Origin: Haemophilus parainfluenzae
Lineage (GTDB): Bacteria; Pseudomonadota; Gammaproteobacteria; Enterobacterales; Pasteurellaceae
Length of the DNA: 64,000 bases
Direction: 5' to 3'
Assembly (NCBI RefSeq): GCF_036288925.1
Contig: NZ_CP127167.1
Coordinates: forward strand, 1,736,001 to 1,800,000
The notes below the pieces were generated by a model. That model ran no database searches. It was not told the origin of the DNA and saw nothing but the letters and a program-made list of their open reading frames with translations. Shown here piece after piece: positions 1 to 64,000 of the stretch (its first letter is position 1; the number at the start of each line of letters is the position of its first letter). The translations under genes and the position numbers were made by a program.

Positions 1-183
1 TATAAAACTCTAAATCGTGCAGAGCAAATCAAATGGCAAAAATACCGCCAACGTAAATTAGAACAAAGTGCGGTTAAATTTGAAGAAAGTTTACAACGGT
101 TAGTAGAGGAATATTCGGATAATCCAATTAAGCTAAATTTACTGCAACAGATTTATGAATACGGAGCAAAACTGTTATCTTAA
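1..183 (+). CDS. C-terminal end of an unidentified protein (partial)
   Basis: An open frame enters from the left edge and stops with TAA at 181-183, giving about 60 residues rich in Gln, Lys, Glu and Leu (for example KWQKYRQRKLEQ near the edge). The composition suggests amphipathic helices with no membrane segment. A strong rho-independent terminator follows 43 bases later, consistent with the true end of a gene. An uptake-signal core lies inside the coding sequence near position 65. I do not recognise the family, and nothing visible decides its function. Confidence 0.6.
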   Translation, partial: YKTLNRAEQIKWQKYRQRKLEQSAVKFEESLQRLVEEYSDNPIKLNLLQQIYEYGAKLLS

Positions 184-225
184 TCTTATACATATCGTGA
201 CATAGTCACACGAATACTATTCATC

Positions 226-262
226 AAAAACGTAAATCTTATTCCCTAAGATTTACGTTTTT
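226..262 (+). terminator. Rho-independent terminator of the left-edge gene
   Basis: A 16-bp perfect stem (226-241 with 247-262) closes a five-base loop and ends in a T-rich run. The stem contains CGTAAATCTTA and its complement. It is A/T-symmetric at both ends, so it could work in both directions. Confidence 0.8.
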
Positions 263-301
263 CTTTTTCAAATCTGATGATATTCACCTCATAAAATAAC
301 G

Positions 302-702
302 CAGAATTCACGTAGCGTTGTCATTATTTGATATATATAAACTTCTTTATTTTTTCCTTACATAACAATTTTAGAGTGTATAAATCATTATTTAATCTTA
401 TTGCAAGGTATTGTGAAGCTAGATTTTGCATCGTTTGAGTGATATTCGCACCTTGTGTATAACCCTGTGATTTATTTAACCCGTAGTTTCCGCTAACCTG
501 ATAACTAATTTCGCATAATGCATATTATGTTAAATCGAACATGTAAATATGTCACAAATCAAAATAGATAACTATCCTACTTTCATGCTCTGGTCAAAAT
601 AAGGTGATTTGCGGTTATGGATATAAAAGAAATAAATGGATGTCTTTGTGATGGAATAATTAAATTAGAATGAAATTTTGAGATAACGCTACGTGAATTC
701 TG
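302..702. repeat. 401-bp interval bounded by an 18-bp perfect inverted repeat
   Basis: CAGAATTCACGTAGCGTT at 302-319 is found as its exact complement at 685-702. Between the copies I see no intact gene. On the minus strand, roughly 335-535, there is a stretch of about 65 codons without stops (it reads SYQVSGNYGLNKSQGY in part) but no start codon, which looks like a coding remnant. The arrangement resembles a small non-autonomous element or a decayed insertion sequence, but no target duplication or transposase motif was recognised. The remainder of 263-946 is AT-rich intergenic DNA holding the ferritin promoter region. Confidence 0.45.
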
Positions 703-749
703 AATACAATTGCGTACATCAATTCTGCAGATTTCATCATTTTTGATCT

Positions 750-881
750 GATAATGAGAATTTATTTTATACATTTTACATAAATGAGAATAATTAACGT
801 TGATTTTTCTTTTATTATTAGTGGCTTATAAAAATAATTTTAAAAAAAATGCTTGATTATTCTCATTTGTGGAATTAGAAT
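750..881 (+). promoter_or_regulatory. Ferritin operon promoter with Fur-like sites
   Basis: A candidate promoter has -35 TTGATT (853-858), a 17-bp spacer and -10 TAGAAT (876-881). AAATGAGAATAATT (782-795) recurs inverted at 855-868, overlapping the -35 and spacer, and a third related site GATAATGAGAAT lies at 750-761. These resemble Fur boxes built on NATWAT hexamers. Iron regulation of ferritin is expected. A Fur site across the promoter would repress in iron-replete cells, the opposite of the usual ferritin pattern, so the direction of control is uncertain. Confidence 0.45.
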
Positions 882-952
882 GCACACCGATGACAAGTTA
901 AGCAGTCTTGTTTTTATTTTTAATCTCTACTTAATAAGGAAAGGAGTTGGTT

Positions 953-1438
953 ATGCTTAATAAAGCAATCGCAGATAAGTTAAATGAGCAGATCAATTTA
1001 GAGTTCTACTCTTCTAATGTTTATTTACAAATGAGTTCTTGGTGTAGTAAACACGGTTACGAAGGTGCTGCAGCATTTTTACTTCGTCATGCTGATGAAG
1101 AATTAGAGCATATGCAAAAATTATTTCAATACGTAAATGAAACTAGTGGTATGCCACTTTTAGGTAAAATTGATGCACCTAAAAATGACTATAAATCACT
1201 TAAAGAAGTATTTGAAACCACACTTGAACATGAAAAACTCGTTACTTCTAAAATTAATGAATTAGTTGAAGTGACTTTTGCAAACAAAGACTATTCTACT
1301 TTTAACTTCTTACAATGGTACGTTGCAGAACAACACGAAGAAGAAAAATTATTCAATAGCATTATTGATAAATTTAACTTGTTGGGTGAAGACGGTCGTT
1401 CGCTTTACTTTATCGATCGTGATTTAGCAACATTATAA
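953..1438 (+). CDS. ftnA: Ferritin, first of a tandem pair
   Basis: A 161-residue non-haem bacterial ferritin, which oxidises and stores iron as a mineral core in a 24-subunit cytoplasmic shell. The start is ATG 953, preceded by GGAG at 943-946; a TTG two codons upstream is less likely. The N-terminal helix [17 protein letters not shown] carries the ferroxidase Glu. HADEELEHM supplies the Glu-x-x-His motif, and [10 protein letters not shown] gives further metal ligands in the fourth helix. It lies 20 bases before a close paralogue and is surely co-transcribed with it. Length and motifs match the Haemophilus ferritin pair (rsgA/ftnA type). Confidence 0.95.
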
Positions 1439-1458
1439 TTTTAGAAGGAGAATACAAA

Positions 1459-1959
1459 ATGTTATCAGCAAACGTAATCAAATTATTAAATGATCAAATG
1501 AACCTTGAGTTCTACTCTTCAAATCTTTACTTACAAATGAGTGCATGGTGCGAACAAAATGGTTTTGAAGGTGCAGCTAAATTCTTATCAGAACACGCTG
1601 CAGAAGAAATGCAACACATGCGTAAATTATTCACTTATTTGAATGAAACTGGTGCTTTAGCGGTAATCACTGCAATTGAAGCACCTGCGCATGAGTACAA
1701 ATCATTAAAAGAAATCATTGAATTAACTTATAAACACGAAAAATTGATCACAAGTAAAATCAATGAATTAGTGGGTAAAACTTTTGAAGAAAAAGACTAC
1801 TCTGCATTCAATTTCTTACAATGGTATGTTGCAGAACAACACGAAGAAGAGAAATTATTCAGCGGTATTTTAGACAAATTAAATCTTCTTGGCGAAGATG
1901 GCAAAGGCTTATTCTTAATCGATAAAGATTTAGGTAACCTTGCTGGTCAAACCGCTTAA
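1459..1959 (+). CDS. ftnB: Ferritin, second of a tandem pair
   Basis: A 166-residue ferritin closely resembling the preceding gene; the two probably co-assemble into mixed shells. Ferroxidase ligands are visible in [22 protein letters not shown] and [10 protein letters not shown], as in the first copy. ATG 1459 has a strong AAGGAG Shine-Dalgarno sequence at 1445-1450. The C-terminal tail is slightly longer, ending AGQTA. A hairpin terminator follows 13 bases after the stop, so the two ferritins form a complete transcription unit under the upstream promoter region. The symbol for the second copy varies between genomes. Confidence 0.95.
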
Positions 1960-1971
1960 TTAGATAATCAT

Positions 1972-2003
1972 AAAGCTTAGTAGAACTACTAAGCTTTTAT
2001 TTT
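1972..2003 (+). terminator. Terminator of the ferritin operon
   Basis: Perfect 12-bp stem AAAGCTTAGTAG / CTACTAAGCTTT with a two-base gap at its centre, followed by TTATTTTA. It sits directly after the second ferritin stop. Confidence 0.8.
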
Positions 2004-2107
2004 ACTCATAAATTGTGACAACGTATCAATTATTTTAAACTTTCCTTTTATCCTTGATGCAAGTTGATGAAATTTAAAACAACCACACGTTTTTAATGAA
2101 ATTTTAC

Positions 2108-2135
2108 TTGCAACGAAGTCAGATAAACGTATAAT
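2108..2135 (+). promoter_or_regulatory. Promoter of tRNA-Leu
   Basis: TTGCAA (2108-2113) and TATAAT (2130-2135) are separated by 16 bp, and the tRNA begins 17 bases after the -10 box. Confidence 0.6.
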
Positions 2136-2151
2136 TCAAAACAGCCCAAAT

Positions 2152-2237
2152 GCCTGGGTGGCGAAATTGGTAGACGCAGCGGATTCAAAATCCGCCGGTG
2201 AATAACCGTGTCGGTTCGAGTCCGACCCTAGGCACCA
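2152..2237 (+). tRNA. leuX: tRNA-Leu (anticodon CAA)
   Basis: An 86-nt class II tRNA with encoded CCA. The acceptor arm GCCTGGG pairs with CCTAGGC through one G-T pair. The anticodon stem GCGGA/TCCGC encloses TTCAAAA, giving CAA. A long variable arm follows, and the T loop reads TTCGAGT. The sequence closely parallels the E. coli CAA leucine tRNA. Its 3' end is the prophage attachment site; the integrated copy keeps the whole tRNA intact on the left side. The symbol is by analogy. Confidence 0.95.
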
Positions 2238-2239
2238 CA
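2224..2239 (+). repeat. attL core, 16-bp direct repeat in the tRNA 3' end
   Basis: GACCCTAGGCACCACA is repeated exactly at 18495-18510. The left copy is the 3' end of tRNA-Leu including CCA. This is the standard signature of tyrosine-integrase insertion into a tRNA gene. Confidence 0.9.
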
Positions 2240-2244
2240 TTATA

Positions 2245-2275
2245 ATCCTCGTTCATTGAACGGGGATTTTCTTTT
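2245..2275 (+). terminator. Terminator after tRNA-Leu
   Basis: Ten-base stem 2245-2254 / 2258-2267 (one G-T pair) with a three-base loop and a T-rich tail, directly after the tRNA and inside the attL side of the prophage. Confidence 0.65.
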
Positions 2276-2383
2276 ATGCTTTTCTATTAATAAAATCAAT
2301 ACTTTACAGATTAAAACCATCACTTTTCCTCTCTCTTAATCTTATCCAGTATTGCAAGTTTTTATATATTTTTATGCACCAAT

Positions 2384-2401
2384 TACGCCAAAATTACGCC
2401 A
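2384..2401 (+). repeat. Candidate integrase arm-binding site (attL side)
   Basis: TACGCCAAAATTACGCCA, a tandem ACGCCA pair spaced by five bases, occurs here and exactly again at 18436-18453, just inside the other prophage end. Paired short repeats near both ends are typical of lambda-integrase N-terminal-domain arm sites. Confidence 0.6.
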
Positions 2402-2445
2402 AGCGGTTTAATTTATGGTGGTTTATATCTTAAAAGGTGTGAAAA

Positions 2446-3432
2446 ATGGCAACAGTTAGAAAGCGTGGTGAGAAATGGCGTGTTGAGATTTATCGAGACG
2501 ATATAAGAAAGTCTAAAACCTGCTCTACAAAGGCGGAGGCTGTCTTATGGGGAGCGGAAGAAGAAAAAAATAGAACTACAAGCTAAAGGCTTACAGCCTG
2601 AAACACTATTCTCTGATGTAATTAAGCGGTGTATCTAAATGAAATCACACCTACAAAACGAGGTGAAAAGCACGAATTCAACCGATTAACTAAGTTTTTA
2701 CGCCACCCTATAACTGATAAATATATTTCAGATGTAACAAGGCAGGATTTAGAGCTTTGGATAAATGAAAGATTGGAAACTGTGAAAGGCGAAAGTGTTC
2801 GCAGAGAGCTATCCACTATCGGACATATATTTAAGGTTACGCTGGAGCGATGGGGATACATTCAATCCTCCCCGATGGTTGGATTGCAACAGCCAAAAGC
2901 AAGCAAGCCAAGAACGCAAAGATTTACTCAGGAAGATATTGACGAGATAGTTAATATTAGTGGATATAACAAGAGTTTAAAAACAGCCAAAGCAAGAACT
3001 GGAGCTGCACTATTGTTTGCGATTGAAACAGCTATGCGAGCCGGTGAGATATGCGGATTAACTTGGGATAATGTAAGTCTAGAAAGAAAGACGGCTTATT
3101 TGCCAATGACGAAAAACGGCTCTTCTCGCACTGTTCCACTTTCAAAAAATGCGGTGAGAATACTGGAAAAGTTAAGAGATGAAATAGAACAAGGCGAAAC
3201 TTGCTTTCAAGTGAAATCAAATATACTTGATGCGACATTCAGAAAGTTAAAGAAAGCGGCTAATAGAGATGATTTACACTTCCACGACACTAGACGAGAA
3301 GCTTTGACGAGATTGGCTAAAAAGGTTGATGTGATGACTTTGGCGAAAATATCGGGGCATAAAGACATAAGGATTTTACAAAACGTCTATTACGCCCCGA
3401 ATATGGAAGAAGTTGCTGAACTTCTAGATTAA
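2446..3432 (+). pseudogene. int: Prophage tyrosine integrase, two frameshifts
   Basis: Site-specific recombinase that would have inserted the prophage at tRNA-Leu. ATG 2446 (AAAGG upstream) opens MATVRKRGEKWRVEIY, an N-terminal arm-binding domain, but the frame stops at 2584-2586. Reading continues in a second frame (IELQAKGLQPETLFSDVIKR), then a third from about 2629 to 3432. The first shift lies at an A7 run near 2563, the second near 2630. The catalytic domain is complete: Arg in AMRAGE, HDTRRE, SGHKD and the nucleophile Tyr in NVYYA. Inactive as read; two one-base sequencing errors would be the alternative. Confidence 0.85.
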
Positions 3433-4151
3433 GGCAGGGTTTCTGGGAACGGATCGTCCGTTATCCAACTGATAACAGGCATACGCATATAATCCATATC
3501 TTCAGCAGGCGGTTTATCTCTAAATCTCAACTCGATATAGTTGCTATCTCCTCTGCTTCCAACATACACTACTGCAATCTCATTGCCGTCATCACTATAA
3601 AATGGAAGCATAATAGGCACGGTGGCACGGAATCCTTGTGGTATTTGGAAACGTGGTAAAATATCCATTCGTTTAGCGTGGTTTTTTCTTGTGTATTTAG
3701 GATTATTACTTCCATAAAAAGAAATAGTATCCCAACGACCAGCACTAAAAGAACACTCTACTCTATCGTTCACTCGTCTTAGAGATATATGACCCCCTTT
3801 AACATTCACAGATGTTTTTGTCATTCGTCTAATGCCTGTATCGCCAGATACGACAACCCATTTTCTGCTCTGCTTCTGCCACAGATACGCTCCAACGCCA
3901 GCACCATTTGTTGAACTATAGAAAGTTCCGTTCGGCTCATCTCCTTTAATTTTATATTCATAGGATGTACGCCCATCTTCAGATCTAACAGGTGCTTGTG
4001 TTGTCTCAGGCTTATCTGGCCGCCCATTGCCAGTAATTATCATTGAACCACTGGATTGACTGCTACCACCCTCTGAAATTTTATTCTCAATTCGCTTAAT
4101 TTCAGTTCCTACAAATTCAGCGAATTCTGATATGTTCGCTTGAAATGTCAT
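3429..4151 (-). CDS. Phage tail fibre/tip-region protein
   Basis: A 240-residue protein read leftwards, probably a distal tail or receptor-binding component. The N-terminal 30 residues form a helix (ISEFAEFVGTEIKRIENKI), followed by a Gly/Ser linker and a beta-rich C-terminal half with SYEYKIKGDEPNGTFYSS and many aromatic and Asn residues. ATG 4151 overlaps the stop of the preceding tail gene by one base, so the two are translationally coupled. The stop lies within a few bases of the integrase stop, so the tail operon converges on int. The exact family is not recognised; the role is inferred from position and composition. Confidence 0.6.
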   Translation of the reverse strand: MTFQANISEFAEFVGTEIKRIENKISEGGSSQSSGSMIITGNGRPDKPETTQAPVRSEDGRTSYEYKIKGDEPNGTFYSSTNGAGVGAYLWQKQSRKWVVVSGDTGIRRMTKTSVNVKGGHISLRRVNDRVECSFSAGRWDTISFYGSNNPKYTRKNHAKRMDILPRFQIPQGFRATVPIMLPFYSDDGNEIAVVYVGSRGDSNYIELRFRDKPPAEDMDYMRMPVISWITDDPFPETLP

Positions 4152-4490
4152 TATTTATTGTAACCTCTGTTATAAGCTTCTTTTAAATTAACACCGTTTA
4201 GAGCCGTGAACTTCTGACTAAGCGTGGTTAATGCTTCATTGGCTTGTGAGATTTTTTGAATAAGCTTATTCAAGCCATCTTCGCCTGTTTTCATACCGTT
4301 TAACGCATCGGCTAATTCCTTAATGGTATCTAATTCAGCTGCTACATTACCGCCTAAGATTTCGCTTTTCGCATCGGTTTTCGCTTGATTTACAAGTTCA
4401 AGGATTTTTTTAGCGGATAAGGTTGAAGTTTCGTTAGTTGCGCTGTCGTTAATCCCTGCCACACTGCCAGATAACTAATCTAATAATCAT
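4151..4490 (-). pseudogene. Phage tail gene with 5' frameshift
   Basis: The natural start appears to be ATG 4490-4488, preceded by GGAGG at ideal spacing, reading MIIRLV and then stopping. One base removed after the sixth codon restores SGSVAGINDSATNETSTLSAKKI and the remaining 100 residues to 4151. Without the shift only an unsupported GTG at 4462 could start. The encoded protein is helical (ILELVNQAKTDAKSEIL, IKELADALNG), typical of the helical N-terminal parts of tail fibre proteins. It lies between a baseplate-like gene and the fibre gene. Function inferred. Confidence 0.6.
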
Positions 4491-4812
4491 CTCGCCTCCG
4501 TTATGTCGTGAATAAGCGTGAATTCACCGCCTGCGAGCGTTCTAATTAATCCTTGCGGACTGGTTCCCAGTTTGCGCTTTCCCACTTCGCCCCTAGCGTT
4601 TTATCGTGTGATAACGTAACGGTTACTAGATTTTCGCTTACAGTAATCTCGCCCGTTTCAGTTGACAACTTAATAATCTCGCCTTTCTTTGGCTCAATCC
4701 ACATATCGAACTTGCTACCAGATAAATCACTCTTCTGCTCGTTATCTTCTAAGATTTCAAACGTCCACCCGTCATCATCACCACGCACTGTTTCTAGCTC
4801 AATGTTTTCCAT
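4487..4812 (-). pseudogene. BppU-like baseplate protein, frameshifted near the 3' end
   Basis: ATG 4812 follows GGAGC and reads MENIELETVRGDDDGWTFEI, resembling the N-terminal domain of phage baseplate upper proteins (BppU/DUF2479 type). The frame ends early at 4546 with NWEPVRKD. In another frame the conserved-looking C-terminus QGLIRTLAGGEFTLIHDITE continues to TGA at 4487-4489, overlapping the next start. A single indel around 4555-4570 explains both pieces. Function is inferred from the family resemblance and the tail-gene context. Confidence 0.6.
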
Positions 4813-4876
4813 TTTTGCTCCAATAAAAAACCGCACCAAGATTGCTCAAAGTGCAGTTGATTTTAGTTAAGGTTGA

Positions 4877-5170
4877 TTAGATTACAATTTGACCGTTTTC
4901 TTTCAGATAAGCATAAATTCGTTCCAAATCAATCTGCGCTGTTGTTTTACCAATATCATCTTTGGTTAGTGGCTTACTCATTAGCTCTTTAGCTGCTGCT
5001 GCATCAATCCATTTGTAATCAGAGATGATTGGCGTGAAATTAGTAACCGAACCGTCACTATCTTCGCCCGTGCCTAATACATACTTGGCATTGATTGAGC
5101 TATCTTCTTGTTTGGAGTATGCAGCAATGGCTGAATACATTGGGTTTAAGATTTTGTTGAATGTTGTCAT
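4877..5170 (-). CDS. Hypothetical phage tail-cluster protein
   Basis: A 97-residue acidic protein starting at ATG 5170 after GGAGC. It contains no signal peptide or membrane segment; DYKWIDAAAAKELMSKPLTKDDIGKTTAQ suggests a small folded helical region. It lies just downstream of the truncated tape measure gene and upstream of the BppU-like gene, so a tail or baseplate role is likely. I do not recognise the family. Confidence 0.65.
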   Translation of the reverse strand: MTTFNKILNPMYSAIAAYSKQEDSSINAKYVLGTGEDSDGSVTNFTPIISDYKWIDAAAAKELMSKPLTKDDIGKTTAQIDLERIYAYLKENGQIVI

Positions 5171-5203
5171 ATTTGCTCCGTTTATTGATACATTGTTGTT
5201 GTG

Positions 5204-5779
5204 TTAGATAGCCAAAGCTTGACCGAACTGCATTAATGCCGCTTCTGATGACGCTTGTGCTGCACCTGATAAAGCAACTGCTTTTGATACGGTTTCTGTT
5301 AGTTCTACGACTTTTTGCTGACTAATATTTAAAGTATCAGCATTTTTTGCAAAACGTTGATAGATTTGAGCAGTTGCACCAACAGCTTGATTGGTTCGAG
5401 ACGATATATCAAACACGCTTTCTGTAGCCTGAGCCATTTCTGTCTGACTATGAGTCACTAGTCTAATACGGTTCTGTAGCTCAGTGTAGCTATCCATCAT
5501 CGCAATAGCTTGCTTTGACAAATCTTGCGCTCTACCTAAATTATCAAGGCGAAAACTCCATTTTGTTGTCGAATTGATGTTATTGGCAGCTTTCTCAATA
5601 TTATTTAAATATTGTGTTGTACGTTCTGAGAACTGACGTGCTTTTTCTTGAGCTCGAGAAAAATTAGCTTCAAATTGTCTAGTAAATTTTCGGGTCTGAT
5701 ACTCCGACTTACTCAATCCATTCTGAAATTGGACTGTATCGAGACTCAACCCAATGTATAAACTACCGAGTGATGACAT
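5204..5779 (-). pseudogene. Tape measure protein, N-terminal fragment
   Basis: ATG 5779 (GGAGA upstream) starts MSSLGSLYIGLSLDTVQFQNG, a typical N-terminus of siphophage tape measure proteins, which set tail length and span the tail lumen. The following coiled-coil segment (FEANFSRAQEKARQFSERT) and the conserved SSEAALMQFGQALA block are present. The frame then ends within two codons, at about residue 191. Full-length members usually run to many hundreds of residues, so most of the gene, and probably several tail genes, were lost in one deletion ending near 5207. Confidence 0.8.
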
Positions 5780-5793
5780 ATTTTCTCCAGAAA

Positions 5794-5819
5794 TAAAAAA
5801 AGCCCGCATATTGCGAGCT
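5794..5819 (-). terminator. Minus-strand terminator after the small membrane protein
   Basis: Stem AGCTCGCA / TGCGGGCT (one G-T pair) with a three-base loop, followed by seven T residues on the minus strand. It separates 5837-6100 from the tape measure fragment. Confidence 0.7.
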
Positions 5820-5836
5820 TTCTATATAAACACTAA

Positions 5837-6100
5837 CTATTTAATGATGACGTACTTAACTTCGTTTTCTTTTTCAATTTGCTGCAACACTTTATTTTCA
5901 GTTTTCTTTATAAAGAAAAACATAGCTACTTTTGCAAAAATAAAAAAGGCAATGTAGGCCAGAGAAACACCAAGTAAAATTTTTGTGGTTATGCCTGTTA
6001 CAGCCAAGATAAAAATAATAGGTAACACAAAGAATAAAGCGAAAAACGCAATAATCTCTTTGCTCAACCAATGGATAAGTTTAATTTCATCTTTAAACAT
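5837..6100 (-). CDS. Small two-helix membrane protein of the prophage
   Basis: An 87-residue protein starting at ATG 6100 with a near-perfect AGGAGG at 6108-6113. Two or three hydrophobic helices (IIAFFALFFVLPIIFILAV and IAFFIFAKVAMFFF) precede a charged C-terminal tail EKENEVKYVIIK. Its own terminator follows, and its position among tail genes is unusual, so it may be a moron: an accessory gene expressed independently in the lysogen. No family recognised; superinfection immunity is one possibility but is speculative. Confidence 0.65.
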   Translation of the reverse strand: MFKDEIKLIHWLSKEIIAFFALFFVLPIIFILAVTGITTKILLGVSLAYIAFFIFAKVAMFFFIKKTENKVLQQIEKENEVKYVIIK

Positions 6101-6193
6101 AACCCCTCCTTATTTACTTATCTATACTGTACAAAATACATTCATTTTAATCAATAGGGAGTAGCTAATTTTTTCAACTTTTTTACTAAACAA

Positions 6194-6500
6194 TCAACGA
6201 TTTAACAAATAAGACTCTACGCCATCATCTTCTTTATCTTCTGCCACCTTATTTTCATTGAAAAATGGCATTAAATCGCTCAATGTTGTGGCTTTCTGTT
6301 TTGGATCTTTATGAATTAACGCTAACAAATGAGCAATCTGTGCTGTGCGATAATCATCTCTCCATAAACCAAATGGCTGTTCTTGATAAAACAGCATATA
6401 TTCCTGAAAATGTTTTTCAGGCATTTGTTCGATTTCTTCTAATGTTTTACCCAACGCAAGCGATAGGGTTATTTGGAACTTGCGTCGGTCATTAAGTTTT
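6194..6500 (-). CDS. Tail assembly chaperone extension (GT-like), made by -1 frameshift
   Basis: Reads LNDRRKFQITLSLALGKTLEEIEQMPEKHFQEY and matches the T domain of lambda-type tail assembly proteins. There is no ATG and no ribosome-binding site; the only in-frame start is an unsupported TTG at 6454. The reading frame joins the upstream gene in the -1 frame at the slippery heptamer AAAAAAC (6496-6502). This is the arrangement by which lambda G and G-T are made. The GT product recruits tape measure to the tail tube. As the tape measure is truncated here, it is probably obsolete. Confidence 0.75.
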
Positions 6501-6876
6501 TTGGTTCATCCCCCATCAATGCGCGACTTAATTCTTCAGAAACTTCATTATCTAGGCTTGATAATGCTTTCAAGTCATCTTCATTTTCAAAATCAAACAA
6601 TAGATTGCCATCTTTATCACATAAGCGGAGGGCTAGATTTCTAGCTAAACGATATGGATCGTAAACTTTTCCTAATTGCTTACCTAACTCATCTGGATCA
6701 TCATAATCAAGCTCAACACCTTGTGCTTTTGCAATATCACACAATAGTTTGTGCTGGCCAAACAATCCACGGTTCACATCACCAACACTTAATGCTCTTA
6801 CATAGTACTTTTCGCCGAGAATTTCAATTTCGGTTACTTTAGGTTTATGTTGCAACAATTTCTTTCTCAAATCCAT
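6469..6876 (-). CDS. Tail assembly chaperone (G-like)
   Basis: A 135-residue protein starting at ATG 6876 with GAGGG upstream (MDLRKKLLQHKPKVTEIEIL). Its size, its place just upstream of the T-like frame, and the EYYVRALSVGDVN-type N-terminus fit the G-like tail assembly chaperones of siphophages, which coat the tape measure before tail tube polymerisation. The slippery heptamer lies eleven codons before its stop, so a fraction of ribosomes should continue into the GT extension. The reading frame appears intact. Confidence 0.7.
   Translation of the reverse strand: MDLRKKLLQHKPKVTEIEILGEKYYVRALSVGDVNRGLFGQHKLLCDIAKAQGVELDYDDPDELGKQLGKVYDPYRLARNLALRLCDKDGNLLFDFENEDDLKALSSLDNEVSEELSRALMGDEPKNLMTDASSK
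6496..6502 (-). other. Programmed -1 frameshift site A AAA AAC
   Basis: On the minus strand the zero-frame codons CCA AAA AAC form the canonical X XXY YYZ heptamer. After a -1 slip the next codon is CTT, which opens the T-like frame. The overlap lacks any other start signal for that frame. Confidence 0.75.
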
Positions 6877-6988
6877 TTTATTTACCCTCTTTTATGGTTA
6901 AAATTTACTTGCAGGTAAACTTCTCCTGCAATAAAGGTTAATCTAATAATTAAAGCCAAGAGCCGATCACTCTTGGCTTTTTTTATTT

Positions 6989-7171
6989 TTAAGCTACAGG
7001 TAAGTGATATTCCTGTTTTGTATGCTTAATAGTTGCACCGCTTTCAAATTTACCCATAGTTTCACCAGAGTAACCATTGCCAGATTTGAAATAACCAGTA
7101 GGGTTCTCCAATAATCGAATTAACGGTAAATTTCTTCTATCAACTCGTATTTTTGCGACTGGTCGATTCAC
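6989..7171 (-). pseudogene. Phage gene fragment (60 codons)
   Basis: An open frame reading NRPVAKIRVDRRNLPLIRLL and ending QEYHLPVA. The only start is GTG 7171 with no Shine-Dalgarno sequence, and an in-frame stop lies 15 bases upstream. Position just upstream of the chaperone genes is where lambda-like phages keep the major tail tube gene, so this may be its 3' remnant fused to a deletion junction. No family recognised. Confidence 0.4.
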
Positions 7172-7236
7172 TGTTGCTTTTTGGGATAGATATTAACAAG
7201 TGCAGTGATAATACCTATCGCCAAACTAAGCAACAT
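7168..7236 (-). pseudogene. Holin-like transmembrane fragment
   Basis: Reads MLLSLAIGIITALVNIYPKK, a single hydrophobic helix resembling the start of small phage holin or lysis-associated membrane proteins. Upstream in frame the residues VKLDLGDQNN appear without a start codon. It ends after 22 codons inside the next fragment, so it looks truncated by the same deletion. Confidence 0.35.
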
Positions 7237-7274
7237 AAGGTTATTCTGATCGCCTAAATCGAGCTTAACAGGAA

Positions 7275-7307
7275 TGAAAAAAGCCCCGACCGTTTCCGAT
7301 CAGGGCT
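7275..7307 (-). terminator. Minus-strand terminator upstream of the tail block
   Basis: An 11-bp stem (7282-7292 with 7297-7307, G-T pairs allowed) with a TTTC/GAAA tetraloop and six T residues on the minus strand. It would end transcription from the 45-codon gene at 7370-7507. Confidence 0.75.
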
Positions 7308-7369
7308 ATAAAATTCTTTCTTGCGTTTGCTATGCGCTAAAACCGCAATATAGTACATATAATACACTT

Positions 7370-7507
7370 TTAGTGTGCGCTGTCAAGCGGTTTATGAAGT
7401 GCGGTAATTAGTGATGACGTGTCACAAATATACCCATCGCAATCTTGGTTTAAATTGAGTTCGTATGCTGCCCATAACAACGCCACCGCAAAGATAATTC
7501 TGAACAT
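7370..7507 (-). CDS. Small secreted or membrane protein, 45 residues
   Basis: ATG 7507 is preceded by AAGGA. The product begins MFRIIFAVALLWAAYELNLN, one hydrophobic segment, then a short polar tail with two Cys residues (QDCDGYICDTSS) and ends at TAA 7370-7372. It could be a lysis-related or small envelope protein of the phage. It is followed by a good terminator. The family is not recognised. Confidence 0.5.
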   Translation of the reverse strand: MFRIIFAVALLWAAYELNLNQDCDGYICDTSSLITALHKPLDSAH

Positions 7508-7588
7508 AATTTATCCTTTTTCGTGAATTTGAGGTGTAAAAATCCGCCACACGATTTTTCAAAAGTGCGGTCGGATTTTGCGTTGTTT

Positions 7589-8262
7589 TTAGAAGTCGAT
7601 TTTGACTGCTTTTGGATTAAAGCTTCGCAAGTGTTTTAATACACGCCAGTTTGTCATTGGGTCAATCTCAAACTCTTGTGTAATGCGGTTTAAGATTTTG
7701 TTTGTTGAGCGTAATACACTTAAATATTCGTAAGCCTGTCCGTAGATTTGCCCGCTCATATTTGAGCCTAACACGTTAAAAGCTCTTTCAATGTGTTGGA
7801 AAGTGCCGACGCCACATTTGAAAGCAAACCATAACCAAATAAGCTGTTGGAGTTCGTACTCAGTAAATTCAAACGTGTATTTCTTTTCAGGTTCTGGCAA
7901 GGCGAGCTGTTGAGGTTGAAGTTGATATTTTCCTGTTTTACGAATTTGCGGGAGAACTTCTTCAAATACCCAAGCCTCGAATGGTTCGGCTTCTGGTTTA
8001 CGAGATTTGATGATCAGACGGTAAAGATTTGGTTCGTTGATGAATGTCATTTCTTGAACCGCACTTTTGGTAGGGGTGTCGCGTTTCGCTACCCCCCCCC
8101 CCCTGCTTTACAGTGTTTTGAAATAGCATCACGCGAGTTTGAGTAGCCGAGAATATCGCAAACATCATTCGCACAAAACCAAGACTCCTGATTTTTATCA
8201 GTGATGACTCGAACAGAATTAGATTTGAAAGTAAATGCTGAAAATTGAACTTGATTAGACAT
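7589..8262 (-). pseudogene. BRO-family antirepressor interrupted at a poly-G tract
   Basis: ATG 8262 follows AGGAG and reads MSNQVQFSAFTFKSNSVRVI, WFCANDVCDILGYSNSRDAI: the Bro-N DNA-binding domain of phage antirepressors. At residue 54 twelve G residues (complement of 8092-8103) lead into a stop. With a tract length of 10 or 13 the frame would continue as VAKRDTPTKSAVQE into 7589-8050 (MTFINEPNLYRLIIKSRKPE, FEEVLPQIRKTGKY), completing the domain and a C-terminal region of about 100 residues. So the gene is off as read. The tract may be slippable, or its length may be misread. Confidence 0.8.
8092..8103. repeat. Homopolymer C12 (G12 in the antirepressor reading direction)
   Basis: Twelve consecutive C on the plus strand inside the antirepressor coding region. 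A long G/C homopolymer is rare in this AT-rich sequence and is the type of tract that mediates phase variation in Haemophilus. Confidence 0.9.
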
Positions 8263-8293
8263 AACGGTCTCCTGTGTAATTTTTTGAGTTTTC

Positions 8294-8392
8294 CTATTTT
8301 GAGATAGGGCGATCGAGTAGCTCAAAAGCCTTTACACAGTAAGGTTGGACGTATTCCCCTTTCGGGTATTGTATTAGTCCCCACTCGACCAT
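8294..8392 (-). CDS. Short phage ORF, 32 residues
   Basis: Reads MVEWGLIQYPKGEYVQPYCV and ends KAFELLDRPISK, stopping 31 bases before the antirepressor start. Composition is protein-like but there is no clear ribosome-binding site. The frame extends upstream a few codons (ENYLS) without another start, so it may be the 3' remnant of a larger gene. The surrounding 8393-8574 shows no gene. Confidence 0.35.
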   Translation of the reverse strand: MVEWGLIQYPKGEYVQPYCVKAFELLDRPISK

Positions 8393-8574
8393 TGATAGAT
8401 AATTTTCTTTTTATACGCTGTAAGTCTTAATGGCAATAAAACAAACAAGGTAAATTTTACGCATAAAAAAATCACGCTGACGGGGTGAACGATTCCGCTG
8501 TGTAGTTGTTAAGGTTTTGAGACTTTAGGATAAATCCTACCCTTGAAATAGGAGCTTGTCAAGGGGAGGTAAAA

Positions 8575-8988
8575 TTAAGCGGATAAGATCTTATCTGCTG
8601 CGATTTTAGCTAAAAAACTGCTACGGTTTTTATATTCACGATGTGTTGAAACAAAATCATCAATGCGCTTAATTAAATAAGCTGGCATTGTGATGTTGAT
8701 TTTCTCAGATTTACCCAATAAATGAGTAATATCCACATCCACCACACCAAAGAACATTCCATAATCAGTAAAATCAGGGTTATTACGGTGATTTTCCATT
8801 GATGTTGGCAATGGTACTTCTTCGCCCATTTCAACCAATAATTCCAAATGCCCCGCAATAGCTTCTTTCGCATTAATATAAGCTTCTTCAAGCGTATCAC
8901 CAGCAGAAAAACAGCCAGGAATATCTGGTACAATCACACCAAATGCGTGAGTTTCGTCGCCTGGCTCAATTGCGATTGGATATAACAT
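8575..8988 (-). CDS. hicB: HicB-family antitoxin
   Basis: A 137-residue antitoxin. The N-terminal partial RNase H fold (MLYPIAIEPGDETHAFGVIV, DIPGCFSAGDTLEEA) binds and blocks the HicA mRNA interferase. The C-terminal part, about residues 95-137 (INITMPAYLIKRIDDFVSTH), is a ribbon-helix-helix DNA-binding module that autoregulates. ATG 8988 has GAGG upstream. It lies 29 bases after hicA, the usual toxin-first order. The frame is intact although the toxin gene is frameshifted. Confidence 0.9.
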   Translation of the reverse strand: MLYPIAIEPGDETHAFGVIVPDIPGCFSAGDTLEEAYINAKEAIAGHLELLVEMGEEVPLPTSMENHRNNPDFTDYGMFFGVVDVDITHLLGKSEKINITMPAYLIKRIDDFVSTHREYKNRSSFLAKIAADKILSA

Positions 8989-9017
8989 AATCTTTCCTCT
9001 TTGCTTTAATAGCAGGG

Positions 9018-9201
9018 CTATTTTAGCCCCGCTTGTTTTAATATTGAATTTTCCGTCCCTTTCTTTAAATCCTTTTTAGGGTGCGGGACGGTCACAATCC
9101 CTTTCTTTGTTGGATGAGTGAAATGGGTGGTGACTTCCTGTGGCGTGATGGAAAACCCAACCATCTGCTTCAATCATCTTAATTATTTTTCGGCTATCCA
9201 C
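9018..9201 (-). pseudogene. hicA: HicA-family toxin, frameshifted
   Basis: GTG 9201 after AGGAGC reads MDSRKIIKMIEADGWVFHHA, TGSHH: the HicA double-stranded-RNA-binding-like fold with the catalytic His in GSHH. One extra C in the following ACCACCCATTT shifts the frame. Removing it restores HFTHPTKKGIVTVPHPKK and the end KQAGLK at TAG 9018-9020, giving the typical length of about 60 residues. As read, the toxin is dead while its antitoxin remains. A one-base sequencing error is the alternative. Confidence 0.8.
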
Positions 9202-9325
9202 ATTGATTTGCTCCTATATCGTTTGTTTATGTGGTTATTATACCTATAAATTAATTAATGTCAATTATTTTTGTGGTTATTGTGGGTATTGATAATAAAA
9301 ATGCGGTCAAAATAGACCGCACTTT

Positions 9326-9583
9326 TCAGGCAATAAATAAACATTGCTTACCTTTTGTTGATAATAGCAATAAAAGTGATGTTTTTACCGTTTTCAATCT
9401 ACTGAAATATTCACGCCGTGAAATACCTAAATATAGCCAAATTATTATTTTTTCCCATCTCTTGATATAAGTTAGAACGAATACATCATAAAGTTCTGGT
9501 GTGACTTTTCTAATTACTCCAAGGTAGCCATCAATTTCCATTCCTAATTCATCGCTTAACCGAAGGTGGAAATGGTAGTTCAA
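9326..9583 (-). pseudogene. Fragment resembling a phage antiterminator/HTH protein
   Basis: The frame reads DELGMEIDGYLGVIRKVTPE, LYDVFVLTYIKRWEKI, LGISRREYFSRLKTV, then trails into low-complexity residues. The second half looks like a sigma-region-4-type helix-turn-helix as in Q-like late antiterminators. The only start is an unsupported TTG that overlaps the RusA remnant in another frame. Probably a fragment joined by deletion. The assignment is an inference from motif shape. Confidence 0.35.
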
Positions 9584-9599
9584 GCGTTATCGTTGTCAT
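9549..9599 (-). pseudogene. RusA N-terminal remnant
   Basis: ATG 9599 reads MTTITLELPFPPSVKR and stops. The block ITLELPFPPSV is the conserved start of RusA Holliday-junction resolvases, which phages carry next to antitermination genes. The remainder of the about 120-residue protein is gone. Confidence 0.55.
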
Positions 9600-9644
9600 A
9601 GAAATCTCACTTAAAAAAAGACCGCACTTTTTATTGTTAATCTA

Positions 9645-10637
9645 TTAATCAATAGTTAATGCACCAATCTTGATGGCATATAAAAAGAACTTATGCCAAA
9701 GCTCTATTTGTGAACCATACTTTTCTTCAAATGCTTTTACGTTTTGATGTAATTCATTGTGATGAATTCGGCAAAGCGGCACACAATCCAAATCATCTGC
9801 TTTACTTCCCATCACACCATTACCATGACCAATTAAATGATGTGGATCATCTGCTTGTTTACCACAGCACACACAAGGCTGAGTTTTTACCCAACGTAAC
9901 CATTTTTCAGAACGAATATATTGTGGCTTTGGTCTTGCCATATATTGAAGTAGCGGGTCATCATCAGCTTTTAAATTTAAAATGGCTTTGTCTAAACGGT
10001 CCATGTGATAAATAAGAGGATCTTCAAAACGAGTAGAACTTTCTTTATTGTCTCGTTCATAATCTTTAACACTAAAGACCTTTCTTAATAACGCATCACT
10101 TAATAAACGTTGAAGTCCATTCTTAAAACAATACAGCACTAAATCTGATTCTGTTAAAGGACGAGCATGTTTTAAATCTAATTGGATTTTTGCAATGATT
10201 GCTTGCTCTATATTTTGTTCCACCACCAACTTTGCTTTTTCTGCATCATAGTTTCCCTTGCGCATTTCTGTATCGTGGTGCCAACAAGTTCTGATAAAAC
10301 CGTCTAAGTGCGGAGTGATTGTTAATTCTTTATGACAGTATTCACCATCACTCAACTGACAATGCTTAATACTGCCAACAAAATTCATCAACGCTTTTTT
10401 TGTAAGTAATTTTGACTGCACTTCCTTATTTTTTAAGAAATCCACCACCAACGGTGGAAATTCTTCACTAATAGCCCCTTGCCAATTAACTACACCAGAT
10501 TCATTATGTTGTAACTCAATAGGTTCTGGCATTAACACCATTCTCTTCGTCATTACCTGTGCAGCATTGCGCGGAATTCTAAACATCATTAAACCAAGGT
10601 CTGATTGTTTATATGGTGTCAACAACAATACTTGCAT
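9645..10637 (-). CDS. DUF968/HNH-type phage recombination protein
   Basis: A 330-residue protein starting at ATG 10637. The C-terminal third carries a zinc-finger-like HNH arrangement (QPCVCCGKQADDPHHLIGHG at about residues 247-266, then CVPLCRIHHNELH), characteristic of the DUF968 family found in the replication/recombination block of lambdoid prophages. The N-terminal two-thirds are helical and charged. It lies downstream of the Cro-like gene in the early rightward operon (minus strand here). No frame disruption seen. Nuclease activity is inferred from the Cys/His pattern, not proven. Confidence 0.75.
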   Translation of the reverse strand: MQVLLLTPYKQSDLGLMMFRIPRNAAQVMTKRMVLMPEPIELQHNESGVVNWQGAISEEFPPLVVDFLKNKEVQSKLLTKKALMNFVGSIKHCQLSDGEYCHKELTITPHLDGFIRTCWHHDTEMRKGNYDAEKAKLVVEQNIEQAIIAKIQLDLKHARPLTESDLVLYCFKNGLQRLLSDALLRKVFSVKDYERDNKESSTRFEDPLIYHMDRLDKAILNLKADDDPLLQYMARPKPQYIRSEKWLRWVKTQPCVCCGKQADDPHHLIGHGNGVMGSKADDLDCVPLCRIHHNELHQNVKAFEEKYGSQIELWHKFFLYAIKIGALTID

Positions 10638-10658
10638 TAATGCCCCAGCAACGATCCT

Positions 10659-10829
10659 TTAATGCTTGCAATAATCTCTGCTTACCCATTGTTCCGGCGT
10701 GACTTTATCTATCGTTAATTCACCGCCCCGTCTTTTGATTTGGTTGATGAATTGAGGGCTCACACCTAATGCTTCAGCTAATTTTTTTTGAGTGTCAAAG
10801 GCTTCGATTGCTTTGTCAACCGGTGTCAT
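10659..10829 (-). CDS. YdaS/Cro-like DNA-binding protein
   Basis: A 56-residue helix-turn-helix protein starting at ATG 10829 with GGAGG at 10834-10838. TQKKLAEALGVSPQFINQIK is a clear HTH, with the YdaS/Cro signature. It is divergent from the CI gene, as Cro is in lambda, and heads the minus-strand early operon. A second frame near the 3' end (QRLLQALKDRCWGIN) is also open, so a late indel could have altered the last few residues. It presumably competes with CI for operators in 10830-10974. Confidence 0.75.
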   Translation of the reverse strand: MTPVDKAIEAFDTQKKLAEALGVSPQFINQIKRRGGELTIDKVTPEQWVSRDYCKH

Positions 10830-10974
10830 TGTTATCCTCCAATAAAATTAACCATGTTGATTTAATCAACCTAATGTTACTCAATAAATCAACACAAATC
10901 AATGCAAATCAATATAAAGATAATTTGATTTAGTAAACAATCCGTTTATATTTGTAAAAAATAAGGAGAATTGC
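10830..10974. promoter_or_regulatory. Divergent CI/Cro operator-promoter region
   Basis: Contains the perfect palindrome GTTGATTTAATCAAC (10856-10870) and further half sites AAATCAA at about 10886, 10896 and 10906 plus an inverted TTTGATTTA near 10923. Spaced repeats of one half site between divergent repressor genes are the hallmark of a lambdoid right operator. The same half site recurs at 14100-14215. Confidence 0.7.
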
Positions 10975-11700
10975 ATGAACAATGAAGAATTAACTAAACA
11001 ACGAATCTCTGAACGCCTAGAATTTGTTATTGTTGATAGCAATTTAAGAACTAGAAAGGCGCTAGCTGATTTGGTTGGAGTAAAAGCGCAGGCGGTCACA
11101 AATTGGATACAGCGAGGACAAATCAGTCAGGAAAATGCCAGGGTTATAAATCTAAAATTAGGTTATCCGATTGATTGGTTACTTGGCGGTGACAGCGAAC
11201 TTCCTGAAATTTCGACCGCACTTTCACCTTCCGAATTGATGGACACTCAACACGACGGACGGCACAAACATCGCATTGATTACCTAGATGTGCGCGCAGC
11301 AGCAGGTTTAACAGGATTTGAAAATTCGGATTATCCGGAGGTGATCTCAAGTCTTTATTTAACCGATGAAGGGATGTTGCAAATTATTGGCAAGAAAAAT
11401 GCTAACGGTATTTGCATTGTTAACGTGCCTACTGACAGCATGGAGCCGACAATTCGTAAGAGCGATATTGTATTTATCGACACTAAAATAAACGCCTACA
11501 ACGGCGACGGCATTTATGCTTTTACTATTGACGGCGCATTGTTTATCAAGCGTGTACAAAAGCTTGTTGGAGGTGGTTATAGATTGCACTCAGACAATAA
11601 AGACTATGATCCGCAAGACATAACAGATGAGATTTGCCAAACCGCGAAATTTATCGGCAGATTTATCCGCACTGTGCATATCGAAGCGGTGAATTTGTGA
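10975..11700 (+). CDS. cI: CI-type prophage repressor (S24 family)
   Basis: A 241-residue repressor maintaining lysogeny. ATG 10975 has AAGGAG upstream. HTH at about 28-48 (KALADLVGVKAQAVTNWIQR). The self-cleavage site is probably Ala110-Gly111 in RAAAGLTG. The S24 peptidase domain has the catalytic Ser155 in PTDSMEPT and Lys192 in ALFIKRV. RecA-stimulated autocleavage after DNA damage is expected from the family. It is transcribed away from the Cro-like gene and is followed by an accessory ParB-like/methylase pair. Frame and motifs are intact, so immunity may persist. Confidence 0.9.
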   Translation: MNNEELTKQRISERLEFVIVDSNLRTRKALADLVGVKAQAVTNWIQRGQISQENARVINLKLGYPIDWLLGGDSELPEISTALSPSELMDTQHDGRHKHRIDYLDVRAAAGLTGFENSDYPEVISSLYLTDEGMLQIIGKKNANGICIVNVPTDSMEPTIRKSDIVFIDTKINAYNGDGIYAFTIDGALFIKRVQKLVGGGYRLHSDNKDYDPQDITDEICQTAKFIGRFIRTVHIEAVNL

Positions 11701-11763
11701 TTAGCGCGGTAAGGTAAAGGATTAAAAACTGTAATTAAATCATAACCAACCTAAGGACAAATT

Positions 11764-13134
11764 ATGACTAATGTAAATATTAGAGCGTTACTTTTAGACT
11801 CCAAAAATCCAAGACACGTCCCAATAGAAAACCAAAAAGAAATTATCAATTATCTCATTGAAAATGAGAAGATTAAAGAACTTGCAAAAGATATTGCCGA
11901 GAAGGGAGTAACTAATCCCTTGGACCTTGTAGGCATTATCATTGAAAATAACAAAAAAATAGTGGTCGAAGGTAATCGTCGAGTTTGCGCTTTAAAGCTA
12001 CTAGATAAACCGAATTTGGCACCGAAAAAGTACCAAAGATATTTTACAACTCTACAAGGGAAAGTAAAAAATCACATCAAAAAACTTCCTGTTTATGTCT
12101 TTACAAATAGGGAGGAAGCATTGCCTTGGCTATCTACTTTGCACACAGCCAGCTCAAACACATCTAGAAAACCTTGGAGCCCTGAACAAAAAACACGCTT
12201 TGATCAAGGTGTTGATGGGAAACCAAATCATGCGGCAGCATTGACTATTCTTGATTTCTCATTAGAGAATAATTTAATTTCTCCTGAGAAATCTCAGAAA
12301 GTGATTACAACAATAACACGTATGTTAAGTACTCCAGAGGTAAGAGATGCTTTCGGTATTACCACTGGGGTCACAGAACGCAATATTCTTATTAATATTA
12401 CAAGAGAAGAATTCACTGCGATCATTACCCAATATTTTAATGATTTCGATAACCCAAATTACAACATAGGCTCCCGCTCAAATAAAAATGATCGACTAGA
12501 CTATATTCAACACCTAAAAAATATTGGGAAAATTCCAAGTAACCGGTTAGATAAAGATATTGAATTAATTTCCGGTATATCATCTACAACAACTACAAGT
12601 AGCGCCATTTTACCCAAAAATACTACGCCCAAAAGAACTACTAAGACAACTAAAAGTAAATCAGCGCAATTAATTGATTATGAGTTAGAGATCCCTGTAA
12701 GTAAAATTCAATCAATTTATTCTGAAATTAATAACATGGATATAGAAAAGCATCCCTACGCAACAGCAGCATTACTACGTGCTCTAATTGAGCAAAGTTG
12801 CGACTATTTTCTATTAAAATCTGGGCACTCTATACAGTTTCACGATTGTTCCAATACACAAAAAATTGGCGAAAAATCAAAACTCAGAGAAAAGATTCTT
12901 GGTATTGCGCAGTATTTTGAGAAAACCCAGCATATAGAGAATAAGGAGTTAATTGCTCTAACCAATGAATGCGCACCCAAAAAAGAAGGTTCTGGCACGT
13001 TGAATTTATTACATGGCGTACTACACAATTATGCGCACAATATTTGTTCAGCGCAAATTATTAGCGCGCATAATAATCTCCGCCCATTTATTATTGCAAT
13101 GTGGCAAAAATTCTGCTGGCCAAATACAAATTAA
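11764..13134 (+). CDS. ParB-like N-terminal domain protein, accessory
   Basis: A 456-residue protein starting at ATG 11764 after AAGGAC. Residues 1-85 form a ParB/Srx-like fold: LLLDSKNPRHVPIENQKEII, IVVEGNRRVCALKLL with the GNRR box that in ParB-type proteins binds nucleotide. The middle region is polar with a Thr/Ser/Lys-rich linker (about 275-300). The C-terminal 150 residues, starting IDYELEIPVSKIQSIY, are a separate helical domain with LRALIEQSCDYFL and GVLHNYAH. It sits between the repressor and an adenine methyltransferase in the lysogenic transcription direction. A DNA-targeting or defence role is inference only. Confidence 0.65.
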   Translation: MTNVNIRALLLDSKNPRHVPIENQKEIINYLIENEKIKELAKDIAEKGVTNPLDLVGIIIENNKKIVVEGNRRVCALKLLDKPNLAPKKYQRYFTTLQGKVKNHIKKLPVYVFTNREEALPWLSTLHTASSNTSRKPWSPEQKTRFDQGVDGKPNHAAALTILDFSLENNLISPEKSQKVITTITRMLSTPEVRDAFGITTGVTERNILINITREEFTAIITQYFNDFDNPNYNIGSRSNKNDRLDYIQHLKNIGKIPSNRLDKDIELISGISSTTTTSSAILPKNTTPKRTTKTTKSKSAQLIDYELEIPVSKIQSIYSEINNMDIEKHPYATAALLRALIEQSCDYFLLKSGHSIQFHDCSNTQKIGEKSKLREKILGIAQYFEKTQHIENKELIALTNECAPKKEGSGTLNLLHGVLHNYAHNICSAQIISAHNNLRPFIIAMWQKFCWPNTN

Positions 13135-13176
13135 AGAATTATAATAATGAGCATATATTAATAATAGGCTCTAGTT

Positions 13177-13998
13177 ATGTTTTATACTCCATTAAGATAC
13201 CCGGGGGGCAAAGCTAAATTTGCCCCAACAATAAAATCCATTATCGAAAAAAATAACCTTCAAGGGCACTATGTGGAACCATATGCCGGTGGCGCTGGAG
13301 TCGCTTTAGATTTGCTCTTTAATGGGCATTGCACTGATATTCACATCAACGATTTGGATTTGGCCGTCTATAATTTTTGGTTATCTGTGACAACTCAGAA
13401 TGCCGACTTTATTCAATTGGTTCGAGAAACACCTGTTACCATTGAAGAATGGCATAAGCAAAAACATCGATTGAACAATATTAATTTATCCCCCCTTGAA
13501 CATGGCTTTGCTGCTTTCTTCTTAAACCGGACTAACCGCTCAGGAATATTAAAAGGTGGCGTCATGGGCGGACTTAATCAGTCTGGCCATTATAAATTAG
13601 ATTGCCGCTTTAATAAAAACGAACTAATCAAAAGAATTGAACGCATTGGGAAATGCGCTGACCATATTTACGTTTACAACGAAGACGCGTTAACGCTATT
13701 GACTAATGTGGATAATATTGTACCTGAACGCTCTATAATATATATTGACCCACCTTATTATGTAAAAGGACAAGGGCTATACCGTAATTTTTACAAACAC
13801 AGTGATCATGTTGCTATTTGTCAAGCTTTGACCAATGTGAAAACTCCATGGATAGTCTCTTATGATAACCACTCCGCTATTAAGGAGATTTATCAAGATT
13901 ATCGCCAAACTGACTACACACTCAATTATTCAGCTAGTCGTAAGGTTAAGGGCTGTGAAGTGATGATATACTCTCCGCAGCTTAATATTCTATCCTAA
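13177..13998 (+). CDS. dam: D12-class N6-adenine DNA methyltransferase
   Basis: A 273-residue Dam-like methyltransferase. Near the N-terminus are PLRYPGGKAKFAP and YVEPYAGGAGVALDL (SAM-binding), FFLNRTNRSGILKGG follows, and the catalytic motif DPPYY is near residue 191, the order of the alpha (D12) class. It starts 42 bases after the ParB-like gene and ends in a hairpin terminator, so the two probably form one unit read from the immunity region. Target sequence cannot be told; GATC is possible. Intact frame in a decayed prophage suggests it is still useful. Confidence 0.85.
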   Translation: MFYTPLRYPGGKAKFAPTIKSIIEKNNLQGHYVEPYAGGAGVALDLLFNGHCTDIHINDLDLAVYNFWLSVTTQNADFIQLVRETPVTIEEWHKQKHRLNNINLSPLEHGFAAFFLNRTNRSGILKGGVMGGLNQSGHYKLDCRFNKNELIKRIERIGKCADHIYVYNEDALTLLTNVDNIVPERSIIYIDPPYYVKGQGLYRNFYKHSDHVAICQALTNVKTPWIVSYDNHSAIKEIYQDYRQTDYTLNYSASRKVKGCEVMIYSPQLNILS

Positions 13999-14017
13999 CC
14001 GCCCTAGAGGCGGTTTC
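13997..14017 (+). terminator. Terminator of the methyltransferase unit
   Basis: Stem AACCGCC / GGCGGTT around a five-base loop, overlapping the methyltransferase stop codon and followed by a weak T-rich tail. Confidence 0.65.
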
Positions 14018-14099
14018 TTATTACCCGCATACCTTGCTTAAATTTACAAAAACTTGCTTACGACCACCAAACCATCTAAAAATCAACCGCACTTTCGCT

Positions 14100-14290
14100 C
14101 TCCATTGATTAAAAAATAAGCAATCAAACATCATCTCTAAAAATTTATCTCTTTAAAAATCAACACATTGAATATGATTAATCAACTTTTTGAAAATATA
14201 TAATCAACTTAACGTTTACGCCAAACTTAACATATTGTTTAATAATCACATCAAAACGAGATAACCTCGACGCTCTTTAAAAATTTGAAA
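14100..14290 (+). promoter_or_regulatory. Candidate left operator/promoter with boxA-like element
   Basis: Several copies of the repressor half site occur here: CATTGATTAAAA near 14104, AAATCAACA near 14157, TGATTAATCAAC (14175-14186) and TAATCAACTTAAC near 14200. TATAAT lies near 14197. GCTCTTTAAAAATTT at about 14272-14286 resembles the boxA antitermination element of rRNA leaders and nut sites. Together this fits a second early promoter controlled by the same repressor, firing rightward. The 280 bases between methylase and SieB-like genes contain no other gene. Confidence 0.5.
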
Positions 14291-14294
14291 CAGG

Positions 14295-14672
14295 TTAATG
14301 ATGGGAATTCATCTGTTTATCAAGCTCAGCAAGAACACGTTGCTCTTCTGTTGATAAATTATGAAGTAGATTGATTAATCTAGCTTGCTCTGAATTAGTT
14401 TTTAATGATTCATGCAGTTTTGAAATAATTGATTTGGTCGCTTTAGAAATAAGAATCCAAATCATGGTAGAAACCAACGCAAAAATTAAAGAACCGAAAT
14501 TGGCAAGCGTGAACCAATCGGGAAAGAATGCTGGTGTTTTTGCGTCGAGATACAACGTTAATTCGGGCGGAATGAACGTAAAGCCAATAAACAAGAAAAC
14601 GAAGAACATAGTCATGTGATTAAAAACTACCTTGGTAAGTATGGTATTAAGTAACTTGGCGTACTCTTCCAT
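14295..14672 (-). CDS. SieB-like superinfection exclusion protein
   Basis: A 125-residue inner-membrane protein starting at ATG 14672 (AGAGG upstream). Two hydrophobic helices (MTMFFVFLFIGFTFI and FGSLIFALVSTMIWILI) are followed by a cytoplasmic helical tail (LINLLHNLSTEEQRVLAEL). This layout matches the SieB family of lambdoid prophages, which aborts infection by other phages. It has its own promoter and lies next to a likely left operator, as sieB does in lambda and P22. A 16-bp inverted repeat brackets the gene. Identity rests on layout, not strong motif identity. Confidence 0.55.
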   Translation of the reverse strand: MEEYAKLLNTILTKVVFNHMTMFFVFLFIGFTFIPPELTLYLDAKTPAFFPDWFTLANFGSLIFALVSTMIWILISKATKSIISKLHESLKTNSEQARLINLLHNLSTEEQRVLAELDKQMNSHH

Positions 14673-14690
14673 GATGTTCCTCTGATTAAA

Positions 14691-14736
14691 TTGTAGTCGC
14701 AGAGAGCATTATATTCCTCGTTGTAGTCGCATACAA
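14691..14736 (-). promoter_or_regulatory. Promoter of the SieB-like gene with duplicated operator
   Basis: On the minus strand -35 TTGTAT (14736-14731), 17 bp, -10 TATAAT (14713-14708). The 10-mer GCGACTACAA occurs at 14730-14721, between the boxes, and again at 14700-14691, just downstream, exactly 30 bp apart. Upstream is a block (CTTGTAAGGCTCAAG) shared with the promoter at 15690-15718. Confidence 0.6.
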
Positions 14737-14994
14737 GAGGACTTGAGCCTTACAAGTATAAAGAAAGGCACTCATCATTAACCTGTTTTGAGTTTTAGAC
14801 AATTTGGTCTCGTGCGGGATATAAATTATCGGCTGTTTAAGTCGAGTAACCCCAGAGCAGAAAACTGTACTGCGTGTTTAACCGAAGAGATGTGGTTGGC
14901 AGGTCAATGGCAGCGCTGTTTATATCTTTAAGCAATCCCTTAGAGGATACGAGTTCAGTCGGAGAAATGGCAAACAAGCCTACGGACTGGTTAC

Positions 14995-15071
14995 GCCCTA
15001 TTAGCTCAATCGTATAGAGCAATTGCCTTCTAAGCAATAGGTTACAAGTTAGAATCTTGTATAGGACGCCA
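14995..15071 (+). tRNA. Degenerate tRNA-Arg(UCU)-like sequence
   Basis: A 77-nt cloverleaf can be drawn. Acceptor GCCCTAT/ATAGGAC has one C-A mismatch. D stem is GCTC/GAGC, anticodon stem ATTGC/GCAAT with loop CTTCTAA (anticodon TCT), T stem ACAAG/CTTGT, discriminator G and encoded CCA. It departs from consensus in the T loop (TTAGAAT rather than TTCRANY) and in lacking GG in the D loop. It may be a decayed phage tRNA or a tRNA mimic. Nothing else gene-like was seen in 14790-14990. Confidence 0.6.
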
Positions 15072-15176
15072 TTTCAAAGCGAACTTATTAAATGTTCCAT
15101 CAAAGGTCTGGGTAAACTGCAGATTACCAATTTAAGGATAGCTAGATCAGAATTTGGTAAGTTTGCTTTGAAATGG
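15069..15176 (+). repeat. Long imperfect inverted repeat (RNA hairpin) before a small gene
   Basis: 15069-15093 pairs with 15152-15176 over 25 positions if G-U pairs are allowed. The stem starts CCATTTCAAAGC and ends GCTTTGAAATGG. The loop of about 58 bases contains TTACCAA...TTGGTAA as an alternative inner stem. It begins at the CCA end of the tRNA-like sequence and ends 27 bases before ATG 15204, so it could act as a processing signal or translational control element. Confidence 0.55.
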
Positions 15177-15203
15177 TAACAATAAAACAAACGAGGTTAA
15201 AAA

Positions 15204-15407
15204 ATGGAAGAAAAACAAGAAAACAGCCTATCTGAAAGAGATAAAGATCAAATCAAATGGGCTGTATTAAGAGCAGTTGAAAACGGTTGTTTAGATCCTG
15301 CATTAATTGCCGATAGATGCTGTTTCGCATTTGAACGCATTAATCGTTACGGCAAAAATACGGGGGCTGGAAGTTGTGGATCTATTTCCACCACTGATCC
15401 TGAATAA
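15204..15407 (+). CDS. Small phage protein, 67 residues
   Basis: ATG 15204 follows an ACGAGG ribosome-binding site. The product starts MEEKQENSLSERDKDQIKWA, then a helical segment with two Cys (RCCFAFERINRYG) and ends SISTTDPE. There is no membrane segment. Its last nine codons overlap the 3' end of the convergent Cas2-like gene. It would be read from the candidate left promoter through the tRNA-like and hairpin region. No family recognised. Confidence 0.55.
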   Translation: MEEKQENSLSERDKDQIKWAVLRAVENGCLDPALIADRCCFAFERINRYGKNTGAGSCGSISTTDPE

Positions 15408-15657
15408 ATTGCTGCACTTTGGCAGACAATCCTATCCAAGAAGCATCGCTCATATCTGCAACGAAAATAGAATCGTTGAAATCAGTCACTTTAGTTAGAT
15501 GATCTAAAACTTCATTAGCTGAATAAGAGGTGTGAAGATACCAAACAGATTGTTGGACTTTAGCCCATACGCCTAAAGTTTTAATTTTTTCAATGAGCGC
15601 ATTGTAATTCTGACCAGACTTATTTAAATCATAAGTAACTAAGATATTATTTTTCAT
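15382..15657 (-). CDS. Solitary Cas2-fold protein (SinR/VapD-like)
   Basis: A 91-residue protein starting MKNNILVTYDLNKSGQNYNA. It has a beta strand ending in the Asp-bearing VTYDL, helix, QQSVWYLHTS, and a second half with DHLTKVTDFNDSIFVADM. This is the ferredoxin-like fold of Cas2, VapD and the so-called SinR family. There is no CRISPR array and no cas1 in the window. Known members include ribonucleases (VapD) and structural adaptors (Cas2); activity here is unknown. ATG 15657 lies behind its own promoter. The gene is intact within a decaying prophage. Confidence 0.65.
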   Translation of the reverse strand: MKNNILVTYDLNKSGQNYNALIEKIKTLGVWAKVQQSVWYLHTSYSANEVLDHLTKVTDFNDSIFVADMSDASWIGLSAKVQQFIQDQWWK

Positions 15658-15671
15658 AATTTATCCTTCAT

Positions 15672-15718
15672 TGTGTTGTGGTTGGCTAAATTATATTCCT
15701 TATGTGTTGTGGTGACAA
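15672..15718 (-). promoter_or_regulatory. Promoter of the Cas2-like gene with duplicated operator
   Basis: On the minus strand -35 TTGTCA (15718-15713), 17 bp, -10 TATAAT (15695-15690). The 11-mer ACCACAACACA occurs at 15713-15703 and again at 15682-15672, 31 bp apart, flanking the -10 box as at the SieB-like promoter but with a different sequence. The upstream block CTTGTAAGGCTCAAG (15739-15725) is shared with that promoter. Confidence 0.6.
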
Positions 15719-15859
15719 TAAGGGCTTGAGCCTTACAAGCATAAAGAAAGGCGCCTTAATGGCTCTTTGTTTCGTTGGTTGTGGAAACCGACATGGGGCA
15801 AAATTCCAAAATATCTGGGCTTTGCAATGATTGTTAAAGCTGGTCGAGTCGATTTAGTC

Positions 15860-16010
15860 ACGGCTGACACCGCTCAAGACGAGCTTACTCAATTGGGATG
15901 ACTACCCAAACTTTTGGTTACTGTCTCAGCCGAGCATGAGGGCTTAAAACTTATGCAACCTATAAAATTGGTTCCTTAGGTTTGCCCTCTGTAAAACGAG
16001 GGCTTTTTTA
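15860..16010 (+). other. Structured noncoding region ending in a terminator
   Basis: Between the Cas2-like promoter and the coiled-coil gene there is no convincing ORF. GGCTGACAC pairs with GTCTCAGCC (one mismatch) around small hairpins GCTC/GAGC and TTGGG/CCCAA, the latter with the seven-base loop ATGACTA. The region ends in a terminator (15984-16010). It begins with GACACCGCTC, also seen at 17371 and, with one change, at 18074. It may be a small RNA or a decayed tRNA-like element. Confidence 0.3.
15984..16010 (+). terminator. Rho-independent terminator
   Basis: Stem GCCCTC / GAGGGC with an eight-base loop and six or more T residues on the plus strand. It would end a transcript crossing the structured region. 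Confidence 0.7.
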
Positions 16011-16064
16011 TCCCGAAAAATTACCTTACAATCAGAGTAATTTTTAATATATAAAGGGAATACT

Positions 16065-17336
16065 ATGAAAACCGTTAAAGCAAGACTGACTGAGTTAAAA
16101 AACTTAATTAATACAAAAATCAACAAAGACTATGAGTGGATGGGCGAAATAAAATCACCCTAAATTATCAAAGAAATAGAGCAACTTTATCCCTTAATAG
16201 AGAAAATAGAAAAATCTGGAAAAAGTCTTGAAATTTCGTATGCAAAATATATTTCTCTTCAATTAATTAAAAAAATAATTCGTATCATCAATCAAAAAAG
16301 AGCGAGTAATAAATGGGATAAATATGATGTAAATTCATTTATTTTATCTCTAATCAAACTAAGAATGACAATCAAGGAATTATATTTAATTGAAGTTAAG
16401 GGCGAATTAAGAACAGAAGAAGAACTCAATGCTATTGCTGCAGATATATCCAAAGCAAAATTGAATTTAGAAGAGCAAATCTCACTTGAAGAGCAATTAG
16501 TAGAGAATAAAAAGGAGTTCGAAAATTTAAAAAACTCGCTGATTACACTTAAAAAATCTTATAACGATGCACAAGAACAAATAACTGAAATTTCCCAGTG
16601 GCACGAACAGTCAGAGAAATTAAGTAGCGATATTTCGAGCTACGAATTCACCGCACAAAATAATCTCACTAAAATTACGACATTAGCAACCACAGCAGAA
16701 ACCAATAAACCCCAAATCGAAAAATATCATGAAGATATTGAAGGTATGATTAAATTATTCAATAAACAAAAAGAGGAGATTGAAATGATTATTGAAGACG
16801 CCAACCGAGCAAGCATGGCAGGTTCGTTTAAAACTCAATCTGAAAATATCGATAGTAAAATGAAAGCTGTAGATAAAATTTTGCTTGGATCACTTGTTGC
16901 AACATCTGTTATTTCATTTATCAATTATTCAACAAGCCTGAGTGCAACAGACAGCCTTAATATTTTACAATTTCTTGCTAAGTCTATTGTGACAATCCCG
17001 TTACTTGTCATCGCCTGGTTAAAAGCAAAAGAACGGGCTTATCTCTTTAGATTAAGGGAGGATTATAACTACAAATATTCCTCAGCAATGGCATTTGAAG
17101 GTTATAAGAAACAAGTACAAGAACAAGACCCTAAATTACATCAGCAACTTCTGCAAATTGCCGTGGATAATTTGGGGATAAATCCAACCAAAGTCTTTGA
17201 CAAAGATTTAAAAAGCACACCACTTGAAACGATTATCGATGGCGTAGGAAAACGCCTGGATAAAGCTGTTGATGGTATTAAAGGAGAGGTGAATGACATT
17301 CCAAAGAAAACAAAAGAATTAATTGATGATGAATAA
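16065..17336 (+). pseudogene. Coiled-coil, two-helix membrane protein with a nonsense codon
   Basis: ATG 16065 (AAGGG upstream) reads MKTVKARLTELKNLINTKIN, GEIKSP, then an in-frame TAA at 16161-16163. The same frame continues IIKEIEQLYPLIEKIEKSGK to 17336, about 423 codons overall. Restart at ATG 16365 would give 323 residues. Residues of the long part form a coiled coil (EEQLVENKKEFENLKN), two hydrophobic helices (LLGSLVATSVISFI and SIVTIPLLVIAWL) and a charged tail. Coiled-coil plus membrane layout recurs in phage exclusion and abortive-infection proteins, but no family was recognised. Confidence 0.6.
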
Positions 17337-17368
17337 CTCGCTCCCTCAAATTCTCAGCGCTTTTTTAT

Positions 17369-17434
17369 TTGACACCGCTCCTGCTTCGAATTAGGATAGT
17401 ATTACTTTCAACAGCCTCTTTTAGAGGTTTTTTT
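17369..17434 (+). promoter_or_regulatory. Promoter followed by a leader terminator
   Basis: -35 TTGACA (17369-17374), 17 bp, -10 TAGGAT (17392-17397). About 18 bases later a hairpin CCTCT/AGAGG (17415-17427) with seven T follows, and the gene start lies 19 bases beyond the T run. The transcript would meet an intrinsic terminator before the gene, as in attenuation or antitermination control. Confidence 0.55.
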
Positions 17435-17452
17435 ATACCCAAAGCGTGGAAT

Positions 17453-17944
17453 ATGGCAGAATTATTTATTAAATCTGAATATCATTCAATTCCTCATCAA
17501 TTTGCTAAATTTCGTGTAGCAAATGTTGATTATATTATTGATTTCTCATCAGATAATGATGTGATTGAAAGTCTCTTTTCTTTAGATGAACGCTTAGTGC
17601 CGCTATTAAAAAATCGTAAAACATACAGTGTCAAATTTGGCGTAAAAGAATACTACGAAAGCACCGACCCGAATATCGATTTATATGCGCCACCAATCAA
17701 TCATCAGCTAAAGAAAACCGATATTCAGCACTTAAAAGAGCAACTTGAAACATTGCTCTATAAGCACTATTTAATTTACCAACCTGAATGTTATTTTTTC
17801 ATCGCTGAACGTCCCTCATTGAGCAGAATGTATCAAAAAATGTGCGACAATCGCCATCCACTTATGATAGACTTTCAACCAATCGGACAATTAGGCAATA
17901 ATCAAGATTGCTTTATCATTAAAACCCCAAATTATAAGGAGTAA
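17453..17944 (+). CDS. Hypothetical prophage protein, 163 residues
   Basis: ATG 17453 (GTGGA upstream) starts MAELFIKSEYHSIPHQFAKF. An upstream in-frame ATG at 17369 lies inside the promoter and is rejected. The protein is soluble, with beta-rich N-terminal half (VDYIIDFSSDNDVIESL) and helical middle (IQHLKEQLETLLYKHYLI). It overlaps no other gene and is followed four bases later by a 30-codon gene. Sitting near attR with a dedicated promoter it is probably an accessory gene. No family recognised. Confidence 0.6.
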   Translation: MAELFIKSEYHSIPHQFAKFRVANVDYIIDFSSDNDVIESLFSLDERLVPLLKNRKTYSVKFGVKEYYESTDPNIDLYAPPINHQLKKTDIQHLKEQLETLLYKHYLIYQPECYFFIAERPSLSRMYQKMCDNRHPLMIDFQPIGQLGNNQDCFIIKTPNYKE

Positions 17945-17948
17945 ACAT

Positions 17949-18041
17949 ATGGCAGAAAATAAGCCAAGCGCAAAAGAGCTAAAACGCCAAGCTATGCTTG
18001 CTTCACGGTTAGCTTACCAAAAAGCAAGAAATCAATCATAA
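17949..18041 (+). CDS. 30-residue basic peptide
   Basis: ATG 17949 has a strong AAGGAG at ideal distance, overlapping the end of the preceding gene, which argues for real translation. The product MAENKPSAKELKRQAMLASR, LAYQKARNQS is basic and helical. A hairpin terminator follows six bases after the stop, so this closes the two-gene unit. Function unknown. Confidence 0.6.
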   Translation: MAENKPSAKELKRQAMLASRLAYQKARNQS

Positions 18042-18046
18042 ACCTC

Positions 18047-18070
18047 GCCCCGAAAAAATCGGGGCTTTTT
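18047..18070 (+). terminator. Terminator of the 17453-18041 unit
   Basis: Stem GCCCCGA / TCGGGGC with a five-base A loop and five T residues. Confidence 0.85.
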
Positions 18071-18071
18071 A

Positions 18072-18188
18072 TCGACACCGCCCCCACTTCGGATTAAGAT
18101 ACCCCCCGACTTTCAACAGAAAGTCGGGATTGGCGTCCCGAATGTTACGAGCGGTGAAAAAGATAGTCGCTCAACGCGGCTTTTTTTA
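18072..18188 (+). ncRNA. Candidate small RNA with its own promoter
   Basis: -35 TCGACA (18072-18077), 17 bp, -10 TAAGAT (18095-18100), then a 10-bp hairpin CCCGACTTTC/GAAAGTCGGG and, about 80 bases downstream of the probable start, a 5-bp stem followed by seven T (18167-18188). There is no ORF with a start and ribosome-binding site. The promoter core resembles the one at 17369. The transcript would be about 80 nt. Confidence 0.4.
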
Positions 18189-18218
18189 TAGCCGAAAATC
18201 AGTAAATCAAACCTTTAA

Positions 18219-18347
18219 AGGTATTACCAATTTGGTAAACAGCAGAGTTTTCCAAAAGGCGTAAGATTAAAAGAAAAATCGCACCCAAGATGGATAGCTG
18301 GTGAAGTTATTCGCTGGTGTAGAATTAACGCCAAACGTATCAAATGA
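18219..18347 (+). pseudogene. AlpA-like excisionase remnant
   Basis: The frame reads QSFPKGVRLKEKSHPRWIAG, EVIRWCRINAKRIK and stops at TGA 18345-18347. FPKGVRL followed by a Trp and a helix is the signature of AlpA-family winged-helix regulators and excisionases. No start codon exists in this frame after the upstream TAA at 18216, so the N-terminal helix-turn-helix half is missing or shifted. It lies 150 bases from attR, at the opposite end from the integrase. Confidence 0.6.
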
Positions 18348-18435
18348 CCTTTCAAACTTCCCACCATTGGCACAATTCACTTCTGTGATATAATGCTCAA
18401 ACAAGGATATTTTATCCAATACGTTTTAGAGCAAG

Positions 18436-18453
18436 TACGCCAAAATTACGCCA
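18436..18453 (+). repeat. Candidate integrase arm-binding site (attR side)
   Basis: Exact copy of TACGCCAAAATTACGCCA found at 2384-2401, in the same orientation, 41 bases before the attR core. Confidence 0.6.
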
Positions 18454-18494
18454 GAAGTCAAAAATCTCTTTCAAAATCAATACAGGAAGAAACT

Positions 18495-18510
18495 GACCCT
18501 AGGCACCACA
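18495..18510 (+). repeat. attR core
   Basis: GACCCTAGGCACCACA, exact duplicate of the tRNA-Leu 3' end at 2224-2239. No tRNA body precedes it, so this is the phage-derived side. Confidence 0.9.
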
Positions 18511-18520
18511 GAATTTATAA

Positions 18521-18547
18521 GCTCTGAAGTTGATTCAGGGCTTTTTT
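18521..18547 (+). terminator. Original host terminator behind tRNA-Leu
   Basis: Stem GCTCTGAA / TTCAGGGC (one G-T pair) with a five-base loop and six T residues, ten bases beyond attR. It was probably the tRNA-Leu terminator before prophage insertion. Confidence 0.65.
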
Positions 18548-18567
18548 ATTAGCTAAAGTTAATCAAT

Positions 18568-19497
18568 ATGACAGAACAAAACCAAGATAAAAAACAGACT
18601 TATAATTTCAATAAATTGCAAAAACGCCTTCGTCGTAATGTAGGCAATGCAATTGCTGATTTTGGCATGATTGAAGATGGTGATAAAGTAATGGTTTGTC
18701 TTTCTGGTGGTAAAGACAGCTATACACTGCTTGATATTTTGTTGAATTTACAACAAAGCGCTCCGATTAAATTTGATATCGTTGCAGTCAATTTAGACCA
18801 AAAACAGCCTGGTTTTCCGGAGCATGTTTTACCTGAATATCTGCAAAGTATTGGTGTGGATTATAAAATCGTTGAAGAAAATACTTATGGCATCGTGAAA
18901 GAGAAAATTCCAGAAGGCAAAACAACTTGCTCTCTCTGCTCTCGTCTACGCCGTGGTATTTTATACCGTACAGCAACAGAACTTGGTGCAACAAAAATCG
19001 CACTTGGTCATCATCGTGATGATATGTTGGCTACCCTGTTCCTGAATATGTTCTACGGTGGAAAATTAAAATCGATGCCACCGAAATTAATTTCAGATGA
19101 CGGCAAGCAAATCGTGATTCGTCCATTGGCTTATTGTAAAGAAAAAGATATTGAAAAATATGCCGTAGCCAAAGAATTTCCAATTATCCCTTGTAATTTA
19201 TGTGGTTCTCAACCTAATTTACAACGTCAAGTAGTGAAAGAAATGCTGAATACTTGGGACCGTCAATATCCAGGTCGCCTAGAAACCATGTTTAGTGCAA
19301 TGCAAAATATTACGTTGTCACACTTATGTGACCCGAAACTTTTCGATTTCAAAGGCATTAAACATGGTCAATCACTTGATGGCATTGAAGGTGATACTGC
19401 ATTTGATGAAGAACGTATCGAACCAATGAAATTTGATGATGAAGATACGTCTGACTACTCCGATAACGAAATGATCAGCTTTAAAGAAGTGAATTAA
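18568..19497 (+). CDS. ttcA: tRNA 2-thiocytidine synthetase TtcA
   Basis: A 309-residue cytosolic enzyme that thiolates C32 of certain tRNAs using ATP, an iron-sulfur cluster and sulfur from cysteine desulfurase. The PP-loop SGGKDS is at residues 46-51. The cluster-binding Cys pairs are in TTCSLCSR and IPCNLCG. Length is typical. ATG 18568 lies behind attR and its terminator, so the promoter must lie in the short interval after 18547 or within the prophage end. The next gene, tusE, starts two bases after the stop. Confidence 0.95.
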
Positions 19498-19498
19498 T

Positions 19499-19828
19499 AT
19501 GATTACCGTACAAGGAAAACAAATCGAAACCGATGCCTTTGGCTATTTACTTAATATTGCTGATTGGAATGAAGATGTAGCAAAACACATCGCTCAGCTA
19601 GAAGATGTAGAACTGACCGAAGCTCACTGGGAAGTGATTTATTTTGTGCGTGATTTTTACCAAGAATATAACACCTCCCCTGCAATTAGAATGCTGGTAA
19701 AAGCAATGTCAGAAAAATTAGGTGCAGATAAAGGCAATAGCCGCTATTTACAACGACTCTTCCCTGACGGACCAGCTAAGCAAGCAACCAAACTGGCGGG
19801 TCTGCCAAAACCAGCTAAATGCTTATAA
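19499..19828 (+). CDS. tusE: Sulfurtransferase TusE (DsrC family)
   Basis: A 109-residue sulfur-relay protein. In E. coli TusE accepts persulfide from TusBCD and passes it to MnmA for 2-thiouridine formation in tRNA. The conserved active Cys is the penultimate residue (PAKCL), and [20 protein letters not shown] is the family core. It directly follows ttcA and so forms a tRNA-thiolation unit. A terminator carrying an uptake-signal core follows. Confidence 0.93.
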
Positions 19829-19835
19829 AATAACG

Positions 19836-19866
19836 TAACCGTGCCACAAAGTGCGGTTATTTTTTT
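19836..19866 (+). terminator. Terminator after tusE containing an uptake signal
   Basis: Stem TAACCG / CGGTTA with a 12-base loop including CAAAGTGC, then seven T. The right arm is part of an AAAGTGCGGT uptake core. Confidence 0.6.
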
Positions 19867-19936
19867 ACTCAATTTTCGCTATATACAAAAAAAATACAAT
19901 CGCTATATACTTATAAAAACAATGAATTTTGAGTGT

Positions 19937-20118
19937 ATGAATAAATTCTCCCTTACCTTTCCTCTTTTACTTTGCCTACTTATTGGGCTGATTTTTTGCT
20001 CGCTCTCTTGGGGGCGTTTTGCAATTCCGCTTGAGGATGTAGTGCAAAGTCTGATTGGTAATAATGTCAGTGATGTGCAAAACAACATTATTTTTAATCT
20101 TCGTTTACCTCGTGAGCG
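19937..20118 (+). pseudogene. FecCD-type iron ABC permease, N-terminal fragment
   Basis: ATG 19937 starts MNKFSLTFPLLLCLLIGLIF, then WGRFAIPLEDVVQSLIGNN, NIIFNLRLPR. The first transmembrane helix and the NLRLPR motif are typical of FecCD/BtuC permeases for ferric siderophores, haem or B12. After Arg the similarity stops and four unrelated residues (RHLKY region) precede a TAG. A full permease has about 330 residues, so roughly 80 percent was lost at the junction near 20115 with foreign DNA. The substrate-binding gene of the same system resumes at about 21746. Confidence 0.8.
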
Positions 20119-20194
20119 GCATTTGAAATACTAGTTAGCTTCTCTGAGAGTTTTTCCTATTTATTGATCGCAATATAAATTGAAAATAGGCATT

Positions 20195-20227
20195 AAAAAA
20201 GACGATAGATGTTGCTTTTCTATCGCC
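20195..20227 (-). terminator. Terminator of the cat gene
   Basis: On the minus strand stem GGCGATAGA / TCTATCGTC (one mismatch or wobble) with an eight-base loop and six T residues. Confidence 0.7.
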
Positions 20228-20263
20228 TTTAATTATCTTATATTCAGTTCGACAAACTGGGAT

Positions 20264-20887
20264 TTAATTATTTATCAATTCTTGCAGTTCATTGACAAAC
20301 CGGCAGATATGAAATCCATCACACACTGCATGATGCACTTGGATGGCGAGAGGAAGTATGATTTTTTCATCATCTCTGTAATATTTCCCCATCGTAAAAA
20401 TAGGAATCAAATAATCATATCCTTTCTGCAAATTCAGATTAAAGCCATCGAAGGTTGACCATGGTATCATCGATACATTAAAAACATTTTCGGGTACATC
20501 TGGTTTTCCTATCATTCCATAATTGCTTCCATACCGTTGCATATCATTCGCATACGCCATAGAAAATGCTTCAAAATCTGGTATGTATGGTGTCCAAAGG
20601 CTGGAAAATGTCTCTGTGTCCTCATGGAATATGGTATAGCTGGGTATCATCTCGTCATATATTCCCAGTTCACCCTCCTGATTAATTGCCGTTCTAAACT
20701 CTGAATGGCGGTTTACAATCGTTGTAAGATAATAAAGCATTGCGGGATATAGCTTCATTCGCTTTTTCTTTATTTGTGTAATATCCACTTTAACGGTTAT
20801 GCTGTATGTGCAAGGTATATTCGTAAAGTAATGTTCAAAATACTCATTTCGTTTCCAACTATTTTTATCAATTTTTTCAAAAACCAT
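20264..20887 (-). CDS. cat: Chloramphenicol acetyltransferase, CatP-like type A
   Basis: A 207-residue trimeric enzyme that O-acetylates chloramphenicol from acetyl-CoA. It begins MVFEKIDKNSWKRNEYFEHY, and the catalytic HxxxDG motif is in VHHAVCDGFH near the C-terminus. VSMIPWSTFDGFNLNL is the conserved core. The sequence closely recalls CatP/CatD of Clostridium and related enzymes, not the enterobacterial CatA1/A2. Length is full. TATAAT lies about 45 bases upstream of ATG 20887, and a terminator follows. The frame is intact, so resistance is plausible. Confidence 0.95.
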   Translation of the reverse strand: MVFEKIDKNSWKRNEYFEHYFTNIPCTYSITVKVDITQIKKKRMKLYPAMLYYLTTIVNRHSEFRTAINQEGELGIYDEMIPSYTIFHEDTETFSSLWTPYIPDFEAFSMAYANDMQRYGSNYGMIGKPDVPENVFNVSMIPWSTFDGFNLNLQKGYDYLIPIFTMGKYYRDDEKIILPLAIQVHHAVCDGFHICRFVNELQELINN

Positions 20888-20953
20888 TTTTGCGTCCTCA
20901 CAAATTCAAATTTGTTCTATTATACAATAATTATAAAGCTATAACAGAAAATA

Positions 20954-21741
20954 TTACAATCTTGTAATTACTGTATTTCTATTCATCTTAACTTTGCCTT
21001 TTCTTCTGATGTATTCTTCAATATCAAACACATTCTTTTTATCATAGTCTTCCAAGAGCTTGTAATTCTTGTGCTTTTTAATATCAGAATTTGTCTGACA
21101 AAAACGGTCTGACACCTCGAAGCTGAAAAATACACTTACTGCCATCCATAACCGTTATCTCATCCTGACTCATCAGCTCCTTTCCTGTCTTTTGATAATT
21201 CAGTCCATAACTATTGGCATTGGATCTAGTTTCCGATGTGTTATATAGGTCTATGATTTCTTTACCCAGTGTTTCAGATAGTTCTTTAAGTGTGGTCTTT
21301 TCCTTTCCACCAAGAAACAAGGTACTATCACAGTTACCTACAATAGTATCTGCATTATCTTTATAAATTGCCTTTAGCTGAGATTGTGCTTGCAAGATAA
21401 TACTTGCGGATATTTCTCTACTTCGGATTGTCGCTATTAACTCCTTCAATTTTGGAATTAAGCCGATGTTGGCAAACTCGTCAAGCAAGCACCTTATATG
21501 AACAGGTAATCTTCCCCCGTATTCATCATCTGCCTTATCACAAAGTAGATTAAATAGCTGTGAATACATAATAGATACCACAAAGTTAAAAGTATCATCT
21601 GTATCAGAGATAATAACAAAGAGTACTGTCTTTCTATCGCCAAGAGTGTCAAGCTCAAGTTCATCTTCCTTCATCAAGTCTCTAAGCTCCTGAATATCGA
21701 AAGGAGCAAGCCTTGCACCACATGATATAAGAATAGACTTC
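20954..21741 (-). pseudogene. VirD4/TcpA-type conjugation coupling ATPase, fragment
   Basis: The C-terminal third of a coupling protein of Gram-positive conjugative elements. It reads ARLAPFDIQELRDLMKEDEL, then LLDEFANIGLIPKLKELIAT (Walker B and following), ASIILQAQSQL, and STLFLGGKEKTTLKELSETL. The N-terminal part with the Walker A motif is absent, cut at the junction near 21741. Near 21084-21100 the frame breaks after RGVRPFLSDKF and resumes in another frame as KKHKNYKLLEDYDKKN, ending at 20954. Non-functional, but it marks the origin of the segment. Confidence 0.8.
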
Positions 21742-21745
21742 GCCG

Positions 21746-22378
21746 TTTTTTGATGGTTTGAAGAAAACCGTACGGATTACCGCTGAAGTTTTAGGTGATA
21801 AAGCACCTGAAATTGCAGAAAGCTATATCAAAGAATTAGAAGACAATATTCAATTTGTGGAAAATCGTCTTAAAGGTCTCAAAGATGAAGTGCGCCCTAC
21901 GGTGTTACATATCACTAAAGGCTCAGACTTATTGATGATTGACGGCGGAAAATCCATGATCGGCGAATAGATTAAATTAGCTAGCGGTAAAAGCGTGTTA
22001 CCGGATGAAGCCAATATGGTGACCGTCACCGTAGAAAGCATTATTCAAGCAAATCCAGATGTCATCATCATTGGCAGCAGCGGCAATAAAGCGCAAGCCG
22101 CAATCGAAAAAATCAAAGCTGATCCAGCATGGCAATCAATAAGTGCGGTTAAAAATAATCGTATTTATGCCAATCCAACCGGCACGTTCCCATGGGACCG
22201 CTACAGTGCCGAAGAAGCCTTACAAGTTCTTTGGGCAGCTCAACTCTTCCACCCAGAGCAATTTAAAGACTTAAATATGGTGGAAAAAACGCAAGGTTTC
22301 TATAAAAAATATTACGGTTATACATTAAGCAAAGAAAATGCTGAACAAATCTTGAAAGGCCTAGCACCTCTTAAGTAG
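21746..22378 (+). pseudogene. Iron-siderophore/haem ABC binding protein, C-terminal part with stop
   Basis: From the junction near 21746 the frame reads LKKTVRITAEVLGDKAPEIA, then after an in-frame TAG (21968-21970) IKLASGKSVLPDEANMVTVT, ANPDVIIIGSSGNKAQAA, and ends KGLAPLK at 22378. This is the second lobe of a FecB/BtuF-type periplasmic binding protein (ADPAWQ, KNNRIYANPTG). The N-terminal lobe and signal peptide are missing. With the truncated permease this shows a lost siderophore-type uptake system; the receptor at 24032-26429 is also broken. Confidence 0.8.
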
Positions 22379-22449
22379 TATTTTCATTTGAAGCATTTAT
22401 CGTTATAATGCGCGCTCTTTTTTTTAACTCAAACATAAGGAAATACTTG

Positions 22450-22659
22450 ATGAAAATTAGTGCAAGAAACCAACTTAAAGGTACTGTAAAATCAATCGAA
22501 ACTGGTTCTGTGAACGCAATCGTACACATTGATATCGGTAACGGTAATGTAATTTCTTCTACTATCTCTATCGATGCAGTAAAAGAATTAGGTTTAGCAG
22601 TTGGTAAAGAAGCATATGCGATTATCAAAGCAACTTCTGTAATGGTTGGTGTTGAATAA
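22450..22659 (+). CDS. mop: Molybdopterin/molybdate-binding protein Mop
   Basis: A 69-residue single TOBE-domain molbindin that binds molybdate oxyanions as a hexamer in the cytoplasm. It begins MKISARNQLKGTVKSIETGS and contains NGNVISSTISIDAVKELGL and AIIKATSVMVGV, all family hallmarks. ATG 22450 follows AAGGA; upstream TATAAT lies at about 22405. It is a single-gene unit with a USS-type terminator. H. influenzae has an equivalent gene (mopI). Confidence 0.92.
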   Translation: MKISARNQLKGTVKSIETGSVNAIVHIDIGNGNVISSTISIDAVKELGLAVGKEAYAIIKATSVMVGVE

Positions 22660-22686
22660 TCTCAACTAAACTGTTCAGAATTCTCT

Positions 22687-22718
22687 ATAACCGCGCTTTA
22701 AAAGTGCGGTTATTTTTT
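22687..22718 (+). terminator. Terminator after mop
   Basis: Stem ATAACCGC / GCGGTTAT followed by six T. The right arm belongs to an AAAGTGCGGT uptake core. Confidence 0.8.
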
Positions 22719-22772
22719 GTCTAAAATATAAAAAAGGCGGTCAAATTGATCTGACCCCAAAAAGTTAGACTG

Positions 22773-23597
22773 TTATTTAAAGGATTGTTTTCGATATTGT
22801 ATCGGACTCAGTCCTTTTAATTTTAGTTGAATCCGTCGATGATTATAGTAATCCAAATAATCTCTGACAGCATCAACTATCTCTTCTTTTGTTTTAAATT
22901 CCCGACCATAAAAACATTCCGTTTTTAATCGCCCAAAGAAACTTTCCATTGCGGCATTGTCCAAGCAATTCCCTTTTCTCGACATACTTTGAATGATGCC
23001 ATGTTCAGCTAAAATTCGACGATAAGCTACCATTTGATATTGCCATCCCTGGTCTGAATGTAAAATGACACCACAAGCTTTATTTAATCCTTTGACGGCT
23101 TGCATTAACATGTCCTCTACTTGCGCCCAATTTGGGGAATAGCTGAGATTATAGGAGACTATCTCATTGTTAAATAAGTCTAAAATTGGAGATAAATAGA
23201 CTTTACTCCCATCTTTCGCCTTAAACTCGGTGATATCTGTCACCCATTTTTGTTTCGGGGCCGTTGCACTAAAATCGCGTTCAAGATGATTCGGTGCAAT
23301 TACCCCTATCGTGCCTCGATAGGTGGTAAATTTCTTGCTTTTTCTTGACCGCACTTGAAGCCCAAGTGTCTGCATTAAACGTTGAACTTTTTTATGATTC
23401 ACGCCTGGCAAGCTGGCATGAACACGTCGGTAGCCATAATCAGGATGATTGGCTTTGATGCGTTTAATGGCCTTTTTCAGCTCCTCATCCTTATCCGGTT
23501 TAATCTGAAGTTTCGCAAAAAACGTACTACGCGCTAACTGTGCAAAGCCTAAAAGCCATTTTAACGGATAGCGTGTTCTTAACCTTTGGATAATTTC
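22773..23597 (-). CDS. IS3-family transposase orfB (frameshift product)
   Basis: Catalytic part of the transposase. The DDE triad is visible in KWVTDITEFKA, ILHSDQGWQYQ and NAAMESFFGRLKTE, with the family ending YNHRRIQLKLKGLSPIQYR. The frame starts without its own initiator, upstream of ATG-like positions (EIIQRLRTRYPLKWLLG), and overlaps the end of orfA in the -1 frame. It is made as an OrfAB fusion by ribosomal slippage, probably at the AAAG in the leucine-zipper region of orfA. The start given is the first clearly OrfB-specific codon. Confidence 0.9.
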   Translation of the reverse strand, partial: EIIQRLRTRYPLKWLLGFAQLARSTFFAKLQIKPDKDEELKKAIKRIKANHPDYGYRRVHASLPGVNHKKVQRLMQTLGLQVRSRKSKKFTTYRGTIGVIAPNHLERDFSATAPKQKWVTDITEFKAKDGSKVYLSPILDLFNNEIVSYNLSYSPNWAQVEDMLMQAVKGLNKACGVILHSDQGWQYQMVAYRRILAEHGIIQSMSRKGNCLDNAAMESFFGRLKTECFYGREFKTKEEIVDAVRDYLDYYNHRRIQLKLKGLSPIQYRKQSFK

Positions 23598-23932
23598 CGT
23601 TGCTCGGCTTCGTCCTGAAGTCTGAGCCTTCTCAACTCCTTTAGGTAGGCTACCTCCGCTTCAAGCTGTAAAATTCTCAGGCGTAAACGGTCTTCTTCAG
23701 TTTTGGGTGGCGGTGGCATTCTGGCATATTTAGGTTTCATAGGCGGTCGTCCTGATGGTTTACGGGGAATAAGTCCCTTTATGCCACTTTTTTCAAACCG
23801 TTTCAACCATGTCCCGACTAGGGCGTTGGAAGGAATATTGTAAAAACGAGCTGCTTCTCTAATACTCATTTTTCCATTCAAAATAGGTTGAAGAATTTGT
23901 AATTTAAATTCGATTGTGTAGTGTTTACCCAT
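23579..23932 (-). CDS. IS3-family transposase orfA
   Basis: A 117-residue DNA-binding subunit starting MGKHYTIEFKLQILQPILNG. An HTH (SIREAARFYNIPSNALVGTW) recognises the terminal repeats, then a Pro-rich linker leads to a coiled-coil (LRLRILQLEAEVAYLKELRR) for multimerisation. ATG 23932 is preferred over the upstream in-frame start that lies in the terminal repeat. The stop overlaps orfB. Confidence 0.9.
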   Translation of the reverse strand: MGKHYTIEFKLQILQPILNGKMSIREAARFYNIPSNALVGTWLKRFEKSGIKGLIPRKPSGRPPMKPKYARMPPPPKTEEDRLRLRILQLEAEVAYLKELRRLRLQDEAEQRKLSKG

Positions 23933-24031
23933 AAAAAATCTGCACCTCAATTGTTGGTTTGTTGAGTCCAACTTTTGGGGTGCAGATCAAATTGACCGCA
24001 CTTTGTTTAACGATGATAGAGAAAAGAAAGC

Positions 24032-26429
24032 TTAGAAACTGTATTTTAAATTAGCAAAGTAAGAACGACCACGTTCATTATAAGTACGAGCTGTACCTGC
24101 ATTACGATAAATACGTTTATCTAAAATGTTATTCACACCAACTCGTAGGCTTAAACTATCATTGAATTTATATCCCACGTTAGCTCCCCAAATACCATAG
24201 CTACCAAGTTGATATTGCGTAACAAGGCTTTCACCCGTGGTGTAAATCACTTGCATGAAGTTTTCAGCATTTTCTACCGTTTTTTGTCTGCCATAACGGG
24301 TGTACGAGGTATTCACATCCCAATGGTCATTGATTTTCCAGTTAAGATTACTGTTCACTGTATATTTCGGTACAAGTGAGATCGGATTACCGGTTTTCTT
24401 GTTTTCATTTTTGAGCATATACGTGAAATTGGTACTGAATACTAGCGCATCATCTAAGAATGGTAATGTAATATTTCCTTCCAACCCTTCAATGATTGCT
24501 CTTGGTGTATTTCCCCAACGATAAACGTTAGTTGCTGTGTAGTTGCGGTAAATTGCTTTTCCATTTGGTGTATTGCTTGGGCGAATTTCACGATCATAAC
24601 CACCAGCTGGTGCATCAATCGTTGTCAAGAATTCACCGTTAGACACAATTTTATTACGGTAATCATTATGGAAATAAGCTAAAGAGAATAACTTACCATC
24701 TTTCTCATATTCCACACCAATCTCTTTGTTCCAGCTTGTTTCTGGCTTAATATTTTCATTACCTAAGAAGTAACAAGCTCGTCCCCAATCAAAGCCTTTT
24801 GCATTGCTATTTTGAAGAACGGTATATTGTTTACCTTTTGCATCTGTCTTAACAATACTACCTGTTGAGGTTAATGCATTCGGATTATTCCAGTTATTAG
24901 CACTATCAATCGGGCAACCATTACTTGCATTAATTAACAAATAATTTGGTGAAGATTGGTAAAGATTTGGTGCTTTGTAAGCTCGAGCTACCCCACCTTT
25001 GATTTTCCAGTTATCGCTAACTTGATGGGAGAAGTTCAGAGAGGGACTCCAATTTGATTTAGAGTTCGTACTAGAATCAAAACGAATACCTGGGGTTAAA
25101 ATAGTTTTCTCATTCGGCAATATAATATTGTCTTCTAAGAACGCTGCCCATTCATTTTGTGCCACTTTACCGCTACGGCCTTTATCAGCTAACCAAGGTA
25201 CAAGTGCGTAAACTTGCATGGTTTGCGTCATAGAGGCCGCGTCGTTTAATTCTGAACGAGAGCCTTCTAAACCAACGGTTAACATATGTCCAGTACGACC
25301 GGTCATAAACGGAATATAAAGCTCATTACTAAAGCGATAATTTCGCAACAAACCAACCGATTTTTCTAAACCGTTATAAGCGCCTTCCGTACTACCTAAT
25401 AAACCTTCTGGATAATGATAGTTGCGGGTTTGGTCAAAGGTAAAATAAGTGCGGTTATCGAAAGCCCCCCATTTTCCTTCATGCGTTAAGCCGTAACTTT
25501 GGCGATAAAGTGTTGACGTTTCTGCTTTTTGTAAAGCAAGATCACGACTCGTTTTCATCGCTTGAGTCAGTAAAACAGAACTATTTTGAGTATCACCATT
25601 ATAAATATTACCCTGTCTGCTATATGTTGCATCAAAGGTTAACTTTTGATCCGGAGTTCCAAACTAACTGTCCTGCAATATCGCGGTTACGAACCCCTTC
25701 ACGACTTGCATAGCGTGTATTATCTTGCGTTGCTGCATTATTATTTGTACTAGAATCCTCTCCCGAGTTAATATCTAGCGCATCCGCCTGTGTTTTAGCA
25801 ATGTTGCCGTATAAACGGAAGCCCAATACATCTTTAACTAGTGGACCGCTGAAATTAAAACCGAGACGATTAGTGTAACCTTCTTTGCTGTCTTCTGGTT
25901 GTTCTGTAAATAAATTCAAACTACCATGGTATTCGCTTGTTGGTGATTTGGTTTTGATATTAACCACACCACCCATTGCACCAGAACCGTAACGTGCAGC
26001 AGCGGGACCTCGTAGTACTTCGATAGAGTCGATTGCGTCTGCCGGCACCCAGTTTGTATCACCACGTGTATTGCGTGTGCCATTACGTCCATAACGTTCT
26101 GAATTACGAGATTTTACAGGTTTTCCATCTACTAAAATCAGCGTATTTTCCGGCCCCATTGCGCGGATATCAACCTGACGTTTATTACCGCGGGCACCGC
26201 CAGGCGCATTTGTACTTAATGTGACCCCTGGTTGTTTAGCAATAATTTCAGAGGCATCATTTTCAATTGGATCTCGCTCTAAATCTTTTTGTGAAATCAC
26301 CGAAACACCGAGAGATTGTTTAACTTGCTCTTCTGCTGTGACATTAATAGCTTCAAGTTTTTCTTCAGCATACGCTGTACTCGAAATCACTAATATCGCT
26401 AACAGACTTAATTTATGTTGTTTTTTCAT
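24032..26429 (-). pseudogene. FepA/IroN-type TonB-dependent siderophore receptor, frameshifted
   Basis: ATG 26429 (AAGGA upstream) starts MKKQHKLSLLAILVISSTAY, a signal peptide with AYA cleavage. The plug domain shows QPGVTLSTNAPGGARGNKRQ, VDIRAMGPENTLILVDGKPV and DSIEVLRGPAAARYGSGAMG. At about 25660 one inserted base after LVWN gives a stop 18 bases later. The barrel continues in the next frame from PDQKLTFDATYSRQGN to the C-terminal YFANLKYSF (24032). GNIAKTQADALDINSG is typical of enterobactin-class receptors. Outer-membrane uptake of a catecholate siderophore is therefore probably lost, unless the base is an error. Confidence 0.85.
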
Positions 26430-26689
26430 TGGGTTATCCTTAAATATCATTATATAAAAAAAGATATAAAGGCCTCATATTACATCGTTATATAAATATG
26501 TAAATAACAAATATGAGTTATGAGAAATTTCATCATAAAATGCAGAAAAACGATGGAGAGTTACTACTATTTGGAGAAGGAAAAAGAAAATAATCAAACA
26601 GCAAATCTTAATTATTAATTTTATTCATATAAAACCTGAAAATTATGAAGTTGTATAATCTTTTATTTTATTGCATTCTATACATGAAA

Positions 26690-26705
26690 AGACGTTTAGA
26701 CGTCT
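26690..26705 (+). promoter_or_regulatory. Tandem MetJ boxes upstream of metE
   Basis: AGACGTTT and AGACGTCT lie head to tail at 26690-26697 and 26698-26705, matching the 8-bp MetJ consensus AGACGTCT; flanking octamers are weaker. They sit 26 bases before metE, at or just after a candidate -10 (TATACA near 26679). The rest of 26430-26680 is AT-rich intergenic sequence with no gene seen. Confidence 0.8.
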
Positions 26706-26730
26706 AAACTAAACAATAGAAGGATTAATT

Positions 26731-29004
26731 ATGACAACATTTCATTTAGCAGGATTTCCGCGCGTAGGCGCAAAGCGTGAACTTAAATTTGCTCAAGAGC
26801 GTTACTGGCGTGGCGAAATTGAGGAAGCGGATTTATTAGATATTGCAAAAAGATTACGTGAACTAAATTGGCAGCACCAAGCCAAGGCAAATGCTGATTT
26901 TATCGCAGTGGCTGATTTTACACTTTACGATCATATTTTAGATTTACAAGTGGCAACAGGTGCGATTCCTACTCGCTTTGGTTTCGATAGCCAAAATTTA
27001 ACACTCGATCAATATTTCCAATTAGCGCGTGGTAATAAAACTCAATTTGCGATTGAAATGACAAAATGGTTCGATACCAACTACCATTATCTTGTTCCTG
27101 AATTCCATAAAGAAACGCAATTTAAAGCAAATCCAACTCATTATGTGACACAAATCCGTGAAGCTAAAGCGCTTGGGTATGATGTTAAACCAACTATCGT
27201 TGGTCCACTCACTTTCCTTTGGTTAGGGAAAGAAAAAGGTGCAGCATTTAATCGCTTTGATTTATTAACACAACTCGTGCCGGTTTATGTTGAAATCTTA
27301 AATGCATTAGCTGCAGAAGGTGTTGAATACATTCAAATTGATGAACCTGCTCTCACTTTAGATTTACCGGCAGAATGGATTTCTGCTTATAAAGCGGTTT
27401 ACGCCACTTTTGCTGAACAAGTGAAAGCGAAATTATTGCTTGCGACTTATTTCGGCTCTGTGGCAGAACACGCTGATTTGTTAAAAGCCTTACCTGTAGC
27501 AGGTTTACATATCGATTTAGTGCGCGCACCAGAACAACTTGCTGCCTTCGCGGATTATGACAAAATCTTATCTGTAGGCATCATTGATGGCCGTAATATT
27601 TGGCGTGCAAACTTGAATCAAGTGTTAGATGTGGTTGAACCATTAAAAGCGAAATTAGGTGATCGTTTGTGGATTGCGCCAAGCTGCTCTCTCCTCCATA
27701 CACCTTATGATTTAGAAGTTGAAACGCAACTCCAAGCAAATAAGCCTGAGCTTTATCAATGGTTGGCTTTCACGTTACAAAAAATTCAAGAATTACGCAT
27801 TATTAAGACCGCTCTAGAACAAGGTCGTGAAGCCGTTCAAGCGGAATTAGCTGCATCTCAAGCAGCTGCGGATGCTCGTAAAAACTCGCGTGAAATTCAC
27901 CGCACTTGTGTAGCTGAACGTTTAGCAAACTTACCGGAAAATGCTGACCAACGTAAATCGCCATTTGCGGAACGCATTAAATTACAAAATGCATGGTTAA
28001 ATTTACCACTTCTGCCAACGACGAATATTGGTTCCTTCCCACAAACGACAGCCATTCGTCATGCTCGTGCTGCCTTCAAAAAAGGCGAACTCAGCTTAAC
28101 TGATTACGAAACTGCAATGAAAAAAGAAATTGAATTCGTTGTACGTGAGCAAGAAAAATTAGACTTAGATGTATTGGTACATGGCGAAGCAGAACGTAAC
28201 GACATGGTGGAATATTTCGGTGAATTACTCGATGGTTTTGCGTTCACCAAATTTGGTTGGGTACAAAGTTATGGTTCACGTTGCGTAAAACCGCCTGTGA
28301 TTTACGGTGATGTTACTCGTCCAGAACCCATGACGGTACGTTGGTCACAATATGCCCAAAGCCTTACCAATAAAGTGATGAAAGGCATGCTGACTGGTCC
28401 GGTCACGATCTTACAATGGTCTTTCGTGCGTAACGATATTTCTCGTGAAACAGTCTGCAAACAAATTGCGGTAGCGCTTTCTGATGAAGTATTAGATTTA
28501 GAAAAAGCAGGTATCAAAGTGATTCAAATTGATGAGCCGGCTATTCGTGAAGGTTTACCGTTAAAACGTGCAGATTGGGATGCTTATTTGAAATGGGCGG
28601 GCGAAGCCTTCCGTTTAAGCTCAATGGGTTGCAAAGATGATACCCAAATTCATACGCACATGTGTTATTCCGAATTTAACGACATTCTACCGGCTATTGC
28701 GGCCTTAGATGCCGATGTCATTACTATCGAAACCTCGCGTTCTGACATGGAATTACTCACCGCATTTGGTGATTTCAAATACCCGAATGATATTGGTCCT
28801 GGCGTATATGACATTCATAGTCCACGCGTACCTACAGCAGAAGAAATTGAACACCTCCTTCGTAAAGCATTACAAGTGGTGCCGAAAGAACGTTTATGGG
28901 TGAACCCAGACTGTGGATTAAAAACTCGCGGTTGGCCAGAAACGATTGCTGCACTAAAAGTGATGGTTGATGTCACGAAAAAATTACGTGCTGAATTAGC
29001 ATAA
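26731..29004 (+). CDS. metE: Cobalamin-independent methionine synthase MetE
   Basis: A 757-residue cytosolic enzyme that transfers a methyl group from 5-methyltetrahydropteroyl-triglutamate to homocysteine. It begins [20 protein letters not shown]. The C-terminal barrel starts after [10 protein letters not shown]; the zinc ligands are in [11 protein letters not shown] and [12 protein letters not shown]. Length is typical. ATG 26731 follows AGAAGGA. It is preceded by tandem MetJ operators, so it should be repressed when S-adenosylmethionine is plentiful. It is a monocistronic unit closed by a hairpin. Confidence 0.97.
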
Positions 29005-29020
29005 AATCAGTAAAAAGAAA

Positions 29021-29060
29021 GGCGAACATGAAAGATTATCTCTGTTCGCCTCTTTCTTTT
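29021..29060. terminator. Bidirectional terminator between metE and cdd
   Basis: Stem GGCGAACA (29021-29028) / TGTTCGCC (29043-29050), extended by A/T pairs, with T runs on both strands, lying between convergent genes. Confidence 0.75.
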
Positions 29061-29091
29061 CGTTCAAAAACTAATTCATTTTTGACCGTGC

Positions 29092-29967
29092 TTACAGGCT
29101 AATATATTCCATTTTCACCTTGCAGAGGCTCTTCAATAACTGCTCTGCCATCTTGCGGTGACTTAAACGCAACGGTTTCTCTGCAAATACTACTCGCTCA
29201 ATTTTCGATACATCCAATTGATTTAAGTAGGCAAAATTAATCGCTGTTTGCATAGCCGGTAAGCTTGGGTTAAATGCTGCATTTTCTGCATATCGACCAC
29301 AAATCATTTCCCCATTTTTAAATAAAATGCCTACACCGTGAGGGCTTTTAGAATAAGGTGAATGAGCTCGGTTTGCCCCTAAAATCGCTTTATTTGCCAC
29401 TTCATCTTCCGTCGTCAAAGTAAAACCTTGTTCTTCTTTGTTTAATAGAAGCAAATCAACGCCTAAAGCTTTCGGGCCAAAGCTATCGGGTAAATATTGA
29501 GGAAGTGGATTATTTTGGCTGTGTGGTAAATGAATTTTTAAATCTTGCGCTTGATAAAGCTCATTCATAAATTGACGGCAGTGACCACAAGGCGTGTAAT
29601 TCACTACAATATCAGTGATTCGAGGTTCATTACGTAACCATGCATGGCTAATCGCACTTTGTTCAGCATGGATGGTTTGAGCCATGCTACTACCCTGAAA
29701 CTCTTGATTCGCACCAAAGTAAAAATCACCACTTTCACCAATCGCAATCGCGCCAACATGAAATTCTGAAATGGGTGTATGGCTATAACAAGCCGCTACG
29801 GGCAAAAGTGCCAACCCTAGTTGAACAGGCGTAAGCTTAAATTCATCACAAATTGACCGCACTTTTTCAGCCGGTAAAAAGCCTTTCCATTCTTGTTCTT
29901 CTAACGCAGAAAGAATTGCATTTGAAAGTGGCGAGTTTGCTAATGCTTGTTGAATTTTTTGTTGCAT
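29092..29967 (-). CDS. cdd: Cytidine deaminase
   Basis: A 291-residue dimeric-type cytidine deaminase (E. coli class), converting cytidine and deoxycytidine to uridine forms in pyrimidine salvage. Catalytic residues: IHAEQ with His100 and Glu102; zinc Cys127 and Cys130 in PCGHC. The C-terminal half is the inactive duplicate domain. ATG 29967 with AGGAG is preferred to an upstream in-frame ATG. It converges with metE and is a single-gene unit. Confidence 0.95.
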
Positions 29968-30089
29968 GTTAAATCTCCTCATTTTTATATGCCCATTCTA
30001 CGCTATTTGAGAAAAAAACCTAAACTCTAAAAGACTTTCGGAATATGTTTCTAAAATTTATCAACACCTTAAAACAAAAAATGCTCAAA

Positions 30090-30120
30090 AAAATAACCGC
30101 ACTTTTAAAGTGCGGTCATA
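30090..30120 (-). terminator. Uptake-signal palindrome terminator of the ABC operon
   Basis: ACCGCACTT / AAGTGCGGT pair with a short loop, followed on the minus strand by a run of seven T. This is an inverted pair of uptake cores, a common Haemophilus terminator form. Confidence 0.8.
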
Positions 30121-30145
30121 AATTAAGATGTTTTATTCACTCGTT

Positions 30146-30958
30146 TTATAACAATGACGGGGCAACACCAAGTAATTTTCGGGTGTAATCCACGGTTGGG
30201 TGGTTGAAAATATCTTCAGTGCTACCGGTCTCCAAAATTTGACCGCCGTACATCACGACAATACGGTCAGATACTTGGCGTACGGTTTGAATATCGTGAG
30301 AGATAAACACCATGGCAAGATTGAGTTCTTTTTTCAAGTCCGCCAATAAGTTTAATACCTGAGCACGAACGGATACGTCTAACGCAGAAGTCGGTTCATC
30401 CGCAACAATCAGTTTTGGATTCAGCGCTAAAGCACGTGCAATCGCCACACGTTGTTTTTGCCCGCCAGATAAACGAGTTGGCTCAACTTGTGCTGCAGAA
30501 CGTGGTAAACCGACGCGAGAAAGCAAGTCATACACACGTTTTTCCCGTTCATGAGGTTGTAACACATTGTGAATATCCATTGGGTCACGCAAAATATCCA
30601 ACACTTTCATACGAGGATTCAGTGCGGTTGCTGGGTCTTGGAAAATGACCGATACTTGGCGACCGAATTGTTTTCTCGCTTCTGAGCTGCCATATTGCAT
30701 TTGTAAACCGTTGAATTTCACTAAACCAGATGTTGGTTTAAGAAGTCCAATTATTACATTGGCTAGGGTAGATTTCCCGCAGCCAGACTCCCCTACTAAA
30801 CCAATGGTTTCCCCCGCTTTAATGCCAAGACTCACATTATTCACCGCTGTGAATTTTTTACGTCCAAACAATGAACCGTCGCGAGAAGGAAATTGCACCA
30901 CGATATTTTCTAAATCGATGATGTTTTGTTCTTTAATGACTTTAATACTACTGCTCAT
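30146..30958 (-). CDS. Peptide/nickel-class ABC transporter ATPase (DppF/OppF type)
   Basis: A 270-residue nucleotide-binding subunit starting MSSSIKVIKEQNIIDLENIV. Walker A GESGCGKST, signature RLSGGQKQR, Walker B KLIVADEPTSALD and switch His in VFISHDI are all present, and it ends with the oligopeptide-type C-terminal tail (HPTVDYTRKLLGVAPSLL). It is the last gene of a three-gene unit; its start lies two bases after the stop of the permease-ATPase fusion. It would pair with the ATPase half of that fusion. The substrate is not determined by sequence. Confidence 0.9.
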   Translation of the reverse strand: MSSSIKVIKEQNIIDLENIVVQFPSRDGSLFGRKKFTAVNNVSLGIKAGETIGLVGESGCGKSTLANVIIGLLKPTSGLVKFNGLQMQYGSSEARKQFGRQVSVIFQDPATALNPRMKVLDILRDPMDIHNVLQPHEREKRVYDLLSRVGLPRSAAQVEPTRLSGGQKQRVAIARALALNPKLIVADEPTSALDVSVRAQVLNLLADLKKELNLAMVFISHDIQTVRQVSDRIVVMYGGQILETGSTEDIFNHPTVDYTRKLLGVAPSLL

Positions 30959-30959
30959 A

Positions 30960-32936
30960 TTATGCTCCTTTCGCTTCCGTTACAGGCTCAGCTAAATGAG
31001 AAGCCCACAAGTGAGACGGCTCACCTTCCACGGCGGTTAATATCAATTTTTGATCCGGATTAGCATCTGGTCGCAATGAACGACTTGCAAAACGGTCGCC
31101 GGCAGCAAAATCGTAAGGTGATGGTACGCTGCCCGGAATTTGATATAAACGTTTCGCACGGACTTCGGTTGAAAGGACAGAACCCAATAAGCCACGGGTA
31201 TATTCGTGTGTTGGATTAGCAAGCAATAAGGATGTTGGTGCCATTTCAACCACTTGACCTGCATACATTACCGTAATGTGGTGAGCTAATTGTGCAACTA
31301 ATGCTAAATCGTGGCTGACAAATACCATAGCAAAACCCAGTTTTTCACGTAATTCATTCAATAATTTCACCACTTCAGCTTGAACGGTTACGTCTAATGC
31401 GGTTGTTGGTTCATCGGCGATTAATAATTTCGGCTCACGAGTTAATGCCATTGCAATCACCACACGTTGACGTTGACCACCAGAAAGTTCATGCGGATAA
31501 CGGTTCAACACTTTTTCTGGAGCGAGGTGTACCCATTCCAGCAATTTTTCTGCGGTATGGTGGCTACCACGTTTGATGAGCTGTGCCATTTGATCTTTGA
31601 TACGCATTGATGGGTTTAATGCACTTAAAGAGTCTTGGTAAATCATCGCAATTTCAGAACCACGCAATTCACTTAGATTGTTAGCGTTAAGCAAACTGTG
31701 TTGTTTTCCGCTACGGTCTGTGAAAAGCACTTCCCCAGTAATTTTAGCTGTTTTTGGTAACAAGCCCATGATAGAGAATGCTGTAATAGATTTACCACAA
31801 CCGGACTCTCCTACTAACCCCATGGTTTCCCCTTCATTTACGGTGAAGCTGATGTTATCAACCAATGGAATTTCACCATAACGATTCGGGAAACGGATTG
31901 ATAAGTTTTTCACTTGTAAAATCGGTTTTGCATTTGGATCTAATTGCATACGATTCGTACGGGTGATTTCTTTTTCATGTAATTTGAGCAAGTAACGTTT
32001 TAATGCAAGACCTTCAGAAAGCGCTTCTTGTACGTCAGTAGAAAGACGTTCATCTGATTTACCTTCTGGTTTTTTACCGCCTTTCAAGCGCGGGTTAACC
32101 AAGGCATCGGTAAGCCCTTCCGCTAAGATATTTAAGGCTAATACGGTTAAAAGAATCATCACACCCGCAAAGGTTGTCGCCCACCATGCACCGTTTAATA
32201 CGATGTTACGACCTTCAGAAAGGATGTTACCCCATGAAGGATGTGGAGGTTGTACACCTGCGCCTAAGAAAGAAAGCGAGGCTTCAAACACAATAGCATC
32301 TGCCACCATTACGGTCGCGAAGACTAAAACCGGTGCCGCGGTATTGCGTACAACGTGTTTGAGAAGAATATAAGTACGGCTACCACCAATAACACGTTCA
32401 GCACGCACATAGTCTTCATCCCATTGTGATACCACATTCGCACGAACTACACGAGCAAGTTGCGGGGTATAAACCACGGCAATGGTGATGATAATGACCG
32501 GCACTGAGTTACCAAAGGTTGCTAATAACACTGCCGCTAATGCGATACCTGGGAAGGCCATTAAAATATCCATTAAGCGCATGATAATTTCATTGCCCCA
32601 TTTCTCGGATGTGGCTGCAGTTGCACCTAAAACACTACCGAAAATAATGGCGCAAGCTACCGCACCTAAACCGATAAATAAGGACGTTTGGGCACCATAA
32701 ACAATACGAGAGAAAATATCACGACCAAGTCGATCAGTCCCAAACCAATATTCCGCACTTGGAGCACGCATACGTGCGATCACTTCTAATGGATCATGTG
32801 TTGCTACCCAAGGGGCAAATACCGCCACTAAAGCAACGAAAACTAAGAATAATAATGAAATTTTTGATGCGGTGGAAAGTGCTCGGAATCTCGCACCGCT
32901 TGCAGCTAATCGATCTGCTAAACCTTGACGAAACAT
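30960..32936 (-). CDS. ABC transporter permease-ATPase fusion (DppC+DppD type)
   Basis: A 658-residue fusion. Residues 1-285 are a DppC-like inner-membrane permease with the EAA loop (EDYVRAERVIGGSRTYILLK) and about six membrane helices. A charged linker (about 290-340) leads to a DppD-like ATPase with GESGCGKS, LSGGQRQRV, LLIADEPTTALD and VFVSHDL. In most bacteria these are separate genes; here one frame runs through with no internal stop. It overlaps the upstream permease stop by one base. The fusion is read without any sign of a missed stop and is known in some transporter subfamilies, but I cannot name the substrate. Confidence 0.9.
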   Translation of the reverse strand: MFRQGLADRLAASGARFRALSTASKISLLFLVFVALVAVFAPWVATHDPLEVIARMRAPSAEYWFGTDRLGRDIFSRIVYGAQTSLFIGLGAVACAIIFGSVLGATAATSEKWGNEIIMRLMDILMAFPGIALAAVLLATFGNSVPVIIITIAVVYTPQLARVVRANVVSQWDEDYVRAERVIGGSRTYILLKHVVRNTAAPVLVFATVMVADAIVFEASLSFLGAGVQPPHPSWGNILSEGRNIVLNGAWWATTFAGVMILLTVLALNILAEGLTDALVNPRLKGGKKPEGKSDERLSTDVQEALSEGLALKRYLLKLHEKEITRTNRMQLDPNAKPILQVKNLSIRFPNRYGEIPLVDNISFTVNEGETMGLVGESGCGKSITAFSIMGLLPKTAKITGEVLFTDRSGKQHSLLNANNLSELRGSEIAMIYQDSLSALNPSMRIKDQMAQLIKRGSHHTAEKLLEWVHLAPEKVLNRYPHELSGGQRQRVVIAMALTREPKLLIADEPTTALDVTVQAEVVKLLNELREKLGFAMVFVSHDLALVAQLAHHITVMYAGQVVEMAPTSLLLANPTHEYTRGLLGSVLSTEVRAKRLYQIPGSVPSPYDFAAGDRFASRSLRPDANPDQKLILTAVEGEPSHLWASHLAEPVTEAKGA

Positions 32937-33889
32937 TATAGACTCCGAATTTTAGGGTTAATCAACACATAGAGAATATCAACGATAATATTCACTAAAA
33001 CGAAGGTAAAGGCGATTGTCAGAACCACCCCTTGTACTAAGTGTAAGTCATGATTGACGATACCGTTAAAAATCAATTTACCCATGCCCGGTAAGTCAAA
33101 GATTTGTTCGATAACTACCGCACCACCAAGTAAGTAGCCTACGCGTAAACCTAATACTGTTACTGGTGTGATTAATGCATTACGTAATACGTTGTGACGA
33201 ATAACAGTTGCATAAGGCACACCGTTACCAATCGCCGTTCTCACATAATCTTTATCCATTTCTTCTACCATGGTTGTACGCACCACACGAATTAATGACG
33301 CACATACCGGCACGGCAAGTGCAAGAGATGGCAAAATCATGGAATTGATATACCCCATCGGGCTTTCGCTGAATGGCACAAAACCACCTGAAGGCAACCA
33401 ATCTAACTCCAAAGAGAACCATTGAATAAGTAAGATACCTAACCAGAATGAGGGGGTCGCAACCGCTGCAACAGAGATTAAACGAATCACTTGGTCTACC
33501 CAGCTATCACGATAAAGCGCGGCCAGTACACCTAATGAAAAAGAGACTACTGCCGCAAACACCACACCAATTAGGGTAAGTTGTAACGTGATTGGGAAAG
33601 ATTTCGCTAGCATGCTACTGATTGGTAATTCTGGTGGCATAGTCACACCAAAATCCAATACAAGTAAATGACCTAAGAAACGAAAATATTGAACAAAGAG
33701 TGGATCATTTAAGCCGTGTGATTCGCGGTAAAGTTGTTTTGCTGCTTCACTCGCACTTTCGCCTAGTGCCACCGTAGCGGGATCACCTGGTGTAAATTGA
33801 AGCACCACAAAAACGAGTGCTGTTACACCTAGAATCATGACTGGCAAAGCCATCAATCGACGTAACAATAATCGAAGTATCATATCCAT
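32936..33889 (-). CDS. ABC transporter permease (DppB type)
   Basis: A 317-residue inner-membrane permease starting MDMILRLLLRRLMALPVMIL. The family motif VLQFTPGDPA near residue 30, an EAA loop (MDKDYVRTAIGNGVPYATVI) and six hydrophobic segments are visible. First gene of the permease/ATPase unit. GAAGTT-like sequence precedes ATG 33889. It forms the transmembrane pore with the permease half of the following fusion. The upstream region repeats an element found before the binding-protein gene. Confidence 0.9.
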   Translation of the reverse strand: MDMILRLLLRRLMALPVMILGVTALVFVVLQFTPGDPATVALGESASEAAKQLYRESHGLNDPLFVQYFRFLGHLLVLDFGVTMPPELPISSMLAKSFPITLQLTLIGVVFAAVVSFSLGVLAALYRDSWVDQVIRLISVAAVATPSFWLGILLIQWFSLELDWLPSGGFVPFSESPMGYINSMILPSLALAVPVCASLIRVVRTTMVEEMDKDYVRTAIGNGVPYATVIRHNVLRNALITPVTVLGLRVGYLLGGAVVIEQIFDLPGMGKLIFNGIVNHDLHLVQGVVLTIAFTFVLVNIIVDILYVLINPKIRSL

Positions 33890-33930
33890 CTAACTTCTCC
33901 TGTTCTAGCTTGAGAAATTCGTTCGCTTCA

Positions 33931-33990
33931 AAAATGAAGCAAAACAATCAAATTCAAAAACAAAATGAATTACAGTAATCATAGTGTTCA
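33931..33990 (-). promoter_or_regulatory. Regulatory element shared by both ABC units (copy 1)
   Basis: AAAATGAAGC...CAATCAAAT and the dyad ATGAATTACAGTAATCAT (33965-33982) occur upstream of the permease gene. The same blocks in the same order and spacing occur at 35852-35911 before the binding-protein gene. A common operator, ATGATT-N6-AATCAT-like, is inferred; the regulator is not known. Confidence 0.55.
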
Positions 33991-34134
33991 GCTCAAGCCC
34001 TGTCAATCCAAGTACATAGAGCAAAATTCAAATCTGTGATCGGCTTCACAAAGATTTTTTTGAAATGAAATTGAGAGAAAAAATGATTGAAAAACAGAGA
34101 GAAAAATGACCGCACTTTGAGATAAAAAGGAAAG

Positions 34135-34162
34135 AAAAAAGGCTGTTGATTGCTCAACAGCC
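34135..34162 (-). terminator. Terminator after the binding-protein gene
   Basis: Stem GGCTGTTGA / TCAACAGCC with a four-base loop and six T on the minus strand, 25 bases after the binding-protein stop. The permease unit is therefore transcribed separately. The rest of 34000-34134 shows no gene. Confidence 0.85.
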
Positions 34163-34186
34163 AAAACATTAAATTAAAAAGCACTT

Positions 34187-35785
34187 TTATTTACGGCCCA
34201 CACCGAGGAAAGATAAACCGGTTGTTGCCAATGGTTGATAGCCTTCAAGGCTACTATCATCCCATGCTGAAGGAAGTTTACGATGAACAATCGGATAAAG
34301 TGGTACTTCAGCCGCAATAATGTTAATCGCCTCTTCCCATGATTTTTTCGCTTCAGCGTGATCTTTTGCTCTCACTGCTGCATTGAGTAATTCAGTCACT
34401 TTCGCAAATTCAGGGGTATTACTCCAACGGAAACGACGTTTCGGCCATACATCACCACGATACCACCAGCTTAAAAGCAAGTCTAAGTCATTACCGAACA
34501 CTGATGGGTCACCCGGTGCGATTGCCACTTCATATACACCTGGATCTACGTTGTTGCTGTATAACGCACCAGATTGTAAGTGTTGTAAAGTCACTTTCAC
34601 ACCTGGAATCTTATTCCAAGACTCTAAAATTAACGGTGCAGATTCTTTCACCCAGTCATGGTCGGTTGCGAGCAATTCAAATTTAAGCTCAGTTACACCG
34701 GCTTCTTTTAATAATGCCGCGGCTTTTTCCTGATCATAAGGATATTGAGTTGATGCCTTAATATAATCTGGGTGAGTCGTTTGTAAGTATGATGTTGCAG
34801 CTTCTGCATTACCATCAAATACAATATCAACCAGTTTGTCAGTGTTTAAACCATAGTGTAACGCTTGACGTACTTTTGGATTATTAAACGGTGCTTTTTC
34901 ACAGTTAAACATTAAGAATAGCAAGCCGAAAGATTGAACGGATTGCACTTGTTGTTTTTTGTTTTTCAAGCGATTAATGTCTAAATAAGGCACGCTTTCC
35001 ATTGCTTGAGTACGTTTAGACTCTTGTGCAGTCACACGAGCTGCGGCATCAGAAAGTAATAACCAAGACATTTTTTCAACTTGCGCTGGATATTTACCAT
35101 TGTAAGGTTCATACGCTTCAAAGACGATTTTGTCATCTTTCACAGCTGAAACAAATTTGAATGGACCAGAACCAACTGGGTGCGCATCAAATGCAGATTG
35201 ACCGACTTTGTCGATTACATGTTTCGGTACAATTTTCACACAAGTTAAACGGTTAGCAAATAAAGCAAATGGATATTTCAATTTAAATTCCACCACTTTA
35301 TCATCCACAGCTTTCACACTTTCAATGAAATCAATAAACATCACAAATAAAGATTTATTGGCTGGATCCATAATACGATTGAAAGAATACACAACGTCTT
35401 CAGTGGTGACTGGTGCGCCATCATGGAAGGTTGCGCCTTCACGTAAAGTAATGCGCCATGTTGTTTCATCAACTTGTTCTGGCTCTTTTCCTGCTAAAGC
35501 AAGATAAGGTTCACGAGTTGCAGGATGCAAATCCACTAAACCTTCAAAAATGTGCAAGTTTGCTGCATAAGGTGAAGCGCCACTTGATGTCATTGGGTCA
35601 AAACCGGTAGAAAGCGGATAAGCAATCCCCGCTTCAATAGTTTTACCTTTAATTTCTGCAGCAAAGGCTTTTGGTGCAAATGTGCCTAATGTACCACTAA
35701 ATGCAAGACCCGCCCCCACGCCAGCCATAAGTTTCATAAAATGACGACGAGATTCATTCGTTTCAAAGGAAAAATGCTTTGTCAT
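34187..35785 (-). CDS. Family 5 solute-binding protein with Tat signal
   Basis: A 532-residue periplasmic binding protein (SBP_bac_5, peptide/nickel class). ATG 35785 has AGGAG upstream; an earlier in-frame ATG is rejected. The N-terminus [20 protein letters not shown] carries a twin-arginine motif (SRRHFMK) and ends AFAAEI, so export is probably by the Tat pathway, folded. [23 protein letters not shown] and the DPASN-like [10 protein letters not shown] are family landmarks. Tat export suggests a cofactor or metal complex as ligand, but this is inference. Its transporter genes lie downstream in a separate unit. Confidence 0.9.
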
Positions 35786-35851
35786 ACTAAACTCCTGATG
35801 AGTAATAAAATCATATTTTGGGTTTTTAAACCTAGCCAAACATTTCATTCG

Positions 35852-35911
35852 AAAATGAAGTAAAGCAATCAAATCTTAGAACAAAATGATTTGCATCAAT
35901 CATAGTCATCT
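35852..35911 (-). promoter_or_regulatory. Regulatory element shared by both ABC units (copy 2)
   Basis: Contains GAAAATGAAGTAAAGCAATC and the dyad ATGATTTGCATCAATCAT (35886-35903), aligned to 33931-33990. On the minus strand the core TTGAT-N4-ATCA also resembles an FNR half-site pair, but copy 1 lacks that match. The remaining bases to 36060 are AT-rich with no gene. Confidence 0.5.
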
Positions 35912-36140
35912 TCGCTTCATTCTGTCAAAGGGGAAATATTGAATGTGTGATCTACTTCACAGAGTTTTTTTCCGCACCTTAAAATAAAAACTTTTAACTA
36001 TGTATAATTTTTATAAATAGGTTTTAACTATTAAATCACTAGATAATATGAAATAGCTATCAGAAAAAATGATGCTTATAATGACCACACTTCCTAAGCA
36101 AGGGAACAATATTTTAATTAACAATAAAGAGGAAAATACT

Positions 36141-36623
36141 ATGTCAAAAACATCAATCGGTTTAGATAAAAAAGCATCTGAAAAATTAGCAGCAAAATTA
36201 AATGAATTATTAGCAACCTATCAAGTATTCTATACCAACGTGCGCGGTTACCACTGGAACATTAAAGGGGTAAACTTCTTTGAATTACACGCAAAATTTG
36301 AAGAAATCTACACAGATTTAGTAGTAAAAATAGATGAAGTGGCAGAACGTATCTTAACTTTAGGTTACACACCGCATAACGGTTATTCACAATACTTCCA
36401 ACACTCACGTATTAAAGAAGAGTTAGGGGTAAGTGATGCGCAATCTTGCTTAAAAGGCACATTAGAAGGATTAAAAGTACTACTTGAACAACAACGTGAA
36501 ATCCTTGAATTAGCGGGTGAGTCTGATGATGAAGGTACCGCTTCTCAAATGAGCGACTACATCAAAGAACAAGAAAAACTTGTTTGGATGTTCCAAGCCG
36601 CTTGCCAAACTTGCCATGGTTAA
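36141..36623 (+). CDS. dps: DNA-protecting ferritin-like protein Dps
   Basis: A 160-residue dodecameric mini-ferritin that oxidises iron with peroxide and shields DNA under stress. ATG 36141 has AGAGGA upstream. The ferroxidase signature is in RGYHWNIKGVNFFELH (His38, His50) and KIDEVAERI. The C-terminus ends ACQTCHG. A -10 TATAAT lies at about 36076 and a terminator follows, making a single-gene unit. No in-frame disruption. Confidence 0.95.
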   Translation: MSKTSIGLDKKASEKLAAKLNELLATYQVFYTNVRGYHWNIKGVNFFELHAKFEEIYTDLVVKIDEVAERILTLGYTPHNGYSQYFQHSRIKEELGVSDAQSCLKGTLEGLKVLLEQQREILELAGESDDEGTASQMSDYIKEQEKLVWMFQAACQTCHG

Positions 36624-36643
36624 TTAAATATTGATTAAATGCG

Positions 36644-36668
36644 AAAGCCGATTCATGTCGGCTTTTTT
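36644..36668 (+). terminator. Terminator after dps
   Basis: Stem AAGCCGA / TCGGCTT with a six-base loop and six T. Confidence 0.85.
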
Positions 36669-36673
36669 ATTTT

Positions 36674-37135
36674 CTACACGACCGGTTTTTGTCGATAGAA
36701 CAATAGTCCTGGTAAGGCTAAGCCCAAAACAAGAGCGCCCAAAATAAAGCTGGTATTGATAAAAGAGCTGATCATTTGCTCAAATAATTTATCGGAAAAG
36801 CCATAATGGTGAATTTGTACGATAGCAATCATCGCTTTATAAGCATGAACACCTGGAATCATTGGAATAATTGCCGCAACAGTAAAGACTTTCGGATGGG
36901 CTAAATAACGATGAGATAAATGCACCCCAATAAAACCAATTACACAAGTGGCGAAAAAAGTGGCAAAAACAATTGGGACACCAAAGTGTAGTAATAAAGT
37001 TCGTGTGACATGTCCAAGTGCACCTAAAATCGCACAATACTTTAAGGCTTTAGGCGGAACATTAAATACTAAAGCAAATCCTACTGCGGGGATGGCAGCA
37101 AAAAGCATATCATCGAGTAAATTCAGTAAAAACAT
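36674..37135 (-). CDS. yjjB: YjjB subunit of a ThrE-like exporter
   Basis: A 153-residue membrane protein with about four helices (starts MFLLNLLDDMLFAAIPAVGF). It corresponds to the C-terminal domain of threonine/serine exporter ThrE proteins (DUF3815). IPMIPGVHAYKAMIA is its family motif. ATG 37135 overlaps no gene but lies four bases after the yjjP stop, so the two are co-translated. YjjP and YjjB form the two halves of one transporter; in enterobacteria YjjPB has been linked to succinate export. The substrate here is unknown. Confidence 0.88.
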   Translation of the reverse strand: MFLLNLLDDMLFAAIPAVGFALVFNVPPKALKYCAILGALGHVTRTLLLHFGVPIVFATFFATCVIGFIGVHLSHRYLAHPKVFTVAAIIPMIPGVHAYKAMIAIVQIHHYGFSDKLFEQMISSFINTSFILGALVLGLALPGLLFYRQKPVV

Positions 37136-37139
37136 CTTA

Positions 37140-37910
37140 TTACCCCACCCAAGAAACAATATTTAAAAGATTTAACGCAAAGACAATACCTAAACAAGCA
37201 CCAAAAGTGAGAACCGTAGCGATGGTCCAGCGTCCTATTCCCATATTGACATACCCTTTTAAAATATCCGCAAGTGAATTAATTAATGGGAATCCTGGAA
37301 CGAGTAATAAAACGCTAGACGCTAATGCGATATGGGGATCGTTGCCTAAACTATATTTCAAACTCATACCTGAAATAAGTGAAGCAACAAACGCGGTAAT
37401 GGCAAAAACGATGAGTGGATTGTAATGACGTTTAGAAATTTCTTGTCGAATAAACATGGCAATGGCAGAAGCAATAAAGGTGATCGCACAAATTGTCATA
37501 TCTCCGCCAGAAAGGTGAGCAAAAGAGGCACAAGATAAACCAATCATAAACACCACCAAATAACGGTTATATTTTAGTGGTTTTAACTTATCCAATTTCT
37601 TTTGTGCCATAGACAAATCATACAAATGATGCTCTACGGCAACCACAATGTGCTGAACATCCGTAACGATTTGCATATTAATGCCTTTATCGACATTCTT
37701 ACGCACTGTGGTAATGCAATGTTGTTTAGAAAGTGTGGTCAATAAGACGGCATTTGCCGTTAAAGCACACTCCACGCTTTCAATGCCTAAAGCTACACCT
37801 AATCGCTGTGCCATTTGTACGACAACAGCACTTTCTGCTCCATGCTGTAACAATAACAAAGCGGTTTCCACACAAATGCGGGTAACCGCTCGTTGGTATT
37901 CCTGATCCAT
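37140..37910 (-). CDS. yjjP: YjjP subunit of a ThrE-like exporter
   Basis: A 256-residue protein starting MDQEYQRAVTRICVETALLL. The first 110 residues are soluble (DUF1212, GAESAVVVQMAQRLGVALGI), then about five helices, with FPLINSLADILKGYV near the end. It is the N-terminal half of the ThrE architecture encoded separately, directly upstream of yjjB. No clear regulator site was seen in the short 128-base gap to grxB. Confidence 0.88.
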   Translation of the reverse strand: MDQEYQRAVTRICVETALLLLQHGAESAVVVQMAQRLGVALGIESVECALTANAVLLTTLSKQHCITTVRKNVDKGINMQIVTDVQHIVVAVEHHLYDLSMAQKKLDKLKPLKYNRYLVVFMIGLSCASFAHLSGGDMTICAITFIASAIAMFIRQEISKRHYNPLIVFAITAFVASLISGMSLKYSLGNDPHIALASSVLLLVPGFPLINSLADILKGYVNMGIGRWTIATVLTFGACLGIVFALNLLNIVSWVG

Positions 37911-38038
37911 ATCTCTACGCTCTTATTAAAGTAAACGTAGAGATTATAGATCGATGAATAAAAAATACTGAAAAAATGACCGCACCTATGATCCAAGTCA
38001 AAACTTCAGTATTTCCAATGCCTATGAATCAGCAGTGA

Positions 38039-38686
38039 TTAAATGGCTTTATCAAAATATAGCGGCACATTGCTTAACTTAGCCATATTCGTGATATAAG
38101 CTAAAACTGCTGGTGGAAATTCGATGCCTTTCACACAAGTTAGATTTCGTAATACAGGGAAAACGATAATATCTTCAAGAGAAAGTTGGCCGTTTAAGGC
38201 ATTTTCAGATTGAATTAATACAGCTAATTTCTTTAAATCCCCTTTTAAGCGAGTAAGATAGGTTTCAGTCTTCGCAATATTTTCAGCAAAATCCCCAATA
38301 AATTCCGTTTTCTTTTTAGTGAAATAATCGACCGCACTTTGGGTTTCAAATTCTGCTAAGCCAATTTGCGTGAAGCGTGCAGTCGTAAGATGACCATAAT
38401 AACTGCCGACTTCTTTTAACCACGCTTCAATTTCAGGACGAACGTGTTCAGATAAGATTTTTTCACCAAAATGTTCATCGACATAATGCACAATATCTAA
38501 ACTTTCTGGCATCGCTGCACCATCTTCTTTGACAAGAATTGGTACAACCTTTTTCCCCACTAAACCGATTGGCGTTGCTTCATCATCATTCGCGAGCACT
38601 ACAAGCTCTACCGACAAATTTTTTAAACCGAAAATCATGCGAGCTCGCACACAAAATGGGCAATGATCGTAAACATATAATTTCAT
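38039..38686 (-). CDS. grxB: Glutaredoxin 2
   Basis: A 215-residue glutathione-S-transferase-like glutaredoxin starting MKLYVYDHCPFCVRARMIFG. The redox active site CPFC is at residues 9-12, PESLDIVHYVDE binds glutathione, and the C-terminal 130 residues are helical. It reduces protein disulfides with glutathione in the cytoplasm. Located three bases after the recD stop in the same direction, so it is probably the last gene of a recB-recD-grxB unit. Confidence 0.93.
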   Translation of the reverse strand: MKLYVYDHCPFCVRARMIFGLKNLSVELVVLANDDEATPIGLVGKKVVPILVKEDGAAMPESLDIVHYVDEHFGEKILSEHVRPEIEAWLKEVGSYYGHLTTARFTQIGLAEFETQSAVDYFTKKKTEFIGDFAENIAKTETYLTRLKGDLKKLAVLIQSENALNGQLSLEDIIVFPVLRNLTCVKGIEFPPAVLAYITNMAKLSNVPLYFDKAI

Positions 38687-38689
38687 TTT

Positions 38690-40624
38690 TTACTCCTCTT
38701 TTTCCTGTAATAACTTGCCTAATCCACTTTGTCGTTTCACGGTATTTCTGACCGCACTTTGCCAAATTTTTTCATTGGCAAATACAGAAAGCTGATTTTT
38801 TGCACGGGTAACACCGGTAAATACCAGCTCTCGTGAAAGCACTGGATTAGGTTCTGTTGGTAACACCATGACGGTATGTTCAAACTCCGAACCTTGGGAT
38901 TTATGAATCGTCATCATAAACGCAGGCTCGTGAGCGGGAATACGACTGGTCGAAACTTCTCGATTGCCGAACCACACTTTGCCTTTAGCTAAACACAAGC
39001 CAATATCACCGTTATACAGTTTCACATTATGATCATTTTCCGTAATCATAATTGGTTTACCAATATACCAATCGTCCTCTTGACGGAACCAAAGTAATTT
39101 CTCAGCACGCAATACCAAAGCAATTTCTCGATTTAACTCTTCTACACCTAATGCCGAAGCACGAAGTGCGGTCAAAAATCTCACCGAATTAAAACGGTCT
39201 AAAATCGCTTCTGCATAAGTTTTCTCATTGCCCTTTTCATCTATAAATTTTGCATTAAGATCTTTCTTCTGAGCAAAATAAGTTTGAAGCTGGGTTAAAT
39301 AAACACGGTAATTTTCGACCGCACTTTTCACCACTTGGCGAACCGATTCTTTAATATCTTGTTCTTCATCAAAATGATGGAAATGCAATTCTTCTGGGTA
39401 TTCCGCAAAAGTCGCCACACTGCCCTCACCTTTTCCTTGTTGAATTTGCTCAGCAAGTTGTTTAATGCCCGAATCATCTCGGAAACGGCGACTAAAGGTT
39501 AAATGGCAAATGGCATCACGCAACGGACTATGTTCATCTGAAGTTGGAACGGTATAGCCTGTTGTTGCATGAATATAATCAGCTTGAGCTGGGCTATAAT
39601 CTTGCGTTAAAAACTGTGCTATTTCCCCTAATACCGCTCCCGCTTCCACTGAAGCTAATTGAGCTTGGTCACCCAATAAAATCAAACGCGTTTCGGGTTT
39701 CAACGCTTGCACCAGTTTCGCCATCATCGGCAAATCAATCATCGAGGTTTCATCCACTACTAGCACATCGATTTGCAGTGGATTATGCGCATGATATTTC
39801 ACGCTATCGGTAAAAGGTCGAACGCCTAGTAAACGATGCAACGTTTCTGCTGTTTTAGGAATGGATGCGCGTAACTCATCTGAAATCGGCATTTGTGCCA
39901 AAGCGTTTTCGATAGATTCCGTTAAACGAGCTGCGGCTTTTCCTGTTGGTGCGACCAATTTAATGTGAAGTTTGCCACCAAATAATTCCTGTAATACACA
40001 TAACAAGCGAGTGACTGTCGTGGTTTTCCCTGTTCCCGGTCCACCTGTAATCACAGAAAATGGACTTTTTACCGCCGTTGTGACAGCTACTTTTTGCCAA
40101 TCAACTTGCGCTTGTTGTTGAGGGAAATAACGATCTAATAATGGCCGAATTTGTTGCGGCTCTACCGATAAAGTGCGGTCATTTTTCAAGGCGTTTTTAA
40201 TATATTGCGCAACGCGGAATTCATCTTGCCAAGCTCGATAGAAATAAATCGCCCCAAATTGAAATGCGAGAGGCGCAATCTGATTTTCAGGATCTTGTGT
40301 AAAAGCAATATGTCCCGCTAAGGCTGATTGCCATTTTGATACAGGAAGCGAACCAATCTTTTCATTGATCAGTGACAAAAAATCCGTTTCAGTATGACGA
40401 TAAGCCAAGCCGAATAAATTACGTTCTAAGAAACGATCTAACACACAACAAGTATTGCCTTGCGTATAGCTCCAGTTGCAAAGTGCGGCTAATAAAATCG
40501 CTAAATTTTGTACGGTCTCTGCATAGCCTTTATCTTTTTGTTTATCAGTAATTAATTGAGCAAAATAATAATCGCCTTGAGTAATCACACCTTGTTCTTG
40601 CAAGGATTTTAATAGGCTTAACAT
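38690..40624 (-). CDS. recD: Exodeoxyribonuclease V alpha subunit RecD
   Basis: A 644-residue 5'-3' helicase of RecBCD starting MLSLLKSLQEQGVITQGDYY. Walker A GGPGTGKTTTV is near residue 195, DVLVVDETSMID is the DExx box, LILLGDQAQLASVEAGAVL motif III, and ending motifs include TIHKSQGSEFEH and VFTGVTRAKNQLSVF. ATG 40624 overlaps the recB stop (TAATG), indicating translational coupling. recC is not in this window, as in many genomes where it lies elsewhere. Confidence 0.96.
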   Translation of the reverse strand: MLSLLKSLQEQGVITQGDYYFAQLITDKQKDKGYAETVQNLAILLAALCNWSYTQGNTCCVLDRFLERNLFGLAYRHTETDFLSLINEKIGSLPVSKWQSALAGHIAFTQDPENQIAPLAFQFGAIYFYRAWQDEFRVAQYIKNALKNDRTLSVEPQQIRPLLDRYFPQQQAQVDWQKVAVTTAVKSPFSVITGGPGTGKTTTVTRLLCVLQELFGGKLHIKLVAPTGKAAARLTESIENALAQMPISDELRASIPKTAETLHRLLGVRPFTDSVKYHAHNPLQIDVLVVDETSMIDLPMMAKLVQALKPETRLILLGDQAQLASVEAGAVLGEIAQFLTQDYSPAQADYIHATTGYTVPTSDEHSPLRDAICHLTFSRRFRDDSGIKQLAEQIQQGKGEGSVATFAEYPEELHFHHFDEEQDIKESVRQVVKSAVENYRVYLTQLQTYFAQKKDLNAKFIDEKGNEKTYAEAILDRFNSVRFLTALRASALGVEELNREIALVLRAEKLLWFRQEDDWYIGKPIMITENDHNVKLYNGDIGLCLAKGKVWFGNREVSTSRIPAHEPAFMMTIHKSQGSEFEHTVMVLPTEPNPVLSRELVFTGVTRAKNQLSVFANEKIWQSAVRNTVKRQSGLGKLLQEKEE

Positions 40625-43600
40625 TAAAATAATTCCTCTAATTGTTGGATTAATTGCCAATCTGGTTTATCAAAAAAGATGCCCGATTGCGGCGAACCAT
40701 TCATTCCTCGTAAAAATGCATAGACCACACCACCAAAATCTCGGTTGTAATCGTAGTGAGGCAAACGTGTTTTTAAATAACGGTGTAATGCCACCACATA
40801 CAACAAGTATTGCCAATCATAATGATGCTCTAACATGGCTTTTTTCAATGCAGCTTGATCGTAATCCTTTAATGTATCACCTAAGAAATTCGATTTGTAA
40901 TCAAGCAAATAATATTTATCTTGATGACAGAAAACTAAGTCCATTGTGCCTCGCACCATGCCTTGAATATCATCAAACTGTAACGGTTCTGACGGCAAAT
41001 GATGTAAGGTTGATAACGCTCGATTAAAACCTGTGACATCAAAATGGCTTGTGATATTGAGATAAAATGCCAACTCTTTTAAGCATTGTTTTTCGTTAAT
41101 TTGTGCAAGGGTAAAATCATCGTTTGGCAAAATTGGCGTGCTGAGTATTTGTGCAAACCAGTATTGAACTGCTACAAATTGCTCTTCTGCAAGATTCAAA
41201 TCCTGACATAATTTTTCAATATTTTCTTTCTCAGCTAGTTGAGCAAAAGGCACCTTTTCAAAATAACGATGCAATAACGTACCGATTTGTGTTCCCCGTG
41301 GGAAATCTAAAACCATTTCATCGTTATCATGAGCAAGTGCGGTCAGATTTTCAGGGATATTTTCTGTTGAAATCGAGGCATCATAATCTTTCGCGTCATC
41401 AAAAATGAGCGATTTTTTCACCGCACTTTCATTCAAATAAGCTTTGCGTTGATGGGTTTGTTCTATGCCACTAAAGCTCGTCACTCGCCAATCTTGTTCA
41501 ATTTCACCTTGGAAAATTTCTGCACTTAAATTTTCTTGAGAAACATTTAAAGTAAGTGGTTCACTGGCTTGTAACACATCGGTTGATTCAATCTCTACAT
41601 CATTAGGTAAAAGTTGCTTAAATTTTTCCAATAATGGTTGAGTATCCCAATTATTTGGCAAATCGAGTTTTCGACCAATTTCACCTTGCGTTAAAACATA
41701 CAATAAAGCATTCCATTTTTTATCAAAGGCTTTCGGTAACACAAAGGCCATTTGATATTTTGCTCGAGTCAATGCTACATAAAGCAAACGCAATTCTTCC
41801 GCAAAAACTTCTTCTGTTAAATCATCCAAGTGTTGATCTTGCATATCCCACAAGGTTTTCTCTTCATCACTGTTGTAATATAAATTAAACAGTTTCTTCT
41901 GCTTACCTGATTTTGTTGGGTCTTTTGCTTCATTACCTAAAAATGGCAACCAAACCAAATCATATTCCAATCCTTTGGATTTATGGATAGTCACAATCTT
42001 CACTAACTGACGTTCGCTTTCTAAACGAATTTGTGCTTCTTGACGGCCATTATCTTGAATTTGCTTTTCAAACCAGCGCAATAATGCCGCTTCACTTTCA
42101 TTTAATGCGGCTGCTTGCTGTAAAATTTCAGCTAAATGTAATAAATCCGTCAGTTTTCGTTCACCATCAGGCCGAGATAAGAGTTTTTCTGTGATATTTT
42201 CTGCTAAAAGTAAATGATGCAACATCGGCAAGATACCTTGGCGTTGCCAAATTTGTTGATACTCTGCGAATTTTTCAGCCCAACGTTGCCACTGAATTTC
42301 ATCTTGGTGAATTTGGTGAATTTCAGCGGCATTTAAGCCGAAAAGTGCGGTCGCAATGGCATTCAAAATTGGGCGTTCCGTCACACTCAAACAAGCTTGC
42401 AAAATCAAGGCCAGTTCTTTTGCGGTGTTACTCTCAAAGACATTTCCTCTATCCGAAAGGTAAACCGAAGCAATACCGAGTGCTTGCAATTCTTTTTTCA
42501 CCAGATCGGCTTCAGTATAACCACGCACCAAAACGGCAATATTTTCTGCTCGCAATGTTTGATTTTCTGCTTTGCTTTCATTCGGAAAAACAACTGGATT
42601 TTCAGCCGCACTTTTTAACCATTGCTGAATCGATGTCGCGCAAGCTTTCGCATAATCTTGCTGGGTGGATTTGTCTTTATCATTAATGTAAAAACGGAAG
42701 GCCGGTTCAGGTTGATTATTCAGCTGAAAAACAAGATTTTTCTTGGCTGCACCGACATTTAAAAATTCAATATTTTTATAAATAAAGGGGTCATTTTTAA
42801 AATCAAATAATCGATTTACCCCTTCCACTAAAGGTTGGGATGAACGGTAGTTTGTGCCTAAATTAAAACGCTCGCTCGCTTCGTCTGCTGCTTTTAAATA
42901 AGTGAAAATATCGGCACCACGGAAACGATAAATCGCCTGTTTTGGGTCCCCGATCATCATAAAGCCAACATTACCGGACGCAGTTTCATTGCGATAAATT
43001 TTCGAGAAAATTTGATACTGTAACGCATCCGTATCTTGGAATTCGTCAATCATGGCAAAGGGATATTGAAAACGAATTAATTCCGCTAACTGTTCTCCGC
43101 CCTCACCATATAGTGCTTCTTTCAATAAGCGTAATAAATCATCAAAGGATTTTTCAGGATGATTCGCTTTGTATTCAAGAAGTTTCTTTTGAATACCTTG
43201 ACGATAGTGATAGAGAATGATTTTTTTAAATAAATCACTTGGTTGAATTTCTTCAATTAAAGCTTCAATCTCTTCAAAGGCTGGATGCGTTATTCTCACC
43301 CCTTTTTTCTTAAAATCTGCTTTGACGGCGTTATCTAAAGCCGATTGCGTAAATTTTTTTACTAGCGTTTCATTTAAGGTGATATCTGCTCTATTTTTTG
43401 CCCATGAGGTGACTTCATCCACAAAAGATAAAATCGTTTTACCTGAATATGTTTTACCATTTAAACAAGATTTCTCTTTTTTCACGACTTCTTCATCAAA
43501 AAGGTTTCGGATTTCAACCGCACTTTCTAACCAAGTATCTTTAATCTTTTCAATAATTTCCGCATTTTTAGTGATATCTTTTTGCAAAAATTCTTTTAAT

Positions 43601-44277
43601 GACAGTTCTAATAGTTCTGGTTTATTCAGTTGTATAGAAAAATCATTCCCAATATTTGAGCCTAAATCATTCAATACCTCTTCTGGCGACTTTAATTCTT
43701 TTGAGATAAATACAGCTAAATGGAAAGGCAAATCATAAAAATGCTCCCGCCAAAATTCATTTGCAAATTGTTTGAGTAAATCAGACTGATCTTTGAGAAG
43801 TTTTAAATTGAAATGCACGCCTGAATTGAAAGCATGTTGCATCAGCATTCGGCGACAAAAACCGTGAATGGTATAAATGGAGGCTAAATCTAAATTTTGT
43901 TCGGCCAGCTTTAAGCGGCGAAGTGCAGTCGGAATATCCCCTAAATAAGGCAACAATTCCGCTAAAAATTGATGTTCTCCAGTAAAAATCGCCTTGTCTT
44001 GCTTTTCATAATATTCAGAAAAAACCGAAATTGCCGCCGTTAAACGTTCCCGAATTTTGCGTTTTAAATCTTCTGTCGCCATTTCAGTAAAGGTTACCAC
44101 CAAAATCTCTTCCACATTCAACGGACGAGGAAAACAATTCTCACCAGCCTGTAAAAGTAAACGAAGATAGATAGAACCAATGGTATAGGTTTTCCCTGTA
44201 CCTGCAGAGGCTTCAATTAAATTGACTTGATTTAAGGGCAACGAAATAGCATTAAGTGCGGTTGATTTTTGGCTCAT
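40624..44277 (-). CDS. recB: Exodeoxyribonuclease V beta subunit RecB
   Basis: A 1217-residue helicase-nuclease of RecBCD, repairing double-strand breaks and degrading unprotected linear DNA. Walker A EASAGTGKTYTIGS lies near residue 22; other landmarks are AMIDEFQDTDALQY, MIGDPKQAIYRFRGAD, TIHKSKGLEYDLVWLPF and, in the C-terminal nuclease domain, GTMDLVFCHQDKYYLLDYKS. The frame is intact. It overlaps recD. It is divergent from the hsdM operon; the 138-base gap holds both promoters. Confidence 0.96.
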   Translation of the reverse strand: MSQKSTALNAISLPLNQVNLIEASAGTGKTYTIGSIYLRLLLQAGENCFPRPLNVEEILVVTFTEMATEDLKRKIRERLTAAISVFSEYYEKQDKAIFTGEHQFLAELLPYLGDIPTALRRLKLAEQNLDLASIYTIHGFCRRMLMQHAFNSGVHFNLKLLKDQSDLLKQFANEFWREHFYDLPFHLAVFISKELKSPEEVLNDLGSNIGNDFSIQLNKPELLELSLKEFLQKDITKNAEIIEKIKDTWLESAVEIRNLFDEEVVKKEKSCLNGKTYSGKTILSFVDEVTSWAKNRADITLNETLVKKFTQSALDNAVKADFKKKGVRITHPAFEEIEALIEEIQPSDLFKKIILYHYRQGIQKKLLEYKANHPEKSFDDLLRLLKEALYGEGGEQLAELIRFQYPFAMIDEFQDTDALQYQIFSKIYRNETASGNVGFMMIGDPKQAIYRFRGADIFTYLKAADEASERFNLGTNYRSSQPLVEGVNRLFDFKNDPFIYKNIEFLNVGAAKKNLVFQLNNQPEPAFRFYINDKDKSTQQDYAKACATSIQQWLKSAAENPVVFPNESKAENQTLRAENIAVLVRGYTEADLVKKELQALGIASVYLSDRGNVFESNTAKELALILQACLSVTERPILNAIATALFGLNAAEIHQIHQDEIQWQRWAEKFAEYQQIWQRQGILPMLHHLLLAENITEKLLSRPDGERKLTDLLHLAEILQQAAALNESEAALLRWFEKQIQDNGRQEAQIRLESERQLVKIVTIHKSKGLEYDLVWLPFLGNEAKDPTKSGKQKKLFNLYYNSDEEKTLWDMQDQHLDDLTEEVFAEELRLLYVALTRAKYQMAFVLPKAFDKKWNALLYVLTQGEIGRKLDLPNNWDTQPLLEKFKQLLPNDVEIESTDVLQASEPLTLNVSQENLSAEIFQGEIEQDWRVTSFSGIEQTHQRKAYLNESAVKKSLIFDDAKDYDASISTENIPENLTALAHDNDEMVLDFPRGTQIGTLLHRYFEKVPFAQLAEKENIEKLCQDLNLAEEQFVAVQYWFAQILSTPILPNDDFTLAQINEKQCLKELAFYLNITSHFDVTGFNRALSTLHHLPSEPLQFDDIQGMVRGTMDLVFCHQDKYYLLDYKSNFLGDTLKDYDQAALKKAMLEHHYDWQYLLYVVALHRYLKTRLPHYDYNRDFGGVVYAFLRGMNGSPQSGIFFDKPDWQLIQQLEELF

Positions 44278-44415
44278 TTTTTATTTTTTTGGAAACATTA
44301 GTGTGTTCTTATTGTAGAGGAATTTCCATAGAAATTCATTTAGTTATTATTTATTTCTTGTATAATTTGGAGCATTTATATCATTAATAATGACACAAAA
44401 TATTCTGAGGATTTT

Positions 44416-45960
44416 ATGGCAGCAGCAATTCAACAACGCGCCGAACTTCAACGCCGTATTTGGCAAATTGCTAATGATGTACGCGGTTCTGTCGATGGTT
44501 GGGATTTTAAACAATACGTTTTGGGCTCACTTTTCTATCGCTTTATTAGCGAAAACTTTGCTAATTATATTGAAGGTGGTGATAAAAGTGTGAACTATGC
44601 CGGTTTATCTGATGACATCATCACGCCAGAAATTAAAACAGATGCGATAAAAACCAAGGGCTATTTTATTTACCCAAGCCAATTATTTAAAAATGTCGTG
44701 GCAACAGCCAACACTAATCCGAATTTAAATACAGACCTAAAAAACATTTTTACAGCTATCGAAAACTCCGCTACTGGCTACCCTTCCGAACAGGATATCA
44801 AAGGCTTATTTGCTGATTTTGATACCACCAGCAACCGCTTGGGCAATACCGTTGCCGATAAAAACAGCCGTCTCGCTGCCGTATTAAAAGGCGTTGCCGA
44901 GTTAGATTTTGGTGACTTTGAAGATAATCATATTGATTTATTCGGTGATGCTTACGAATTTTTAATTTCCAACTATGCTGCTAATGCCGGTAAATCGGGT
45001 GGCGAGTTCTTTACGCCACAATGCGTTTCCAAGCTGATTGCTCGACTGGCTTTATATGGACAAGAGAAGGTCAATAAAATTTACGACCCTGCGGCCGGTT
45101 CAGGTTCTTTATTATTGCAAGCGAAAAAACAATTTGATGAACACATCATTGAAGAAGGATTCTTTGGGCAAGAAATCAATCACACCACTTATAACCTTGC
45201 TCGTATGAATATGTTTTTGCATAACATCAACTACGACAAGTTTGATATCGCCCTTGGCAACACTTTAATGCATCCGCAATTTGGCGAGGATAAGCCCTTT
45301 GATGCCATTGTTTCTAACCCACCTTACTCCGTGAAATGGATTGGCTCAGACGATCCAACGCTAATTAACGATGAACGCTTTGCCCCTGCTGGCGTGCTTG
45401 CACCAAAATCCAAAGCGGACTTTGCCTTTATTTTACATGCGTTAAGTTATCTTTCAGCAAAAGGCCGTGCGGCGATTGTCTCCTTCCCCGGCATTTTTTA
45501 CCGTGGCGGTGCGGAACAAAAAATTCGTCAATATTTGGTGGATAATAACTATGTGGAAACCGTGATTGCGCTTGCTCCAAATCTCTTTTTCGGCACCAGT
45601 ATTGCGGTGAATATTTTGGTGCTTTCCAAACATAAACCCGATACTCAAACCCAATTTATCGATGCCAGCGGTTTATTTAAATCCGCCACCAATAACAACA
45701 TTTTAGAAGAAGAACATATTGAGCAAATGCTCAAACTGTTTGCCGATAAAGAGAATGTACCGCATTTGGCAAAATCAGTCTCCTTTGAAGAAATCGTTAA
45801 AAATGACTACAACCTTGCGGTGAGTTCTTATGTGGAGCAAAAAGACACCCGCGAAGTCATTGATATCGATGAGCTCAATGCGCAAATTCGTGAAACTGTT
45901 GCCAATATTGACTGCTTGCGTGCCGAGATTGACAAGATTGTGGCAGAAATTGAGGGATAA
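44416..45960 (+). CDS. hsdM: Type I restriction-modification methyltransferase subunit
   Basis: A 514-residue adenine methyltransferase, two copies of which join HsdS to methylate the host recognition site. The N-terminal helical domain starts [20 protein letters not shown]. The SAM motif [10 protein letters not shown] is near residue 228, preceded by [10 protein letters not shown], and catalytic NPPYS is near residue 301. ATG 44416 follows GAGGA. The C-terminus has a coiled coil ([20 protein letters not shown]). It heads an hsdM-hsdS-[RAYT]-hsdR cluster divergent from recB. Confidence 0.96.
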
Positions 45961-45963
45961 AAT

Positions 45964-46073
45964 GTAGGGTGGGCTTTAGCCCACCAATAAGATTAAAAAA
46001 TAACAGCAAACCGTAGGGTGGGCTTCAGCCCACCAATTTACGATAACTTGCGGTGGGCTGAAGCCCACCCTAC
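45964..46073. repeat. REP palindromes between hsdM and hsdS
   Basis: Three copies of the palindrome GGTGGGCTNNAGCCCACC: a single one at 45964-45986, then an inverted doublet at 46013-46036 and 46051-46073. Each copy has a GTAGGGTGGGC-type outer edge, and the two members of the doublet face outwards, the arrangement called a REPIN. They fill most of the hsdM-hsdS gap and would form hairpins in the mRNA. Confidence 0.9.
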
Positions 46074-46092
46074 GAGAAGCAACAAAAATACA

Positions 46093-47274
46093 ATGAAAAA
46101 CAACCGCACTTTTTTAGAAAAATTATTGGATGGGGCTAAGGTTGAGTGGAAGCCTCTAAAAGACATTCTAATCAGAACTAAAGGCACAAAAATTACAGCT
46201 GCTGAAATGAAAGTATTGCATAAAGACAATGCACCACTAAAAATTTTTGCTGGCGGGAAAACATTTGCATTAGTAAATTTTGAAGATATCCCTGAAAAAG
46301 ACATCAATAAAAATCCTTCAATTATTGTAAAGTCTCGAGGAATTATTGAATTTGAATATTACGATAAGCCTTTTTCTCATAAAAATGAAATGTGGTCTTA
46401 TTATTCAAATGATAAAAATATTAATATTAAATACATTTATTATGTTTTGAAAAATCAGGAACCCTATTTCCAAAATTTAGGTTCAAAGATGCAAATGCCT
46501 CAGATTGCAACACCTGATACAGATAAATATTTAGTCCCCATCCCCCCACTCTCGGTCCAAACCGAAATCGTAAAAATTTTGGACGCATTGACAGCCCTTA
46601 CCAGCGAGCTTACCAGCGAGCTTACCAGCGAGCTTATACTACGCCAGAAACAATATGAATACTATCGGGAAAAATTGTTATCTTTTGATAGTTTAGAACA
46701 ATTAAATTCGGGGGGGGGGAAGAAGAAACTTATTGATGTGGCTATTTATGCAAAATCACGCATCTCGACTGATAAATTGGATAAAGAAAATTATATAGGG
46801 GTAGAAAATTTACTTCAAAATAAACTGGGTAAAACAAGTTCCAATTATGTACCAACTGAAGGCTCATTTATTGAATATCTTCCTAATGATATTTTAATTG
46901 GAAACATTCGTCCCTATTTAAGAAAAATCTGGTTAGCAGATAAAACAGGTGGAACAAATGGTGATGTGTTAGTTATACGATTGACAGATGAAAACATTAT
47001 TTCACATTATCTTTATCATATATTGGCAAATGAACATTTCTTTGAATATAACGTTAAATATTCAAAAGGTGCAAAAATGCCTCGAGGGGATAAAACTGCA
47101 ATTTTGCAATATGAGTTTGATGTTCCCCCACTCGAAGAACAACACCGCATCGTTTCAATCCTCGATAAATTTGAAACCTTAACTAATTCCATCACCGAAG
47201 GCTTGCCTTTAGCGATTGAACAAAGCCAAAAGCGGTATGAATATTACCGAGAATTGCTATTAAATTTCTCGTAA
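46093..47274 (+). CDS. hsdS: Type I specificity subunit HsdS, with two slippable tracts
   Basis: A 393-residue specificity protein that positions HsdM and HsdR on a bipartite DNA target. ATG 46093 (MKNNRTFLEKLLDGAKVEWK) is preferred; the frame upstream runs through a REP. Target-recognition domain 1 spans about 15-155, the first conserved helix contains PPLSVQTEIVKILDALTALT, TRD2 spans about 215-340, and the second helix contains PPLEEQHRIVSILDKFETLT. Three LTSE repeats extend helix 1, and a G10 run (46710-46719) lies at the start of TRD2. As read the gene is on. A one-base slip would leave a half-subunit of about 210 residues, as known for NgoAV of Neisseria. Confidence 0.93.
   Translation: MKNNRTFLEKLLDGAKVEWKPLKDILIRTKGTKITAAEMKVLHKDNAPLKIFAGGKTFALVNFEDIPEKDINKNPSIIVKSRGIIEFEYYDKPFSHKNEMWSYYSNDKNINIKYIYYVLKNQEPYFQNLGSKMQMPQIATPDTDKYLVPIPPLSVQTEIVKILDALTALTSELTSELTSELILRQKQYEYYREKLLSFDSLEQLNSGGGKKKLIDVAIYAKSRISTDKLDKENYIGVENLLQNKLGKTSSNYVPTEGSFIEYLPNDILIGNIRPYLRKIWLADKTGGTNGDVLVIRLTDENIISHYLYHILANEHFFEYNVKYSKGAKMPRGDKTAILQYEFDVPPLEEQHRIVSILDKFETLTNSITEGLPLAIEQSQKRYEYYRELLLNFS
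46597..46632 (+). repeat. Three tandem 12-bp repeats in the HsdS spacer
   Basis: CTTACCAGCGAG occurs three times in perfect tandem, encoding LTSE three times. Gain or loss of one unit keeps the frame but lengthens or shortens the helix separating the two TRDs. In EcoR124I the analogous TAEL repeats change the target spacer length. Confidence 0.93.
46710..46719 (+). repeat. Homopolymer G10 in hsdS
   Basis: Ten consecutive G read as Ser-Gly-Gly-Gly-Lys between the central helix and TRD2. The count given keeps the frame open. Such tracts slip during replication. Confidence 0.93.
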
Positions 47275-47277
47275 CCC

Positions 47278-47382
47278 GTAGGGTGGGCTTCAGCCCACCA
47301 ATTAATCACAACAAACGGTGGGCTAAAGCCCACCCTACAATGTAATGAGAATATTTTTATGGTGGGCTAAAGCCCACCCTAC
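47278..47382. repeat. REP palindromes between hsdS and the RAYT gene
   Basis: An inverted doublet (47278-47301 and 47317-47338) plus a third single REP (47361-47382) in the second orientation, core GGTGGGCTNNAGCCCACC. They begin three bases after the hsdS stop and end 22 bases before the RAYT start. Confidence 0.9.
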
Positions 47383-47404
47383 GAACGACAATTTGGAATA
47401 ATAT

Positions 47405-47935
47405 ATGTCTAATTATCGTCGCAATTTTACTAAAGGTGGATTATATTTTTTCACAATTGTTTTACAAGATAGAACAAAATCTTATCTAACTGACTATATC
47501 AATGAATTTAGATCTGCATATAAACAAACTTGTGAACATTATCCATTCGAAACAGTAGCAATTTGTATTTTGCCCGATCATATTCATTTACTGATGCAAT
47601 TACCTGAAAATGATGATAATTACGCAATACGCATCGCATATTTAAAAACACAATTTACACGACAACTTCCAAAAGAATGCCGACAATTTAATAAAAATAG
47701 ACAAAAATATCGAGAATCAGGTATTTGGCAACGCCGATTTTGGGAGCATTTAATTCGTGATGATAAAGATTTAGCGAATCATTTAGATTATATTTATTAC
47801 AATCCTGTGAAACACGGCTATGTTGAGGTAGTAAAAGATTGGCCGTATTCTTCCTTCCATCGTGATGTAAAAGCAGAGATTTATCCTGAAGATTGGGGAG
47901 GCAACCCAGATTTGAAAATTAAAGGTGATATATAA
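47405..47935 (+). CDS. REP-associated tyrosine transposase (RAYT)
   Basis: A 176-residue single-strand DNA transposase of the Y1/IS200-related RAYT class, which moves or maintains REP sequences and is usually a single-copy chromosomal gene. Landmarks: FTKGGLYFFTIVLQDR, HUH motif LPDHIHLLMQLP (His59 and His61), WQRRFWEHLIRDD, and the catalytic Tyr region LDYIYYNPVKHGYV (about 127-140). ATG 47405 has only a weak ribosome-binding site. REP palindromes flank it on both sides. Its place between hsdS and hsdR, in the same direction, is unusual, and it splits the operon without disrupting its genes. Confidence 0.92.
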   Translation: MSNYRRNFTKGGLYFFTIVLQDRTKSYLTDYINEFRSAYKQTCEHYPFETVAICILPDHIHLLMQLPENDDNYAIRIAYLKTQFTRQLPKECRQFNKNRQKYRESGIWQRRFWEHLIRDDKDLANHLDYIYYNPVKHGYVEVVKDWPYSSFHRDVKAEIYPEDWGGNPDLKIKGDI

Positions 47936-47942
47936 CAATACT

Positions 47943-48008
47943 GTAGGGTGGGCTTTAGCCCACCAATTAACAATCATAAATAAAACGGTGGGCTAAAGCC
48001 CACCCTAC
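47943..48008. repeat. REP doublet between the RAYT and hsdR
   Basis: Inverted pair of REPs: GTAGGGTGGGCTTTAGCCCA at 47943 and its mirror GGTGGGCTAAAGCCCACCCT near 47987, with about 21 AT-rich bases between. It begins seven bases after the RAYT stop. Confidence 0.9.
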
Positions 48009-48043
48009 AAAAACTAAAAAGCAAAAGCATTAAGGAACTACTT

Positions 48044-51000
48044 ATGACCCAATACAAAACTATCGCTGAATCTAATAATTTTATCGTTTTAGATCAATAT
48101 AATAAGTTTGTTGAAGAACCTAATGCCGGTTATCAAACGGAAGGTAGCCTTGAGCGTGAGTTTATTCGTAATTTACAGGCGCAAGGCTATGAGTATTTAC
48201 AAGAAATCAATGGTCATGATGCGTTGATTAAAAACTTACGGGCACAATTACAACGCTTAAATAACGTGGTTTTCTCTGATGCGGAATGGCGACGTTTTTT
48301 AGAGGAATATTTGGATAAATCGAGCGATAGTCTGATTGAAAAAACCCGTAAAATTCATGATGACTATATTTATGATTTTGTGTTTGATAATGGACGCATT
48401 CAGAATATCTATTTGCTAGATAAGAGAAATCTTACCAATAACACTCTGCAAGTCATCAATCAATTTGAGCAAAGCGGTAGCTATGATAATCGTTATGATG
48501 TGACGATTTTGATCAATGGTTTACCGCTTGTGCATATCGAACTAAAAAAACGTGGCGTGGCGATTCGTGAAGCCTTTAATCAAATTCACCGCTACAGCAA
48601 AGAAAGTTTCAATAAAGAAAATTCTCTCTTTAAATATATTCAGATTTTTGTCATTTCTAATGGCACAGATACCCGATATTTTGCCAATACCACCAAGCGA
48701 GATAAGAACAGCTACGACTTCACAATGAATTGGGCAACGGCAAAAAATACTCTGATTAAAGATTTAAAGGATTTTACGGCGACATTCCTACAAAAACATA
48801 CCCTGCTCAATGTGTTGGTGAATTACTGCGTGTTTGATGTTTCCGACACCCTATTAATTATGCGCCCCTATCAAATTGCCGCCACCGAGCGTATTTTATG
48901 GAAAATCAAAAGTTCTTATTTAGCAAAAAGCTGGAGCAATAAAGAAAGTGGTGGCTATATTTGGCATACCACAGGTTCAGGCAAAACGCTCACCAGCTTT
49001 AAAGCCGCACGTCTTGCAACAGAATTAGACTTTATTGAAAAAGTATTCTTCGTAGTAGATAGAAAAGATTTGGACTATCAAACTATGAAAGAATACCAGC
49101 GCTTTTCACCGGATAGCGTGAATGGCTCGGAAAGTACGGCTGGGCTAAAACGCAATATCGAAAAAGACGACAATAAAATCATTGTTACCACCATTCAAAA
49201 ACTCAACAACCTGATGAAATCGGAAGATAAATTACCGATTTACGATAAACAGGTCGTTTTTATCTTTGATGAATGCCATCGTTCTCAATTTGGTGAAGCG
49301 CAAAAAAATCTAACGAGAAAATTTAAAAAATACTATCAATTTGGTTTTACCGGCACGCCTATTTTTCCAACTAACGCATTAGGTGCCGAAACTACAGCCA
49401 GTGTTTTTGGCATCGAACTCCACTCTTACATTATCACCGATGCGATTCGTGATGAAAAAGTGTTGAAATTTAAAGTGGATTACAATGATGTACGACCACA
49501 ATTCAAGAGCATTGAAACCGAAAAAAATCTTGAAAAACTGACCGCACTTGAGAAGAAACAAGCCTTTTTACAGCCTAAACGCATCGAGCAAATAGCCCAA
49601 TATGTTTTAGATAATTTCAAACAAAAGACACATCGCTTTAATGCGGGTAACAATGGCTTTAATGCGATGTTTGCGGTAAGTAGCGTAGATGCTGCTAAAG
49701 CTTATTATCAAACGTTTAAACAGTTACAAAGTGCGGTCAAAAATCCACTTAAAATTGCAACAATCTTTTCGTTTGCCTCGAATGAAGAACAAGATGCGAT
49801 TGGCGATATTGTTGATGAAAGTTTTGAAGTAGAGGCAATGAACTCTTCTGCTAAGGAATTTTTAAAATCTGCCATTGATGATTACAACGGCTATTTTGCC
49901 ACCAATTATGATGTGGATGCAAAATCGTTCCAAAACTACTATCGTGATCTCGCCAAACGCGTCAAAAACAAAGAAGTGGATTTACTGATTGTCGTTGGAA
50001 TGTTTTTAACTGGTTTTGATGCCCCAACCTTAAATACGTTATTTGTAGATAAAAACTTGCGTTATCATGGTTTGATTCAAGCTTATTCTCGTACAAACCG
50101 TATTTACAACAGCACCAAAAGTTTCGGCAATATCGTCACTTTCCGCGACTTGGAACAAGATACCATTGATGCGATTACCCTTTTCGGTAAATCCAATACG
50201 CGCAATGTCGTTTTGGAAAAAAGTTACCAAGAATATATGGAAGGCTTCACCGATGCGGGTGTTGCCCGTCGTGGTTATTTAGAGGTTATTGCTGAATTGC
50301 AAGAACGCTTCCCAGATCCAGATGTAATTCAAACGGAAAAAGACAAAAAAGACTTTGTGAAATTATTTGGTGAATATTTGCGGGTTGAAAACATTCTGCA
50401 AAACTATGATGAGTTCGCTGCTTTACAAGTATTTCAATCACTCGATACCAGCGATGCAAAAGCCGTTGAAGACTTTAAAGAAAAATATTATTTAACGGAC
50501 GAAGCTTTTGCTGAAATGCAACCTATTGATATGCCAAGCGAACGTAGCATTCAGAATTACCGTTCAACTTACAACGATATTCGGGATTGGCTCCGTCGTC
50601 AAAAAGATGGTGAGGAAAAAGCAAAATCGACCATTGATTGGGACGATGTGGTGTTTGAAGTGGATTTATTAAAATCCCAAGAAATCAATCTAGATTACAT
50701 CTTAGAATTGATTTTTGAACACAACAAGAAAATGAAAAATAAATCTGAGCTGATTGATGAAATTCGAACCACAATCCGAGCGAGCCTAGGTAATCGAGCC
50801 AAAGAAAGTTTAATCGTAGATTTTATCAATCAAACGGACTTAGATAGCATAGTTGATAAAGCCGGTATTATTGAATCTTTCTTCCAATTTGCCCAAAAAG
50901 AGCAACAGAAAGAAGCTGACGAATTAATTAGCAGTGAAGGGCTGAATATTGATGCCGCGAAGCGTTATATTAACGTATCCTTAAAACGCGGATATGCTAG

Positions 51001-51139
51001 TGAACAAGGTACGGATTTAAATGATGCCCTACCGAAAATGAGTCCGCTTAATCCGCAATATCTCACGAAAAAACAAAGCATTTTCCAAAAGATCGTTGCC
51101 TTTGTTGAGAAGTTTGTTGGGATTGGTGGCGAGGTTTGA
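48044..51139 (+). CDS. hsdR: Type I restriction endonuclease subunit HsdR
   Basis: A 1031-residue translocase-nuclease that reels in and cuts unmethylated DNA. The N-terminal PD-(D/E)xK domain shows [16 protein letters not shown] near residue 170. The translocase has [14 protein letters not shown] near 308, [13 protein letters not shown] near 408, FTGTPIF, and [13 protein letters not shown]. The C-terminal helical domain binds the methyltransferase. ATG 48044 (AAGGA upstream) lies 36 bases after a REP doublet. The frame is intact, so restriction should be active when hsdS is on. It is followed by a strong terminator. Confidence 0.96.
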
Positions 51140-51164
51140 AAACTTAAACCAACTATATAGAATT

Positions 51165-51196
51165 AAAAAGGTGCAATCTATTGATTGCACCTTTTT
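51165..51196. terminator. Bidirectional terminator after hsdR
   Basis: Perfect 14-bp stem AAAAAGGTGCAATC / GATTGCACCTTTTT with a four-base loop. A/T flanks make it work for hsdR and the convergent DsrE-like gene. Confidence 0.9.
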
Positions 51197-51218
51197 ATTT
51201 TGTCAGTTATATCAGAAA

Positions 51219-51575
51219 TTAGAACGTTAAAACTTTATCCGCCCATAATGTCCACTCGGATACATCATCTAAGGTACCAAGGGTCACGCCATCAATTAAT
51301 TTAGCGTCTAATAAACCACGTGCTTTTACGCAGCTGGTGCATAATTTAATTTCAGCACCTTGTGCCGCTAAAATATCGATAAGTTGTTGGATATTGAAAC
51401 CTTCGTTTGGATTTTGCCCAGCAATACCGCATAAAATCGCATCAGAAAAGCAGAATAATTTAATATTCACATCCTTGCTGTACTCTTCTTTCATATTGAT
51501 AGCGAAACGAACAGCGTTGAATGTTTTTTCTCCGCTATATGGGGAATCATTGACGATAAAAAGAATATTTTGCAT
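51219..51575 (-). CDS. ychN: DsrE/YchN-family protein
   Basis: A 118-residue DsrE-like small protein (MQNILFIVNDSPYSGEKTFN). Cys residues in DAILCGIAGQ and the pair CTSC near residue 80 are typical of the sulfur-relay-related YchN family, whose exact role is not established. ATG 51575 has AAGGAG upstream. Single-gene unit between a terminator and the purine permease gene. The symbol is by similarity. Confidence 0.8.
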   Translation of the reverse strand: MQNILFIVNDSPYSGEKTFNAVRFAINMKEEYSKDVNIKLFCFSDAILCGIAGQNPNEGFNIQQLIDILAAQGAEIKLCTSCVKARGLLDAKLIDGVTLGTLDDVSEWTLWADKVLTF

Positions 51576-51638
51576 AACGTACTCCTTGTTGTAAAAACTG
51601 TGATTAAAATAGGAGAAGAAATATTGCTTCCCCTTTAT

Positions 51639-52946
51639 TTAGCCAACCCAAATGAATTTAGCGATAAATAATAAAGATACAACCCAAACAGGCGCATTTA
51701 CTTCTTTGATTCTACCTGTTCCAACTTTCATAACGCAATAACTAATAAAGCCAAATGCGATACCTTCAGTAATTGAATAAGTAAATGGCATCATCGCTGC
51801 AGTGATAAAAGCAGGCGTGGCTTCGGTTAAATCATCCCAGTGTACACGAATAAGACTAGATGCCATTAAAATCCCTACATAGACTAACGCCCCTGCGGTT
51901 GCATAAGCCGGTACCACACTAGCTAGTGGCGAGAAGAAAATGGTAAGTAAGAATAAAACACCGACTGTCACCGCTGTTAAGCCAGTTCTACCACCGACAG
52001 AAACTCCTGCACCACTTTCAATATAGGTACTGATAGCGGATGTGCCGATATAAGAACCCACTACCGCACTCATACTATCTACATAAAGGGCTTGTTTCAT
52101 TTTCGGGAAACGACCTTTTTCATCGCTGAAACCTGCTTTATCAGTCACACCTAATAACGTGCCTGATGAGTCAAATAGGTTTACTAAAAGGAAAGAGAAA
52201 ATGATGCCGAGCAAAGCGGTATCTAAAGCACCTGCAATATCCACTTTACCCACAACCGTACCTAAGCTTGGAGGCATAGAAACAATGCCGTGGAAAGTCA
52301 CTTGATCATCAATAAAAAGGGCTAAACCAGTGACTACTGCGATAGAAATTAAAACACCAGAGAAAATATTACGTGCAGCTAAAACTACGATAATAAAGAA
52401 ACCTAATACGCCAAGCAGAATTTTCGGATCATGTAAATTGCCTAATGCCACTAAGGTTGCAGGATTCGCTACAACCAATCCCATATTTTTAAAGCCAATT
52501 AACGCAATAAAAAAGCCGATACCCGCACCAATTCCCACGCGTAGTGAAAGCGGAATGGAAGCCATTAACCAATAACGGATTTGGAATAAGGTGAGAACAA
52601 ATAAACCAATTGAGCCCCAGAAAATGGTGCCCATGCCCACTTCCCAAGAATAACCAAGCTTGCCAACAACTACATAAGCAAAGAACGCATTGAGCCCCAT
52701 GGCAGGTGCAAGGGCGATAGGTAAATTACTGAATAATCCCATCGCAATGGTGCCGAGTGCGGCAATTAAACAGGTAGTCACGAAAACAACTTGCTTATCC
52801 ATTCCCGCATCACCTAATACGGATGGGTTCACAAACACGATGTACACCATGGTAAAGAAGGTGGTAATACCGGCAATAATTTCGGTTTTGGTCGTACTGC
52901 CCTTTTCTTTAATGGAAAAAAGGCGTTCAAGTAAAGATTGTTGCAT
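51639..52946 (-). CDS. Purine permease, AzgA/NCS2 type
   Basis: A 435-residue inner-membrane proton symporter for adenine, guanine or hypoxanthine (AzgA-like). It begins MQQSLLERLFSIKEKGSTTK and has 12-14 hydrophobic segments. TEIIAGITTFFTMVYIVFVN, LAPAMGLNAFFAY and ESGAGVSVGGRTGLTAV are family signatures. ATG 52946 follows AAGGGGA. It lies 20 bases after usg in the same direction and probably shares its transcript. Which purine is preferred cannot be told from the sequence; leave the symbol open. Confidence 0.9.
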   Translation of the reverse strand: MQQSLLERLFSIKEKGSTTKTEIIAGITTFFTMVYIVFVNPSVLGDAGMDKQVVFVTTCLIAALGTIAMGLFSNLPIALAPAMGLNAFFAYVVVGKLGYSWEVGMGTIFWGSIGLFVLTLFQIRYWLMASIPLSLRVGIGAGIGFFIALIGFKNMGLVVANPATLVALGNLHDPKILLGVLGFFIIVVLAARNIFSGVLISIAVVTGLALFIDDQVTFHGIVSMPPSLGTVVGKVDIAGALDTALLGIIFSFLLVNLFDSSGTLLGVTDKAGFSDEKGRFPKMKQALYVDSMSAVVGSYIGTSAISTYIESGAGVSVGGRTGLTAVTVGVLFLLTIFFSPLASVVPAYATAGALVYVGILMASSLIRVHWDDLTEATPAFITAAMMPFTYSITEGIAFGFISYCVMKVGTGRIKEVNAPVWVVSLLFIAKFIWVG

Positions 52947-52966
52947 TGTCTTCCCCTTAACTTAAA

Positions 52967-53920
52967 TTAATAACCTTGGTGATAAATCGACTCAAGTAAT
53001 TTCACACCTAATAAGGCAATATTGAAACGTTGCTCATCTGCAACCGTCCAAAATTCGATGCCATTTTCAACCGCACTTTGTTGGCTAATATGCAATTTTA
53101 CGCTGTCTTCACCATTTTCATTTTCACCGTTAATCACAGGCGTAATAAGGCTATCGTGTAATTCAACCAATTCGCTTTGTTGTGGCTGGTAATCAAATTC
53201 ATAATCTGAAAGTGCGGTCACTTTTTGTGCCATGCCGTAGAAGACTGGCACTTGAATTTGGTGGAAAATTACATTGCCTAACTGTGGAAAGATTTTTTGT
53301 AATTGCAGATTTAAATTTGCCGCTTGTTGTGGAAACACATCAAAGGCAAAACGAGTTTCACCTTCTTCTAATGGCATACCATTCAGTAAACGAGCGGTTT
53401 GTCCAGCAAGTTTATTCACGGTTTCACCATCCGTATAAGAAGCCGGTAAAAGTGACGTTGCAAAAACTTGAGTTAAATTTGTTTGTTGAACGATTGGTAA
53501 TAAAGATAAAGCTAATTGACTCACTTGCGGATCGGGCAAACTCACAATGTTACGTTGTCTTAACTCAGTCAGATTTTCTTCATTGATTGTAGGGACCACG
53601 ACGGGTACATCAGACAATGCAGCACAAATCCCTTTTAAATCAATCACCACACAGCCACTTTCTGCGGCTTGAGCTAATAAGGGGGCTTGGTCAATTTGGC
53701 CAGCGAAGAAAAGATAATTAATGCTATCCCACTCAATCTCATCGGTGGCTAATTGAGCAACGGCTTTATTGCGAAAACGTACTGCTTGCTCTTCTTCAAA
53801 AGGATAAATTTCTACAATTGAAACCTTGCCAACATCTAGCTCACTTTGTTCAAGGGCTTCGGCAATTTTTTCACATAGATCAAATTCTGCTGCAATAGCA
53901 ATATTTAGGCTTGCGTCCAT
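52967..53920 (-). CDS. usg: USG-1 protein, Asd-family paralogue
   Basis: A 317-residue protein resembling aspartate-semialdehyde dehydrogenase (starts MDASLNIAIAAEFDLCEKIA). The usual catalytic Cys context (N-C-T) is absent, with QVFATSLLPASY at the corresponding place, which marks the USG-1 subgroup of unknown function. PVFYGMAQKVTALS and the C-terminal GVKLLESIY are typical. In enterobacteria usg lies before truA. Here it precedes the purine permease gene and is divergent from ybaK. Confidence 0.85.
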   Translation of the reverse strand: MDASLNIAIAAEFDLCEKIAEALEQSELDVGKVSIVEIYPFEEEQAVRFRNKAVAQLATDEIEWDSINYLFFAGQIDQAPLLAQAAESGCVVIDLKGICAALSDVPVVVPTINEENLTELRQRNIVSLPDPQVSQLALSLLPIVQQTNLTQVFATSLLPASYTDGETVNKLAGQTARLLNGMPLEEGETRFAFDVFPQQAANLNLQLQKIFPQLGNVIFHQIQVPVFYGMAQKVTALSDYEFDYQPQQSELVELHDSLITPVINGENENGEDSVKLHISQQSAVENGIEFWTVADEQRFNIALLGVKLLESIYHQGY

Positions 53921-53996
53921 TTTTCTCTCCGCTGTAAAATGTTCTGAACCGATTCATTCTACAGAAAAAAGACTAATAAATACATAAGGAAATCAG

Positions 53997-54476
53997 ATGA
54001 CACCGGCAATTGATTTACTAAAGAAAAATAAAATTCCTTTTACTCTCCATACCTATGATCATGACCCTAACAATACGCATTTTGGCGATGAAGCCGCTGA
54101 AAAACTTGGGCTTGATCCGCACCAATCCTTTAAAACACTTTTAGTCGCTGAAAATGGTGATCAGAAAAAATTAGCGTGTTTTGTACTTTCCACGGCAAAT
54201 ATGTTGAGTTTAAAGAAAGCGGCAAAATCCATTGGTGTCAAAAAAGTGGAAATGGCCGATAAAGATGCGGCACAAAAAAGCACGGGATATTTAGTCGGTG
54301 GCATTAGTCCATTAGGTCAAAAGAAACGTGTAAAAACAGTGATAAATTCGACCGCACTTGAGTTTGATACGATTTTTGTTTCAGGTGGTAAACGCGGATT
54401 AAGCGTCGAATTGGCCCCACAAGATTTAGCTAAATTACTGAATGCCGAATTTGTCGATATCATTGACGAAGAATAG
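53997..54476 (+). CDS. ybaK: Cys-tRNA(Pro) deacylase YbaK
   Basis: A 159-residue editing enzyme that hydrolyses Cys wrongly attached to tRNA-Pro. It begins [20 protein letters not shown]. Conserved features include the Lys in HQSFKTLLV, the [11 protein letters not shown] loop and the C-terminal [18 protein letters not shown] 53997 has AAGGA upstream. The H. influenzae orthologue is the structurally characterised family member. It converges with fabA at a shared terminator. Confidence 0.95.
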
Positions 54477-54485
54477 GAAAAGAAA

Positions 54486-54515
54486 AGCCCGAGTAAATCG
54501 GGCTATCTTTTTTAT
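54486..54515. terminator. Terminator between convergent ybaK and fabA
   Basis: Stem AGCCCGA / TCGGGCT with a five-base loop; A-rich left flank and T-rich right flank serve both strands. Confidence 0.8.
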
Positions 54516-54534
54516 GATGTTGTGTTTATTTAAA

Positions 54535-55068
54535 TTAGAAACTTGATGTATCTTGGAATAAGCCAACTTTTAAATCAGTTGCAGTGTAGATAACACGACC
54601 ATCTACTTCCACTTCACCATCAGCCATTCCCATCACTAATTTGCGATTAATTACGCGTTTCATATTGATGCGATAAACCACTTTTTTCGCGCTTGGTAAG
54701 ATTTGTCCGGTAAATTTCACTTCACCAACGCCTAATGCACGGCCTTTACCTTTACCGCCTACCCAGCCAAGGAAGAAACCGACCAATTGCCACATCGCAT
54801 CTAAGCCTAAGCAGCCTGGCATGACTGGGTCACCAATGAAGTGACAACCAAAAAACGGTAAATCTGGATGAATATCTAATTCTGCTTCAATATACCCTTT
54901 ACCAAACGCACCACCGTCTTCGGTCATTTTTACAATACGATCCATCATCAACATCGTTGGTGCTGGAAGTTGCGGGCCTTCTTTACCAAATAATTCACCA
55001 CGCCCAGAAGCTAATAAATCTTCATAGGTATAGCTGCTTTTAATATTTGGTGTACAGGTGTTTTCCAT
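54535..55068 (-). CDS. fabA: 3-hydroxydecanoyl-ACP dehydratase/isomerase FabA
   Basis: A 177-residue cytosolic hot-dog enzyme that dehydrates and isomerises the C10 intermediate, the branch point for unsaturated fatty acids. Active-site His76 is in FFGCHFIGD and Asp90 in [10 protein letters not shown]. Length matches E. coli. ATG 55068 has AAGGAA upstream. A promoter and a FadR-like site lie upstream. Neighbouring Lon-like protease and matP genes are the standard enterobacterial/Pasteurellaceae arrangement. Confidence 0.97.
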
Positions 55069-55120
55069 TTTTTATTTCCTTGTATACATAGTTTTACTTG
55101 GTTACAACCAATAAGTAAGG

Positions 55121-55185
55121 ATTTTATGGGGATTTATAAGAAATGTAAACAGCGAACACTTGTTAGCTCAACTTGTCGGATCAGT
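55121..55185 (-). promoter_or_regulatory. fabA promoter with a FadR-like site
   Basis: On the minus strand -35 TTTACA (55149-55144), 17 bp, -10 TAAAAT (55126-55121). Upstream, AACTTGTCGGATCAGT (plus-strand 55170-55185) resembles the FadR operator AACTGGTCNGACCAGTT in dyad form. In E. coli FadR activates fabA. The position, about 30 bases upstream of the -35 box, is compatible with activation, but the match is imperfect. Confidence 0.4.
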
Positions 55186-55201
55186 CAGTGAAATTAAGAT
55201 A

Positions 55202-55231
55202 AAAGAAAAGCGAACACAAGGCTCGCTTTTA
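55202..55231 (-). terminator. Terminator of the Lon-like protease gene
   Basis: Stem AAAAGCGA / TCGCTTTT with a nine-base loop and a T-rich run on the minus strand, just after the protease stop. Confidence 0.7.
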
Positions 55232-55237
55232 AGAAAA

Positions 55238-57040
55238 TTAAGATTTAAAGAAATCTAACCAGCTTTTTTTCGGCGTTTCCGAGCGGAAAGCAATTCGATT
55301 TTGAATTAAACGCGCAATAGGCTCTTTGCCCTTCGCATATTCTTCTTTCTCTTCCAATAAATCGCGGTCAAATAGGATTTTGGCTGTTTGATAAATATCT
55401 TCGACTTGATAGATAAAGAACTGCTCATTTTTCACCGCCTCAACCACTTCATCAGATAAACTTAATTGCTGAATTGTTGTTGCAGGAATAATCACCCCTT
55501 GTTTACCCGTCAAACCACGACGTTGGCAAATAGTGAAAAAGCCTTCAATTTTATCATTCACACCACCTACCGCATGCACCAAACCAAATTGGTCAATGGT
55601 ACCGGTAATGGCAATATTTTGTGGCAACGGCAAATCAGATAACGCACTGACCAATACGGAGAAAATAGCTAAAGACGCACTGTCACCATCAATTTCACCA
55701 TAAGACTGCTCAAATACTAAAGAAGCAGAAAATGGTAACTGTGATGGCAACTCTAAGATACTTGCCAAGCACGCTTCAGAAATCATCATGCCTTTTCCGT
55801 GGAGGTTGCCCGCTAATTCATTTTTACGCTCCACATCCACAACTTCACCATCACCAAACTGCACTAAGCAACTGATACGAGAAGGTTCACCGAAACAAAC
55901 GGGGGTACCAGGATATTCAATCACAGACAAGCCATTAATCTGCCCAACAATTTCGCCGTTGGTTTCCACATAAATTTGCTCATTGAGAATATCCGCATAA
56001 GTACGTTCACGTAAAAAACCGTGCTGTTCGTTCTTTTGTTTAAAAGCTTGTTCAAAATCAACCGCACTTAAGGTTTGTTTTTGTGACAACGTCGCGGAAT
56101 TAAGCAACATTTCTGTTATTTTTAACGGTGAAATGTTAATTAAAAAGCGATCTTCACTCTCACGCACCAATAACTGATAGAGTTTATTTAATGCGGTTAA
56201 ATCTAAATCGAGCTCATATTTTGAGGCTAATGCCAACACATAATTAGCCCAATTTTCTTGTGCTTTAGGTTGTGCAACAGAATAATAACTTTCAATTTCA
56301 GCATAATCAGCCAAGCTGTAAAGATCTTCTTCTAACTCACCTAAGGTCGCAATTTCAGTGCGATTGCCTAAAATCACCACTTTTAAATTAAGTGGATAAC
56401 TTGGAATATCACAAGGCAAGGTTTTAAATGGATGGGCTGAATACCAATCAAAAGTTTGCGTTTGTAAAATATGTTTTAAGCGTTGCCATAAATCAAATTG
56501 GCTTAGCATCGTTGCTGCACTTAAAATCAAAACGCCCCCATTGGCTTGATGCACTAAACCTGGTGTAAGCAAAATATCTTGCGAACTTGGGTGAACTCGC
56601 ACACTACCAAAAAGACTAAATTGATCGGCATGTAATGCCTTCAGTACATCACCTTGTGCAGCAAAATTATCAGCGAGAGATTGGGCAGGCTCAGTATAAA
56701 TACGAGGGAAAGAAAAAGAATCTCCCTGCTCAACTACATAATTCACCCCAAAAACTGACCGCTCTTTTGGCTGTTCTTGGCGAATAAGTTCCGCTAATAA
56801 ATCTGCATATTCTGCTTGATCATCGGCTTTTAAAACCAATAGAGAGCGACGAGGCTGTTTTAAAAATAAAGAAATCGCTTTTGTGGCATGTTTTTGTAAT
56901 GACCAAAAATCAGCCTTTTCAGCTGAAAGTTCAGTAATCGATAATTCTGGTTGTAAGGCTCGCCAATTTAAGGCTTGTTCCGAAGATGTTGAAGTCACGA
57001 CATATCTCGCTTTAATTAAATTGGCGGTATTATCGCACAC
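55238..57040 (-). CDS. ycbZ: Lon-like ATP-independent-type protease YcbZ
   Basis: A 600-residue protein with a degenerate AAA+ N-terminal half and a C-terminal Lon protease domain. The Ser-Lys dyad is in EIDGDSASLAIFS and GGVNDKIEGFF. LTPGLVHQANGGVLILSAAT is the Walker-B-like region. The start is GTG 57040 (AGGA upstream) or a second GTG at 56998; both lack ATG, so the first 14 residues are uncertain. It is upstream of fabA, as in E. coli, and divergent from matP. Confidence 0.88.
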   Translation of the reverse strand: MCDNTANLIKARYVVTSTSSEQALNWRALQPELSITELSAEKADFWSLQKHATKAISLFLKQPRRSLLVLKADDQAEYADLLAELIRQEQPKERSVFGVNYVVEQGDSFSFPRIYTEPAQSLADNFAAQGDVLKALHADQFSLFGSVRVHPSSQDILLTPGLVHQANGGVLILSAATMLSQFDLWQRLKHILQTQTFDWYSAHPFKTLPCDIPSYPLNLKVVILGNRTEIATLGELEEDLYSLADYAEIESYYSVAQPKAQENWANYVLALASKYELDLDLTALNKLYQLLVRESEDRFLINISPLKITEMLLNSATLSQKQTLSAVDFEQAFKQKNEQHGFLRERTYADILNEQIYVETNGEIVGQINGLSVIEYPGTPVCFGEPSRISCLVQFGDGEVVDVERKNELAGNLHGKGMMISEACLASILELPSQLPFSASLVFEQSYGEIDGDSASLAIFSVLVSALSDLPLPQNIAITGTIDQFGLVHAVGGVNDKIEGFFTICQRRGLTGKQGVIIPATTIQQLSLSDEVVEAVKNEQFFIYQVEDIYQTAKILFDRDLLEEKEEYAKGKEPIARLIQNRIAFRSETPKKSWLDFFKS

Positions 57041-57142
57041 TTCATCCTAAGTGAAAATCCGTTATAAAAATCTACTGGAAAATTTTGTTTAAAGCGCGTA
57101 TATTTATGAGGTTACCACGTCACTAAAAAGCATAATAAAACG

Positions 57143-57592
57143 ATGAAATATCAGAAATTAGAAAACCAAGAAGCAAACTGGAAATGGATTTATCTCATTC
57201 GCAAATATCGCGAAGGGGAAAAAATTACCCGTTATGAAGAAAAAAGCTTAGAAGAAAGCAAAGTTCAAGAATTAATAGAATGTCAGAATTATCCTGAAAA
57301 AATAGAGGAATGGATTAAAAATCACCTTTCTCTTGATTTACCTATTAAACTTGACCAGGCTATTCGTGCAAGACGTAAACGCTTTTTTAATGCTGAAAAA
57401 CAATCAACGAAGAAAAAATCTATTGATTTAGAATATGGTGTTTGGCTTCGTTTATCTAAATATTCACGCAAAATGAAAATGACACTTTCTGAAACTATCA
57501 CTTATATGATTGATGAACGTGAAAGCAAAGCATTATATGAAAGCCAAATGACGGCAATGAAAGCCGGTTTAAAAAATTTGCTCAATAAATAA
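57143..57592 (+). CDS. matP: Macrodomain Ter protein MatP
   Basis: A 149-residue DNA-binding protein that organises the terminus region by binding matS sites and links it to the divisome. It begins MKYQKLENQEANWKWIYLIR. The central ribbon-helix-helix includes KSIDLEYGVWLRLSKYSRKM, and the C-terminus is a coiled coil (MTAMKAGLKNLLNK). ATG 57143 has no strong Shine-Dalgarno sequence. Divergent from the Lon-like gene, as in enterobacteria. Presence here suggests but does not show that the window is near the terminus. Confidence 0.95.
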   Translation: MKYQKLENQEANWKWIYLIRKYREGEKITRYEEKSLEESKVQELIECQNYPEKIEEWIKNHLSLDLPIKLDQAIRARRKRFFNAEKQSTKKKSIDLEYGVWLRLSKYSRKMKMTLSETITYMIDERESKALYESQMTAMKAGLKNLLNK

Positions 57593-57600
57593 GATGAAAA

Positions 57601-57628
57601 AAAGCCAAAGTCGAAACCTTGGCTTTTG
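57601..57628 (+). terminator. Terminator after matP
   Basis: Stem AAAGCCAA / TTGGCTTT with a ten-base loop and a short T run. Confidence 0.65.
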
Positions 57629-57672
57629 ATTATGCTAAATAGAGAAAATTTTGAAACGTTTTAGCGTTCCAT

Positions 57673-57882
57673 CTATTCCACAATCGGAATAATTTTTGTA
57701 GCGTGAGATCCTTTGTCGCCGTGAATCACCTCAAACTGCACACGCTGCCCTGCTTTCAATGAACGGTAACCATCCATCTCAATCGCTGAATAATGTGCAA
57801 AGATGTCTGTATCCACGCCTTCTGCAGAAATAAACCCAAATCCTTTTGCGTTGTTAAACCATTTTACTACACCAATTTCCAT
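57673..57882 (-). CDS. cspD: Cold-shock-like protein CspD
   Basis: A 69-residue OB-fold nucleic-acid-binding protein. RNP1 is KGFGFI and RNP2 is DIFAHY. The N-terminus MEIGVVKWFNNAKGFGFISA is the CspD form, slightly different from CspA. In E. coli CspD inhibits replication in stationary phase. ATG 57882 has an AGAGG-like site upstream. The 146 bases between it and yoaH hold no further gene that I can see. Confidence 0.92.
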   Translation of the reverse strand: MEIGVVKWFNNAKGFGFISAEGVDTDIFAHYSAIEMDGYRSLKAGQRVQFEVIHGDKGSHATKIIPIVE

Positions 57883-58028
57883 AGTAGACCTCTATAGGCT
57901 TCGCCATTAATACCTAAAAACAATAAGACTCATGCCTTATCACCTAAATTAGAAATATATTCAAACATTTTATTTTTTTATGCAACAAGGAAACTTAAAA
58001 AATGATACATTGATCACAAAAATTTTAT

Positions 58029-58193
58029 TTATTTACTCTCAGAAATCGATTTCTCATCTTTTTGATGAATTTCACGTAATGCTTTTGCCACAATTTGAAT
58101 GGCTTCGCCGCTACTCATTCCTTGTGCCATTAATTCCTGAATTTGTTCTACGGCTTTTTGTTGTTGTTCATGGGTTAAATTAATGTCTAACAT
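58029..58193 (-). CDS. yoaH: YoaH family protein (UPF0181)
   Basis: A 54-residue protein starting [20 protein letters not shown] and containing [20 protein letters not shown], which matches the UPF0181/YoaH family including the small H. influenzae gene. ATG 58193 follows GAGAAG. It lies 12 bases after the truC stop in the same direction, so it ends the yqcC-truC-yoaH unit. Function is unknown. Confidence 0.85.
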
Positions 58194-58205
58194 GATTTCT
58201 TCTCG

Positions 58206-58922
58206 TTAAATTGACCAATTAAATAATTCCATCACACGCTTCCATTGTTCATCTATACCAGCCTTAATTTCTATTTTGGTAAAATGAATAGGATGCTCAA
58301 AAATAAGTGTATCTGCGTGTAAAAATAAACGCTGACAGCCAGAATATTCTGTTAAAGCACGATTTTGATGTAAATCACCATATTGTGTATCACCTAAAAT
58401 AGGGTGAAAGATATGCTTCATGTGACGTCGTAACTGGTGTTTTCTGCCCGTTTGAGGAACTAACCTCACCAATGAATATCTCGCGGTTTGATAACGCCCT
58501 ACCGCATAAGACATTTCCACAATTTTTAAGCCTTCATAATCCGTCACCGCCTCTTGAGGCGCTTTATCTTCTTGCGCAAATTTATCCGCAATCTTATCTA
58601 ATTGGATTTTAAGGGGATAATCAATCCGTCCTTCCCCTTGCAAATACCCTCGCACAATCGCTAAATAAGATTTTTGCACCGTTTTCTGTTCAAATTGCTG
58701 ACACATTAAATTTGCTATTTCACTATTTAAGGCAAATAGCAATACACCTGATGTAGGGCGATCTAATCGATGAATAGGAAAAACATGCTGCCCGATTTGA
58801 TCGCGCAAGGTTTGCATCACAAATTGCGTTTCATGCGTATCAAGCCAACTACGATGCACCAACATGCCTGCTGGTTTATTGACGACGACAAGATATTCAT
58901 CTTGGTATAAAATTTCTAACAT
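58206..58922 (-). CDS. truC: tRNA pseudouridine(65) synthase TruC
   Basis: A 238-residue RluA-family enzyme that makes pseudouridine 65 in tRNA-Ile and tRNA-Asp. Catalytic Asp is in PIHRLDRPTSGV near residue 54. LVPQTGRKHQLRRHM and GDTQYGD are family motifs. Its ATG 58922 directly abuts the yqcC stop at 58923, so the two are co-translated, as in E. coli. Confidence 0.93.
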   Translation of the reverse strand: MLEILYQDEYLVVVNKPAGMLVHRSWLDTHETQFVMQTLRDQIGQHVFPIHRLDRPTSGVLLFALNSEIANLMCQQFEQKTVQKSYLAIVRGYLQGEGRIDYPLKIQLDKIADKFAQEDKAPQEAVTDYEGLKIVEMSYAVGRYQTARYSLVRLVPQTGRKHQLRRHMKHIFHPILGDTQYGDLHQNRALTEYSGCQRLFLHADTLIFEHPIHFTKIEIKAGIDEQWKRVMELFNWSI

Positions 58923-59243
58923 TTATTGATTTTGTAATAAGGCTTCTAATTCACGTAGCGGGGTTAATAATTCAACTAAAAAATCTTCTTCTGCTTCTTT
59001 AAATGCTTCCTCTAAATAAGGAGATACCGCAATTTGTGAAGGTAAATCTGCCCCGCTTTCAAGTAAGGCGAACATTCTTGGGATGAAAATCCATTGCAAC
59101 CATTCTTCTGGTGACATGGTATCAATAGCAAAAGGCTCCTGGCTTAAAAAAGCGTCTTGTGGAGGCGGAACCGCTTGCCATAAATCAAGCTTTTGCATGG
59201 CAAGCTGTAATTGTTGAAGATGAAGTTTTGTTTGATTACGCAT
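58923..59243 (-). CDS. yqcC: YqcC family protein
   Basis: A 106-residue protein of the YqcC-like (DUF446) family, starting MRNQTKLHLQQLQLAMQKLD with MSPEEWLQWIFIPRMFALLE in the middle. It is helical, cytosolic and of unknown function. It is paired with truC as in E. coli. Confidence 0.9.
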   Translation of the reverse strand: MRNQTKLHLQQLQLAMQKLDLWQAVPPPQDAFLSQEPFAIDTMSPEEWLQWIFIPRMFALLESGADLPSQIAVSPYLEEAFKEAEEDFLVELLTPLRELEALLQNQ

Positions 59244-59313
59244 AATTTTTCCTATTTATAAATGAGCGGCGTATTCTACGAGCATCAATTAACGCTGTAA
59301 AGTGCGGTCTGTT

Positions 59314-59583
59314 TTAACGGTGAATAATAGAAAAGTCAGGATAGTGTTTATTTTCAATATTATCCTCTAAGACTCGTTCTACACTTGCAGTTCTTGGACC
59401 GACTTTTAACCAATTATAAAAATCCTGTAGTTGGCCATCATTACCTTCGGCTACGATTTCCACGCTCCCATCTGCACAATTTCTGACGGTGCCTTTAATG
59501 CCAATTTTCTCTGCCTCCTTCCAAGTAAAATAGCGAAATCCTACCCCTTGAACTCGCCCATATACAACAAATCGTTTTGCCAT
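59314..59583 (-). CDS. yccX: Acylphosphatase
   Basis: An 89-residue acylphosphatase, hydrolysing carboxyl-phosphate bonds. The signature GRVQGVGFRYFTW holds catalytic Arg, and GTVRNCADGSVEIVAEG holds the catalytic Asn. ATG 59583 follows AGGAG. Divergent from yccT. Single-gene unit. Confidence 0.93.
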   Translation of the reverse strand: MAKRFVVYGRVQGVGFRYFTWKEAEKIGIKGTVRNCADGSVEIVAEGNDGQLQDFYNWLKVGPRTASVERVLEDNIENKHYPDFSIIHR

Positions 59584-59704
59584 GATTTACTCCTTTATTA
59601 CAAAAACTTTTTAAAAATTAACCGCACTTTCCTATTCCCATTTTTTTAAATTTAGCATAGCATTACAACTATCTAATTTCATTCAAAAAATAAAAGGAGT
59701 AATT

Positions 59705-60361
59705 ATGAAATTATGTAAGTTTGCTTTAGGCGTTGTCGCACTTGCTGTCAGTATGAGTAGCTTAGCTGGCATGGTAACCAGTTCATCAAACCTTGAATTT
59801 CTTGCAATCAACGGCCAAAAAGCCAGCAAATCTCTTCTAAAAGAAAAAAAATCATTCAATGCTGATACGAACCAAACACAACAAGTTGTTGTTCGTTTAG
59901 GCGAAATCGTAGGATCAGGCTCTAGCCAAGCGCTTTTTGAATCTAATCCTATTATTGTGACCTTCAAAGGTACGGCTGATGATGTTGTGGTATTTGCCGA
60001 AAAAATTCGCTCTCAAGAAGAGGGTGAAAAATTTAATAAACAACCACAAATTACCGTTAAAACAAAATCAGGTAATGTAATTGATGCTAAAATCGACACC
60101 TTAAAACAAGAAGGTTTATTCCCCGCTGCGAATATTGTTAACGATTTAGCTGAATATAATGCCTCAAATGCGCCAGCGGCAGTTTCTGCTTTAGCTGTTC
60201 CTGCAGTTGGAATGATGCCCATTGTGTCAGGAAAAACAATGAAAGGCAAAGTGGTTGTACAAGGTGAAAACATTGCTGAACAACAATTACAATACTGGTT
60301 CCAACAAGCCGATAAAGAAACCCAAACTCGTTTCTTAAACTGGGCGAAAAAACAAAAATAA
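59705..60361 (+). CDS. yccT: YccT/CsgI-like periplasmic protein (UPF0319)
   Basis: A 218-residue exported protein (DUF2057). A signal peptide MKLCKFALGVVALAVSMSSL ends SLAG. NLEFLAINGQKASKSLL and QQVVVRLGEIVGSGSSQALF are typical of the family. In E. coli YccT (CsgI) inhibits curli assembly in the periplasm; Haemophilus has no curli here, so the target is unknown. ATG 59705 has AGGAG upstream. Confidence 0.85.
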   Translation: MKLCKFALGVVALAVSMSSLAGMVTSSSNLEFLAINGQKASKSLLKEKKSFNADTNQTQQVVVRLGEIVGSGSSQALFESNPIIVTFKGTADDVVVFAEKIRSQEEGEKFNKQPQITVKTKSGNVIDAKIDTLKQEGLFPAANIVNDLAEYNASNAPAAVSALAVPAVGMMPIVSGKTMKGKVVVQGENIAEQQLQYWFQQADKETQTRFLNWAKKQK

Positions 60362-60455
60362 GCGTTTTTAACCATACGTTAGAAAAAAGAAGTGGGCCTT
60401 CCTCTCACTTCTTTTCTATTTAATACTTAACGACGAAATATTCGAGGATATCAAT

Positions 60456-62609
60456 ATGAATCAATGGCTTAATGCAAAAGTAATCGCTTCAATACCTATT
60501 TTTATTGCAGTGAATATAGCCGCATTTGGTGTTTGGTTATTTGATATTTCTACGCAATCCATGCCCTTAATTTTAGGCATTATTGCTGGCGGTTTAGTGG
60601 ATTTAGATAATCGCCTCACTGGACGATTAAAAAATATCTTTTACACATTAATTGCCTTTTCTATTTCAACCTTCATCGTTCAGCTTAATATTGGTCAACC
60701 TATCCAATATGTATTGTTGATGACCATCATCACCTTTTTATTTACGATGGTTGGCGCTGTAGGTGAACGTTATCGTACTATTGCTTTTGGTACGCTAGTG
60801 GTTGCTATTTATACGACGCTCACTTATATACCAGATAATTCTTCAAGTTGGTTTATCAATCCAGTAATGATTTTATTAGGCACTTTGCTCTACAGTATTG
60901 TGACCATTATCGTCTATCTCTTTTTCCCAAACCGTCCTGTACAAGAAAGTGTCGCAAAAGCTTTTTGTGCATTAGGTAATTATTTAGATGCCAAATCAGA
61001 ATTTTTTGATCCTGATGAAATTGATGAAATTGAGAAAAAACATCTTAACTTTGCGATGAAAAATACCAATGTGGTAGATGCCTTCAATCAAGCAAGAACA
61101 GCGCTTTTCTACCGTATTCGTGGACAACATCGCCATGCTCGTACACAACGTATGCTCCGCTATTATTTTGCTGCGCAAGACATTCATGAGCGTGCCAATT
61201 CGACACATTTTGATTATCGACAAATTGCGGAACAGCTCAAAAATACAGATTTAATTTTCCGTATTCAGCGCTTGCTCGAATTACAAGCACAAGCCTGTCA
61301 TGATATTACGGCTTGTCTGCGTCAAAATACGCCTTATCACTATAATATTCGCGTAGAAAAAGCGTTAATGGGTACAATTCAATCCCTTGAGCTTTATAGT
61401 AAAGAACACACCAATCAAAACAATGTTTTGCTTGCCCTTCAAACACTGATTGATAACCTGCAAAGCATTAACTGGCAATTACGTCAGCTCGAACAAGAAA
61501 GCAATGAAAATGAGCAAACTGCACAAATTCATACCGAACAAATTACAGGATTAAAAAATATTCTTTCTGTTATTGGAAGCAATTTCACTTTTGAGTCACC
61601 GCTTTTCCGCCATGCTGTGCGTTTGTCTATCGTGGTGTTTTTATGTTGCGCTATTGTTGAATTCTTCCAATTTAATTTGGGTTACTGGATTTTGCTTACA
61701 GCGGTCTTTGTTTGTCAACCAAACTATTCCGCAACCAAAGTGCGGTTACGTCAGCGTATTATTGGGACGATTTTAGGGGTAATTATTGGCTCCTTATTGC
61801 CCTATCTCAACCCCACATTAGAGATGAAACTGGGTTTAATGGTGGTCACCAGTACGCTGTTTTTCTTCTTCCGCAGTAATAATTACAGTTTCTCAACGTT
61901 CTTTATTACCTTACAGGTATTGATCAGTTTCGATGTGATGGGATTTGACACACAATCGGCGCTCTTCCCTCGCCTCATTGATACAGTCTTAGGTTCAGCC
62001 ATTGCATGGTTTGCGGTTTCTTATTTATGGCCGGATTGGAAATATCTGCAACTCGATAAAGTGAGTCGCCGAGCGATGCAAAGTGATGCGCAGTATTTCT
62101 TACACATTATTAGCCAACTGCAATTTGGTAAAAGCGATAATTTAAAATACCGTATTGCACGCCGTAACGCTCATCAATATGCGGCAGCATTAAGCACAAC
62201 GCTTTCCAATATGAATAATGAGCCGAAGAAATATCAGGCCTATTTGCAGGAAGGTTTTGACTTGTTAAAAATGAATTATTCCCTATTAAGCTATATTTCT
62301 GCTTTAGGGGCATATCGCAATAAAATGGCGCAATTACAACAAACTACCGAGTTTTTGTCAGACTTTTATCCTATTGCGAAAAAGGTTTTATATACACTGG
62401 AAAATATCGAAAAACTTCGTCCTGAAATTTTTGAAAAGCTCCAAAATAGTATTGAACAAAGCCTTAAAAAAATTCAGTGGGATGAAACCCAAGCCAAAAA
62501 CAATGCGGTCTTTGCTTTGCCATACCAGCAACTTAATTTGATTTCTCAATTGCTACCTCAGCTATATCGCTATTTCCAACATAGCCAGGTAGAACCAATG
62601 AACAAATAA
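60456..62609 (+). CDS. yccS: YccS-family inner-membrane protein
   Basis: A 717-residue membrane protein of the YccS/YhfK family (related to FUSC aromatic-acid exporters). Two sets of about five to six helices occur at residues 10-160 and 385-520, separated by a long cytoplasmic helical region, with a second soluble domain at the end. LGYWILLTAVFVCQPNYSAT and RQRIIGTILGVIIG are FUSC-like motifs. Substrate unknown. ATG 60456 has GAGGA upstream. It stands between yccT and rsxA. Confidence 0.9.
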   Translation: MNQWLNAKVIASIPIFIAVNIAAFGVWLFDISTQSMPLILGIIAGGLVDLDNRLTGRLKNIFYTLIAFSISTFIVQLNIGQPIQYVLLMTIITFLFTMVGAVGERYRTIAFGTLVVAIYTTLTYIPDNSSSWFINPVMILLGTLLYSIVTIIVYLFFPNRPVQESVAKAFCALGNYLDAKSEFFDPDEIDEIEKKHLNFAMKNTNVVDAFNQARTALFYRIRGQHRHARTQRMLRYYFAAQDIHERANSTHFDYRQIAEQLKNTDLIFRIQRLLELQAQACHDITACLRQNTPYHYNIRVEKALMGTIQSLELYSKEHTNQNNVLLALQTLIDNLQSINWQLRQLEQESNENEQTAQIHTEQITGLKNILSVIGSNFTFESPLFRHAVRLSIVVFLCCAIVEFFQFNLGYWILLTAVFVCQPNYSATKVRLRQRIIGTILGVIIGSLLPYLNPTLEMKLGLMVVTSTLFFFFRSNNYSFSTFFITLQVLISFDVMGFDTQSALFPRLIDTVLGSAIAWFAVSYLWPDWKYLQLDKVSRRAMQSDAQYFLHIISQLQFGKSDNLKYRIARRNAHQYAAALSTTLSNMNNEPKKYQAYLQEGFDLLKMNYSLLSYISALGAYRNKMAQLQQTTEFLSDFYPIAKKVLYTLENIEKLRPEIFEKLQNSIEQSLKKIQWDETQAKNNAVFALPYQQLNLISQLLPQLYRYFQHSQVEPMNK

Positions 62610-62668
62610 AAAACAAAGGAAAAACTGACCGCACTACCCCGAATTTTTTATTGTTCTCAAGGCGATAA

Positions 62669-63359
<691 letters not shown>

Positions 63360-63360
<1 letters not shown>

Positions 63361-63938
63361 TGTTTATCTTAATTTCAGTAACCGTTCTCGCTTTAATTTT
63401 TGGTGCGATTTTAGGCGTTGCTTCGATTAAATTAAAAGTCGAAGCTGATCCTATCGTTGAAAAAATTGATGCCATCTTACCGCAAAGCCAATGTGGGCAA
63501 TGCGGCTATCCTGGTTGCAAGCCTTATGCCGAAGCGATTGCCAATGGTGACGTTATCACAAAATGTGTGCCGGGTGGTCGACCAACGGTAGTAAAAATAG
63601 CCGAAATCATGGGCGTTGATGTACCCGCAATGGATGATGTGGCAGAACCAGAAGAAATGGTTGCCTTTATTGATGAAAATATGTGTATTGGCTGTACCAA
63701 ATGTATTCAAGCCTGCCCTGTTGATGCGATTATCGGCACAAACAAAGCCATGCATACTATTATTCCTGATCTCTGTACTGGCTGTGAACTTTGTGTTGCA
63801 CCTTGCCCAACAGATTGCATCTCCATGATTAAAGTGAAAAAAGATATTGATAATTGGAACTGGAAGTTTGATCCTAAATTAGTCATTCCAGTCGTAAATA
63901 CCACAGAAATCGAGAAAAAATTAGTGGTTGGGGAGTAG
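63360..63938 (+). CDS. rsxB: Electron transport complex subunit RsxB (Fe-S)
   Basis: A 192-residue iron-sulfur protein anchored by an N-terminal helix ([20 protein letters not shown]). A 4Fe-4S motif [16 protein letters not shown] near residues 40-60 precedes two ferredoxin clusters [16 protein letters not shown] and [16 protein letters not shown]. It passes electrons between RsxC and the membrane subunits. ATG 63360 overlaps the stop of the preceding small ORF. Confidence 0.96.
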
Positions 63939-63945
63939 GAATCAC

Positions 63946-64000
63946 ATGGCTGATGTATTAACAAGATTTAACTCCGGCAAAATTTGGGATTTTAAAGGCG
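63946..64000 (+). CDS. rsxC: Electron transport complex subunit RsxC (5' end only)
   Basis: ATG 63946, seven bases after the rsxB stop, reads MADVLTRFNSGKIWDFKG to the edge, the usual start of RsxC/RnfC, the NADH- and FMN-binding subunit. Preceded by GGAGTAGGA as a ribosome-binding site. Confidence 0.85.
   Translation, partial: MADVLTRFNSGKIWDFKG

Follow-up and report, generated by a model that had tools for sequence, protein, structure and literature searches.

A type I restriction operon of Haemophilus parainfluenzae holds, between hsdS and hsdR, a RAYT transposase gene flanked by paired REP palindromes (REPINs), and this RAYT with its REPINs is probably a hitchhiking cargo cassette in a horizontally exchanged operon. 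In the usual account a RAYT is a domesticated transposase, present once per genome and inherited vertically; here one RAYT crosses genus boundaries within a defence operon, next to genes that have diverged far more, and the slot that it occupies has been taken several times by RAYT-like genes. These observations suggest that restriction operons carry such "stay-at-home" RAYTs between species, and a RAYT carried in an hsd operon has in that operon a vehicle for its spread. The view that RAYTs pass only vertically can thus be tested directly, and RAYTs join the genes to be considered as possible accessories of type I restriction. In what follows, the window is the whole 64-kb stretch of DNA that was analysed, G000 is the genome from which it comes, and the family sample consists of 140 genomes, one per species.

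Anatomy of the operon and its REP palindromes

In profile scans HsdM, RAYT and HsdR scored far above their family cut-offs, and HsdS clearly matched Methylase_S (Table 1). With HsdM, a two-TRD HsdS and an HsdR that carries an EcoR124_C domain in one operon, the locus is by gene content an EcoR124-like type I restriction-modification system of putative activity. As the first-pass annotation had it, hsdS is followed by the RAYT gene and this by hsdR, all in the same direction, and the RAYT gene is the single match to this RAYT in the source genome. A second type I methyltransferase is encoded in the same genome (G000:C1:1818000-1819679); it belongs to a family unrelated to that of the window, the L145-type, and no RAYT-like gene adjoins it among the matches of at least 45 bits.

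Table 1. Features of the hsd operon in the window, and related loci in other genomes
Feature	Position	Strand	Match or remark
hsdM-hsdS-RAYT-hsdR operon	44416-51139, 6.7 kb	all genes +	family and domain matches
hsdM, type I methyltransferase subunit, 514 aa	44416..45960	+	TIGR00497, E 2e-195
Single GTAG-tagged REP, hsdM-hsdS gap	45964..45985	+	
REPIN 1, two inverted REPs, tags outside, hsdM stop to hsdS start	46013..46073	.	predicted as one long hairpin
hsdS, 393 aa, two TRDs	46093..47274	+	PF01420 (Methylase_S)
REPIN 2, begins 4 nt past hsdS stop	47278..47338	.	
Single REP, right flank of RAYT promoter-side gap	47361..47382	-	
RAYT, 176 aa	47405..47935	+	NF047646, 180 bits (cut-off 80)
REPIN 3, between RAYT and hsdR	47943..48008	.	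right end abuts RhuM 3'-end stub (about 48018-48032)
hsdR, 1031 aa, EcoR124-like	48044..51139	+	TIGR00348, PF12008
Window-family REPs before hsdR in unrelated type I operons	L344 5682-5738; L345 4682-4738, 5892		
Class-level hsdR-linked match, G330 (other family)	L335/L347	one strand	hsdS-X-RAYT-hsdR
Class-level hsdR-linked match	L339/L348		one ORF between; contig ends before hsdM

The assignment of the RAYT to NF047646, by its score against the curated cut-off, agrees with the inverted GTAG-tagged REPs on either side of the gene. The protein is homologous over residues 1-167 to E. coli TnpAREP, itself a RAYT (PDB 4er8; E 2e-41), and the columns of the HUH motif and the tyrosine are conserved: H59-I-H61 and the candidate catalytic Y129 align with HMH and Y115 of the E. 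coli structure, the latter being what we take to be the catalytic residue. We know of no description of the E. coli rayt as a member of an hsd operon, in contrast with the RAYT of the window.

An exact search recovered eight GGTGGGCT-NN-AGCCCACC palindromes (45968, 46017, 46052, 47282, 47317, 47361, 47947, 47987), all within the three gaps of the operon and none elsewhere in the 64-kb window. Six of them form three inverted doublets (46017/46052, 47282/47317, 47947/47987) with GTAG/CTAC tags at the outer ends, and those at 45968 and 47361 are singles, which upholds the initial description of eight palindromes, six in outward-facing doublets, distributed over every gap of hsdM-hsdS-RAYT-hsdR. 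A chance cluster is rejected, since 0.04 palindromes are expected in the window at up to three mismatches and eight were reached by none of 100 shuffles. The doublets are REPINs in that each joins two inverted REPs with outside tags and has dispersed copies in the genome, in a population that is small. The RhuM stub next to REPIN 3 was found by letter comparison between loci.

In strain Rd, the RAYT NP_438385 is presumably an hsd neighbour. The RAYT/REP pair itself is already known from H. influenzae: NP_438385 of Rd KW20 is described as a RAYT flanked by inverted REPs, a REPtron (Nunvar et al. 2010, PMC2817692), which shares with the window both this arrangement and the REP letters, GTAGGGTGGGCTT(c/t)AGCCCACC. 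The words "hsd" and "restriction" are absent from the text of PMC2817692, PMC3733652 and PMC6006769, and "restriction" from that of PMC8049555; no report of RAYTs residing in restriction operons was found in the open-licence literature searched.

Genome-wide, there are 14 exact palindromes in the source genome, the eight of the operon and six in three other doublets, and the near-matches include a degenerate REP pair at 728379/728422. On the question, raised with the initial annotation, of whether the REPs are enriched at the operon or dispersed, 8 of the 15 tagged REPs (GTAG + 18, up to one mismatch) lie within the 6.7-kb operon of a 2.23-Mb genome. The operon holds 7/7 of the tagged REPs of G018 and 8/9 of those of G080, as expected of a recent arrival, and the REPtron paper describes REPs as gathering near newly transferred rayt genes (PMC2817692). 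Counting against hitchhiking, most REPs lie outside the operon in G064 (0/18 inside) and G058 (1/26), and operons that lack a RAYT hold REPs too: in the 18 genomes with a RAYT-less window-type operon, that operon accounts for 11 of the 122 tagged REPs, where we estimate that its length alone would give roughly 0.4, so that REPINs need no linked RAYT. In G023 and G025, L145-type operons with no adjacent RAYT also have REPs of the window family immediately before hsdR.

Horizontal spread and the cargo slot

Matches to this RAYT at E <= 1e-10 were found in 25 of the 140 family genomes. At 98% protein identity or more the RAYT is present in seven genomes (window included) from four genera, and in all seven it lies between hsdS and hsdR. 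Its identity to the window protein is 98-99% in the six other genomes, while RecB is 42-63% identical in five of them (G065 61%, G080 55%, G018 53%, G008 42%; G060, in two pieces, 63 and 56%), the exception being G079, whose two RecB pieces reach 91/79%. Over the seven loci, mean pS is 0.10 for the RAYT (0.01-0.18), 0.40 for hsdM and 0.48 for hsdR; the RAYT is the gene of lowest pS in all 21 locus pairs, and between G000 and G060 the synonymous differences are 0.019 for the RAYT, 0.53 for hsdM and 0.62 for hsdR. With a pS so far below that of hsdM and hsdR, the module must have moved between operons after the hsd genes diverged: the RAYT module moves horizontally between hsd operons, across genera. 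RecB identity and synonymous divergence together point to intergenus transfer, and the suggestion made at first reading, that the two systems travel together, is supported, with every RAYT of this identity inside an hsd operon.

Two points count against hitchhiking here. The low synonymous divergence could partly reflect constraint, and RAYTs are held to be vertically inherited (PMC8049555). The gene is under purifying selection (pN/pS 0.05, seven loci). The REPtron paper reports that rayt diverges faster than its neighbours (PMC2817692), whereas the window RAYT is the least diverged gene of its operon.

There were 52 hsdM matches, and 45 window-type loci were examined (left out: G084, G024, G098, G117, G123, G027 and G025:C58). 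Seven have this RAYT and 34 have none; G009, G012 and G082 have distant RAYTs (25-29% identity) in the hsdS-hsdR slot, and in G083 a RAYT of 71% identity follows hsdR and precedes a further hsdS piece. Besides these genes, the gaps of the 45 loci contain 64 ORFs of 80 aa or more, which group into 14 clusters, and the ten cluster representatives that were scanned and annotated are RhuM, AAA_13 (two), an AlbA/Fic-like protein, Abi_2, Fic (two), DUF3800, a Pycsar-effector-like TM protein and a cyclase-like protein. The last two kinds form a Pycsar-like pair in the hsdS-hsdR slot of G118 (L203 8612-9922). None of the ten is another transposase, which counts against hitchhiking in that a promiscuous slot should often take other transposases, and hints at specificity. 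Type I operons with cargo of the PrrC, RloC and RhuM kinds likewise have extra genes between hsdM, hsdS and hsdR, but in the window the extra gene encodes an IS200/IS605-fold transposase that has repeats of its own. Linkage of PrrC to restriction-modification genes is described in PMC2610378.

The comparison of hsd loci with and without the insert, which the initial annotation had called for, can be read at the hsdM-hsdS junction: in empty operons about ten nucleotides separate the hsdM stop from the hsdS start, and eight genomes have a REPIN with shared flanks at this point (G000, G018, G060, G008, G080, G063, G058, G062), in three of which (G063, G058, G062) the operon has no RAYT. Fragments of neighbouring genes adjoin the REPINs. 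In G060 and G080, REPINs enclose hsdS 3' tails (aa 368-393 and aa 364-393, respectively) with 100% protein identity to the window's; a RhuM 3'-end stub stands beside a REPIN in G000, G008, G060 and G129; and Abi_2 downstream sequence abuts a REPIN in G065, and a GTAGG scar is seen in G077, the stubs being judged by eye from the letters. REPINs therefore mark module joints, adjoining hsdS or RhuM stubs.

The hsdS-hsdR slot is occupied by alternative cassettes, namely RAYT with REPINs, RhuM, Abi_2, Fic or AAA genes, and under the hitchhiking reading the RAYT cassette would spread between species inside the operon through DNA uptake and homologous recombination, more recently than the flanking hsdM and hsdR. 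The REPINs may have been copied by the RAYT beside its own gene, or carried along, and would have turned into module joints, points where neighbouring cassettes are cut off. The benefit to the RAYT would then be transport by an operon that is mobile and may be addictive, not a role in restriction.

Recurrence of RAYT-like genes in type I operons

A search of the 140 genomes with NF047646 gave 98 genes of at least 45 bits, a set complete above that score, and 26 of them lie in type I operons; chance would place about 0.4 there, assuming 10 kb per type I locus. G006, ambiguous because of an orphan-looking hsdR match of 34% identity 2 kb away, was left out of the 26. The occurrence of one cassette at many unrelated loci, which would speak against the link with hsd, was not seen for the clade of at least 98% identity, yet 72 of the 98 RAYT-like genes are outside the counted operons. 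Window-type operons hold eleven of the 26, each on the same strand as the hsd genes, and the unrelated L145-type family holds the other 15; the HsdM and HsdR proteins of the two families are 25-29% identical. Thirteen of the 15 constitute one clade whose members are antisense to the operon and immediately precede hsdR, with two incomplete cases (the G098 sequence stops short of hsdR, and in G012:C1 hsdR is the only hsd gene seen); at 46.8-61 bits the thirteen are below the NF047646 cut-off of 80 and are labelled RAYT-like only. A fourteenth candidate, in G125, has 44.9 bits, just under the 45-bit cut. RAYT-like genes antisense to L145-type operons, just upstream of hsdR, are seen in nine genera (L298, L300, L301, L308, L309, L312-L318, L292, L346).

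A tree was built from 93 rows, the other five of the 98 having broken or short frames, and on it the hsd-linkage label needs six changes; AU tests reject a single clade for all 26 (p-AU 3e-29) and also for the 11 window-type RAYTs. Single linkage at 50% divides the RAYTs into seven families, four of them with hsd-linked members, and different RAYTs bring different palindromes into the same hsd gaps. In the clade of thirteen, the scan for flanking palindromes covered stems of 9 or more, longer than the 8-bp stems of the window.

Such recurrence could reflect functional partnership: the RAYT, a single-strand HUH nuclease, would be an accessory part of restriction, so that unrelated RAYTs return to the slot. 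PrrC, an anticodon nuclease that adjoins EcoprrI, offers an analogue. We regard this as unlikely, although it accords with the six label changes and the rejection of a single origin, and with several properties of the clade of thirteen: within the 140 family genomes every member is in an L145-type hsd locus, 12 of the 13 aligned rows retain the HUH residues, and distances at 11 loci follow those of HsdM (Mantel r 0.67, p 0.0001) and HsdR (r 0.56, p 0.0005), a correlation that can also stem from shared species history. The arrangement in G330, from another family, and the strong purifying selection on the RAYT point the same way, but such selection is usual for RAYTs anywhere. Against partnership, 34 of the 45 window-type operons do without a RAYT, the orientation of the gene differs between the two operon families, and the two RAYTs tried gave no match to PADLOC models. 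Because of the recurrence and the clade of thirteen, a bolder reading may be considered, in which type I operons are a recurrent home of RAYTs, unrelated lineages having entered at least two type I families, with one clade found only there and co-diverged, and in which these proteins now work as accessory subunits, for example by nicking single-stranded restriction products or invading DNA; this, too, we consider doubtful.

At the level of the class, a profile built from 12 of the 13 clade rows gave 13 matches in 10 of 369 genomes. Two of these are just upstream of HsdR (Table 1), and the flanks of the other eleven span about 1.5 kb or less; restriction of the clade's linkage to Pasteurellaceae is rejected by these two relatives. 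The idea that proteobacterial RAYTs are generally linked to hsd genes was likewise discarded, as such linkage is not seen in 79 of 80 contig loci (flanks of up to 6 kb, several contigs cut), the one with hsd genes nearby being H. haemolyticus M19187.

REPIN hairpins and hsdS variability

REPINs might also be retained because, as hairpins in the mRNA, they adjust how much HsdM, HsdS, RAYT and HsdR is made relative to one another, a reading compatible with hitchhiking that we find rather improbable as the explanation of the locus. The REPINs start 4-12 nt from a stop codon and end just upstream of the next start, and at the hsdM-hsdS junction, about 10 nt long when empty, insertion parts nearly contiguous genes. 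Predicted fold energies of the three gaps are -68, -65 and -51 kcal/mol (z -9.4, -9.1 and -11.3). Hairpins as stable as these are predicted because the palindromes themselves fold, which is no sign of selection, and many intact operons of the same family have no REPINs.

Least probable of all, in our estimation, is that hsdS (or hsdR) is exchanged adaptively, driven by homologous recombination between the REPIN repeats: the identical hsdS 3' tails trapped between REPINs at two loci (G060, G080) and the recurrence of REPIN spacer types across different gaps would fit, but median pairwise hsdS identity is 38.6% at nine loci with a REPIN before hsdS and 40.7% at 15 loci without, conserved hsdS ends already supply homology, and neither a recombinase nor an inverted hsdS pair is seen. 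The earlier proposal that REPs shuffle hsdS is thereby weakened, and REPs as a necessary cause of hsdS diversity are ruled out, hsdS being equally diverse without them.

As to the phase-variable nature ascribed to the operon at first pass, a plausible switch was located, and the variability itself stays a prediction from sequence. A G10 tract lies inside hsdS between the two TRD halves (46710-46719) and is a candidate for slipped-strand switching of HsdS. Of 45 related loci, 20 have poly-G/poly-C tracts of 7-20 in the interval from hsdM to hsdR, regardless of REPs, so that phase variation, if real, has a mechanism of its own. The inverted hsdS pair with a recombinase that marks phase-variable type I systems of the hsdS-inverting kind is absent, a single hsdS lying between hsdM and hsdR, and the RAYT family is not a site-specific invertase family. 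The pneumococcal cod locus, a phase-variable type I system with hsdS inversion (PMC11709252), is alike in its variable hsdS but differs from the window, in which no inverted hsdS pair or invertase was seen and whose switch candidate is the poly-G tract.

Two further features of hsdS were noted. Three perfect 12-bp repeats in its central part (46597-46632) encode TSEL x3 and, we presume, resemble the EcoR124 spacer repeats. At the start of the gene (46100-46112) stands ACCGCACTT, which we take to resemble the Haemophilus DNA uptake sequence; the same letters are found in most of the relatives compared.
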